Part shown: positions 1 through 39,203 of the stretch, in pieces
Position numbering within the stretch: position 1 is the stretch's first letter
How the letters are laid out: every line of letters begins with the position of its first letter
Assembly (NCBI GenBank): GCA_020852835.1
Contig: JADZAC010000020.1
Coordinates: 1-39,203, forward strand
DNA from: Flavobacteriales bacterium
Lineage (GTDB): Bacteria > Bacteroidota > Bacteroidia > Flavobacteriales_F > PHOS-HE28
Direction: 5' to 3'
Length of the DNA stretch: 39,203 nt
Program-made: the position numbers and the translations under genes
The notes under the pieces: model-generated
The model's input: the letters and a program-made list of their open reading frames with translations, nothing else
The model's database searches: none
Told to the model about the DNA's origin: nothing

Positions 1-165
1 CTTGAAGTAGATGTAGATGGTGGTGGGGCTGTACGCGATGCGCTGCGCGATCATGCGCATGCTGGTGCGGTCATAGCCCCGTTCCAGGAAGAGCTCGCGC
101 GCGGCGTTCAGGATGGCCCGTTTCAGGTCTTCCTTCTCTTGGGCTTTTCGCGCCGCGATGTTCAT
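1..165 (-). CDS. TetR family transcriptional regulator, N-terminal part (cut by window edge)
   Basis: The 55 visible codons give a TetR-type helix-turn-helix: an N-terminal basic stretch, then AILNAARELFLERGYDRTSM and a recognition helix ending IAYSPTTIYIYFK, which is the classic TetR signature ending in YxYF. The ligand-binding domain lies outside the window, so the effector is unknown. The ATG at 165..163 is the only sensible start. A perfect Bacteroidota promoter sits 7 nt upstream, with a 13-bp inverted repeat inside its spacer, which suggests autorepression. The gene is not obviously in an operon with the next gene, since 126 nt separate them. Confidence 0.9.
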   Translation of the reverse strand, partial: MNIAARKAQEKEDLKRAILNAARELFLERGYDRTSMRMIAQRIAYSPTTIYIYFK

Positions 166-172
166 GAGGGCG

Positions 173-203
173 CAAATATAGTTAACGGTGTTAATTCCGC
201 AAA
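173..203 (-). promoter_or_regulatory. Bacteroidota promoter with inverted-repeat operator for tetR
   Basis: On the minus strand TTTG (203..200), 19 nt, then TATATTTG (180..173) match the Bacteroidota consensus TTTG-N19-TAnnTTTG exactly. Inside the spacer lies the inverted repeat TTAAC-GGT-GTTAA at 182-194, a position where a bound repressor would block RNA polymerase. Only 7 nt separate the -7 box from the ATG, so the mRNA would be leaderless or nearly so. Autoregulation is an inference from position. Confidence 0.75.
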
Positions 204-291
204 TGGAAGTTGGTGGGCCATGTGCTGCATCCAGCTGCACGCACCACATGGCGCTCGCCAAATCGCCTTGAAAACCAATGCCAAGCCGTTG

Positions 292-936
292 CTACTCCCC
301 TTTCCGTTCGCTCCACGCTTGGTTGAGCGCTGCCAGAAAGTGCCCACTGGGCTGTGCACCGCTCACGGCATACCGGTTGTCCAATACGAAAAATGGTACG
401 CCGCGCACGCCGATCTGTTGCGCTTCGTATTCATCGGCTTCCACCGCCTCGGTAAATGCATCACCGGCCAACATTTCCGCAGCCTCAACGCGGTCCAAGC
501 CGATCTCTTCCGCAATGGCCTGCAACACGGTTTTGTCGCCGATGTGCTCGCCCAGCACAAAATGGGCCTTGAACAAGCGCTCCTCGGCAACATCACCCAA
601 GTCCTTGGTCTTGGCAAGCTGGATCAGGCGGTGCGCATCGAAGGAGCTGCCCATGACGGCTTTCTCCATGTTGTATTCCAAGCCCACGGTGCGTGCGCGC
701 TCCACCACGCCGGCCACCATTTCCTTGGCCTGTTCACGGGTGCGCCCGTACTTCTTGGCCAGGTGGTCGTACATGTCATCGGGGCTGCGCACGGGAGCCT
801 CGCGGTCCAGCTCAAAACTCTTCCATTCCACCTCCACATGTTCCTTGTGCGGGAACAGTTCCAAGGCCCGCTCAAGCTCCCGCTTGCCGATGTAGCAATA
901 CGGACACACCACGTCGGACCAGATCTGGATCGTCAT
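292..936 (-). CDS. DsbA family oxidoreductase, FrnE-like
   Basis: This 214-residue protein starts MTIQIWSDVVCPYCYIGKRE, with the CPYC redox motif at residues 12-15 right after the first beta strand. That is the hallmark of the FrnE/2-hydroxychromene isomerase branch of DSBA-like thioredoxin folds (COG2761). The C-terminal GVRGVPFFVLDNRYAVSGAQ is the cis-proline loop and following strand of this family. No signal peptide is seen, so it is cytoplasmic, unlike periplasmic DsbA. The length is usual for the family. The substrate is unknown; a role in thiol redox or oxidative-stress response is known for some relatives only. It has its own promoter-like element just upstream. Confidence 0.9.
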   Translation of the reverse strand: MTIQIWSDVVCPYCYIGKRELERALELFPHKEHVEVEWKSFELDREAPVRSPDDMYDHLAKKYGRTREQAKEMVAGVVERARTVGLEYNMEKAVMGSSFDAHRLIQLAKTKDLGDVAEERLFKAHFVLGEHIGDKTVLQAIAEEIGLDRVEAAEMLAGDAFTEAVEADEYEAQQIGVRGVPFFVLDNRYAVSGAQPSGHFLAALNQAWSERKGE

Positions 937-940
937 CGGG

Positions 941-948
941 CAAAGGTG
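941..948 (-). promoter_or_regulatory. -7 promoter element of the DsbA-like gene
   Basis: CACCTTTG reads toward the gene and differs from TAnnTTTG at the first base. It lies 4 nt before the ATG at 936, inside the short gap after the ompA stop codon. A start site here would give a leaderless transcript. Confidence 0.45.
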
Positions 949-961
949 GGCATCCTGGCGC

Positions 962-2941
962 TCAAAGCACGGTCACTTCGGTCCTTCTGTTCTGTGCGCG
1001 GCCCTCGTCGGTGTCGTTGGTGGCCACGGGCCTTGTTTCGCCGTAGCCCTTGGCCAGCACGCGGGCGGCATCAATGCCCTGGTTGATCAGGAATTCGCGC
1101 ACGGCGTTGGCGCGCTGTTCGCTGAGCTGCTGATTGGCGGCATCGTTGCCCACGTTGTCGGTGTGGCCGCCCACCTCAATGCGCAGGGCCGGCGTGGCCT
1201 TCATGAGCCCCAGCAGGTTGTTGAGCTCCACCGTGGAAGCGGGCAGCAACGCATAGCTGGCCGTTTCGAAAAAGATGTTGCGCAGGGCGAAGGTTTGGCC
1301 GCTCTCCGCCTTGGACAGCTGCACATTGAGCTGGAAAGGCGTGTTGCCGTCCACTGCGCTGAAGCTGTAGTTGCGCGAGAAGAAGAGGTAGCCTTCGGCC
1401 GTGGCGTTGAGCGCATGGTCTACCCCAATGGGCAGGCACACGAGGAATTCGCCCGTTTCGGGATCGCTGTATGCCGCGGTGGCCAGCTTGCCCGTGGCCA
1501 GGTCATACAGTTTCACATCGGCCTCCAAGGGCTTGCCGGTGGCCTTGTCGGTAACGCGGCCGCGGATATAGGTGACCGGGGTGGGCCGAGCTTCCTGGTA
1601 GAGTTCAAAGCCGTAGAGGTCCAGGTCGCCGAAGCCGCCCTCCCGGTCGCTGGCGAAGTAGGCCAGGCTGCCGTTGGCATCCACCAGTACGCTGTTCTCA
1701 TCGCCGCCGGTGTTGATGGGCCAGCCCAGGTTCATGGCTTCGCCCCAGGAGCCGTCGGGCTTCATGCGGCTCATGTAGATGTCCAGGCCGCCCATGCCGG
1801 GCCGCCCGTCGCTGCTGAAGTAGAGCGTTTTGCCGTCGGGGTGTATCTGCACGCTTTCCTCCTTACCCGCACTGTTCACGTTGGGGCCGAGCAGCTCGGG
1901 CTTGCCGAAGGTGCCGTCTTCGCCCATGCGGCTCACATAGATGTCGGTGTTCTGCTGGCCGTCGCGGCTTCTGGCGCCCCGCAGGAAGTAGAGGGTGCGC
2001 CCGTCACTTCCCATGGATGGCTGGCTTTCCCAACCGCCGGTGTTCACGGGCGGGCCCATGTTCTGCGGCTTGCTCCAGCGGTCGCCCACGCGCCGGCTGA
2101 TGAAGAGGTCGCAGCTGCCCAGGCCTTTGAGGCCTCCGCCGTAGGAGCCGTCCATGCCGGCGCACTGGGTGAAGATGATGAAGCGCCCGTCCGGCGTGAG
2201 GGTGCCTGCTCCTTGGTTGTCCACCGTATTCACCGTGGTGATGGGCTGGGCCTTGCCCCAGGTGCCATCCTGCTGCTTGTGGCTCACAAAGAAGTCTTCC
2301 TGCACGCCGTAGGGGGAGCGCTGGTCCTTGACCAGGCGGGTGAGCATCAAGGTGCTGTCATCCACAGTGACCGCCGGGAAATACTCGGGCTCTGCCGTGT
2401 TCACGCCGGGCCCCAGGTTCACCGGTTCGAACGGTACGGGCAGCTTCATGGCGTGCTCCGCGAAGTCGGCATTGGCGATGCCGCGCGTGGCGCGTTGCCG
2501 CCGTTGCGGGTCGTTGTCGTGCTGCTTGGCCAGGTTGAAGTGCTTTCGCGCCTCGTCGTACAGCCCTTGGCCCATCTCGAGCTCCGCCAAGTGCAGCGCG
2601 GCTGGCGGGAAATAGGCGGGGTTGATGGCCAGCACTTCGCGATACACGGCCATGGCCTCCTTGGCCAGTTTGCGCTCCTCATACATCTCGGCGAGGTAGA
2701 TGCGCGGCTCCAGGAAACGCGGGTCTTCGGCCGCTGCCTTTTTCAAATTGCCCTCGGCGCAATCCCACTTGCGTTGGCGCATGCACTCCGCCCCGCTCTC
2801 GTACAGTTTGATGGCTTTGCCATTGGTGGTGGTGTAACGGGCGGGCTGGGCCAGCAGGCCCGTGGCCAGGCCCATTGCACACACACCGGCCAGTGCCGCC
2901 CGCAGGTGGTTGCCTGCTAGGCGCCATGCGGCGTTGATCAT
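962..2941 (-). CDS. OmpA family protein with TPR, PD40 propeller and carboxypeptidase-regulatory-like domains
   Basis: The product has 659 residues. A signal peptide (hydrophobic run ending GLLAQPA, about residue 33) leads into TPR-like helices (about 40-150), then PD40/WD40-like propeller blades (about 180-450; repeats such as DGRTLYFLRG and DGKTLYFSSDGRPGMGGLDI). A short CarboxypepD-regulatory-like domain (about 457-540) follows, then an OmpA peptidoglycan-binding domain (about 550-659, with GGHTDNVGNDAANQQLSEQR and NRRTEV). It should sit in the periplasm or outer membrane holding peptidoglycan. The same domain order occurs in PorE of the type IX secretion system, but the lipobox cysteine of PorE is absent, and many paralogues share this layout. 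The start at 2941 overlaps the queE stop as ATGA, so it is probably translationally coupled. Confidence 0.9.
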   Translation of the reverse strand: MINAAWRLAGNHLRAALAGVCAMGLATGLLAQPARYTTTNGKAIKLYESGAECMRQRKWDCAEGNLKKAAAEDPRFLEPRIYLAEMYEERKLAKEAMAVYREVLAINPAYFPPAALHLAELEMGQGLYDEARKHFNLAKQHDNDPQRRQRATRGIANADFAEHAMKLPVPFEPVNLGPGVNTAEPEYFPAVTVDDSTLMLTRLVKDQRSPYGVQEDFFVSHKQQDGTWGKAQPITTVNTVDNQGAGTLTPDGRFIIFTQCAGMDGSYGGGLKGLGSCDLFISRRVGDRWSKPQNMGPPVNTGGWESQPSMGSDGRTLYFLRGARSRDGQQNTDIYVSRMGEDGTFGKPELLGPNVNSAGKEESVQIHPDGKTLYFSSDGRPGMGGLDIYMSRMKPDGSWGEAMNLGWPINTGGDENSVLVDANGSLAYFASDREGGFGDLDLYGFELYQEARPTPVTYIRGRVTDKATGKPLEADVKLYDLATGKLATAAYSDPETGEFLVCLPIGVDHALNATAEGYLFFSRNYSFSAVDGNTPFQLNVQLSKAESGQTFALRNIFFETASYALLPASTVELNNLLGLMKATPALRIEVGGHTDNVGNDAANQQLSEQRANAVREFLINQGIDAARVLAKGYGETRPVATNDTDEGRAQNRRTEVTVL

Positions 2942-3549
2942 GGAATGTTCAGGTATTTGTGTGTTTGCAGGGAGATGCGCCAGCGCGGCCGGGCCAGGGA
3001 GTAATTCACCACCAAGGGGACCATGGTATCGCGCTTGCTCCATTCGGGCTGGAGGTAGCAGCTGCAGTCCGCCCGCACCAAGGCGGCATGGCTTTCGGCC
3101 CATTGCAGATCGTGCTTGTTGAAGACCACCACCTTGAGCTCATCGGCCAGCTGGTGGAAGCCCGGCACCGGCGGTTTGAATTTTTTCGGGCTGAAGCAGA
3201 TGTGGTGCCAATGGCCGCTGAGCGGCGAGGTGCCGCTGGTTTCCAAATGGGTGCGGAAGCCCGCATGGCGCAAGGCTGCGGTGAGCGGGCCCAGTTCATG
3301 CAGCAGCGGTTCACCGCCGGTGACCACGGCAATGCGGGCCGGGTGGCGGAGGGCTTCGGCCACGATCGCCTCCACGGCCACCACCGGGTGCCGGGCGGCA
3401 TCCCAGCTCTCCTTCACGTCGCACCAGGAGCAGCCCACATCGCAGCCCGCCAGGCGGATGAAGTATGCGGCTTGGCCGGTGTAAGCACCCTCCCCTTGCA
3501 AGGTGAGGAAGGCTTCCATCACGGGCAGGAGGCTACCGTCGTTGGTCAT
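2938..3549 (-). CDS. queE: 7-carboxy-7-deazaguanine synthase QueE
   Basis: This 203-residue radical SAM protein makes 7-carboxy-7-deazaguanine from 6-carboxytetrahydropterin, the committed ring-contraction step toward queuosine. Evidence: the N-terminal LPVMEAFLTLQGEGAYTG, the CxxxCxxC cluster motif as CDVGCSWCD, VVTGGEPLLHELGPL (GGEP, SAM binding), and the HLETSGT and CFSPKK segments typical of QueE. The ATG at 3549 was chosen because the family starts close to the MEAFLTLQGEG motif; an upstream in-frame start at 3603 would add a meaningless 18-residue leader. It overlaps the downstream ompA-like gene by 4 bp. The other queuosine genes are not in the window. Confidence 0.93.
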   Translation of the reverse strand: MTNDGSLLPVMEAFLTLQGEGAYTGQAAYFIRLAGCDVGCSWCDVKESWDAARHPVVAVEAIVAEALRHPARIAVVTGGEPLLHELGPLTAALRHAGFRTHLETSGTSPLSGHWHHICFSPKKFKPPVPGFHQLADELKVVVFNKHDLQWAESHAALVRADCSCYLQPEWSKRDTMVPLVVNYSLARPRWRISLQTHKYLNIP

Positions 3550-3564
3550 GGGCGGGAAAGCAGG

Positions 3565-3572
3565 CAAAGGAA
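3565..3572 (-). promoter_or_regulatory. -7 promoter element of the queE-ompA operon
   Basis: TTCCTTTG reads toward queE and has one mismatch to TAnnTTTG. It ends 15 nt before the chosen ATG. No clear -33 TTTG is seen. Confidence 0.4.
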
Positions 3573-3929
3573 GTGCCGAAGCGGCGGGACAAAAAAAGCC
3601 CACACAGGACCGAGTTCAGAAAACCCATGGATCACATGAGCGGGTCGGACAGAAAGAGTTCAGTAATCCTCGATGTTCCCGAAGGATACCACCCGCAGGT
3701 GGCGAGGCCCGCCTTTGCTCCTTGGATCTTCCGACCCTGAGGTAGAAATGTTGGTTTTGAGAACCTATGGCCTGTGTGGGCTGGCTGTTGATCAGCTCAC
3801 GGCTGAGAAAGAACGCTTCCGTGGTCCGAAGGTACGTTCTTTTTTCCGGAATGGGGAATGAGTTGTGAACGATCGGGAGCAGGAGGCAGCAGAAACTGGA
3901 GGAAGCAGGCAGAGGCAGTGGGCAAAGTA
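3573..3929. other. Intergenic region without a supportable gene
   Basis: About 360 bp separate queE from the end of the next minus-strand gene. Base composition is visibly lower in GC than the neighbours, with T-rich runs (for example TTCTTTTTTCC near 3837-3847). Short open frames exist on both strands but none has a promoter-like element, a recognisable domain or the codon pattern of the neighbours. I see no tRNA, no good terminator hairpin and no terminal inverted repeats. It may be a decayed element or a long untranslated region. Confidence 0.4.
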
Positions 3930-3974
3930 TCACCTGCGGTGCAGCACGAACAGCTTCGCCTTGCGCTCCACGAA

Positions 3975-4517
3975 CTACCCCTCCCCTTTCTGGCCCACGA
4001 ACTGGTCCTCCTTGTCTTCGAAGAGGATGTTGAAGGTGGTGAGACTGCCGTAGCAGCGGGTGATATACTGCTGGAGTTCCACCTTGTCCTGCTCGCTGAT
4101 GCCGGTATGGGCATTGATCTTCTGTTCCAGCACCCGGAACCGGTCGCGGATCATCACGATCTTGTGAAAGAAATCTTCGATGGGCACCTCCTTGCTCTTC
4201 AGGGAGGCGTCGCGCGGTTTGATCTCCATGGTGCCGCCAGCGTAGCGCCGGGCCATTTCCACCGGGCGCTGCGGCGTTTGCAGCTCTTCGAGCACTTCGC
4301 GCAGCGCGTCGCGCACATGGTCCAGGTCCAGTGGTTCGGGTTCCACCTCCACGCCGGGGGCGATCACCCGCAGGCCTTCGAAACTGCGGCTCACCGGCTG
4401 TTCGCCGTGGTCCTTGAAGAAGATGTGCACGGTGCGCGGATCGAGGTCGAACACCACACCGGTGCCCAGAGTGGGGTGCGCCACGCGTGCACCAATGCCC
4501 AGGTCGTTCAATTCCAT
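3975..4517 (-). CDS. Conserved hypothetical protein (KOW/CarD-like N-terminal fold, helical C-terminus)
   Basis: The 180-residue product begins MELNDLGIGARVAHPTLGTG, then VVFDLDPRTVHIFFKDHGE. This looks like a small beta-barrel of the KOW/tudor or CarD type (about 1-50), followed by a charged alpha-helical region (about 70-170). I do not recognise a named family; the N-terminal fold call is inference. The ATG at 4517 is preferred over an upstream TTG at 4541. It lies 39 nt after the M14 peptidase stop and could be co-transcribed. The frame stays open in a plausible coding register for 14 codons past the TAG, ending at 3930, so the C-terminus may be truncated by a nonsense change. Confidence 0.7.
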   Translation of the reverse strand: MELNDLGIGARVAHPTLGTGVVFDLDPRTVHIFFKDHGEQPVSRSFEGLRVIAPGVEVEPEPLDLDHVRDALREVLEELQTPQRPVEMARRYAGGTMEIKPRDASLKSKEVPIEDFFHKIVMIRDRFRVLEQKINAHTGISEQDKVELQQYITRCYGSLTTFNILFEDKEDQFVGQKGEG

Positions 4518-4538
4518 GCTTGTTGCCGGGTTATGCCG

Positions 4539-4546
4539 CAATGATA
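4539..4546 (-). promoter_or_regulatory. Possible -7 promoter element of the hypothetical gene
   Basis: TATCATTG reads toward the gene, one mismatch from TAnnTTTG, and ends 21 nt before the ATG at 4517. It lies in the 39-bp gap after the peptidase gene, so the hypothetical gene may also be expressed alone. Confidence 0.3.
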
Positions 4547-4556
4547 CACGTGCTGC

Positions 4557-6290
4557 TCAATCCACCACGCGCAACACGGGATGTTTGCGATAGCCCGGTT
4601 CCATCCACGGCGAGCGGCGGTAGATCCAGGTGAGCTGCGCCCAAGGGTCCTGTGCGAAGACGGGATCCACGGCACGCTTGCGCATGAACGCCTCACGCAG
4701 CACGGGGTCTTCTTCCAGCAGGCCTGCCGCACGATCTTCGAATACGTAAGGGTCGAACCACTCCTTCTGCTGCAGGATGCCGTCGAAGAAGTTCCAGGCG
4801 AAGAAGCCGTCATCGGCGCGGGGCTCCAGGGCCTCCATGACGTAGCGGTCGGTGGCGCGGCCCATGGGTATGCGCCAAGCTCCGGCCGGCACCACCATGT
4901 TCACCTGCCTTCGTTCGGTCAGCACGTCCCGGTGCAGGTAGTGCCCTTCATAGGCCATGGGCACGGTGGTGAAGGCCCCGATGCTGTCCTGCTCCACGGT
5001 GAGCAGGGTGTCGTGGTCCAGTGCTTCCATGTACACACCGTTCAGACGCAACCGCTCGACCACCTCCTGCCATTGGCGGGGCACGATGTAGGCTTGGGGC
5101 TTTTTCACCGTGATCGCGGGCCGGCAGGTATCGCGCCAAGGCACCCGGATGTCGGTGGGTGCGGAGCGGTCGTAGCGCAGGCGCTGCATGCCGGTGACCT
5201 TGCTGGCTTCCCGGCGGGCGGCATATCCCTGCCAGGGCAGTTGTTCCACCACGGCCGTGTCCAGCCGCCAGTTCAGGCCAAAGGCTGTTGCCTGCGCCGT
5301 GGCTGCTTTGGCAGCGGTGCGCGCGGCACGCAATTCCCCCGGGTGTTCGTTCATTACGGCCAGGGTGCCGAAGAGCAGTTGCAAGGTGGCATTCACCCGA
5401 TCGGCGAACGGCTTGAGCACATGGGACTCGCTGATGATGCCGATGCGGTCGAACAGGGCGGCGTGCCCGCTGCTGTACCGGGGGCCGTCGTTGAAGCCTT
5501 GCAACCCTTCTTCGGGGATCTCGTGCGTGGTTTCGAAGTAGGGGCACATCCGCATGCCTTTGCGCTCCATCCACGCATACTGGCCGGGAATGAGGGTGCC
5601 CGTCATGAACGCGGAGAGGGGCTTGGCCAGTTTGTCCTTTTGGGTGGCCATCAGCGCCATGATGTACTGGTGATCGGCACCATCGCTCACATGCGTCTCG
5701 AAGTAGATGTCGGGGTCCCACGCGGTGAGCGCAGCAACCAAGGTGCGTGCATTTTCGGAATCCATCTTCATGAAATCCCGGTTGAGGTCGAGGTATTTGG
5801 CGTTACCGCGAAATCCGTATGCCGCAGGGCCGTTCTGGTTGGCGCGGCTGAAACTGCCCCGGTTCAGTGCCCCGCCCACGTTGTACACCGGCACGATGCA
5901 CACGGCGGTGTTGGCCAGCAGGCCCATGAGCTGGTCGCTTTCCAGCAGGGCTTGGGCCAGGAGCAGGCTGGCGTCGATGCCGTCGGGTTCGCCGGGGTGG
6001 ATGCCGTTGGTGACCCACAGGATGTTTTTGCCTGCCGCACGGATGCTGTCCGGTGTGAACCCGCTGCCGTCGCTCAGGATAAAGAGGTGGATGGGATGCC
6101 CGCCGTCATCGCGCCCGATGGGGATGAGCTTGGCCCCGGCGTGGAGCGAATCGAACCGGGCGTAGCGCGCCACGGCCTGCTGCCAAGTGGCGGAGGTGTC
6201 GCCGGTGAATGCCCACTGGGCAAAGGAGTCCTTCGCCCCCATCATCGCTGCGGCCACCAGCAGCCACGGCACCAATTTGGATCGCGCCAT
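4557..6290 (-). CDS. Secreted M14 family zinc carboxypeptidase
   Basis: The product has 577 residues from the ATG at 6290. A signal peptide (hydrophobic WLLVAAAMMG, cleavage near SFAQ) shows export. The M14 zinc site is clear: H98 and E101 in GIHPGEPDG, then a third ligand in FETHVSDGADH, with LDLNRDFMK supplying the substrate-binding Arg region and IISESHVLKPF the probable catalytic Glu. The C-terminal 200 residues (about 370-577) are an extension that I cannot assign. Close relatives are annotated as M14 metallopeptidases acting on peptides in the periplasm; substrate unknown. A TTG at 6296 would add two residues, but the ATG fits the near-leaderless promoter better. Confidence 0.9.
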   Translation of the reverse strand: MARSKLVPWLLVAAAMMGAKDSFAQWAFTGDTSATWQQAVARYARFDSLHAGAKLIPIGRDDGGHPIHLFILSDGSGFTPDSIRAAGKNILWVTNGIHPGEPDGIDASLLLAQALLESDQLMGLLANTAVCIVPVYNVGGALNRGSFSRANQNGPAAYGFRGNAKYLDLNRDFMKMDSENARTLVAALTAWDPDIYFETHVSDGADHQYIMALMATQKDKLAKPLSAFMTGTLIPGQYAWMERKGMRMCPYFETTHEIPEEGLQGFNDGPRYSSGHAALFDRIGIISESHVLKPFADRVNATLQLLFGTLAVMNEHPGELRAARTAAKAATAQATAFGLNWRLDTAVVEQLPWQGYAARREASKVTGMQRLRYDRSAPTDIRVPWRDTCRPAITVKKPQAYIVPRQWQEVVERLRLNGVYMEALDHDTLLTVEQDSIGAFTTVPMAYEGHYLHRDVLTERRQVNMVVPAGAWRIPMGRATDRYVMEALEPRADDGFFAWNFFDGILQQKEWFDPYVFEDRAAGLLEEDPVLREAFMRKRAVDPVFAQDPWAQLTWIYRRSPWMEPGYRKHPVLRVVD

Positions 6291-6293
6291 GCG

Positions 6294-6301
6294 CAAAGAT
6301 C
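6294..6301 (-). promoter_or_regulatory. -7 promoter element of the M14 peptidase gene
   Basis: GATCTTTG reads toward the gene, one mismatch to TAnnTTTG, and stands just 3 nt before the ATG, predicting a leaderless mRNA. The -33 position would fall at about 6321-6325, inside the left end of the MITE-like element, so the insertion may have replaced the native upstream box. Confidence 0.5.
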
Positions 6302-6318
6302 GCCTTGCCGGCCACTAA

Positions 6319-6480
6319 GAGCTTGTTTGGGATCTCTTCAAGCTCGTCCTCCGGTCTCTTTTCCGCCCATGCTTCGCAGAGAAAATGATCCCATAGACCC
6401 CGCTACGCGATGATCTTCAGGCTGCACCTGAACGAAAATTAGCCTCGGAGTCCTTCGTTCAACAGGTCCCGAACAGGCAC
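6319..6480. mobile_element. MITE-like element, 162 bp, IS5-type ends
   Basis: The left end GAGCTTGTTTGGGATC (6319-6334) and the reverse complement of the right end, GTGCCTGTTCGGGACC (6480-6465), agree at 12 of 16 positions. Both are flanked by TAA (6316-6318 and 6481-6483), which fits a 3-bp target duplication; the flanks also share CACTAA if the terminal bases are drawn differently. GAGC-TTGTTT ends and TNA or CTAA targets are typical of IS5-family elements. There is no transposase, and the internal sequence has no convincing open frame, so it would be mobilised in trans or is a deletion derivative. Lower GC than its neighbours supports transfer. Confidence 0.6.
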
Positions 6481-6487
6481 TAAAAAT

Positions 6488-6524
6488 GGAAAACCCCGAC
6501 GCAGCAAGGAGCGTCAGGGTTTCC
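6488..6524 (-). terminator. Rho-independent terminator, minus strand
   Basis: CCCCGACGC and GCGTCAGGG form a stem of about 12 bp (one mismatch) extended by A-T pairs, with an 8-nt loop. On the minus strand the stem is followed by TTTTCCATTTTT. It lies 36 nt beyond the stop of the 57-codon small gene and supports that gene being real. Confidence 0.7.
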
Positions 6525-6559
6525 GGGCATCCGGCAACTTGCGCCGCCGGCGGGTGGCA

Positions 6560-6733
6560 TCAGCAATCTTCGGCAGGCTCCTCCGGCCATGCCGCACAGG
6601 TTTCCTCGGGCCGCAGCGCCGGAGCCTCTGCCTCTTCCGCCTGCGGTTGCACCACGGGTGCAGCCTGCTGGGCGAAGAGTTGTTCTTCGTGCGTGAGCTG
6701 AAGCAACAGGGTGAGGGTCAGTACGGGCCACAT
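6560..6733 (-). CDS. Small hypothetical protein (57 aa)
   Basis: An ATG at 6733 opens a 57-codon frame beginning MWPVLTLTLLLQLTHEEQLF, followed by an Ala/Gln/Glu/Pro-rich acidic tail with two Cys (…RPEETCAAWPEEPAEDC). The hydrophobic N-terminus could be a signal peptide or a single membrane anchor. A terminator on the same strand follows directly, and codon use resembles its neighbours. No family is recognised and no good promoter is seen upstream. It could still be a chance frame in an untranslated RNA ending at the same terminator. Confidence 0.45.
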   Translation of the reverse strand: MWPVLTLTLLLQLTHEEQLFAQQAAPVVQPQAEEAEAPALRPEETCAAWPEEPAEDC

Positions 6734-6870
6734 GGGAAATGGATTGATGCCGCAAGTTGCACCACCAAGGGGTCGTTTGTCAAGACGAATCTCCCTTTTT
6801 CATCGATGAACGTCGTGTTATTTCATCCAAACACTTGAACATCCATGGGTTGCCCCCCCTCGAGCCGGGG

Positions 6871-6878
6871 TGTATTTG
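6871..6878 (+). promoter_or_regulatory. Probable -7 promoter element of the beta-barrel gene
   Basis: TGTATTTG has one mismatch to TAnnTTTG. A TTG stands 18 nt upstream at 6850-6852, near the expected -33 distance. The leader to the ATG at 6917 would be about 35 nt. Confidence 0.5.
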
Positions 6879-6916
6879 GGGAACGATGGGATGAAACTCG
6901 CAACTTCACACCCGCC

Positions 6917-7573
6917 ATGAAATGCCTTGATCGCCCTGCTTCGTTGCTGTTCGTACTGCTATGCCCCCTGCTGATGGCCGCACAGGAATCGCGCAACGGC
7001 CCCAAACTGGGCGTGGGCATCGCCACGCAAACGGCCGGTCAATTCCTGGCTTGGGCCGGCTTGCCCAAGGTGGGCCCGGTGGCTGGCTGGAGCTTCGAGG
7101 CACCCATCACCGGGCAGGTTTCCCTGTTGATCGAACCGATGTACATCGGCAAGGGCAGTGTTACGGTGAACAGTGTGTACAAAACACGCACCTCGATCGC
7201 GCTGAACTACCTGGAAATGCCGCTGTTGCTGAAGGTAAGCACCAACCCCGACCCGCAGGGCCTGTACCTGAGCGGCGGCCTGATGTACGGCTACTTGCTC
7301 TTCGGAAAACAGAAAGTGTTCGACCACGGCAACCTGGTATCGGAGATCGAGTTCAGCCCTTCAGGCCATACCAACCGCGGGCAATGGAGCGCGGCAGTGG
7401 GGCTGGGCCAAGAGGTGGGCAGCTGGCTGATCGAGCTGCGCGGCCAGAGCAGCCTGAACACGTTCGACATACTGGTGCGCTCGCACAACGTGGTGTACTC
7501 GCTGCAAGTGGCCTGGCGCTTCCCTACGCAGGAGGAGAAGGAACGCAAACGGGCAAGGGAGCACCAGGAGTAG
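6917..7573 (+). CDS. Outer-membrane beta-barrel protein (PorT-like fold)
   Basis: The 218-residue product has a signal peptide (SLLFVLLCPLLMAAQ, cleavage after MAAQ) and alternating-polarity strands such as LGVGIATQTAGQFLAWAGLP, VSLLIEPMYIG, LYLSGGLMYGYLLFG and VVYSLQVAWRF at the C-terminus, typical of the Bacteroidota outer-membrane beta-barrel domain (PF13568 type, PorT-like). The end is a charged tail (EEKERKRAREHQE). The ATG at 6917 is preferred because it starts the signal peptide; an upstream in-frame ATG at 6845 would put 24 non-hydrophobic residues in front. It is convergent with the SpoIID gene. Function beyond being an outer-membrane barrel is unknown. Confidence 0.8.
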   Translation: MKCLDRPASLLFVLLCPLLMAAQESRNGPKLGVGIATQTAGQFLAWAGLPKVGPVAGWSFEAPITGQVSLLIEPMYIGKGSVTVNSVYKTRTSIALNYLEMPLLLKVSTNPDPQGLYLSGGLMYGYLLFGKQKVFDHGNLVSEIEFSPSGHTNRGQWSAAVGLGQEVGSWLIELRGQSSLNTFDILVRSHNVVYSLQVAWRFPTQEEKERKRAREHQE

Positions 7574-7612
7574 GGGCCCTGCCCTCGCCTTGGATACGTG
7601 TTGCCGGGGCGT

Positions 7613-8779
7613 TCACTGGCCCTCGTCGCGGAAGAAATCGAGGTTCTGGAGCTTCACCAGGTGCACACTGGAGAAGTAGTGGTGCAGGATATCGGAGTAG
7701 CTGTAGCCGTGGCGCGCCATGTGCATGGCGCCTTCCTGGCAGAGGCCCACACCGTGGCCGAATCCGCGGCCGGAAAGCACGACCATGTCCCCTTCGGGCC
7801 GCACGCTGAAGAATGCCGACCGCAGGTGCAGGTCCTTGCGCAGCTGTGTGAGGGGAACGGCCGGGCTGATGTTGGCCAGGAAGTTGTCGCGGCAGGCGGG
7901 GCTGTAGTTGGTTACGCGGGCCACTACATTGTTGTCATCCGTATCCACACCGAACTCCCGCTTGAGGTAGCCCAGCCATTTGGTGCGCGGCAGGTTCTTT
8001 TGCCATACCGCGTGCGGTTCACGCAGGCAGAAGGTATCCACGGTGCCCAGCAAATACGGCTCGCTTTTGCTCCACACATCCTCGGCATTCATGGTTTCAC
8101 CGCCGCAGTTGCTGTGGAAGGTGGCGTGGATCAGGCGGATGTCCGAGTCCACCACCACCAGGTCCCGCGTGAGGGCCACGGCTTGGCGGATGCTATCTTG
8201 GCGGTTGCGGCCGTGGAACACTTGGCAGTGCACGGCATCACACACCTCGAACCCATCGCCGGCATGACGGCGCTTGTTGGCCAAGGCGTAGGTGCGGCAG
8301 CATACGGCCTGCAGTTTGTAGTACTCCAGCCATTGGTCCTTTCCGGCTTCGGCCTGCACCACGCCGGCCACATAATCCTCCAAGGGCACAGTGGCCACCA
8401 GGCGGAAGCCGCCTCCGGTCTTGGCGACCTCCAGATCACCGGGATAGGCGCGCTCCGCCGACTTGGGCGCCATGTTCCGCAAGCGGAAGCCGCGGCCTAC
8501 CGGCGATCGGAACACGAGGGAATTGCTGGCGGTGAGGTCCAGCAGGAGCGAACGCGCATGGATGCCTTGTTCCGTGGCCTTGATCACCAGTCCATCCGTG
8601 GAGGAGAGCTCGGCAGCCTGTTTGCCGTCCACCCAGATGGTCAACGGCCCGCCGTCGCCCATCACCATCACCTGGCGGCCGGGGTGCTCGCGGAAGAGGC
8701 CCACGCGCATGCTGGCGTATTGGGCGGAAGCCGTGCCGGCAATGACCGCAATGATGAACAGGAGCACTCCCCGGAGCAT
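7613..8779 (-). CDS. SpoIID/LytB domain-containing protein
   Basis: The 388-residue product has a short signal peptide (GVLLFIIAVIAGTASAQ). The core matches the SpoIID/LytB domain: VPLEDYVAGVVQAEAGKDQW, LQAVCCRTYALANK, then HCQVFHG, TFHSNCGGET and the C-terminal SGRGFGHGVGLCQEGAM. In sporulating Firmicutes SpoIID is a lytic transglycosylase acting on denuded glycan strands; in Bacteroidota, which do not sporulate, the homologues are presumed cell-wall or amidase-enhancer proteins of unknown role. An E in the LEDYVAGVVQAEA helix matches the catalytic Glu region. It lies 45 nt after lpxB and probably also has its own promoter. Confidence 0.88.
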   Translation of the reverse strand: MLRGVLLFIIAVIAGTASAQYASMRVGLFREHPGRQVMVMGDGGPLTIWVDGKQAAELSSTDGLVIKATEQGIHARSLLLDLTASNSLVFRSPVGRGFRLRNMAPKSAERAYPGDLEVAKTGGGFRLVATVPLEDYVAGVVQAEAGKDQWLEYYKLQAVCCRTYALANKRRHAGDGFEVCDAVHCQVFHGRNRQDSIRQAVALTRDLVVVDSDIRLIHATFHSNCGGETMNAEDVWSKSEPYLLGTVDTFCLREPHAVWQKNLPRTKWLGYLKREFGVDTDDNNVVARVTNYSPACRDNFLANISPAVPLTQLRKDLHLRSAFFSVRPEGDMVVLSGRGFGHGVGLCQEGAMHMARHGYSYSDILHHYFSSVHLVKLQNLDFFRDEGQ

Positions 8780-8786
8780 GACGGCG

Positions 8787-8794
8787 CGAAACTA
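8787..8794 (-). promoter_or_regulatory. -7 promoter element of the SpoIID-domain gene
   Basis: TAGTTTCG reads toward the gene, one mismatch to TAnnTTTG, with 7 nt to the ATG at 8779, the same spacing as at tetR, surE and the lytic transglycosylase gene. Confidence 0.5.
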
Positions 8795-8824
8795 TCCTTG
8801 GCCTTCGGGGCAGATCGGCGCGGT

Positions 8825-9934
8825 TCACAGACTTTTCCACACCCGATCGGCCACATGTGCCGATGCCCCGGCACCGCCCAACCGGGTGCGCAGTTCCGAG
8901 AAGTCGTGCTGCATGCGCCGCCGGTACGCTGCATCGTGCAGCAAGCGCTCCAACTCCTGCCGCAATGCCGCAGGCCGCATGTCGCGCTGGATCAGTTCCC
9001 GCACCACTTCACGCCCCATGATCAGGTTCACCAGGGAGATGAACGGCACTTGGATGAAACGTTTGGCCAACCAGATGTTGAGCGCGCCACCGCTGTAGCA
9101 AACGGCCTCGGGCGTGCCGATGAGGGCCGTTTCGAGCGTGGCGGTGCCGCTGGTCACCAGGGCTGCTTCGGCCTGGCGAAGCAGCCCGTAGGTGCCGCCG
9201 GCCACCAGCTGCACCGGTGCCGCGCCGATGAGGGCATGGTAAACTTCCGGAGGCACCGAAGGAGCGGCGGCCACCACAAAGCGGTGATCGGGAAGATCCT
9301 TGACCACGGCGAGCATGGCGGGCAGCATGCGGCGGATCTCCTGCAGGCGGCTGCCCGGCAACAGGGCCACCACCGGGCGGGCATCCTCAACGCTGGATAC
9401 CGCGGGGGCGAGATCGTCCTGTTCCAAGGCATCCAGCAGGGGGTGCCCAACGAACTCCACCTCCATGCCGCGCGCGGCATACCAATCCTTCTCGAAGGGC
9501 AGGATCACGAACATGCGGTCCACGTCGCGGCGAATGGCTTTGATGCGGCCGGCCTTCCAAGCCCAGAGCTGCGGACTGATGTAGTAGAACACCTTGATCC
9601 CCTTGGCCCGGGCGAAGCGGGCGATGCGCAGGTTGAAACCGGGGTAGTCGATGAGCACCACCGCATCGGGCTTGAAGCGCAACAGGTCCTCCTGGCAGGC
9701 CTTGATGTTGCGCAGGATGGTGCGCAGGTGCAGCAGTACCTGGGTGAAGCCCATGAAGGCCAGTTCGCGGTAATGCTTCACCACTTCGGCCCCGGCCGCC
9801 TGCATGCGATCGCCTCCCCAGGCACGTACGGCGATGCCCTGCGCGCCTGCGCGCTGCTTGAGCGCACGGATGAGGTTGGCGCCATGGAGGTCGCCACTGG
9901 CCTCCCCGGCGATCACATAAAGTCTCTTCCCCAT
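8825..9934 (-). CDS. lpxB: Lipid-A-disaccharide synthase LpxB
   Basis: The 369-residue GT19 enzyme joins 2,3-diacylglucosamine-1-phosphate with its UDP form to give the lipid A disaccharide at the inner face of the cytoplasmic membrane. Motifs: VIAGEASGDLHGANLI at the N-terminus, MGFTQVLLHL, YISPQLWAWKAGRI, LLPGSRLQEI and the donor-binding SGTATLETALIGTPE, all in family order and with normal length. The start at 9934 is fixed by MGKRLYVIAGEASGD; longer readings upstream only run through the preceding membrane-protein gene, which it overlaps by 22 nt. It belongs to the surE operon. Confidence 0.96.
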   Translation of the reverse strand: MGKRLYVIAGEASGDLHGANLIRALKQRAGAQGIAVRAWGGDRMQAAGAEVVKHYRELAFMGFTQVLLHLRTILRNIKACQEDLLRFKPDAVVLIDYPGFNLRIARFARAKGIKVFYYISPQLWAWKAGRIKAIRRDVDRMFVILPFEKDWYAARGMEVEFVGHPLLDALEQDDLAPAVSSVEDARPVVALLPGSRLQEIRRMLPAMLAVVKDLPDHRFVVAAAPSVPPEVYHALIGAAPVQLVAGGTYGLLRQAEAALVTSGTATLETALIGTPEAVCYSGGALNIWLAKRFIQVPFISLVNLIMGREVVRELIQRDMRPAALRQELERLLHDAAYRRRMQHDFSELRTRLGGAGASAHVADRVWKSL

Positions 9935-10233
9935 AGCAGCAGCAGCAGTACGATCACCGCCCCGTAGGTGAGCATGGCCCCGATGACCCCGCGCATGGCC
10001 TTGAGCATGCGCCGGCGGTCCAGCGCAAAGAAGCACACCACATCGGCCAGCAGGCTCAGCGACAGGGTGGGCGCAATGTTCCCGCGGATGCCGAAGAGCA
10101 TGTTGCGCAACAGGAAATCCAGCTCCAGCTCGGGCCGAAGCACGGTGACCGCGAAGGCCGAGTAGCCCAGCAGGCCCGCAAAGGGCAGCACCAGTCCCAG
10201 TGCGTAGCCGAACCACACCTTGTCAAAGCGCAT
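9913..10233 (-). CDS. Small hypothetical membrane protein between surE and lpxB
   Basis: The 106-residue product has about three membrane segments: GYALGLVLPFAGLLGYSAFA, a middle segment around NIAPTLSLSLLADVVCFFAL, and the C-terminal GVIGAMLTYGAVIVLLLLLW. It overlaps surE by 11 nt at its start and lpxB by 22 nt at its end, so the three genes are tightly coupled. I know no function. The place between surE and lpxB suggests an envelope role, which is inference only. Its end, which reads into lpxB in another frame, fits a real gene because the codon pattern and the hydrophobicity are maintained to the stop. Confidence 0.75.
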   Translation of the reverse strand: MRFDKVWFGYALGLVLPFAGLLGYSAFAVTVLRPELELDFLLRNMLFGIRGNIAPTLSLSLLADVVCFFALDRRRMLKAMRGVIGAMLTYGAVIVLLLLLWGRDFM

Positions 10234-11002
10234 GGTCCCAGGTGGCAATGTGTTGCAGCTCGTGGTGGGCGGTCATGTCGAATTGTACCGGCACCACGCT
10301 GGCAAAGCCATTGCCGGTGGCCCACACGTCGGTGTCCTCTGCCTGGTCCTTGGCGAGGAATTCGCCCTTGAGCCAGTGGTATTCATGGCCGGCGGGATCG
10401 CGCCGGGTCTCCACCGCATCGGCCCAATGACCGGGGGCCTGCCGGCACACATGGATGCCTTTGAGCGGCCCGCAAGCGGCCGGCGGGATGTTCACGTTCA
10501 GGCAGCAGCCCTGGCGCAAGCCGTGCTTGAGCACATTGGCGGTAACGGAGCGCACCACCGGCAGGGTGTGCGCGAAGGAGGCGTCGATGCCGTATTCCAT
10601 CAGCGAGAAGCCAATGCTGGGAATGCCTTCCAACGCCCCTTCCACGGCCGCGCTCATGGTACCGCTGTACAGCACGTTGATGCTGAGGTTGCTGCCGTGG
10701 TTGATGCCGCTGACCAACAGCGACGGGCGCCCCTTGATGATGTGGTAGACCGCCAGCTTCACGCAGTCCACCGGGGTGCCACTGCAGCTGTAGGCGGCGA
10801 TGCCGTCGGCAAACTCCACCTGGCGCAAGCGCAGGAAGTTGTGGATCGTGATGGCATGGCCCATGGCGCTTTGCGGCTTGTCCGGTGCCACCACAAGTAC
10901 GTCGCCGAACGCCGCCATTTCCTGCGCGAGGTGCTGTATGCCCGGGGCGAAGATGCCGTCGTCATTGGTAACGAGGATCAACGGTCGGTCTGTTTTCTTC
11001 AT
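10223..11002 (-). CDS. surE: 5'/3'-nucleotidase SurE
   Basis: The 259-residue SurE-family metal-dependent phosphatase removes phosphate from nucleoside monophosphates. The metal site is seen in LVTNDDGIFAPGI (the two Asp), then VVAPDKPQSAMGHAITIHN and VSGINHGSNLSINVLYSGTM (the Asn ligand and GT-A region), all in canonical order. Length is normal. The start ATG at 11002 is preceded by a perfect TAnnTTTG box. It heads an operon with the small membrane protein and lpxB, an arrangement I recall from other Bacteroidota. Confidence 0.95.
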   Translation of the reverse strand: MKKTDRPLILVTNDDGIFAPGIQHLAQEMAAFGDVLVVAPDKPQSAMGHAITIHNFLRLRQVEFADGIAAYSCSGTPVDCVKLAVYHIIKGRPSLLVSGINHGSNLSINVLYSGTMSAAVEGALEGIPSIGFSLMEYGIDASFAHTLPVVRSVTANVLKHGLRQGCCLNVNIPPAACGPLKGIHVCRQAPGHWADAVETRRDPAGHEYHWLKGEFLAKDQAEDTDVWATGNGFASVVPVQFDMTAHHELQHIATWDHAL

Positions 11003-11009
11003 CGGGGCG

Positions 11010-11017
11010 CAAAGCTA
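11010..11017 (-). promoter_or_regulatory. -7 promoter element of the surE operon
   Basis: TAGCTTTG matches TAnnTTTG exactly and ends 7 nt before the surE ATG. No clear -33 box is seen at N19-21. Confidence 0.65.
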
Positions 11018-11135
11018 AGCCGGTGCCATGCGCCGCTGGTGTTCCGGCCCGCAAGCGGTCGGCAGCGGGTCGCGGCCATACCGGAGGTTCACGCCCGCCG
11101 CTGACCAACATCAGCATCGGCGGTGGCCGGCGTGC

Positions 11136-11143
11136 GATCTTTG
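11136..11143 (+). promoter_or_regulatory. -7 promoter element of ridA
   Basis: GATCTTTG has one mismatch to TAnnTTTG and ends 5 nt before the ridA ATG at 11149. It shares the 146-bp divergent region with the surE promoter. Confidence 0.5.
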
Positions 11144-11148
11144 GCCGC

Positions 11149-11526
11149 ATGAAAAAGCCAATTTTCCCCGCCGGTGCCGCCAAGCCGCTGGCCCCCTACT
11201 CCCCTGCCGTGGAAGCCAACGGCCTGGTGTTCCTCAGCGGCCAGATCGCGCTGATCGGCGATACCGGGCAGCTGCGCATGGACTCCATCGCTGCGGAGAC
11301 CGAGCAGGTGATGGAGAACCTCGGCATGCTGCTCCGGGCGGCGGGCCTGGATTTCGGCCACCTGGTGAAGTGCACCATTTTCATGAGCAGCATGGAGCAT
11401 TACGGCGCGGTGAACGAGGTGTACGGCAAGTACTTCACCGATGCGCCGCCCGCACGGGAAGCCGTGGCGGTGAAGGGACTGCCGCGCGGGGTGAACGTGG
11501 AGATCAGCGGGATCGCCTGCCGGTGA
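11149..11526 (+). CDS. ridA: RidA family reactive intermediate/imine deaminase
   Basis: The 125-residue product hydrolyses reactive 2-aminoacrylate-type enamines and imines released by PLP enzymes, in the cytoplasm. The RidA signature is present: APYSPAVEANGLVFLSGQIA at the start, then PPAREAVAVKGLPRGVNVEI, with the substrate-binding Arg and the Glu near the C-terminus. It has the usual length and forms a trimer in known members. The ATG at 11149 fits the family start (KKPIFPAGAAKPLAPYS); an in-frame upstream start at 11023 would extend through the promoter. It ends 15 nt from a convergent membrane-protein gene. Confidence 0.93.
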   Translation: MKKPIFPAGAAKPLAPYSPAVEANGLVFLSGQIALIGDTGQLRMDSIAAETEQVMENLGMLLRAAGLDFGHLVKCTIFMSSMEHYGAVNEVYGKYFTDAPPAREAVAVKGLPRGVNVEISGIACR

Positions 11527-11541
11527 GCGGCCAAGCCCAAG

Positions 11542-12024
11542 CTATCGCAAGGCCTTGCGGTGGATGAAGTAGAGGTAGCACCAGTTGAGGGCCAGGATGA
11601 ACCCCACGAAGCTGAGGGTGACCGGCCCGGCGATGAGGATGGGCACCAACATGCCCAGCAATTGTGCGCTGGTGTAGATGTGAAAGCCGTCCTTCCGCCC
11701 CTGCCACATGCGCAGGGTGCCGATGAACCGGGCCAGGGTGCGCAGGGCGAAGATGCCCATCAGTGCGGGGCCGTGGGCCTTCATCAGGCCGATGTAGGCC
11801 GTCAACATTTCCTGCTGTTCCGGTTGCATGAAGGCGGCATAGGCCTGCTCCACCATGGTGCGCAGCTCCTCCTCCGGCATGGTGCGCATGGCATAGGCCA
11901 CGGGGATGCCCAGCAGGTACAACGGGAATACCAGGCCTTGGTTGATGAAGCTGGCCGTGCACAGCCAGGTGAGCGTGCGCGGCCGCGTCACCGGTGCGGG
12001 AGAAGAAGATGTTTGCGGATCCAC
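11542..12024 (-). CDS. Hypothetical four-helix membrane protein
   Basis: From a GTG start at 12024 the product has 160 residues with hydrophobic segments around WLCTASFINQGLVFPLYLLG, GPALMGIFALRTLARFIGTL and a C-terminal pair (LLGMLVPILIAGPVTL and FVGFILALNWCYLYFIH). A Met/Glu-rich loop (MPEEELRTMVEQAYAAFMQP) lies between the first two. There is no ATG near the start; a TTG at 12039 lies within the T-run of the preceding terminator, so GTG is preferred. Its layout (N-terminal hydrophobic pair, charged loop, C-terminal hydrophobic pair) resembles the upstream gene and they may be distant paralogues. Function unknown. Confidence 0.7.
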   Translation of the reverse strand: MDPQTSSSPAPVTRPRTLTWLCTASFINQGLVFPLYLLGIPVAYAMRTMPEEELRTMVEQAYAAFMQPEQQEMLTAYIGLMKAHGPALMGIFALRTLARFIGTLRMWQGRKDGFHIYTSAQLLGMLVPILIAGPVTLSFVGFILALNWCYLYFIHRKALR

Positions 12025-12037
12025 GGCGCGAAGCAAC

Positions 12038-12068
12038 AAAAAAGCCCCCGGACCGGCCGGAGGCTTTT
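12038..12068 (-). terminator. Rho-independent terminator after the 12088-12582 gene
   Basis: A 12-bp stem (AAAAGCCCCCGG with CCGGAGGCTTTT, one mismatch) and 5-nt loop is followed on the minus strand by six T. A-runs on the other side would also let it work on the plus strand. It lies between two minus-strand genes, so the downstream gene needs its own promoter; TTGCTTCG at 12035..12028 is a weak candidate. Confidence 0.8.
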
Positions 12069-12087
12069 GAAAAAGGAGTTGGGCCGA

Positions 12088-12582
12088 TCAGTGCATGTGC
12101 TTGAGATTCACTGCGTAAAGAACAATGAACACCAGCGAGAAGAACCCCACGAACCCCACGGAGAACAGGGCGATCATGCTGCCGCCGAGGAAATAGACGG
12201 TGGTGACCAGCCCCCCCACCGATGCGAGCACGTACAGCCAGAAGCCGCTCTTGCGCAGGTTCCACATTTGCCAAACGCCGAACAGGCTGAGCAGCGAAAG
12301 CACGATGTTGCTGATGCCGATGGGCTTGGCATTGGCGGCAGACCGCTCGGCCAAATTCATGGCCGAATCGAGCATTTGCCCGGGCAGCCCGCTCGCCTGG
12401 TCGCCCAGATCGGCCCGCGCTTGTTCCATTTCCACACGGGCCTTTTCCAACGCGGCGGCTTGGTCCACGGTGAGGTTTTGGATCCCGCTGAACACGCCCC
12501 ACGCGCCCATGATGAAGCTGAGTATACAGATCACGGTAAGCAAGGTGGGCCGGGCGGGCATGGTTTGGGTAGCGTCACTCAT
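12088..12582 (-). CDS. Hypothetical membrane protein
   Basis: The 164-residue product has an N-terminal membrane helix (LLTVICILSFIMGAWGVFSG), a long amphipathic Ala/Glu-rich loop (about 45-85), and three further hydrophobic segments (ISNIVLSLLSLFGVWQMW, FWLYVLASVGGLVTTVYFLG and ALFSVGFVGFFSLVFIVLYA) before ending NLKHMH. This resembles uncharacterised DUF4064-like or general membrane proteins common in Bacteroidota; I do not claim a family. An ATG four codons upstream (12594) is also possible. A strong terminator follows directly. Confidence 0.75.
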   Translation of the reverse strand: MSDATQTMPARPTLLTVICILSFIMGAWGVFSGIQNLTVDQAAALEKARVEMEQARADLGDQASGLPGQMLDSAMNLAERSAANAKPIGISNIVLSLLSLFGVWQMWNLRKSGFWLYVLASVGGLVTTVYFLGGSMIALFSVGFVGFFSLVFIVLYAVNLKHMH

Positions 12583-12606
12583 GGTTTGGTGCATGTTTGG
12601 TTGCGC

Positions 12607-12614
12607 CGAATGTA
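12607..12614 (-). promoter_or_regulatory. -7 promoter element of the 12088-12582 gene
   Basis: TACATTCG has one mismatch to TAnnTTTG. It lies 12 nt before the ATG at 12594 and 24 nt before the one at 12582. Confidence 0.45.
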
Positions 12615-12753
12615 AGCGCCCCCGGCGATCAACCGCAGCCCCGGTGAAAGGATCCTGCCCGATCGATCGTTGAAAACAGCGCAAGTGCCCGCCCGGCATG
12701 CCCGTACTGCGGTACCGGGCCGGGGGCGGCTTCCGCGCTTCACCCCGTACAGC

Positions 12754-12761
12754 TACCTTCG
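12754..12761 (+). promoter_or_regulatory. -7 promoter element of lpdA
   Basis: TACCTTCG has one mismatch to TAnnTTTG and would give a leader of about 60 nt. The 12615-12828 stretch also holds a perfect 10-bp palindrome CGATCGATCG (12660-12669) and a GTAC-tgcg-GTAC hairpin flanked by CCC/GGG near 12690-12725, possible regulatory sites of unknown use. Confidence 0.45.
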
Positions 12762-12828
12762 CGCCGCGCAATACCACGGGCAAGCACGAAAGCCTGCCAC
12801 CATCCATACCAATCCCCATCACCAGCAG

Positions 12829-14217
12829 ATGAGCTATGACCTGATCGTTCTCGGCAGCGGCCCCGGCGGCTATGTGGCTGCCATCCGTGCCAGCCAACTG
12901 GGCCTGAAGACCGCCGTAGTGGAAAAAGAATCCCTGGGAGGCATCTGCCTCAACTGGGGCTGCATCCCCACCAAGGCCCTGCTGAAGAGCGCCAACGTGT
13001 TCGAGTACATCAACCACGCCAAAGACTATGGCATCAATGTGGGCACGCCCACAGCAGACTTCAAGGGCGTGGTGCAACGCAGCCGCGACGTGGCCAAGGG
13101 CATGAGCAACGGCGTGCAGTTCCTGATGAAGAAGAACAAGATCGACGTGGTGATGGGCACCGGCGTGCTCAAGCCCGGCAAGAAGCTGGAGGTGACCGGC
13201 GCCGACGGTAAAAAGCAGGTGCTCGAGGCCAAGCACATCATCATCGCCACGGGTGCCCGCAGCCGTGAACTGCCCGCCTTGAAGCAGGACGGCAAAAAGG
13301 TGATCGGCTACCGCGAGGCCATGGTGCTGCCCGAGATGCCCAAGAGCATGGTGGTGGTGGGCAGCGGCGCCATTGGCAGCGAGTTCGCCTATTTCTACAA
13401 TGCCATGGGGACCAAGGTGACCTTGGTGGAATTCATGCCCAATGTGGTGCCGGTGGAAGATGAAGAAGTGAGCAAACAGCTGGAAAGGAGCTTCAAGAAA
13501 CAGGGCATCGACGTGATGACCTCCAGCGAGGTGACCAAGGTGGACACCAGCGGCAAGGGCTGCAAGGTGACCGTGAAGAACGCCAAGGGCGAACAGGTGA
13601 TCGAGTGCGACATCGTGCTGAGCGCCGTGGGCATCGCCTCCAACATCGAAGGCATCGGCCTGGAAGAAACGGGCATCATCACCGACAAGGGCAAGATCAA
13701 GGTGGACCCGTTCTATGCCACCAACATCCCGGGCTACTATGCCATTGGCGATGTGGTGCCCGGCCAAGCCTTGGCGCACGTGGCCAGCGCGGAGGGCATC
13801 ATCTGCGTGGAAAAGATCGCCGGGCACAGCCCCGAACCGCTGGATTACAACAATATCCCGGGCTGCACCTACTGCTCGCCCGAGGTGGCCAGCGTGGGCT
13901 ACACCGAGAAGGCCGCCAAGGAAAAAGGCTACGCCCTGAAAGTGGGCAAGTTCCCCTTCAGCGCCAGTGGCAAGGCCAGTGCGGCCGGTGCCAAGGACGG
14001 TTTCATCAAGCTGATCTTCGATGCGAAATACGGCGAGCTGCTGGGGGCGCACATGATCGGCATGAACGTTACGGAAATGATCGCCGAGTGCGTGGCCTTG
14101 CGCAAGCTGGAGACCACCGGCCACGAGATCATTAAAACGGTGCACCCCCACCCCACCATGAGCGAGGCCGTGATGGAAGCGGCCGCTGCGGCCTACGGCG
14201 AAGTGATCCACCTCTAG
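12829..14217 (+). CDS. lpdA: Dihydrolipoyl dehydrogenase (E3)
   Basis: The 462-residue flavoprotein reoxidises dihydrolipoamide with NAD+ in the pyruvate, 2-oxoglutarate or branched-chain dehydrogenase complexes and the glycine cleavage system. Evidence: FAD-binding GSGPGGYVAAIRASQLG, redox disulfide GGICLNWGCIPTKALL, NAD-binding VVVGSGAIGSEFAYFY, the YAIGDVV flavin motif and the C-terminal catalytic TVHPHPTMSEAVMEAA. Length is normal. The ATG at 12829 puts SYDLIVLGSGPGGY at the N-terminus as expected; the in-frame start at 12670 would add 53 unrelated residues. The E1 and E2 genes are not in the window, so which complex it serves cannot be told. Confidence 0.97.
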   Translation: MSYDLIVLGSGPGGYVAAIRASQLGLKTAVVEKESLGGICLNWGCIPTKALLKSANVFEYINHAKDYGINVGTPTADFKGVVQRSRDVAKGMSNGVQFLMKKNKIDVVMGTGVLKPGKKLEVTGADGKKQVLEAKHIIIATGARSRELPALKQDGKKVIGYREAMVLPEMPKSMVVVGSGAIGSEFAYFYNAMGTKVTLVEFMPNVVPVEDEEVSKQLERSFKKQGIDVMTSSEVTKVDTSGKGCKVTVKNAKGEQVIECDIVLSAVGIASNIEGIGLEETGIITDKGKIKVDPFYATNIPGYYAIGDVVPGQALAHVASAEGIICVEKIAGHSPEPLDYNNIPGCTYCSPEVASVGYTEKAAKEKGYALKVGKFPFSASGKASAAGAKDGFIKLIFDAKYGELLGAHMIGMNVTEMIAECVALRKLETTGHEIIKTVHPHPTMSEAVMEAAAAAYGEVIHL

Positions 14218-14275
14218 GAAGGACACCGGCGGCGATGGTGGCCCGGCGCCGCCCCCGCCGCCTGCAACGGCACAG

Positions 14276-16156
14276 ATGTGCGGGATCATCGGCACCTTCC
14301 GGACCGGCCCTGGGCCGGCCTTCCCGGACGGACAGTTCGCTGCCGCCCTGGGATCCTTGGCGCACCGCGGGCCGGATGATGCCGGCCAGTATGCCCAAGG
14401 GCGCGCCCTGCTGGGCCACCGCCGCCTGAGCATCACCGACACCAGTGCCGCCGGCCACCAGCCCTTTACCGACGCGGGCGGGCGCTATACCATCGTCTTC
14501 AATGGGGAAGTGTTCAACTTCCGCGAGCTGCGCAGCCGCTTGGAGCAGCAGGGCCACGGCTTCCGCAGCCACACGGACACCGAGGTGGTGCTGCGGCTGT
14601 TCCTTGAAAAGGGCCCCGGCTTTCTGCACGACCTCAACGGTTTTTTCGCCTTGGCCATCCATGATGCGCAGGAAGACCGCCTGTTCCTGGCGCGCGACCG
14701 CTACGGCGTGAAGCCCCTGCTGTGGGCCGTGCATGCAGGGCATTTCATGTTCGCCAGCGAGCTGCGGGCCTTGCTGGCCCTGGGGGTTCCCGCCATTCCC
14801 GACCCAGATTCGGCCCGCCAGTTCCTCACCTTCTTCTTCACGCCCGCCCCGCACACCACGGTGGCAGGCATCCACAAGCTGCTGCCCGGCCACGCCATGC
14901 ACGTGGATGCCGATGGGGTACGGGTTGAACAATGGTATGACCTGGCCGATGCCGCCAAGCGCACCGCAGCTCCGGCGAACCCCGGGCAGCAACTGTTCAA
15001 CCTGCTCGATGATGCCGTGAAGCTCCGCCTGGAGGCCGATGTGCCCGTGGGCGCCTTCCTCAGCGGCGGGGTGGACAGCAGCATCATCAGCGCCCTGGCC
15101 GCACGCCACCACCGGCATTTGCACACCTTCAGCATCGGTTATGCCGATGATCCCTTCTTCGATGAAACGCGCTACGCCGAGGAAGTGGCGCAGCACATCG
15201 GCAGTGAACACCACACCTTCAAACTGGGCCGGGAAGAACTTGCCGACGGCTATGTACGGCTGCTGAAGGCCTTGGACGAGCCCTTCGCGGACAGCTCGGC
15301 ACTGCCTTCCTTCATCCTGTGCGAGCGCACGCGCAAGCAGGTCACCGTGGCCCTGAGCGGCGACGGGGCCGACGAGGTGTTCGGCGGCTACCAGAAGCAC
15401 CAGGCCGAACTGCGCTGGCGCACGCCCGGTGCCGCCGAGCGCGCCGCAACCTTGTTGGCACCGCTCTGGAGCACGCTGCCCAAGTCGCGCAACAGCGCCT
15501 GGCAGAACCGCATCCGGCAACTGGACCGGTTTGCCCGCATGGCCGGACAAAGCGGCGCCGAGCGCTTTCTCCAGCTGGCAGCCTTCACCCCGGCCCCGGA
15601 AGCCGAAGCCTTCGTGGCCATGCCCAACCCCGCCGACGTGCTCGCCGGGCGCACCGCCCTCCTGGCCGCCCCGCTTGCACGGCTGGACGGCCTCAACGGC
15701 GTGCTGCTCGCCGATATGGCCTCCACCCTGCCCAACGACATGCTGCACAAGGTGGACCTTACCAGCATGGCCCACGGCATGGAAGTGCGCCCCCCCTTCC
15801 TGGACCGCCGCGTGGTGGAGCTCGCCTTCGCACTGCCCGCAGAACTGAAGTTGCGCAAGGGATCGGGCAAGCACATCCTGCGGCAAACCTTTGGGCACCT
15901 GCTGCCGCCCACCGTGATGCAGCGATCCAAAAAAGGATTTGAAGTACCCCTGCGCGACCTGCTGCGCGGCCCCCTGGCCGCCTTGGTGGACGAGGTGCTG
16001 AGGCCCGATGCCGTGGCCGCTGCCGGACTGGACCCCGGCCGCACGGCCGGCCTGGTGCGCCAGCTGCGATCGGCAAGCCCCGGCAGCGCACAGGCAACCA
16101 TTCACGCACTGGTCGTTTATGTATGGTGGTGGACCCATCGGTCCGGCACGCAGTAG
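14276..16156 (+). CDS. asnB: Asparagine synthase (glutamine-hydrolyzing), probably of the glycan cluster
   Basis: The 626-residue product has an N-terminal class II glutamine amidotransferase domain with Cys2 as nucleophile (MCGIIGTF; LAHRGPDDAG; VFNGEVFNF) and a C-terminal synthetase domain with the PP-loop ATP site FLSGGVDSSIISAL (about residues 260-273) and VALSGDGADEVFGGY. It transfers glutamine ammonia to an activated carboxylate, making asparagine or amidating another substrate. Homologues are common in exopolysaccharide loci, where they may amidate uronic acids; since genes for glycan export follow, that role is as likely as asparagine synthesis. It starts 58 nt after lpdA without a clear promoter. 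Confidence 0.92.
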   Translation: MCGIIGTFRTGPGPAFPDGQFAAALGSLAHRGPDDAGQYAQGRALLGHRRLSITDTSAAGHQPFTDAGGRYTIVFNGEVFNFRELRSRLEQQGHGFRSHTDTEVVLRLFLEKGPGFLHDLNGFFALAIHDAQEDRLFLARDRYGVKPLLWAVHAGHFMFASELRALLALGVPAIPDPDSARQFLTFFFTPAPHTTVAGIHKLLPGHAMHVDADGVRVEQWYDLADAAKRTAAPANPGQQLFNLLDDAVKLRLEADVPVGAFLSGGVDSSIISALAARHHRHLHTFSIGYADDPFFDETRYAEEVAQHIGSEHHTFKLGREELADGYVRLLKALDEPFADSSALPSFILCERTRKQVTVALSGDGADEVFGGYQKHQAELRWRTPGAAERAATLLAPLWSTLPKSRNSAWQNRIRQLDRFARMAGQSGAERFLQLAAFTPAPEAEAFVAMPNPADVLAGRTALLAAPLARLDGLNGVLLADMASTLPNDMLHKVDLTSMAHGMEVRPPFLDRRVVELAFALPAELKLRKGSGKHILRQTFGHLLPPTVMQRSKKGFEVPLRDLLRGPLAALVDEVLRPDAVAAAGLDPGRTAGLVRQLRSASPGSAQATIHALVVYVWWWTHRSGTQ

Positions 16157-16203
16157 CCGCATTCACGCCCAAGCCCTTACCTTCCTTTCCGCAATCCCGC
16201 CTT

Positions 16204-17430
16204 ATGCCACGCGTACTGCGCATCATCAACCGGTTCAACCTGGGCGGGCCTACGCACAACGCGGCCTACCTTACCCGCTACCTGCCGGAGGAATTCACCA
16301 CCCTGCTGGTAGGAGGGCCCGAAGGCCCGCATGAGGAAGGCAGCGGCCACATCCTGCGCTCCTTGGGCGTGGAAGCCATGGTGCTGCCCGAAATGCGCCG
16401 GGAGATCTCCCCGTGGAAAGACCGCACGGCCTACCGCCGCATCAAACAACTGATCAAGGAATTCAAGCCCGACGTGGTGCACACCCATGCGGCCAAAGCC
16501 GGCGGAGTGGGGCGCTTGGCGGCCCATGAACTTGGCGTGAAGGCCGTGGTGCACACCTTCCATGGCCACGTGTTCCACAGCTATTTCGGCCCGGTGCACA
16601 CCGCACTATTCAAGAACATGGAGCGGTTCCTGGCGCAGCGCACCTCGCGGATCATCGCCATCAGCGAGAAGCAGAAGCAGGAACTCGTGGAGGAGCACCG
16701 GATCTGCCGGGCGGAGAAGGTCTCCGTGGTCCCTTTGGGCTTCGACCTGACCAAGTTCCGGGCAGACCAGCAGGCCAAGAGGAGCCTGTTCCGCAGGGTA
16801 TACGGCCTGGCCGAGGACGAGCTGGCCGTGGCCATCGTGGGCCGGCTGGTACCGGTGAAGAACCATGCCTTGTTCCTCAAAGGCATCAAGCAAGTGCAGG
16901 ATCGCACCGGCAAACGCATCAGGGCCTTCATTGTGGGGGACGGCGAAGAGCGCCTGCGCCTGCAACGCGAAGCGGAAAGCCTGGGGTTGACCCAGGTCCA
17001 AGCCCCGGGGTTCAACGGCCACGGGTTCGGGCACGGCGTGAACGGCAAGCCGGTGGTGGGCCCTGCGCAGGTCACCTTCACCAGCTGGATCAAGGAGATC
17101 GATATTGCTTACGCCGGTGCGGACATCGTGGCGCTCACGAGCTTCAATGAAGGCACCCCGGTGAGCCTGATCGAGGCCCAAGCTGCCGGCAAGCCCGTGG
17201 TAAGCACGCGCGTGGGCGGCATTGAGAATGTGGTGCACGAAGGGGTTACCGGGCTGCTGTGCGACAACAACGATGCGCAAGGCTTTGCCGACCGGCTGAT
17301 GGAGCTGGTGGAGAACGACCGCTTGCGGACCAACTTTTCCAACGCCGGATGGGACCAGGTGGGCGCCCGCTACCACTACGCCCGCCTGGTGGACGACATG
17401 GCCGCGCTGTATACCGAACTGCTGGCCTGA
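16204..17430 (+). CDS. Family 4 glycosyltransferase
   Basis: The 408-residue GT-B protein starts VLRIINRFNLGGPTHNAAYL (the N-terminal GG acceptor loop) and has VHTHAAKAGGVGRLAA, then VVPLGFDLTKF, the linker VAIVGRLVPVKNHALFLKGI, and the C-terminal donor motif of GT4, ALTSFNEGTPVSLIEAQAAG followed by VSTRVGGI. It adds a sugar to a lipid-linked glycan at the cytoplasmic face; the sugar cannot be told. A Gly-rich insertion (GFNGHGFGHGVNGKPV, about 277-292) between the Rossmann strands is unusual. The ATG at 16204 fits the family; upstream codons belong to the end of asnB. Confidence 0.93.
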   Translation: MPRVLRIINRFNLGGPTHNAAYLTRYLPEEFTTLLVGGPEGPHEEGSGHILRSLGVEAMVLPEMRREISPWKDRTAYRRIKQLIKEFKPDVVHTHAAKAGGVGRLAAHELGVKAVVHTFHGHVFHSYFGPVHTALFKNMERFLAQRTSRIIAISEKQKQELVEEHRICRAEKVSVVPLGFDLTKFRADQQAKRSLFRRVYGLAEDELAVAIVGRLVPVKNHALFLKGIKQVQDRTGKRIRAFIVGDGEERLRLQREAESLGLTQVQAPGFNGHGFGHGVNGKPVVGPAQVTFTSWIKEIDIAYAGADIVALTSFNEGTPVSLIEAQAAGKPVVSTRVGGIENVVHEGVTGLLCDNNDAQGFADRLMELVENDRLRTNFSNAGWDQVGARYHYARLVDDMAALYTELLA

Positions 17431-17449
17431 ACCGGCCGGTGCCGATGGT

Positions 17450-17457
17450 TACTTTTG
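17450..17457 (+). promoter_or_regulatory. -7 promoter element of the export genes
   Basis: TACTTTTG matches TAnnTTTG exactly, 17 nt before the wza-like ATG. It lets the export-kinase block be transcribed separately from asnB and the glycosyltransferase. Confidence 0.6.
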
Positions 17458-17474
17458 CGCGAAATCCGTAGCGA

Positions 17475-18233
17475 ATGGGGAAATTGTCGATCGTATTGGG
17501 CTTGGCTGCGCTGATGCTCGGCGGTTGTGCGATCAACCGGGACATCATGTTCAAAACCCCGCGGGACTACCAGTTCGATACCGCCTCGGACACCTTGGAG
17601 CGCCAGTTCAAGATCCAACCGGACGACATCCTCACCTTCCGGATGTACGCCAACGACGGGTTCAAGATGGTGGACATGGTGAACGAGGAGAACCTCTCCA
17701 TGACCAATGCCAACCGCATCCAATTCTCCTACTTGGTGTATCCGGACGGACACGCCAAGCTGCCCGTGGTGGGCAACGTGCCCGTGGGCGGCCTCACCAT
17801 CCGCGAGGCGGAGCAGCTGCTGGAGCAGCGCTACGCCACCTACTACCAGAAACCCTTCGTGCTGCTCTCGGTGAGCAACCGGCGCGTGGTGGTCTTCCCC
17901 GGCGGCGGCGGCGACGCCAAGGTGGTGATGCTGGAGAACAACAACACCTCCCTGCTGGAAGTGCTGGCCCGGGCCGGCGGCATTGCCAAACGGGGCGATG
18001 CCCGCCGCGTGAAATTGTTCCGCAAGGATGGCGACAAGCGCAAGGTGATGCAGTTCGACCTTTCGGACATCGAGAACCTGAAATATGCCGACGTGGTGCT
18101 CCAGGCGGACGACATCGTGTATGTGCAGCCCAATGCCGAGATCGCCCGGGGCATCCTCTCCGAGGTCACACCGTTGGTCACATTGCTCACCAGTGCCGTA
18201 CTGGTGCTGGGGATCATCCAGACCTTCAAGTAA
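17475..18233 (+). CDS. Polysaccharide export outer-membrane lipoprotein (Wza-like)
   Basis: The 252-residue product is a lipoprotein (ALMLGGC, Cys18) with a polysaccharide export domain (about 45-130: FKIQPDDILTFRMYANDG and YLVYPDGHAKLPVVGNVPVG), an SLBB-like domain (about 130-225: LLEVLARAGGIAKRGDARRV and LQADDIVYVQP) and a C-terminal hydrophobic segment (VTPLVTLLTSAVLVLGIIQTF), as in Bacteroidota Wza relatives. It forms the outer-membrane/periplasmic export channel. It is followed by the Wzc-like kinase 9 nt later, the usual partner. Shorter than E. coli Wza, which has extra domains. Confidence 0.92.
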   Translation: MGKLSIVLGLAALMLGGCAINRDIMFKTPRDYQFDTASDTLERQFKIQPDDILTFRMYANDGFKMVDMVNEENLSMTNANRIQFSYLVYPDGHAKLPVVGNVPVGGLTIREAEQLLEQRYATYYQKPFVLLSVSNRRVVVFPGGGGDAKVVMLENNNTSLLEVLARAGGIAKRGDARRVKLFRKDGDKRKVMQFDLSDIENLKYADVVLQADDIVYVQPNAEIARGILSEVTPLVTLLTSAVLVLGIIQTFK

Positions 18234-18242
18234 TTTGCCGGC

Positions 18243-20699
18243 ATGTTGAACGATGAGGTGAGCAACCGGGCTGCCCAGCTGGACAGCTACCGCGACCGCA
18301 TCACCAATTTCAGCAACGAGTTCGATCTCGGCCTGTTCGTCTATATCGTCAAGCGCACGCTGGTATGGATCGTGATGTGCCTGCTGCTGGCCTTCGGCGC
18401 GGCCCAGTTGTACCTGCGCTACACCGCCCCCACCTACGCCAGCAACGTCATGCTCCAGCTGGGCCAGACCAACAACGCCCGCACGGTGCTGATGGTGAAC
18501 ACCCCGCTGCTGGAAGACAACAACCTGCAGGCCGACGTGCAGCTGCTGCGATCGAGGTTCTTCATCAGCAAGGCCGTGGAATTGCTCCCGTTGCAGGTGC
18601 GCTATTTCTTCCGCGGCCAGATCCTCACCGAGGAACGCTACAAACAATCCTTCTACAAGGTGGACCAGGTGGAGATCACCGACGCTTCCATTCTGGGCCG
18701 GCCCATCACCCTGGAGAAAACCGAGGATGGGCGCATCGTGCTGTCATATACCGCAGGGCCTAACACCACCACCCTGCCCATTGCCTTGGGCGAGGCGTTC
18801 AGCACCCCCCACTTCAAGGCGGTCATCACCTACACCGGAAGGCTGGCCTGGCCTGCCGACCAAGATCGCGGCACGCACTATTTCACCTTGAACAACACCG
18901 GCAATTTGACCGCCGAGTTCGCCGGGCAGATCAGTGTGGCCATCGCCGACCCCAGTGCCAAGACCCTGCAGATCGGCACCCGTGACCACAACGCCATGCT
19001 GGCCCGCGACCTGTGCCAGGCCATGGCCGATGCGTTCATCACCTACGATGTGCAGCGCAAGTCGGAAAGCGCCGAAAGCATCCTCCGGTTCATCGAAACC
19101 CAGAAGGACACCGTGTTTGCCGAGCTCCGGGCCAGCGAGCTGCAACTGGGCGTCTTCAAGCGGGACAACCGCGTGTCCAACATGCAGCAGCTTACCCCGC
19201 TGCTGCTGGCCCGTTCCGACGAGTACGAGAACGAGGTGCTCCAACTGCGCATGGAGGACAACCTGTTGCAGGAGATCGAACACGCCGCCAAGCAGGATGC
19301 CGGCCACATGGACGTGTACCAGCTCAGGCCGTTGCTGGCGGGAACACAGTTCGCCGGCACCCTCGAGGAAGAGATCACCGTGCTGGGCAAACTGCTCCAA
19401 GAGCGCGAACTGATGGCCTTTGAGGCCACTTCACAGAACGAGAGCCTGCGCCTGCTGGACCGCCAGATCGAGCAGCAGCAGCAGCTGATCATGCAGAGCA
19501 TCGGGGTAATGCGCGAACGCATCGCCTCCCGCATGGCCGACTTTGACCGGAAACTGCGCGAGTATGAAAGCCGCTTCGTGGAACTGCCCGAGCAGGAACT
19601 GGCCTACGCGCGGATCGAGCGGCTGTTCAACATCAACGAGAAATACTATACCCAGCTGCTGGACAAGGACATGGAGTACCGCATCAGCAAGGCGGGATTC
19701 GTTCCGGAGAACAGGGTGCTGGAATCCGCCGTACTGCCTTCACAGCCCATATCGCCCAACCGCGGCATGGTGATGCTCACCTACATCCTCACCGGGCTGA
19801 TCATCGGCGCGCTGATCGTGGTGGTGAGGTACGTCCTGCACAACAACATCACCTCCTTGAACGACATCGCCAAGGCCAGCAACTCCTCGGTGGGCATCCT
19901 GGGCATGGTGCCCAAATACAAGAAGGAGATACCCGTGAGCCAGCTGCTGGTGGACAAGCACCCCAAATCGCTCATCGCCGAAAGTTTCCGCAGCGTGCGC
20001 ACCAACCTGCAATTCGTGGACAATTCACCGGGGCCGAAGATGATCGCCGTGACCAGCACCATCTCCGGCGAAGGCAAGACCTTCGTGGCCATCAACCTGG
20101 GCGGCATCATCTGCTTCAGCGACAAACGCGTGGTGATCTTGGACCTGGACATGCGCAAGCCCAAGATCCACCTGGGCTTCGGGGCGGAAAACCTCCACGG
20201 CATGAGCACCCTGCTGATCGGCAAGCACGACCTGGACGCCTGCATCCAAAAGAGCAATCTGCCCGGCCTGGACTTCATCACCGCAGGCCCCACCCCGCCC
20301 AACCCCAGCGAGCTCATCATCAGCCCGGCCATGGACCACATCCTGGAGCAGCTCAAGCAGCGCTACGACGTGGTGCTGATCGACACCCCGCCCGTGGGCT
20401 TGGTAACGGACGGCATTTCCATCATTCAAAAGGCGGACATCCCCATCTACATCTTCCGCGCGGACTATTCCAAGAAGACCTTCGTGCAGAATGTGGACCG
20501 CCTGATCAATGAGAACCACATCAAGCGCATGAGCACCGTGCTCAACGGGGTGGACGTGGACCGCAACAAATACGGCTACTCTTACGGCTACGGCTATGGT
20601 TACGGCTACGGCTACGGCTATGGCCAAGGCTATTACGAAGACCGCTCCGGCGCCAAGCGGAAGGAAAGCTGGCTTACCCGCATCCTGCAGCACCTATGA
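18243..20699 (+). CDS. Wzc-like polysaccharide co-polymerase and tyrosine autokinase
   Basis: The 818-residue inner-membrane protein has a first helix (LVWIVMCLLLAFGAAQLYL, about 40-60), a large periplasmic Wzz/coiled-coil region (about 60-500, with GNVR-type EYESRFVELPEQELAYARI), a second helix (VMLTYILTGLIIGALIVVV, about 510-530) and a BY-kinase domain: Walker A ISGEGKTFVAINLGG (near 605), Walker A' VVILDLDMRKPK (near 635) and Walker B VVLIDTPPVG (near 709). The C-terminal tail holds 11 Tyr in a Tyr-Gly repeat (777-798), the autophosphorylation cluster. Tail phosphorylation controls chain length and export in known systems. No partner phosphatase is visible. It overlaps the next gene by 4 bp. 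Confidence 0.95.
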   Translation: MLNDEVSNRAAQLDSYRDRITNFSNEFDLGLFVYIVKRTLVWIVMCLLLAFGAAQLYLRYTAPTYASNVMLQLGQTNNARTVLMVNTPLLEDNNLQADVQLLRSRFFISKAVELLPLQVRYFFRGQILTEERYKQSFYKVDQVEITDASILGRPITLEKTEDGRIVLSYTAGPNTTTLPIALGEAFSTPHFKAVITYTGRLAWPADQDRGTHYFTLNNTGNLTAEFAGQISVAIADPSAKTLQIGTRDHNAMLARDLCQAMADAFITYDVQRKSESAESILRFIETQKDTVFAELRASELQLGVFKRDNRVSNMQQLTPLLLARSDEYENEVLQLRMEDNLLQEIEHAAKQDAGHMDVYQLRPLLAGTQFAGTLEEEITVLGKLLQERELMAFEATSQNESLRLLDRQIEQQQQLIMQSIGVMRERIASRMADFDRKLREYESRFVELPEQELAYARIERLFNINEKYYTQLLDKDMEYRISKAGFVPENRVLESAVLPSQPISPNRGMVMLTYILTGLIIGALIVVVRYVLHNNITSLNDIAKASNSSVGILGMVPKYKKEIPVSQLLVDKHPKSLIAESFRSVRTNLQFVDNSPGPKMIAVTSTISGEGKTFVAINLGGIICFSDKRVVILDLDMRKPKIHLGFGAENLHGMSTLLIGKHDLDACIQKSNLPGLDFITAGPTPPNPSELIISPAMDHILEQLKQRYDVVLIDTPPVGLVTDGISIIQKADIPIYIFRADYSKKTFVQNVDRLINENHIKRMSTVLNGVDVDRNKYGYSYGYGYGYGYGYGYGQGYYEDRSGAKRKESWLTRILQHL
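20571..20636 (+). repeat. Hexanucleotide repeat encoding the Tyr-Gly tail of the kinase
   Basis: Degenerate TACGGC/TATGGC/TACGGT hexamers are repeated about nine times. Each unit is two codons (Tyr-Gly), so slippage would change the number of phosphorylatable tyrosines without shifting the frame. Confidence 0.8.
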
Positions 20700-21244
20700 C
20701 CGAGGTTTTTCCCACGCCCATCAACGGCCTGCTGCGCTTGCGCCCCAAGGTGTTCGGCGATGCCCGGGGCCAATTCATGGAAGCGTTCAATGCCGCACGC
20801 TTCGCGCAGGCCACCGGGCTGGACACCGTGTTTGTTCAAGACAATGAAAGCCGTTCCAGCGCGGGAGTGCTGCGCGGCCTGCACCTGCAGCTGGCCCCCT
20901 ACGCGCAGGCCAAGCTGGTGCGGGTGGTGCGGGGGGCGGTGCTGGATGTTTGCGTGGATGTCCGGCCGGACAGCCCCACCTTCGGGCAACACCTCAGCTT
21001 CCGCTTGGACGACCGACTGCACGAAATGCTCTATATCCCGCAAGGAATGGCCCATGGATTCCTGGCCTTGGAAGAGAACACCATCTTCTCCTACAAGTGT
21101 TCCGACTATTATGCGCCCGGTGCCGAGCGCACCATCCTGTGGAACGATCCGGACCTGGCCATTGATTGGGGCATCCAACACCCGGTGATCAGCGGCAAGG
21201 ACCTTGCGGGCCACCCCTTTGCGGGCCGGGCCTGGAGCCATTGA
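20696..21244 (+). CDS. rfbC: dTDP-4-dehydrorhamnose 3,5-epimerase family protein (RmlC)
   Basis: The 182-residue cupin resembles RmlC, which epimerises dTDP-4-keto-6-deoxyglucose at C3 and C5 in dTDP-L-rhamnose synthesis. Seen: PKVFGDARGQFMEAFNAARF, FVQDNESRSSAGVLRGLHLQ (with the catalytic His), CVDVRPDSPTFG, the IPQGMAHGFLALEE segment and the KCSDYYAPGAERTI region with the catalytic Tyr. The ATG overlaps the kinase stop as ATGA. No rmlA, B or D is present in the window, so the other steps are encoded elsewhere, or this is a related sugar epimerase (EvaD-like). Confidence 0.9.
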   Translation: MTEVFPTPINGLLRLRPKVFGDARGQFMEAFNAARFAQATGLDTVFVQDNESRSSAGVLRGLHLQLAPYAQAKLVRVVRGAVLDVCVDVRPDSPTFGQHLSFRLDDRLHEMLYIPQGMAHGFLALEENTIFSYKCSDYYAPGAERTILWNDPDLAIDWGIQHPVISGKDLAGHPFAGRAWSH

Positions 21245-21247
21245 AGC

Positions 21248-22330
21248 ATGTACTCCACCGAACAGCTCTTCTTCCTGCTCACCGGCCTGTTCCTGCTGGC
21301 GCTGTGCTTCACCCTGCTGGTGAACTCCCTCTTCATGCGCTTCTTCCGCACGTTCGGCATCCGGGAGAACGCCCCCGGCCTGGTGCGCTGGAACGCATCA
21401 TCCAAGCCTGCCTTCGGAGGCATCGGCTTCTTTATCGTGTTCCTCTTCGCCTTTGCCGCATTCAACGTGCTGTTCCCCCAGGCTTCAGACCCCTTCCGGC
21501 CGGAGCTCCTGGGGCTGCTCGCCGCCACCGGCCTGGGTTTTCTCATGGGCCTGGCCGACGATGCCTACGACACCCGGCCCGTGCTGAAGTTCCTGGTGCA
21601 AGTGGCCTGCGGCCTGCTGCTGCTGGCCACCGGCACCGCAGTGGACCTCTTCCACGTGCCCCTGTTGGACCAGATCTTCACTGTGCTTTGGGTGGTGGGC
21701 ATGATGAACGCCATCAACATGCTGGACAACATGGACGCCATCACCAGCGTGGTTTCATTGGCCATTCTGGCGGCAGCCCTGCTCATGCAGCTGCTCACCG
21801 GCGCCGCTGCCGACATGAACGCGGTGGTGATGATCGCCGTGTGCGGGGCCTTGGGCGGTTTCCTGTTCTTCAACTGGTACCCTTCGCGCATGTACATGGG
21901 CGACACCGGCAGCCAGTTCCTGGGCGTACTGCTGGCCTACCTGGGCATCCGCTATTTCTGGAACGCCCCTTCGCCCAACGGCGCGGCCGAGACCTGGCGC
22001 CAGATCTCGGTGGCCACCGTGGTGTTCATCCTGCCGCTGGCCGATACCACCACCGTTTCCATCAACCGCCTGCTCAAGGGCGGCTCCCCCTTCGTGGGCG
22101 GCAAGGACCACACCACCCATTACTTGAGCTATGCCGGCCTCACCGACCCGCAGGTGGCCATGGTGTTCGGCGCTCTCGGTCTGCTCTCCGCCCTGCTCAG
22201 CTTTATTGCCGGGGTATTCATTCCGCGTTGGGAACCGGTGCACACCGCGCTGTACCTGGGATATGCCCTGCTCGTGTTCGGCACCTTGTTCGCAATGACG
22301 AAAAGGCCGCAGATCGCCCGACCTTTGTAG
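21248..22330 (+). CDS. WecA/MraY-family undecaprenyl-phosphate sugar-phosphate transferase
   Basis: The 360-residue polytopic membrane protein (about 10-11 helices) starts glycan synthesis by moving a sugar-1-phosphate from a UDP-sugar onto undecaprenyl phosphate. Family motifs: [18 protein letters not shown] (DDxxD), [15 protein letters not shown] (catalytic Asp/Asn), [20 protein letters not shown], and the cytoplasmic basic/His loop [17 protein letters not shown]. The shape is that of WecA-like enzymes in Bacteroidota capsule clusters rather than MraY, which would sit in the dcw cluster. The gene starts 3 nt after rfbC, in the same operon. Confidence 0.9.
22320..22327 (+). promoter_or_regulatory. 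-7 promoter element of the lytic transglycosylase gene
   Basis: GACCTTTG has one mismatch to TAnnTTTG. It lies at the very end of the WecA-like gene and ends 7 nt before the next ATG, suggesting an independent near-leaderless transcript. Confidence 0.45.
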
Positions 22331-22334
22331 CGCC

Positions 22335-23289
22335 ATGCGCAACTTCAGCACGCTCACGGGCAAAAGCTTGGTCATGCTCCTGCTCCTTGCCGGCGGGTCC
22401 ATTGCCCTGCAAACCCTTTGCTTCAGCACCAGCGGGGAGGACACGGACCTGGCCCACCAGCGGCGCTTCAACGAGCAATACAACATCTTCAGCCTCAACC
22501 TGCCCAATGCGCTCGACTTCTGCGGCGAGCCCGTGCCATTGGAACTGCTGGACGTGCGCGAACGGCTTGACCGTGAACTGCTGGTGAACACCTACTGGCA
22601 AAGCAACTCGTTGCTGGCGCACAAGCGGGCCAACCGCTGGTTCCCGGTGATCGAACCCATTCTGCGGCGGGAAGGCGTGCCCGACGACCTCAAGTACATC
22701 CCCTTGGTGGAAAGCGGCTTCGCCAACGTGGTGAGCCCCGCCGGCGCCGCAGGCTTTTGGCAGTTCATGGACGGCACTGCCAAACAGGCCGGCCTGGAGG
22801 TGAACGGCGAGGTGGACGAACGCTACAACGTGGTGCGCAGCACCGAGGCCGCCTGCGCCTACCTCAAGGAAGCCCATGCCCGTTACGGCTCCTGGGCCAT
22901 GGCCGCTGCCAGTTACAACCTGGGCCACGGCAACCTGCAGCTGCAGCTGGGCCGGCAAAAGCAGGACGACTACTTCGCCCTGCTGCTGCCCGAGGAAACC
23001 TCGCGCTACGTGTTCCGCATCCTGGCCATGAAATCCATCCTCACCGATCCCGAACGCTACGGCTTCCACCTGCGGCCCAAGGACCTGTACGAACCCTACC
23101 GCACGCGCACCCTTTCCCTGACCACCCCGGTGGCCAACCTCAACGACTTCGCCGCGGCCAACGGCACCAACTACAAGGTGCTCAAACTGCTCAACCCTTG
23201 GCTGCGCGACAATACGCTCACCGGCCGGCCCGGCAAGACCTATACGGTGCTGTTGCCGGCGGAAGACTTTGACAAGGCCTTGCCCGAGG

Positions 23290-23297
<8 letters not shown>
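22335..23297 (+). CDS. Lytic transglycosylase, SLT/MltD-like
   Basis: The 320-residue exported protein (N-terminal hydrophobic [18 protein letters not shown]) has a soluble lytic transglycosylase domain: [11 protein letters not shown] with the catalytic Glu, then [18 protein letters not shown] and [17 protein letters not shown], which together are MltD-type family 1 motifs. The C-terminal part ([20 protein letters not shown]…[14 protein letters not shown]) resembles one LysM-like segment. It cuts peptidoglycan glycan strands to anhydromuropeptides, for wall remodelling or for assembling machines across the wall. Its location next to a capsule export cluster may be meaningful or chance. It overlaps uvrA by 8 bp. 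Confidence 0.9.
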
Positions 23298-26163
<2,866 letters not shown>

Positions 26164-26299
26164 GCCGGCCTGGCCTGCATACGCCAGGACCGGACCGCGA
26201 TCCTGCGGCTCATTGCGGCACCGCCGCAGGCCCTGTCCTTCAACACGGCGCTGTTGGAAGATGCCAACGGCCTGCGGGTGCTCCGCCTGTGCACCCGGA

Positions 26300-26307
26300 T
26301 AGTTTTG
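26300..26307 (+). promoter_or_regulatory. -7 promoter element for the 26345 gene pair
   Basis: TAGTTTTG matches TAnnTTTG exactly, 37 nt before the ATG at 26345. The 137 bp between it and uvrA also hold a perfect 8-bp inverted repeat (CCTGCGGC and GCCGCAGG, 13 nt apart, about 26211-26239) without a following T-run. Confidence 0.6.
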
Positions 26308-26344
26308 CCCGTGTAGCATAAGCCCCCATTGCGCCCCCCGAACC

Positions 26345-27748
26345 ATGATCAAACTATTCACCCTCTTCAATCTCGCCGGCCTGCTGCTGTTCAACCTCCT
26401 CTTTTCCGGGGGGGTCAGCATATCACAGGACCTGCCCGCCCGGATGGACCCGGGCACTGAAGTACGCGTGACCGTGACGGTGAACAAGGAGCAGATCAGC
26501 GGCTTTGCCAAATTGCAGATCGACCTGCCCCCCGGTATGCGGGCCACGGCCATCGAAACGCGCGGCGCTTCCTTCACCTTCGCCGACGGCAAGGCCAAAT
26601 TCATCTGGATGGCCTTGCCCGCGCAACCCTCCTTCAAGGTGAGCTACACCTTGTCGGCAGATGCCGGCATCAATGGCTCCTTCCCGATCGGCGGACGCAT
26701 CTCCTACATTGAAGACAACGAGCGCAAAACCGCCGATATGCCCCCTTCCACGATCACCGTGGGCAACGCCGCTTTGGCCGCAGCCACGGCCCCCGCCGCC
26801 ACACCCGATGCCACGGCCGCCCCCGCTGAAGCCCAAGCGCCCGCCCCGGCCCCTGAAGCCGGTACGCCTGCGGATGTCGCCGCCTCCATCATTCCGGACG
26901 GGGCCGTGACCGATACCCCCGGCCTGCCCGCCAAACAAGGGCCGGGCCAGGTGGGCGGCAGCCGCACCATTACCCCGGTGAGCAACACCGAGGTGCTCGT
27001 GGAGGTCACCATCAACAAAGGCCTGCTGCGCGGCTTCGGCAAATTGCAGGAGAACCTGCCCGCAGGATTCACCGCCGTGGCCACCGCCAACGATGAAGCC
27101 ATCTTCAGCACGGGCGGCCGGATGGCCAAATTCGTATGGCTGAACCTGCCCTCGAAGAGCGAACTGAAAGTGGCCTACCGCCTGCTGGCACCCGCCGGTT
27201 CCGATGGCAGCTTCACCATCAACGGCGATTTCGGTTACTTGTTGAACGACCTTACCCAGCGCGCCGTGATCGGCAGCAGCACGTTCCAGCTGGACGCCCA
27301 AGCCGCCGTGGCCGTGGCCGCCCCTGCGGTGAAAGCCCCAGAACCCGAACCGGCCCAACCCGAACCTGCCGCCACGGCCACCGCGCAGCAAAAGGATCCG
27401 CAACCCGCCGCTGTCCACGAACCCGCCCCCAAGATCACCGCCGCCCTGGCACCGGAAACCGGTATCACCTACAAGGTACAGATCACCGCAGCACACCGCG
27501 AAGTGGGCAAACCCTACTTCGTACAGCGCCACCGCTTCAACGGCGACTTCAGCATCGAGCACCACGAGGGCTGGATCAAATACGTCACCGGCCGCTTCGA
27601 CCGCTACGGCAATGCCCGCGATCAGCGCCAAGCCTACATCGATGCCGGGCACAATTTCCCGGGCCCTTTCGTGACCGCCTATAACAATGGCGACCGGATC
27701 ACAGTACAAGAGGCCTTGATGATCGCCAAACAAAGCTCGGTGCAGTGA
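26345..27748 (+). CDS. Hypothetical exported protein with duplicated beta domain and SPOR-like C-terminus
   Basis: The 467-residue product has an N-terminal signal or anchor (FTLFNLAGLLLFNLLFSGGV). Two copies of a similar beta-rich domain follow, at about 35-135 (VRVTVTVNKEQISGFAKLQI then FIWMALPAQPSFKVSYTLSA) and about 210-320 (VLVEVTINKGLLRGFGKLQE then FVWLNLPSKSELKVAYRLLA). They are separated by Ala/Pro/Glu-rich linkers (about 140-200 and 325-370), typical of flexible periplasmic spacers. The C-terminal 90 residues (YKVQITAAHREVGKPYF… WIKYVTGRFDRYGNARDQRQ) look like a SPOR peptidoglycan-binding fold. I do not recognise the repeated domain. It is followed 26 nt later by a second SPOR-containing gene. 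Confidence 0.75.
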   Translation: MIKLFTLFNLAGLLLFNLLFSGGVSISQDLPARMDPGTEVRVTVTVNKEQISGFAKLQIDLPPGMRATAIETRGASFTFADGKAKFIWMALPAQPSFKVSYTLSADAGINGSFPIGGRISYIEDNERKTADMPPSTITVGNAALAAATAPAATPDATAAPAEAQAPAPAPEAGTPADVAASIIPDGAVTDTPGLPAKQGPGQVGGSRTITPVSNTEVLVEVTINKGLLRGFGKLQENLPAGFTAVATANDEAIFSTGGRMAKFVWLNLPSKSELKVAYRLLAPAGSDGSFTINGDFGYLLNDLTQRAVIGSSTFQLDAQAAVAVAAPAVKAPEPEPAQPEPAATATAQQKDPQPAAVHEPAPKITAALAPETGITYKVQITAAHREVGKPYFVQRHRFNGDFSIEHHEGWIKYVTGRFDRYGNARDQRQAYIDAGHNFPGPFVTAYNNGDRITVQEALMIAKQSSVQ

Positions 27749-27774
27749 ACTGAGCCGCACCCCACCGCCAACGG

Positions 27775-29856
27775 ATGCACGGGCCCGCCTTCTTCCGCTT
27801 CAGCCGCACCCTCGCGTTGGGTGCGGCTTTGGTGTTCGGCACCACCGCCAGCGTACAGGCCCAGCAGGACAGCAGCCGCATCCAGATCAAGCCCTCCTTC
27901 TCCCTGGGCACCGGCATGCTGGGCTTCTACGGCGACATCGGCCTGCGCAGCAAGGACTACAGCCCCTTGGTATCACGCATCGGCTACGAGCTCCGGGCCT
28001 CCTCCCCCATCAATGAGTGGTTGGAGGTAAGCCTCTTCGCCCTCCACGGACAGCTCAGTTCCAATGAACGCGGCATCGACCGCAACCTGAACTTTGAATC
28101 GCGCATCACCAGCGGCGGCGTACAGCTCTACTACAACTTCCACCAGCTGCTCAACCCGGGGCGGGTGGTGGAGCCGTGGGTGAGCATCGGCCTCGAAAGC
28201 TTGGAGTTCCTCAGCAAGACCGACCTGAAGGATGCCCAAGGGCGCTACTATCACTACTGGAGCGACGGCAGCATCCGCGACATCGCCGAGGATGCCGCCA
28301 ATGCCGCCGATGCCGTGGAGATCCAGCGGGACTACAGCTATGAGAGCGATGTGCGCGAATCCAACCTCGACGGATTCGGCAAGTACCGCGAGCAAAGCTG
28401 GGCCGTTCCCTTGGGCGTTGGCGCCCGCATGAACCTGGGCCATGGCTTCGATGCCCGCGTGGGCACCACCCTGCATTTCACCGCCACCGACCTGATCGAC
28501 GGGGTGACCGGCCAAAGCGTGGAGCAGCGCAAAGGAGACGGGGTTAACGACCGCTTCCTGTTCACTTCCTTCAGCGTGGGCTATGCCATCAGCCCCAAAG
28601 CCAAGAAGGACAAATTCAAGCCCACGCTCTCCCCCGAACAAATGGACGCCATTGCGCTCGAGGGGGATGAGGACGGCGATGGCGTGTTGGATTGGGCCGA
28701 CCGCTGCCCCCATACGCCCAGCGGCGTGGCCGTGGATGAAGCCGGTTGCCCGCTGGACGGCGACGGCGACGGCGTGCCCGACCATGAGGACGATGAGCCC
28801 GGCACCCTGCCCGGTGCACCGGTGGACCTGCGCGGGGTGACCCTCACCGATGATGATATCCTGCGCGGATACCTCAACTACAAGGATTCCGGCAACGTGA
28901 CCTTGGTGGCCAGCCGGGTGGAATCCTTCGGCCCGGTGGGCAAGCCCAAGGTGACCCGCCCGCCCATGCCCGCCAAGAGCACCTACGTGGTGAAGGTGGG
29001 GGCGCAGGTGGAAGGCATCTCCGAGGAAATGATCCAGCGCATCCTCAGCCTGCCCGACGTGCGCACCATGGTCCGCGGTGATACCACCTTCTACGTGGTG
29101 GGCAACTACCAAGGCCTGCCCGATGCCATCAAACGCCAACTGCAGCTCAAGGGCCAGGGTTTTGAAACCACCGTGATGATGGAACAGGACGGCAAACTGC
29201 TGGACCTGCCCGGTGGCGGCATCACCCCGCGGGAAGAAGAAGTGCTTACCAGCCTGGCACCGGCAGCCCCGGAAAAACCCGGGAAAAGCGTGGTGCGCGT
29301 GCAATTGGGCGCGTTCCGCCACCGCTTGTCGGAGAATATCTTCAAGGACATCAACGACCTGGTGACCCTCAAGGACAAGGACGGATTGACCCGCTACTAC
29401 ACGGGTTCCTTCGCGGACATCAATGAAGCGGCCAAGCACAAGGTGAACATGCTGCTCAACGGCTTCGAGGGCGCTTTCCTGGTGGCCTTCAAGGAGGGCA
29501 AGCGTGTTTCCATTGCCGAGGCCGGAGGCCAGCTCAGCGGACCCGAAGACCTTTCCAGCCTGCCCCTGGGCAGCGTGGACACAGAGCACCTCAAGTTCAA
29601 GGTGCAGGTGGGCACCTTTGCCGGCAACGTGCCCATGGAAACCATGAGCAAATACGTGGACCTGGGCAACGTAAAACCCGTGGCCGGAGCCAATGCCGTG
29701 CGCTACCTCTACGGCGAATACCCCACGCGCGCCGCAGCCGAACTGGCCCGCAAGGAGCTCCAGAACCTGGGCTTCAACGATGCCTTTGTAGTGGGCGACC
29801 TGAACGGGCGCATCATCCTCGCCGAGGATGCCGAACGGTTGCAACAGGGCCGTTGA
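27775..29856 (+). CDS. Outer-membrane protein with TSP type-3 repeats and SPOR-like modules
   Basis: The 693-residue product has a signal peptide (ALGAALVFGTTASVQAQQ) and an N-terminal beta-barrel-like region (about 30-285: IQIKPSFSLGTGMLGFYGDI, VQLYYNFHQLLNPG, FTSFSVGYAIS). Calcium-binding thrombospondin type-3 repeats follow (DEDGDGVLDWADRCPHTPSG and CPLDGDGDGVPDHEDDEPG, about 300-345). Three SPOR-like segments come last (YVVKVGAQVEGISEEM; VVRVQLGAFRHRLSENIF; FKVQVGTFAGNVPMETM), each with YYTG/YLYGEYPT-type second halves. It may tie the outer membrane to peptidoglycan as OmpA-type proteins do, but there is no OmpA domain. It probably forms an operon with the preceding gene. Confidence 0.78.
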   Translation: MHGPAFFRFSRTLALGAALVFGTTASVQAQQDSSRIQIKPSFSLGTGMLGFYGDIGLRSKDYSPLVSRIGYELRASSPINEWLEVSLFALHGQLSSNERGIDRNLNFESRITSGGVQLYYNFHQLLNPGRVVEPWVSIGLESLEFLSKTDLKDAQGRYYHYWSDGSIRDIAEDAANAADAVEIQRDYSYESDVRESNLDGFGKYREQSWAVPLGVGARMNLGHGFDARVGTTLHFTATDLIDGVTGQSVEQRKGDGVNDRFLFTSFSVGYAISPKAKKDKFKPTLSPEQMDAIALEGDEDGDGVLDWADRCPHTPSGVAVDEAGCPLDGDGDGVPDHEDDEPGTLPGAPVDLRGVTLTDDDILRGYLNYKDSGNVTLVASRVESFGPVGKPKVTRPPMPAKSTYVVKVGAQVEGISEEMIQRILSLPDVRTMVRGDTTFYVVGNYQGLPDAIKRQLQLKGQGFETTVMMEQDGKLLDLPGGGITPREEEVLTSLAPAAPEKPGKSVVRVQLGAFRHRLSENIFKDINDLVTLKDKDGLTRYYTGSFADINEAAKHKVNMLLNGFEGAFLVAFKEGKRVSIAEAGGQLSGPEDLSSLPLGSVDTEHLKFKVQVGTFAGNVPMETMSKYVDLGNVKPVAGANAVRYLYGEYPTRAAAELARKELQNLGFNDAFVVGDLNGRIILAEDAERLQQGR

Positions 29857-30045
29857 GCAAGAAGCAAGCCTGCCGGCCCCGCTCCCGGGCCATCCCATGG
29901 GGCGCGCATGGCCGCGAACTCCGGATCGCCGCCCTTTCTGCCCGGAGCGCAAACCCTTCCGGTGAACAGGTGTTGAACGGCGAAGTGCGGCACGGGCCCG
30001 GATCAAGGGCCAATGCAGTCCATATCCCGTTGCGGCACCTCCTGT

Positions 30046-30053
30046 TATTTTAC
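30046..30053 (+). promoter_or_regulatory. Weak -7 promoter element of the macroglobulin gene
   Basis: TATTTTAC keeps TAnnTT but not the final TG. It lies 19 nt before the ATG at 30073 in a 216-bp gap that holds nothing else I recognise. Confidence 0.25.
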
Positions 30054-30072
30054 AGGCCTGATCCACCCAAGC

Positions 30073-33000
30073 ATGTACCGTACCCTGCGTTCCATTCCGC
30101 TGTTGGCCTTGCTCTCCCTGCTCGCATGTACGCAGCGCAACACCGGCGAGCGCCCCGGCGATGCCTTCATCCCCTATGTAAAGGCTTTCACTTCCGGCCA
30201 CATTTCCGCGCGCTCCCCGGTGCGCGTGCGCATCGCGGAGGGCCTCACCCTGAAGGACACCGGCCATGCCGCGCTGCAAGGCTTGTTCTCCCTGAGCCCT
30301 TCCGCCGAAGGCACCGTGGACTGGATGGACGACCGCACATTGGCCTTTACGCCGGCCAAGCGCTTTGAACAGAACACGGAGTACACCGTGACCTTCCGCC
30401 TCGGCAAGCTCACCGAAGTGCCCGACCAACTGAAGGACTTCAAATTCTCCTTCACCACGTTCGCGCAGCAGATCGACCTGCGGGTGGAGGACTTCGTGCC
30501 CGTCAGCCCTGCGGACCTCACCTGGCAACGCGTGGTGGTGGGCGTGTTCACCAGCGATGACGCCACCGGCCAAGACCTGGAAGGCGGCGTGAAAGCCACG
30601 CAGGACGGGCGCCTGCTGAAGATGACCTGGGAACACGAACCCGGCGGCACGCTGCACCGCGCCGTGGCCGACAGCGTGCTGCGGGGCGCCAAGGCCAGCA
30701 CCGTCGAATTCACCTGGGATGCCGGCCGCATCGGAGGCAAGGGATCCGGCAGCCAAACCTTCCACGTGCCCGCCATCGGCGACTTCAGCCTCATCTCCTC
30801 CTCCACTTCCACCGAGGGCGAACAGTGCGCCACGCTCCTCTTCAGCGACCCGCTGGATCCCGCGCAGGACCTCAGCGGCTTGGCGGGCATTGCCGGCGCG
30901 GACAAGGTGCGCCTGGCAGCTACCGGCAACAAGCTCCTGCTCTACCCGGAGCAGCGCCTCACCGGCGACCAAAGCGCCTTCGTGGCCGCGGGCCTCAAGA
31001 ACATCAACGGCTTTGCCCTCGGCAAGGACCTCACCGTGGACCTGCTCTTCGAGGAAGTGAAGCCCAATGTGCGCGCGGTGGGCAACGGCACCATCCTGCC
31101 AAGCACCGACGGCCTGCTCTTCCCCTTCGATGCAGTGAACCTCAATGCAGTGGATGTGCGCATTGTGCGCATTTATGAGGACAACATCCCGCAATTCCTG
31201 CAAGTGAACAACCTCGACGGCGAACGCGAACTCGCCCGCACCGGCCGCTTGGTGCTGAAGCGCACCGTGCCGCTCAACGCCAAGGAGGCCGCGCGGCCCG
31301 GGGCATGGAACCGCTACTACCTCGACCTGGACAAATTGATCAAGGCCGAACCCGGCGCCATCTACCGCATCCTCATCGGCTTCCGCCAGGCATACAGCAC
31401 CTACCCCTGCGGAAAGGCACCCGCCCCAGCGCCCTTGGTGGAGCAAGAGCCGGAACCAACGGATGAGGCGCAATGGGACGAGCCGGAGCAGTACTACTAC
31501 AACGACTACTACTACGAGGAATACGATGAGGGCGAATACAACTGGAACGACCGTGGAAACCCCTGCACCGCCAGCTACTTCCGCGACAAGGGCAGCGTGT
31601 TGCAGCGCAACATCCTCGCCTCCGACCTGGGAATGATCGCCAAGCGCGCGAACGACGGATCCCTGCTGATCGCCGTGAGCGACCTGCGCACCACGGAACC
31701 CGTGAAGGGCGTGGAGATCAAGGTACTGGACCTGCAACAGCGCGCCATGGCCACGGTAACCACCGAACGCGACGGCATGGCCATGGTAACCTCCACGGCG
31801 CACAAGCCGTTCCTGCTGGTGGCCTCCAAGGGCCCGCAGCGCGGCTACCTGAAACTGGACGACGGCAGCGCGCTCAGCGTAAGCAACTTCGACGTGGGCG
31901 GGGAACAAGTGGACAAGGGCGTCAAGGGTTTCCTCTATGGCGAGCGCGGCGTGTGGCGGCCGGGGGATCCGCTCTACCTCACCTTCATTCTGCACAAAGC
32001 GCAACAGGCGTTGCCCAAGGACATTCCGGTGACGCTCGAACTCAGCGATCCCCAAGGCCGCCTGGACCAGCGCATGGTGCGCACCAGCGGCGTGGACGGC
32101 ACCTACTCCTTCCACTGCTCCACTTCCGCGGATGCGCCCACGGGCGTGTGGGGTGCGCGCGTCACCGTGGGCGGCACTTCCTTTTACAAGCCGCTGCGCA
32201 TTGAAACCGTGAAGCCCAACCGCCTGAAGATCCTGCTGGACCTCGGCGGCGACAAACGTTTTACCGGTGATGGAAAACCCGTGCAGCTGCAGGGGAACTG
32301 GCTGCACGGCGCCCCCGCCAGCGGCCTGAAGGCCCGTGTCTCGGCCACCATCACGCGGTCCAGCGCCGAGTTTGCCGGGTATACGAAGTACACCTTCAAC
32401 GACCTGCGCAACGACCTGAGCACGGAGGAAATGCCCTTGTTCGACGGCACGCTGGACGCCAACGGCCACGCCTCCTTCCCCTTTACGCCGGACCTGAACG
32501 CCAATGCCCCCGCAGCCGTGCGGGCCAACGTGGTCACGCGCATCTTCGAGGCCGGCGGCGATGCCAGCATGGACCGCACGGACCTGCTCTACTACCCCTA
32601 CACCAGCTATGCCGGGCTGCTGCCCGCCGAGCCTTCAAGCGAATGGGGCGGCTACTTCACCGACACCACTTACGCCTTCGGGGCCGTGGCCGTGGCGCCC
32701 GAGGGCAAGCCCCTCGCGAAGCACACGCTGAAAGTGCAGGTGGTAAAGCTGGGCTCAAACTGGTGGTGGAGCGGTGACATGGACGATCCCGCCAACTACA
32801 TGTCCGCGCCCAGCACCCGCGTGCTGAAGGAGGAAGAGATCACCACCGATGCCCAAGGCAAGGCCCGCTTCAACTTCCGCGTGGACCGCCCGTTGTGGGG
32901 CGTCTTTCTCGTGCGGCTCAGCGACCCGGCCAGCGGCCACGTGGCCGCAACGGAACTGTATGTGGACTGGCCCGGCTACGGCGGACGCAGCCGCCGCGAA

Positions 33001-35670
33001 AATGGCAAGGCCGCAGCCATGCTCACCTTCAACACGGACAAGGCGAAATACGCCGTGGGCGACCCATGCACGCTCACCATCCCCAGCTCCGGAAAGGGCC
33101 GGGCACTGGTGAGCCTGGAAAGCGGCAGCCGCATCCTCCAAGCCAACTGGATCGAGCTCAAGGAGAAAGAAACCAAATACAGCTTCGCCATCACCAAGGA
33201 CATGGTGCCGAACATCTACGCGCACGTCACCCTGGTGCAGCCGCACGCGCTCACCGCCCCGGCCGACAGCAGTGGCGGCAATGCCGGCAATGACCTGCCC
33301 ATCCGCATGTACGGCGTGGTCCCCGTAATGGTGGAAGATGCGGCCACGCACCTTTCCCCGATCATCGGTACCGCCGCGGAATTCAAGACCGACAAGCCCT
33401 TCACGGTGGAGGTGGCCGAGAAGGACGGCAAGGCCATGACCTACACCTTGGCCATCGTGGATGAAGGTTTGCTGGACCTCACCCGTTTCAAAACGCCCGA
33501 CCCATGGGGCTACTTCCTGGCGCGCGAAGCGCTGGGCGTGCGCACCTGGGACCTGTACGACCAGGTGATCGGCGCCTTCGGGCAGCGGCTGCGCCGCGTG
33601 CTTGCGCTCGGCGGCAGCGACCAGGTCGACCCCGCCGCAGCGGCCAAGGCGCAACGCTTCAAGCCGGTGGTGCATTTCGTGGGCCCGTTCAAGCTGGCCA
33701 AGGGCGCCAAGGCAAAGCACACCTTCACCATCAGCAACTACGTGGGCAGCGTGCGCGTGATGGTGGTGGCTAACAACCCCGGCGGAGCCTACGGCAGCGC
33801 GGAGAAGGCGGTGCCCGTGCGCAACCCGTTGATGCTGCTGGCCACCCTGCCGCGCGTGGCCGGCCCCGGCGAAACCGTGGACCTGCCCGTCACCGTGTTT
33901 GCCATGGACCCCAAGGTGAAAAACGTGCGGCTCAAGCTTGCCGCCAACGAACTCTTCAACGTGGTAGGCGGGTTGGAACAGGCGCTCACCTTCACCAAAA
34001 CCGGCGAACAGACCGTCACCTTCCGTGTAACGCTGAAAGACCGCATCGGCGTGGGCAAGGTGACACTGACCGCCGAAGGTGCCGGTGAAAAGGCCGCACA
34101 AAGCATCGAGATCGACGTGCGCCAAGCCGGCCAGCCGGAAACGAACGTCACCGAAACCGTGGTGGAGCCCGGCGCCAAATGGGAAGGCGCCCCGGAAGCC
34201 ATCGGCATCGCCGGCACCAACAGCGCCTACCTCGAATTGAGCACCCTGCCACCGGTGGACATGGGCCGCCGCCTGCAATACCTCATCGACTACCCGCACG
34301 GCTGCCTGGAGCAGACCACCAGCAAGGCGTTCCCGCAGCTCTTCCTGGCAGATGTGATGGACATGAGCGACGCAGGGCGTGACGAGATGCGCCGCAACGT
34401 GCAGGCCGGCCTGGGCAAGCTGAAGCAATTCCAAGTGGCGGGCGGCGGGTTCAGCTACTGGCCCGGCAACCGCGACGCCGATGATTGGAGCTCCACCTAC
34501 GCGGGACACTTTATGGTGGAAGCCGAACGCATGGGTTTCACGGCCCCGCCGGGGGTGAAGGATACTTGGCTCACCTTTATGCGCAACCAGGCGCGCAACT
34601 GGGCGCCCGGCGAACGCGATACGTGGAGCCGCGCCAGCAGTGAACTGGCCCAGGCCTACCGCCTTTACGTGCTGGCACTGAACAACACGGCCGAAGCCGG
34701 GGCCATGAACCGGTTGCGCACCACACCAGGCATCTCCGCGCAGTCGCGCTGGATGCTCGCCGCAGCCTACGCCCTCAACAACCGCAACGACGTGGCCCGC
34801 GAGATCGCCAAGAACCTCACCACCAGCGTGCAGCCCTACCGCGAATTGGGCTGGACCTACGGCAGCGGCCTGCGCGACCAGGCCGTGATCGCAGAGGCCC
34901 TGATGCGCATGGACGACAAGGCCGCAGCGGCGGGCGTGGTGCGCGACATCTCCGCGAAGCTCAGCAGCGGCGAATGGTACAGCACCCAAAGCACCGCCTG
35001 GGGCCTGCTCGCCGTGAGCCGGTTCGCCGCCGGACAAGACCTGGACAAGACCATGCACTTCACCTCCATGGTGAACGGTAAAACGGAAAACCGCGTAAGT
35101 GCAAAAGCCATCGTGCGCCTGGACCTCCCCGCCCCCAACGGCCAGCGCAAGATCTCCATCGCCAACACCGGCAAGAACCTGATCTACCTGCGCCTGGTGC
35201 GCACCGGCACCCCCTTGGCCGGGCAGGAAACGCCCGCCAGCCAAGGCCTGGCCATGGAAGTATCCTACCGCACCATGGACGGCAACGCGATCGATCCCGC
35301 CACGCTGGACCAAGGCACCGACTTCCAGGCCGTGGTAACGGTGCGCAACCCCGGCACGCGCGGCAACTACCAGGAACTGGCCTTGACGCAAGTGTTCCCC
35401 AGTGGCTGGGAGATCCGCAACAGCCGCCTGGAGGGCACCGGGAACGCCATCGTAAACGGTCCCTACAACTACCAGGACATCCGCGACGACCGCGTGCTCA
35501 CCTATTTCAACCTTGCCGCCGGCGAAGCCGTGACCTACCGCGTGCTGCTCAACGCCGCCTACACCGGCCGCTTCCATTTGCCCGGCACCACCTGCTCCGC
35601 GATGTACGACAACACGGTGAACGCCCGCAACGGTGGCCAATGGGTGGAGGTAAGGGCTCCCGGGCGGTAG
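30073..35670 (+). CDS. Bacterial alpha-2-macroglobulin lipoprotein
   Basis: The 1865-residue product is a lipoprotein (LLALLSLLACTQ, Cys19). It has MG-type beta domains, a bait-region middle part, and the thioester motif CLEQ at 1411-1414 within YPHGCLEQTTSKAFPQLF, followed by the alpha/alpha thioester domain (GGGFSYWPGNRDADDW) and a receptor-binding-like end (YDNTVNARNGGQW). Such proteins trap attacking proteases covalently in the periplasm. A Tyr/acidic insertion (about 455-500, with EQYYYNDYYYEEYDEGEYNW) is unusual. The ATG at 30073 gives the lipobox; the in-frame ATG at 30013 would bury it. The usual partner penicillin-binding protein 1C gene does not follow; instead an RHS fragment begins inside the last codons. 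Confidence 0.93.
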   Translation: MYRTLRSIPLLALLSLLACTQRNTGERPGDAFIPYVKAFTSGHISARSPVRVRIAEGLTLKDTGHAALQGLFSLSPSAEGTVDWMDDRTLAFTPAKRFEQNTEYTVTFRLGKLTEVPDQLKDFKFSFTTFAQQIDLRVEDFVPVSPADLTWQRVVVGVFTSDDATGQDLEGGVKATQDGRLLKMTWEHEPGGTLHRAVADSVLRGAKASTVEFTWDAGRIGGKGSGSQTFHVPAIGDFSLISSSTSTEGEQCATLLFSDPLDPAQDLSGLAGIAGADKVRLAATGNKLLLYPEQRLTGDQSAFVAAGLKNINGFALGKDLTVDLLFEEVKPNVRAVGNGTILPSTDGLLFPFDAVNLNAVDVRIVRIYEDNIPQFLQVNNLDGERELARTGRLVLKRTVPLNAKEAARPGAWNRYYLDLDKLIKAEPGAIYRILIGFRQAYSTYPCGKAPAPAPLVEQEPEPTDEAQWDEPEQYYYNDYYYEEYDEGEYNWNDRGNPCTASYFRDKGSVLQRNILASDLGMIAKRANDGSLLIAVSDLRTTEPVKGVEIKVLDLQQRAMATVTTERDGMAMVTSTAHKPFLLVASKGPQRGYLKLDDGSALSVSNFDVGGEQVDKGVKGFLYGERGVWRPGDPLYLTFILHKAQQALPKDIPVTLELSDPQGRLDQRMVRTSGVDGTYSFHCSTSADAPTGVWGARVTVGGTSFYKPLRIETVKPNRLKILLDLGGDKRFTGDGKPVQLQGNWLHGAPASGLKARVSATITRSSAEFAGYTKYTFNDLRNDLSTEEMPLFDGTLDANGHASFPFTPDLNANAPAAVRANVVTRIFEAGGDASMDRTDLLYYPYTSYAGLLPAEPSSEWGGYFTDTTYAFGAVAVAPEGKPLAKHTLKVQVVKLGSNWWWSGDMDDPANYMSAPSTRVLKEEEITTDAQGKARFNFRVDRPLWGVFLVRLSDPASGHVAATELYVDWPGYGGRSRRENGKAAAMLTFNTDKAKYAVGDPCTLTIPSSGKGRALVSLESGSRILQANWIELKEKETKYSFAITKDMVPNIYAHVTLVQPHALTAPADSSGGNAGNDLPIRMYGVVPVMVEDAATHLSPIIGTAAEFKTDKPFTVEVAEKDGKAMTYTLAIVDEGLLDLTRFKTPDPWGYFLAREALGVRTWDLYDQVIGAFGQRLRRVLALGGSDQVDPAAAAKAQRFKPVVHFVGPFKLAKGAKAKHTFTISNYVGSVRVMVVANNPGGAYGSAEKAVPVRNPLMLLATLPRVAGPGETVDLPVTVFAMDPKVKNVRLKLAANELFNVVGGLEQALTFTKTGEQTVTFRVTLKDRIGVGKVTLTAEGAGEKAAQSIEIDVRQAGQPETNVTETVVEPGAKWEGAPEAIGIAGTNSAYLELSTLPPVDMGRRLQYLIDYPHGCLEQTTSKAFPQLFLADVMDMSDAGRDEMRRNVQAGLGKLKQFQVAGGGFSYWPGNRDADDWSSTYAGHFMVEAERMGFTAPPGVKDTWLTFMRNQARNWAPGERDTWSRASSELAQAYRLYVLALNNTAEAGAMNRLRTTPGISAQSRWMLAAAYALNNRNDVAREIAKNLTTSVQPYRELGWTYGSGLRDQAVIAEALMRMDDKAAAAGVVRDISAKLSSGEWYSTQSTAWGLLAVSRFAAGQDLDKTMHFTSMVNGKTENRVSAKAIVRLDLPAPNGQRKISIANTGKNLIYLRLVRTGTPLAGQETPASQGLAMEVSYRTMDGNAIDPATLDQGTDFQAVVTVRNPGTRGNYQELALTQVFPSGWEIRNSRLEGTGNAIVNGPYNYQDIRDDRVLTYFNLAAGEAVTYRVLLNAAYTGRFHLPGTTCSAMYDNTVNARNGGQWVEVRAPGR

Positions 35671-38291
35671 GCAACGACCTCACCTACGATCACGCCACGC
35701 ACTACAGTTACGACATCCACGGCAACGTGAAGGAACTGGTGCAGGACAACCCCCAACTGGCCCTGGATGCAGGTGCCACCACGCCGGACGACCCCGCCTT
35801 TGCCTGGCACCGCTACAAGCACATCGCTTACACCTACGACCTGATCAGCGGCAACGTGAAACAAGTGGACTACCAGGAGGACCGCCCGGACCAGTTCCAC
35901 CACCGTTACGAGTACGATGCCGATAACCGCATCTCCCGCGCCGGCACCAGTGCCGACGGCCTGCTCTGGTACAAGGACGCCGAGTATTTCTACTATCCCC
36001 ACGGCCCCTTGGAACGCGTCGAGCTCGGTCAATCCAACGTGCAGGGCGTGGACTATGCCTACACCTTGCAAGGCTGGCTCAAGGGCATCAACAGCGACCG
36101 CCTTACACCCCTCAACGACATGGGGCTGGACGGTGCTGAAATCAATTTCAACCCCAACAAGTATGTAGGGCGTGATGCCTTCGGCTTCTCCATCGCCTAC
36201 TTCGGCGATGCCGACTACCAGGCCATCCACCCGGGCCGTTGGAACAACCAGAACGGGAAGCGCCCCTTCGCCCCCGCCGGCAGCGCGGGGTCCGTGGCCG
36301 CCCTGCAGCGCCCCCTTTACAACGGCAACATCGCCCGCACCGTGCAGAGCCTGCAGCCCTTCGGCCTCTGGACCGCCTATGCCCAACCAGGCCAGGTGCT
36401 GGCACAGGTATACCGCTATGACCAGCTCAACCGCCTGAAGAGCGCCCGCGGCGTGGACGGACTTACCGACCTGAACACCTGGCACAACGTCAACGACCCC
36501 GTGGTGAACCGCTACCTGAGCGAATATGCCTACGACGCCAACGGGAACATCCTCACCGCCGACCGCTGGAGCAACCAGGGCGCGGTGTACGACCAACTGC
36601 GCTACAAATACCAGGGCACCCAACCGCAGGGCACCCCCCCGCCCCCCTCCCGGGCCGTGAACAACCGCCTGTATGAACTATACGATAACGACCCCGGCAC
36701 GGCCGACAACCCCACACCGGACGACATCCGTGCCCCCGTAGACCCCAACACCACCCCGCCGGGTACCCCGCACCTGATCCCCGGCCCCGTGAACGGCACC
36801 ACCAACTACCGCTACGACGAACTGGGCAACCTGGTCCACGACACCCGCGAACAGGTCCAGACCATAACCTGGACCGTGGCCGGCAAGGTGGCCGCCGTTG
36901 AGCGCACCGCCGGCAGCAGCCGCCCGCCCCTGGCTTTCGGTTACGGGGCCGATGGCCAGCGCATCTCCAAAACGGTGGGCGACCCATTGAACGGCGGTTA
37001 CCGGGAGTACTACCTTCGTGATGCCCAAGGCAATGTGATGGCCATGTACAAGTACGCAGGCAACGGAACGAGCCTGAAGGCAACGGACCGCCCGATCTAC
37101 GGCAGCAGCCGCTTGGGCAGCTACGCCCGGCCCATGGAACTGATGGGCCAAAGCGGCACCCTGCCCCCGAGTTTCAGCCATCCCATACAGCGGGTGCACC
37201 TGCGCTATGAACTCACCGACCACCTGGGCAATGTGAGCGCCGTGGTTACTGGGCGGCTGCTGCCCGTTACCAATTACAGCGGTGGTTACGAGGCGGAGCT
37301 GGTAAGCGCACAGGGGTATGAGCCCTTCGGGTCCCTGCTGCCCGGGAGGAATTACAGCAGCTCCAGCTACCGGTTCGGGTTCCAGGGACAAGAGAAGGAT
37401 GACGAAGTGTACGGGGCCACAGGCACGAGCTATGCGTTCGAGTACAGAATGCACGACCCCAGGGTGGGCAGGTTCTGGAGCATCGATCCATTAGCATTTA
37501 TGTTCCCATGGAACTCACCGTATGTGTTCAGTGAAAACCGTGTGCTTGACATGGTTGAGCTTGAAGGGTTGGAAGCTGCACCTACTGAAGACAAGAAACC
37601 CATGGATCCAGGTGCTATCGACAAAGTGGAAGATTGGTCCATCACGAAACAGAGACCAAGTAATTTCATGGCGGATGATAACGTTCCGTCTGACCCATCT
37701 GAAACAGCACCTCCTGTAGGAAATGCGCCAAGTCCGTTCTCCAATAGTAGATTATTTACCCCGAAGCCGGGAGTAGGTGCTCTTCGGGGGCCGTCGGTTT
37801 CAGTTGCGGGGCCTAATTGGGGCTTGAAACGAAAGTCTGATGGTATTGGTCATTCATGGTCAATATTTGATGCGATTAACGCCCATAATTCATTGAATGA
37901 TAAATTTGGTTTTGGCATTTCATTAAGTTCTACGATGGTAGGTGGAGTAGTTGGATCAGAATTGAATACACAATATAAATATCAGTCACCCACTGTGGCC
38001 GCTGATAGGTCGGTTGCCAAATTCCTGGGTAGAGCAAGGAAGGGGCTAACTCTTATAAATAAAGCAATGGGTATTAGTGATGTTATTAATCATAGCTCAT
38101 CTATGATTCATAATTTCAGATTAGGTAATTATCGTGATGGTTTAATTGATGGGGCTAAAGTAGGATTTGACGTATGGTTAAACTTTACGCCAGCTGGCCG
38201 AGTTGCAAGAATTGCGAAAACTGGAATTGGATTAGGATATGGTTATATGGAAAGTTCAGGAATGCTTAACTGGGATTACTGGAGTAAATGA
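35640..38291 (+). pseudogene. 5'-truncated RHS-repeat protein with AT-rich C-terminal tip (orphan polymorphic toxin candidate)
   Basis: The open frame from 35640 has 883 codons but no signal peptide and no natural start; the RHS reading becomes family-like at about SRAVGNDLTYDHATHYSYDI (35658 on). YD repeats follow (YEYDADNRISRAGTSADG; YAYDANGNILTADR; YRYDELGNLVHDTREQ; YYLRDAQGNVMAMY), then the Bacteroidota RHS end block EPFGSLLPGRNYSSSSYRFG and DPRVGRFWSIDPLA (ending 37496). The last 264 residues (620-883) are coded by AT-rich DNA and are not recognised; they include Gly-rich hydrophobic stretches (FGFGISLSSTMVGGVVGSEL; RVARIAKTGIGLGYGYMESS). This layout is that of a polymorphic toxin tip. 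The first 31 bp overlap the macroglobulin end in another frame. It may be silent, or translated by reinitiation after the macroglobulin stop. Confidence 0.75.
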
Positions 38292-38698
38292 AAATATTAA
38301 TTCATATTTACGCAAAAATTATGGCTTCCGTAATGCTTATGGAGGGAAAGAATGATAACTGGTATGTCGTAATTGATTCATTATTTAAATTACTGATTTT
38401 TATTTTAATATCTATTCTGCCATTCGTTATAGGTTTGTTATATGTGTTTGATATTGCTGAAAATAGCCAAACTATAGCTAATATTAGTTTCATAGTTCCA
38501 GCAATTATATTCATACTTATGGTGTTGTTTTTTTTCACAAGAAGAAATGAGATTTATCAAGAACGCGACTTGATTTTGGCAAATGAAGAAGATAAAGTGC
38601 GAACTCGTAAGTATGCGAACCGTGTTGTTTCTATGGCGTTATGTGTATTTGCTATAGAGTTTATAATAGTAGCCTCATATTTCATGCTTGCCGGGTAA
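38288..38698 (+). CDS. Small membrane protein, candidate immunity protein of the RHS tip
   Basis: The 136-residue product has three strong membrane segments: KLLIFILISILPFVIGLLYV, IANISFIVPAIIFILMVLFF and VVSMALCVFAIEFIIVASYF, with a short charged stretch (ARKYANR-like, REIYQERDLILANEEDK) between the last two. It overlaps the RHS stop as ATGA, so it is coupled to the tip. Its DNA is very AT-rich (28% and 27% GC in two 60-nt lines counted by hand), matching the tip and not the rest of the window. By position it is the cognate immunity gene; membrane immunity proteins usually answer membrane-acting toxins. I recognise no family. No start alternative is needed. Confidence 0.7.
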   Translation: MKILIHIYAKIMASVMLMEGKNDNWYVVIDSLFKLLIFILISILPFVIGLLYVFDIAENSQTIANISFIVPAIIFILMVLFFFTRRNEIYQERDLILANEEDKVRTRKYANRVVSMALCVFAIEFIIVASYFMLAG

Positions 38699-38710
38699 GT
38701 ACCCCCTAGC

Positions 38711-38755
38711 TGGCGCAAGTGTTCGGCGCGGGTAGGAATGAGCGAGGGCGGCCCG
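38711..38755 (+). repeat. Palindromic repeat, copy A (3' truncated)
   Basis: About 45 nt starting TGGCGCAAGTGTTCGGC agree with copy C at all but three positions, then the sequence diverges and lacks the closing CACTTGTGCCA arm. Confidence 0.75.
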
Positions 38756-38791
38756 CCCCCCGCACTCGCTCGCGTGCCCCTACGCGAGGCA

Positions 38792-38816
38792 CGCGCCCGG
38801 CTTTTTGCCGGGTGCG
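38792..38816 (+). terminator. Terminator-like hairpin after the immunity gene
   Basis: CGCGCCCGGC, loop TTTTT, GCCGGGTGCG form a 10-bp stem with one G-U pair, followed by TTTG. The T-tail is short, so termination strength is uncertain. Its left arm overlaps a rival stem (38771-38778 with 38788-38795). Confidence 0.45.
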
Positions 38817-38858
38817 TTTGCATTGTAGGGCCGTAAGCCTCCGGCCAACTACCCTAGA

Positions 38859-38916
38859 TGGCGCAAGTGTTCGGCCTGGGAAGGAATGAGCGGGGGCGGG
38901 CCGGTCACTTGTGCCA
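38859..38916 (+). repeat. Palindromic repeat, copy B (58 bp)
   Basis: The unit opens with TGGCGCAAGTG and closes with CACTTGTGCCA, which pair along 11 bp with one G-U. It differs from copy C at three of 58 positions. Confidence 0.85.
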
Positions 38917-38935
38917 TACGTGTTCAGTCCCCCGC

Positions 38936-38993
38936 TGGCGCAAGTGTTCGGCGTGGGGAGGAATGAGCGAGGGCGGGCCGGTCACTTGTGCCA
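38936..38993 (+). repeat. Palindromic repeat, copy C (58 bp)
   Basis: Same unit as copy B, starting 77 bp further on. Both keep the central GGAATGAGCG block and the GGGCGGGCCGG block before the closing arm. Each copy is preceded by a C-rich CCC(T)AG/CCCGC motif. Confidence 0.85.
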
Positions 38994-38999
38994 CTACTG

Positions 39000-39101
39000 C
39001 TACACGCCTTCGGCCAGCTCCAACACACTTTGCAGGTGCGCTTCCAGCGCTTGGCGCTGCCCGTCGCTGAGGGCGGAGCCGAGCTTGCGGGCCAGCCCCC
39101 G
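39000..39101 (-). pseudogene. 3' fragment of a protein gene
   Basis: On the minus strand a clean coding-like stretch ends ARKLGSALSDGQRQALEAHL then QSVLELAEGV and a TAG at 39002..39000. Going upstream the frame meets TAG at 39104..39102, exactly where the next palindrome begins, and there is no start codon. It looks like the last 30 or so codons of a gene cut by the repeat. The amphipathic helical end does not identify the family. Confidence 0.45.
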
Positions 39102-39103
39102 CT

Positions 39104-39134
39104 AGCGCGGATGTTGCTGGTTTGGATCTGTGCT
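39104..39134. repeat. Palindromic element of a second type
   Basis: AGCGCGGAT and ATCTGTGCT pair over 9 bp (two G-U type pairs) around a 13-nt loop, preceded by CCCCCGCT as in copy C. It recalls the GCGCGGAT/ATCCGCGC dispersed palindromes common in Bacteroidota genomes, from memory. Confidence 0.5.
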
Positions 39135-39137
39135 CCG

Positions 39138-39203
39138 TCAACTCTTCCCGCCGCTCAGCAGTCGTATGAACACCACGGTGAAGCGGATGGAAGCGAACCA
39201 CGC
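39138..39203 (-). other. Possible 3' end of a gene entering from the right edge
   Basis: Twenty-one sense codons (AWFASIRFTVVFIRLLSGGK…) precede a TGA at 39140..39138. It is too short to judge and may be non-coding. Confidence 0.15.

Follow-up and report, generated by a model that had tools for sequence, protein, structure and literature searches.

The RHS fragment behind the alpha-2-macroglobulin gene

What kind of element begins directly behind the alpha-2-macroglobulin (A2M) gene of this Flavobacteriales genome, and do its two reading frames form a toxin/immunity pair? The window, that is, the whole stretch of 39,203 bp that was analysed, is one entire contig (C20) of a 96-contig genome that is 99.3% complete. 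The features considered here all lie on the plus strand:

30013-35670, plus strand: A2M gene, 1885 aa, intact (Pfam bMG3/A2M_BRD/MG2/bMG10/TED), the landing site
35640-38291, plus strand: ORF of a 5'-truncated RHS gene, 883 aa
35668-35682, plus strand: junction from the A2M stop codon to the truncated rhs core, set by the limits of DNA similarity
35682-37568, plus strand: C-terminal RHS core (54-62% identity, TIGR03696), about 3,450 N-terminal residues missing
37569-37680, plus strand: linker common to another module (97% identity in G006:C43)
37681-38291, plus strand: pair-specific tip, putative toxin, about 200 aa (homologue in G008:C49)
38281-38284, plus strand: GGAG, presumed ribosome-binding site, 3 bases upstream of the ATG of the putative immunity gene
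38288-38698, plus strand: putative membrane immunity protein, 136 aa, three hydrophobic helices, ATGA overlap
38704-38993, plus strand: 65-bp repeat with 12-bp inverted ends, three copies (related copies at RHS loci of other species)
38750-38832, plus strand: second, hairpin-rich repeat, also found behind the other RHS orphan of this genome (C65)

The RHS core that the first-pass annotation had placed in the 35640-38291 frame is present. Residues 560-643 (37317-37568) matched TIGR03696 (Rhs_assc_core) with 33.2 bits, above the curated cut-off of 32.5 bits and thus within the RHS family, and the core scored 39.2 bits in the genome-wide search. It is 54-62% identical to full-length RHS proteins of 4.3 kaa from the same genus, with the alignment starting at about their residue 3,450. 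Full-length RHS proteins of the genus comprise about 2,400-4,400 residues (2,425-4,384), and a Sec-type signal peptide (judged by eye) and DUF6443 were seen in the two that were examined; the window fragment has neither.

The stop codon of the A2M gene is located at 35668-35670. DNA similarity with the A2M genes of relatives reaches 35651 (35670 in one relative), and similarity with full-length rhs genes begins at 35682. At its C-terminus, A2M reads VEVRAPGR before the stop, in alignment with VEVVQPGK before the stop in the relatives; the A2M gene is therefore intact, and no more than ~12 bases separate its stop codon from the rhs fragment. At 35640, the first ATG of the RHS frame is still within the A2M gene, which is read in another frame, and precedes the RHS similarity (from ~35682); the RHS fragment itself thus shows no recognisable start. 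Two marks of an orphan module, the absence of the N-terminal delivery part and of an own translation start, were thus found in the window.

FWSIDPLA, which had been taken for the end of the core, is not its end. When the closest relatives were compared, the conserved core continued for ~23 residues more, to ENRVLDMVELEGLE, and in those relatives to SPYAFSENRVLDMVELEGLE. Therefore, the tip comprises ~240 residues instead of 264. It opens with a linker of ~34-37 residues that is 97% identical to that in G006:C43, where an unrelated tip follows. From the core through the tip to the small gene, the GC content decreases from 60-69% (0.64) to ~42% and 31%, and that of third positions from 82% to 31% and 29%.

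The tip and the downstream membrane protein gene

The description of the tip as unrecognised was upheld, as searches against Pfam, NCBIfam, PADLOC, PHROGs and PDB sequences gave no usable family match. A tip-only scan of genome contigs and a core-end scan of viral contigs revealed no relatives, and none was found in a plasmid search. Among the tips surveyed in the genus and in a wider set of loci, the only homologue was that of G008:C49 (27-31% identity). This tip is also carried by a truncated core, and 7 bp behind it begins a gene whose 130-aa product has three hydrophobic helices. The tip family thus has two known members, neither of which is carried by a full-length rhs gene; the first-pass annotation had held that absence from full-length relatives would speak against its reading, and in part this is the situation found. 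The AlphaFold model of the tip had a pLDDT of 30.

The stop codon of the tip and the start codon of the small gene overlap as ATGA at 38288-38291. The encoded 136-aa protein has the three membrane helices first ascribed to it, as hydrophobic segments that begin at residues 35, 66 and 116 (Kyte-Doolittle means of 2.9, 2.8 and 2.3). Its predicted structure was an all-helix bundle of low confidence (pLDDT 61). Searches of Pfam, NCBIfam, PADLOC and PHROGs gave no usable match; weak matches to Phycodna capsid, FILTED and CARF_2M resembled hydrophobicity matches and were rejected. Promoter motifs of the Bacteroidota type (TTTG-TAnnTTTG) or the sigma-70 type were in no excess over chance near the pair.

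No sequence similarity was detectable between the 136-aa protein and the 130-aa protein of G008:C49. At least three hydrophobic segments were present in only 4 of the 52 small-ORF neighbours of tips in the genus, and in 7/102 in the wider set. Because such neighbours are rare, the three-helix layout beside both tip homologues is unlikely to be accidental (about 0.07), which is not decisive.

A putative toxin/immunity pair and its alternatives

The 5' truncation, the small ORF that regularly follows RHS tips in the genus, the drop in GC and the homologue with a three-helix neighbour bear out the initial reading of the locus as an orphan RHS tip with its immunity gene. That the RHS fragment and the small gene constitute an orphan module is held with high confidence, and from sequence the tip and the 136-aa protein are likely a cognate, putative toxin/immunity pair. 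Taken together, we consider it probable that the locus is an orphan RHS toxin/immunity module behind the A2M stop codon, consisting of a truncated core, a linker, a tip and the cognate immunity gene, with a membrane-acting tip and a silent rhs fragment.

The tip would be a membrane-acting toxin, most likely a depolarising one of the pore or ionophore type, because it shows no recognised enzyme motif and has a polytopic membrane protein as its neighbour; the neighbour carries most of this argument. Another reading of the same orphan module, which we regard as possible though clearly less probable, makes the tip an enzyme that attacks lipids or works in the periplasm and that is stopped at the membrane by the membrane protein. 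Several RHS tips of the wider set (L192, L194, L235 and L256) contain a lipase-like GHSxG motif, and there too small polytopic membrane proteins follow; moreover, the window tip is devoid of a strong transmembrane helix (Kyte-Doolittle maximum of 1.05). However, neither GxSxG nor any other catalytic motif is conserved between the two tip homologues, and the tip has no family match. Since lipase-like tips also have polytopic neighbours, pore formation is favoured but unproven, and among the membrane-acting options it has about even odds.

Several points were counted against the preferred explanation: the small size of the tip family, without a member on full-length rhs, the dissimilarity of the two small membrane proteins, the tip's lack of a strongly hydrophobic helix together with its low-confidence model, and the unclear genus-wide relation between hydrophobic tips and polytopic neighbours. 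In addition, the fragment could be decaying rather than kept. The pair would then be truncated rhs debris from a rearrangement, with neither gene functional now, a reading that we likewise hold to be a minor possibility. It accords with a fragment that has neither a start codon nor an export signal of its own, in a genome devoid of full-length rhs, and with more gene debris and repeats at the contig end. On the other hand, both frames are fully open, with a chance at the local base composition of about 7e-8 for the 240 codons of the tip and 1e-5 for the 136 codons of the small gene, and the latter has GGAG and a coupled start. In addition, the core differs from that of G006 by a dN of 0.16 at a dS of 1.66, although much of this constraint may predate the truncation.

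It is improbable that the 136-aa gene is an unrelated membrane gene that adjoins the tip by chance. The membrane neighbours of the homologous tips share no sequence similarity, as this would predict, but the ATGA overlap, the low GC content that the gene has in common with the tip, and the small-ORF neighbour at 52/60 genus tips argue against it.

Under the preferred reading of an orphan module with a cognate pair, the rhs fragment is probably silent, for lack of start and export signals, whereas the immunity gene may be expressed. The immunity gene would still be translatable and could protect against relatives that deploy this tip, and the tip could return to use by recombination, within the core, with a full-length rhs gene.

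Genome context

It had been proposed that the cassette was moved away from a full-length rhs gene. A full-length rhs gene of the same genome was looked for, and the genome-wide search revealed neither such a gene nor an N-terminal rhs part in the assembly. The only other RHS core is a small fragment, a 355-aa frame on C65; the window module is thus a solo orphan with no resident parent, and the proposed local origin was not borne out.

In six close relatives, a lipoate-ligase-like gene (lplA) is located closely downstream of A2M, and RHS was found behind A2M in none of the stretches examined from 29 relatives. In the window's own genome, lplA is found on C15, where the contig end, with sequence that recurs in the RHS arrays of G006 and G032, is 1.2 kb away. 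From this we infer, as the simplest reading, that the gap between A2M and lplA probably holds an RHS array whose repetitive middle is unassembled, and that the window pair is probably the first module of this array. A secreted-looking ORF of ~270 aa (G000:C15:91258-92455; L160) precedes lplA at the place where relatives have A2M, and the contig end follows.

Least probable is an assembly artefact in which A2M was misjoined to an RHS fragment from elsewhere: the assembly is of the metagenome type with 96 contigs, the contig ends in repeats 505 bp past the module and 0/29 relatives have this arrangement, but lplA lies beside another contig end with RHS-array sequence, as a real insertion predicts, and other orphan modules of the genus likewise start right behind conserved genes.

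Orphan modules in the genus and in other Flavobacteriales

RHS cores were found in 23 of the 45 genomes of the genus. According to a script count, in which orphans were frames of <1,000 aa uncut by the contig, plus the window's own, orphans make up about 40 of the 62 RHS modules. An ORF of 60-360 aa follows 52 of the 60 complete tips at -45 to +30 bp. A further 79 loci, mostly from Flavobacteriales, contained 78 orphan modules in 41 loci, and 102/122 complete tips had such a small-ORF neighbour; some of these loci overlap, so that a few modules were counted twice. Up to five modules occur per 8-12-kb locus (L199, L215, L223, L224).

From these counts, orphan modules are ordinary in Flavobacteriales. 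As for the suggestion that they are less described in Bacteroidota, they are very common in the Flavobacteriales genomes, although no publication on this subject was found in the literature searched. Hydrophobic tips had been considered as predictors of polytopic neighbours; this was dropped, as the relation was weak across the genus (p = 0.054). Between two orphan RHS modules of G006:C43 (L075, 2456-2993), a two-gene unit resembles a toxin-antitoxin pair of the RelE/ParE type.

Possible landing sites and trailing repeats

Small orphan modules are preceded by a TPR lipoprotein-like gene in G000:C65 (about 52,900), G006:C163, G032:C209 and G042:C38, and by an S1/P1-nuclease-like gene in G004 and G006:C21; these gene names were given by eye and not by profile. 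The tips at landing sites behind the same gene do not match each other. This suggests that orphan RHS modules have preferred landing sites. In several species, a terminator lies together with the conserved gene ahead of these modules (L149 and L161; L128, L146 and L132; L140 and L145).

Behind the window module, the 65-bp repeat occurs at 38704-38768 (partial), 38852-38916 and 38929-38993, with the 12-bp inverted ends TGGCGCAAGTG and CACTTGTGCCA. Related copies were seen within a few kb of RHS modules in other species, and also elsewhere (L179, L178, L137, L145, L077, L133). The repeat is therefore not confined to RHS loci, as had been considered: many copies in other genomes, above all in G005, have no RHS similarity nearby. 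A short repeat common to another genome's module was detected in 38/58 RHS 3' flanks of the genus (L067-L149) and in 0/49 control flanks of other genes, a limited control taken mainly from the neighbourhoods of the window and of A2M. Between the repeats and the contig end, the minus strand of 39000-39110 carries the C-terminal remnant of another ORF, ending in LGSALSDGQRQALEAHLQSVLELAEGV.

It is conceivable, though we consider it rather doubtful, that the orphan modules of the genus are dispersed cassettes of a core stub, a tip, an immunity gene and trailing repeats, which land recurrently, in different species, behind the stop codons of the same conserved genes. In such a system, unrelated tips would arrive at the same site, and the repeats or the core stub would drive movement independently of full-length rhs.

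Comparison with known systems

Orphan rhs-CT/rhsI and cdiA-CT/cdiI modules are known from Enterobacteriaceae (PMC3150448; PMC3967940). As in the window, their truncated toxin gene keeps some of the core without a start or export signal, and the immunity gene lies directly downstream. They are also alike in forming arrays with several modules per genome. In contrast to the window module, which is located behind A2M in an assembly without full-length rhs, they follow the full-length gene, although for orphan modules such a locus is usual rather than obligatory; their function has been shown, whereas that of the window module is presumed.

Ionophore CdiA-CT toxins have a five-helix fold and hydrophobic immunity proteins that diverge faster than the toxins (PMC11630599); a small hydrophobic immunity protein, putative in the window, is encoded directly downstream in both cases, and the dissimilarity of the two small proteins beside the homologous tips recalls this faster divergence. 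No sequence relation to these toxins was seen. Tse5 of Pseudomonas aeruginosa is a pore-forming RHS effector (PMC10684867; PMC9637101) and resembles the window protein in combining an RHS core with a C-terminal tip that acts on membranes, as presumed for the window. However, Tse5 is a full-length protein that a type VI system delivers, whereas the window has a truncated core with ELEGL at its end instead of a DPxG motif. No PDB chain matched the tip in sequence. The TANFOR polymorphic toxins of Bacteroidetes have strongly diverging immunity proteins directly downstream (PMC7073777), but they have another carrier domain and a DNase tip, and the term 'orphan' is absent from that paper.

The kind of module is therefore already known; what is new is the tip family with its membrane partner and the landing site behind A2M. 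Beyond Enterobacteriaceae, for which they were known, orphan RHS cassettes occur commonly in Flavobacteriales, and they can be located far away from any full-length rhs. If it is true that repeats or fixed sites move such cassettes, the spread of polymorphic tips between loci would become testable.

What the first reader, a model, noticed from the sequence alone, without database searches (positions are those of the whole stretch)
37490..38698. Unrecognised Gly-rich tip with a membrane immunity protein: possible pore-forming toxin
The tip has no visible nuclease or deaminase motif but has Gly-rich hydrophobic stretches near its middle and C-terminus (TGIGLGYGYMESS and others). Membrane-embedded immunity proteins usually protect against pore formers or lipid-targeting toxins. 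The family seems new to me.
Basis: inference. Interest (0 to 1): 0.6.

Follow-up and report, generated by a model that had tools for sequence, protein, structure and literature searches.

The report
Orphan Rhs toxin tip, membrane-guarded
A stray bacterial toxin-tip gene sits with a small three-pass membrane protein that probably protects its owner; distant relatives suggest a toxin that harms rival cells at the membrane, but pore formation is unproven.

Summary
In detail: an 883-aa RHS ORF (35640-38291) ends in an unrecognised 235-aa tip, overlapped by 4 nt by a 136-aa gene with three predicted transmembrane segments. Tip and partner form an AT-rich cassette (GC 0.41/0.31 against 0.63 for the RHS core) without a long RHS N-terminus: an orphan tip/immunity cassette. 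Better evidence came from relatives. Tips linked to it by a chain of weak similarities recur in the same class, nearly always followed by a ~130-aa, three-TM, N-in/C-out protein. Members of that set match NCBIfam Bfe1 (tip, 1.2e-28) and Bfi1 (partner, 178 bits, above cut-off): the Bacteroides fragilis T6SS pair whose toxin kills from the periplasm. The window's own proteins match neither model, so membership is not claimed. Best reading: a divergent Bfe1-like toxin acting at the inner membrane from the periplasmic side, probably by helix insertion and depolarisation, blocked in the membrane by its partner. Cassette and membrane partner are well supported, Bfe1 kinship likely, pore formation inferred.

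The parts
35640..38291 (+). RHS ORF, 883 aa: truncated RHS core (about 648 aa) plus C-terminal tip; first ATG lies 31 nt inside the 3' end of the upstream gene
   Evidence: homologous frames in relatives run to 3744-4384 aa
37317..37568 (+). RHS-associated core domain (TIGR03696), ORF residues 560-643
   Evidence: residue range; nucleotide span converted from it
37584..37748 (+). tip linker, tip residues 1-55, shared with another tip in the genus (75% protein identity); DNA similarity ends near 37701
37749..38288 (+). variable toxin-like tip domain, GC 0.406; weak similarity to Bfe1-like tips over about 38004-38288; stop codon 38289-38291
38288..38698 (+). candidate immunity gene, 136 aa, three TM segments (aa 35-53, 66-84, 116-134) after an N-terminal helix; positive-inside pattern gives N-in/C-out; GC 0.309; ATGA overlap with the tip stop

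Best explanation
The stretch is an orphan polymorphic-toxin cassette: the end of an RHS core, a swapped-in toxin tip, and its immunity gene, lacking the long N-terminal RHS part that relatives carry. The tip is most likely a divergent relative of the toxin domain of Bfe1, the Bacteroides fragilis T6SS effector, which kills when placed in the periplasm. I think it acts on the inner membrane from the periplasmic side, its small-residue-rich helices inserting and letting ions through, and that the 136-aa three-TM protein blocks insertion or assembly within the membrane. Shown: cassette anatomy, AT-rich composition, overlap, predicted TM segments, recurrence of tip plus three-TM partner. Supported but not proven: kinship with Bfe1/Bfi1. 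Inferred: membrane insertion, depolarisation, immunity function, any delivery. In this genome the cassette may serve only as a stored tip and a standing immunity gene.
For: (1) GC: core 0.627, linker 0.473, tip 0.406, partner 0.309, downstream 0.663; DNA similarity to another tip stops near 37701. (2) 4-nt overlap, three TM; AlphaFold of the partner gives four helices, pLDDT 67.3. (3) G041 tip: BLASTP E 4e-8 with the window tip, followed at +4 nt by a 130-aa three-TM protein. Of 28 tip rows of the genus, two (L005, L006) have a three-TM partner and none of the other 26 does; 4 of those 26 have no downstream ORF listed. (4) A search with window+G041 tips over 395 genomes gave one further RHS tip (L101), also with a three-TM partner. 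(5) Profile A11 (L120, L005, L106; no window in it) gave 11 places in 395 genomes; 8 have a 127-144-aa multi-TM partner at once downstream, 3 do not. (6) Profile-profile window+L006+L101a against A11: probability 75%, E 2.6e-5. Leave-one-out HMM: window tip first, E 0.0014, above 1186 ORFs (repeats included) and 200 shuffles. (7) L137 tip to Bfe1 1.2e-28, L120 tip to Bfe1 3.7e-8; L137 partner to Bfi1 5.8e-53, 178.3 bits against cut-off 100; L105 and L101b partners 2.1e-5 and 7.4e-4. (8) Partner topology: three segments at KD 1.3 in 11 of 13 pairs, K+R mostly in the N-terminus and loop 2-3, few in loop 1-2. (9) Bfe1 with a signal sequence kills Bacteroides (PMC6692515, passages).
Against: Window tip and partner hit neither the Bfe1 nor the Bfi1 model. 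The window tip against L137 alone: no similarity, E 63. HMMs trained on five tips found without the window do not pick the window; with seven core tips it scores 9.5 bits in one alignment mode, E 0.09, below a shuffle of another tip, and is not among the eight rows printed in the other mode. With L006 and L005 also left out, the leave-one-out score falls to E 0.049. Alone against the core the window scores 21.7, best of 24 control tips 20.9; window plus L006 scores 18.7; the stronger score of the three-row profile (38.2) is carried by L101a, 36.3 alone. The window's partner does not stand out against shuffles in the partner HMM (4.8 bits). The tip has no TM-grade segment and is not unusually hydrophobic. 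No usable fold of the tip. L108, a tip caught by profile A6, has a different 239-aa partner. The mechanism of Bfe1 itself was not described in what I could read.
Confidence: 0.42

Rival explanations
1. The tip acts in the periplasm or inner membrane without making a pore: it attacks lipid II or a lipid, or jams a membrane protein, and the three-TM protein shields that target.
For: Membrane immunity fits any inner-membrane site of action. The window tip lacks a TM-grade segment (KD at most 1.05; rank 11 of 24). Other tips in the genus carry metallopeptidase-like motifs (HEIGH, HETAH, HEKGH; my reading of the sequences) next to partners with signal-peptide-like starts, so periplasmic targets are common here.
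Against: No conserved polar residue set among relatives; no enzyme family hit. Hydrophobic segments are frequent in the relatives (family median maximum KD 1.65 against 0.59 for other tips).
Confidence: 0.27
2. The cassette is a remnant: a silent orphan tip kept or decaying after a rearrangement, with only the immunity gene possibly used.
For: RHS core is cut to about 648 aa while relatives have frames of 3744-4384 aa; no N-terminal RHS part found in its own 99% complete genome (the same query finds a relative at 38% identity); the only other core match in that genome is also a short orphan. Orphan tips in E. coli CDI often lack translation starts while the immunity gene works (PMC3150448, passages).
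Against: Tip and partner frames are intact and overlap in the normal way. An orphan can still be a functional toxin when reattached (PMC3150448, passages). This rival concerns use, not what the tip is.
Confidence: 0.17
3. The helical domain is a pretoxin or translocation module rather than the killing part.
For: In L139 a related domain lies before a PT-HINT domain (PF07591, E 5.2e-12) and yet a three-TM gene follows.
Against: In the other relatives examined the domain is at the C-terminus; L137 and L120 tips match the C-terminal part of the Bfe1 model.
Confidence: 0.07
4. The tip is a soluble cytoplasmic enzyme (nuclease, NADase) of an undescribed fold, and the membrane protein is its oddly placed immunity or an unrelated neighbour.
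For: Tip composition is ordinary and no fold could be computed.
Against: Relatives keep a three-TM neighbour again and again; no enzyme family hit; no conserved polar residues.
Confidence: 0.07

Closest known systems
Bfe1/Bfi1, T6SS effector-immunity pair of Bacteroides fragilis (NCBIfam NF053698, NF053699)
   Same: Small membrane partner of about 130 aa next to a toxin; chain of similarity from the window tip through L006 and L101a to tips that match Bfe1; periplasmic action known for Bfe1 (PMC6692515 passages)
   Different: Window proteins do not hit either model; the toxin sits on an RHS core; no long delivery part in this genome
CDI ionophore toxins, CdiA-CT EC93 and kin (PMC11630599, abstract and two sections read)
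   Same: Polymorphic tips, very diverse, guarded by small hydrophobic polymorphic membrane immunity proteins; glycines the only shared element
   Different: Those immunity proteins have 72-100 residues and two helices with both ends inside; here 136 residues, three TM, C-end outside. No sequence comparison was made
Tse5/Tsi5, pore-forming Rhs tip of Pseudomonas aeruginosa (PMC9637101 and PMC10684867, passages read)
   Same: C-terminal Rhs tip acting in the inner membrane with a membrane immunity protein
   Different: Tsi5 has two predicted TM regions; Tse5 has a PAAR-like N-terminus; Tse5-CT has several predicted TM helices, the window tip none by KD
Glycine-zipper depolarising toxins EsxX/TelE (PMC12744356, passages read)
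   Same: Membrane toxin with polytopic membrane immunity
   Different: Extended glycine zipper is their hallmark; not enriched here
Tox-WTIP and the TM immunity families Imm-CdiI and Imm17 (PMC3482391, passages and one section read)
   Same: Non-catalytic membrane toxin idea; TM immunity
   Different: No Wx[ST]IP motif in the tip; those immunity families have two TM helices

Membership tests
Rhs polymorphic toxin with cognate immunity | RHS-associated core followed by a variable C-terminal tip | tested here: met
   TIGR03696 33.2 bits, cut-off 32.5; tips vary freely after the shared core in 28 rows of the genus
Rhs polymorphic toxin with cognate immunity | candidate immunity gene directly downstream | tested here: met
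   4-nt overlap; function of the gene not tested
Rhs polymorphic toxin with cognate immunity | N-terminal delivery part on the same protein | tested here: not met
   883-aa ORF starts inside the RHS core; no N-terminal part found in own genome
Bfe1 family T6SS effector (NF053698) | score at or above the NCBIfam cut-off of 315 bits | tested here: not met
   no hit for the window tip at E up to 1 (whole tip) and up to 10 (variable part)
Bfe1 family T6SS effector (NF053698) | homology of the C-terminal helical region | tested here: inconclusive
   indirect chain only:
Bfe1 family T6SS effector (NF053698) | T6SS delivery | not tested
   no search for T6SS or T9SS genes was made
Bfi1 family immunity protein (NF053699) | score at or above 100 bits | tested here: not met
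   no hit for the 136-aa protein; relative L137 met it, L105 and L101b weak
Pore-forming or ionophore toxin | membrane insertion and ion flux | not testable with these tools
   needs an experiment
Glycine-zipper toxin | (G/A/S)xxxGxxxG-type motif beyond chance | tested here: not met
   3 hits, shuffle P 0.1; not shared by relatives
Tox-WTIP | Wx[ST]IP motif in a hydrophobic helix | tested here: not met
   absent from the translation
CDI ionophore immunity | 72-100 aa, two-helix hairpin, both ends inside | tested here: not met
   136 aa, three TM, N-in/C-out pattern

The most novel reading that the evidence does not exclude
Bfe1-type toxin domains are not a private weapon of gut Bacteroides T6SS but one branch of a large, mostly unnamed family of membrane-acting toxin tips that ride on RHS proteins across the class, each with its own three-TM, C-end-outside immunity protein. 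The window holds one of the most diverged members, with a pore-forming or ionophore mechanism and a membrane immunity architecture unlike the two-helix ones described for CDI ionophores and Tse5.
Probability: 0.3. Interest if true: 0.6.

Novelty: new variant of a known kind. Interest (0 to 1): 0.4.

Why it matters
If the chain to Bfe1/Bfi1 holds, a gut T6SS effector whose mechanism I could not find described in the papers I could read becomes part of a wide family with many natural variants, so conserved positions and toxin-immunity contacts could be mapped by comparison. It would also add a three-TM immunity architecture to the two-helix ones known for Tse5 and CDI ionophores. For this window alone the interest is moderate: one diverged orphan cassette.

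Tried and rejected
Led nowhere: phmmer of tip and partner against PDB sequences; PHROGs and PADLOC, only weak matches, for example PADLOC CARF_2M at 0.0024 and Pfam Phycodna_minor_capsid at 0.0027 (below its cut-off) to the TM protein; plasmid tblastn of tip and partner; the search for related loci in genome contigs and viral contigs, all without a confirmed relative; Foldseek of the partner model against PDB, no match at E 0.001 or better, top row DgkA at E 0.9; the last genome search added nothing new (8 genomes).

Considered and rejected: glycine zipper as hallmark; unusually hydrophobic tip; window as a member of Bfe1/Bfi1 by model score; sequence homology of the window's partner with Bfi1-like partners, where only size and topology agree; L140, L142, L143 and ten of the 19 places as family members: no RHS tip with partner there. 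L108 is an RHS tip with another kind of partner and stayed in the tip set (as a test row and in the GxxxG count). L139 was added to the sets only; it stood among the decoys, where it scored 13.7-24.3 bits. L135 has an interrupted tip and was used for its partner only.

Full report
What is there. The window is one whole contig (C20, 39203 nt) of a 3.44-Mb, 96-contig genome rated 99.27% complete. An RHS ORF of 883 aa runs from 35640 to 38291 and a 136-aa ORF from 38288 to 38698; they overlap by 4 nt. The RHS-associated core is recognised (TIGR03696, 33.2 bits, cut-off 32.5). The tip after ELEGLE, 37584-38288, 235 aa, has no family in Pfam, NCBIfam, PHROGs, PADLOC or PDB sequences. The partner has three TM segments (KD 2.9, 2.8, 2.3); weak matches to other membrane proteins (for example PADLOC CARF_2M 0.0024, Pfam Phycodna_minor_capsid 0.0027) are taken as compositional.

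A swapped cassette. GC falls from 0.627 (RHS core) to 0.473 (linker), 0.406 (tip) and 0.309 (partner) and returns to 0.663 after it; DNA similarity to the tip of G042 (L005) ends near 37701, although that tip keeps the first 55 residues at 75% identity. This is the pattern of a tip/immunity cassette joined to a shared core. In the genus, 28 tip rows show different tips and different downstream genes.

An orphan. Homologous RHS frames in sister genomes reach 3744-4384 aa and two of them that I read begin with a signal-like N-terminus; one carries DUF6443. The window ORF begins only 31 nt inside the end of a macroglobulin-like gene. A 2800-aa N-terminal query from G032 found nothing in the window's own genome, while the same query finds its counterpart in G044 at 38% identity. 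The only other core match in the genome is a short orphan on C65. In four of seven relatives read, a lipoate-ligase-like gene (my naming from the sequence) follows the macroglobulin gene (L121, L122, L125, L127), so something was inserted or joined here; an assembly join cannot be excluded.

Is the tip Gly-rich and hydrophobic? Not more than its peers. Among 24 closed RHS tips (window plus 23 others), the window ranks 7th in Gly, 11th in maximum KD, 5th in mean KD and 13th in longest uncharged run. Zipper motifs are not clearly beyond chance.

What relatives say. The tip of G041 (L006) matches over most of the tip (BLASTP E 4e-8) and is followed 4 nt later by a 130-aa three-TM protein. A profile of these two, searched in 395 genomes of the class, gave five further places at E up to 0.01, about what chance would give; one of them (L101, E 0.0099) is an RHS tip, and it too has a three-TM partner, followed by a second tip/three-TM pair. 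A profile of five tips (A6) gave 19 places in the same genomes: eight RHS tips with a small multi-TM partner, one RHS tip with another partner (L108), ten chance places. A profile without the window (A11: L120, L005, L106) gave 11 places: eight with a 127-144-aa multi-TM protein at once downstream, three without. Of the non-seed places with E below 1e-5 in these two searches, six of six have the partner (L105, L106, L135, L136, L137, L138). Among 28 tip rows of the genus, only L005 and L006 have a three-TM partner. In 13 measured pairs, 11 show three segments at KD 1.3, one four, one two; positive charges lie mostly in the N-terminus and loop 2-3, which gives N-in/C-out.

The link to a known pair. 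L137's tip matches NCBIfam Bfe1 (1.2e-28; 100.5 bits, under the whole-protein cut-off of 315, matching model positions 185-309 of 313) and its partner is above the cut-off for Bfi1 (178.3 against 100). L120's tip matches Bfe1 (3.7e-8); partners of L105 and L101b match Bfi1 weakly (2.1e-5, 7.4e-4). The other relatives scanned did not: tips L106, L105, L136 and L006, L005, L138, L141 hit Bfe1 not at all. Bfe1 is a B. fragilis 638R T6SS effector; with a signal sequence it kills Bacteroides from the periplasm, and Bfi1 is its immunity protein (PMC6692515, passages). Nine paper searches showed me no description of Bfe1's mechanism and none of a Bfe1-like RHS tip family; the original 2016 paper is not held.

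How firm is the link to the window? Window tip and partner hit neither model. Window+L006+L101a against A11: probability 75%, E 2.6e-5. A leave-one-out HMM of 13 tips puts the window tip first, E 0.0014, over 1186 ORFs of the fetched loci and 200 shuffles; with L006 also out, 8e-5; with L005 out as well, 0.049. But models trained on tips found without the window do not pick it reliably, and singly it is only just above 24 control tips (21.7 against 20.9), the three-row score being carried by L101a. The partner does not score above shuffles. I put homology to the Bfe1-like tips at about 0.65.

Mechanism. A three-TM immunity protein with little outside the membrane points to the inner membrane as site of action; 11 aligned tips share only glycines and a few non-polar residues at 70%, which argues against an active site; many relatives have one or two hydrophobic segments (median maximum KD 1.65 against 0.59 for other tips); Bfe1 acts from the periplasm. 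Together these favour insertion and depolarisation, as shown by others for CDI ionophores (PMC11630599), Tse5 (PMC9637101, PMC10684867) and EsxX (PMC12744356). For the window tip itself this is inference: it has no TM-grade segment and no usable fold (pLDDT 33.7). A non-pore attack on lipid II or a membrane protein remains open. The partner model (pLDDT 67.3) has an N-terminal helix and three long helices, with no significant PDB match.

Verdict. Confirmed anatomy, weak original argument, a better one from relatives: a diverged orphan tip/immunity cassette, probably of the Bfe1/Bfi1 kind, membrane-acting, pore formation likely but unproven.

Noticed in passing
window 35640-35670: The RHS ORF begins inside the last 31 nt of an alpha-2-macroglobulin-like ORF (30013-35670) whose end lines up with its relatives; in relatives L121, L122, L125 and L127 a lipoate-ligase-like gene follows instead. 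Insertion or assembly join.
   Followed up: partly
window 38704-38993: Three copies of a 65-nt GC-rich direct repeat between the immunity gene and the contig end.
   Followed up: no
L139 (G409:C9): A Bfe1-like helical domain lies before a PT-HINT domain and only a short tail, yet a three-TM gene follows: perhaps a pretoxin use of the domain.
   Followed up: partly
L101 (G285:C33): Two successive tip/three-TM pairs, each three-TM gene overlapping its tip by 4 nt: a small array of this toxin class.
   Followed up: partly
L009 (G006:C65) and L135 (G328:C1): Tips that look interrupted; L135 keeps an intact three-TM partner, which fits kept immunity after toxin loss.
   Followed up: no
genus tips (L010, L031, L083): Metallopeptidase-like motifs (HEIGH, HETAH, HEKGH, my reading) next to partners with signal-peptide-like starts: perhaps periplasm-acting protease tips.
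   Followed up: no
L080, second tip, and L027: Two clearly related tips in different genomes (G041, G044), sharing AEYLEGGS.LER: another recurring unnamed toxin type.
   Followed up: no
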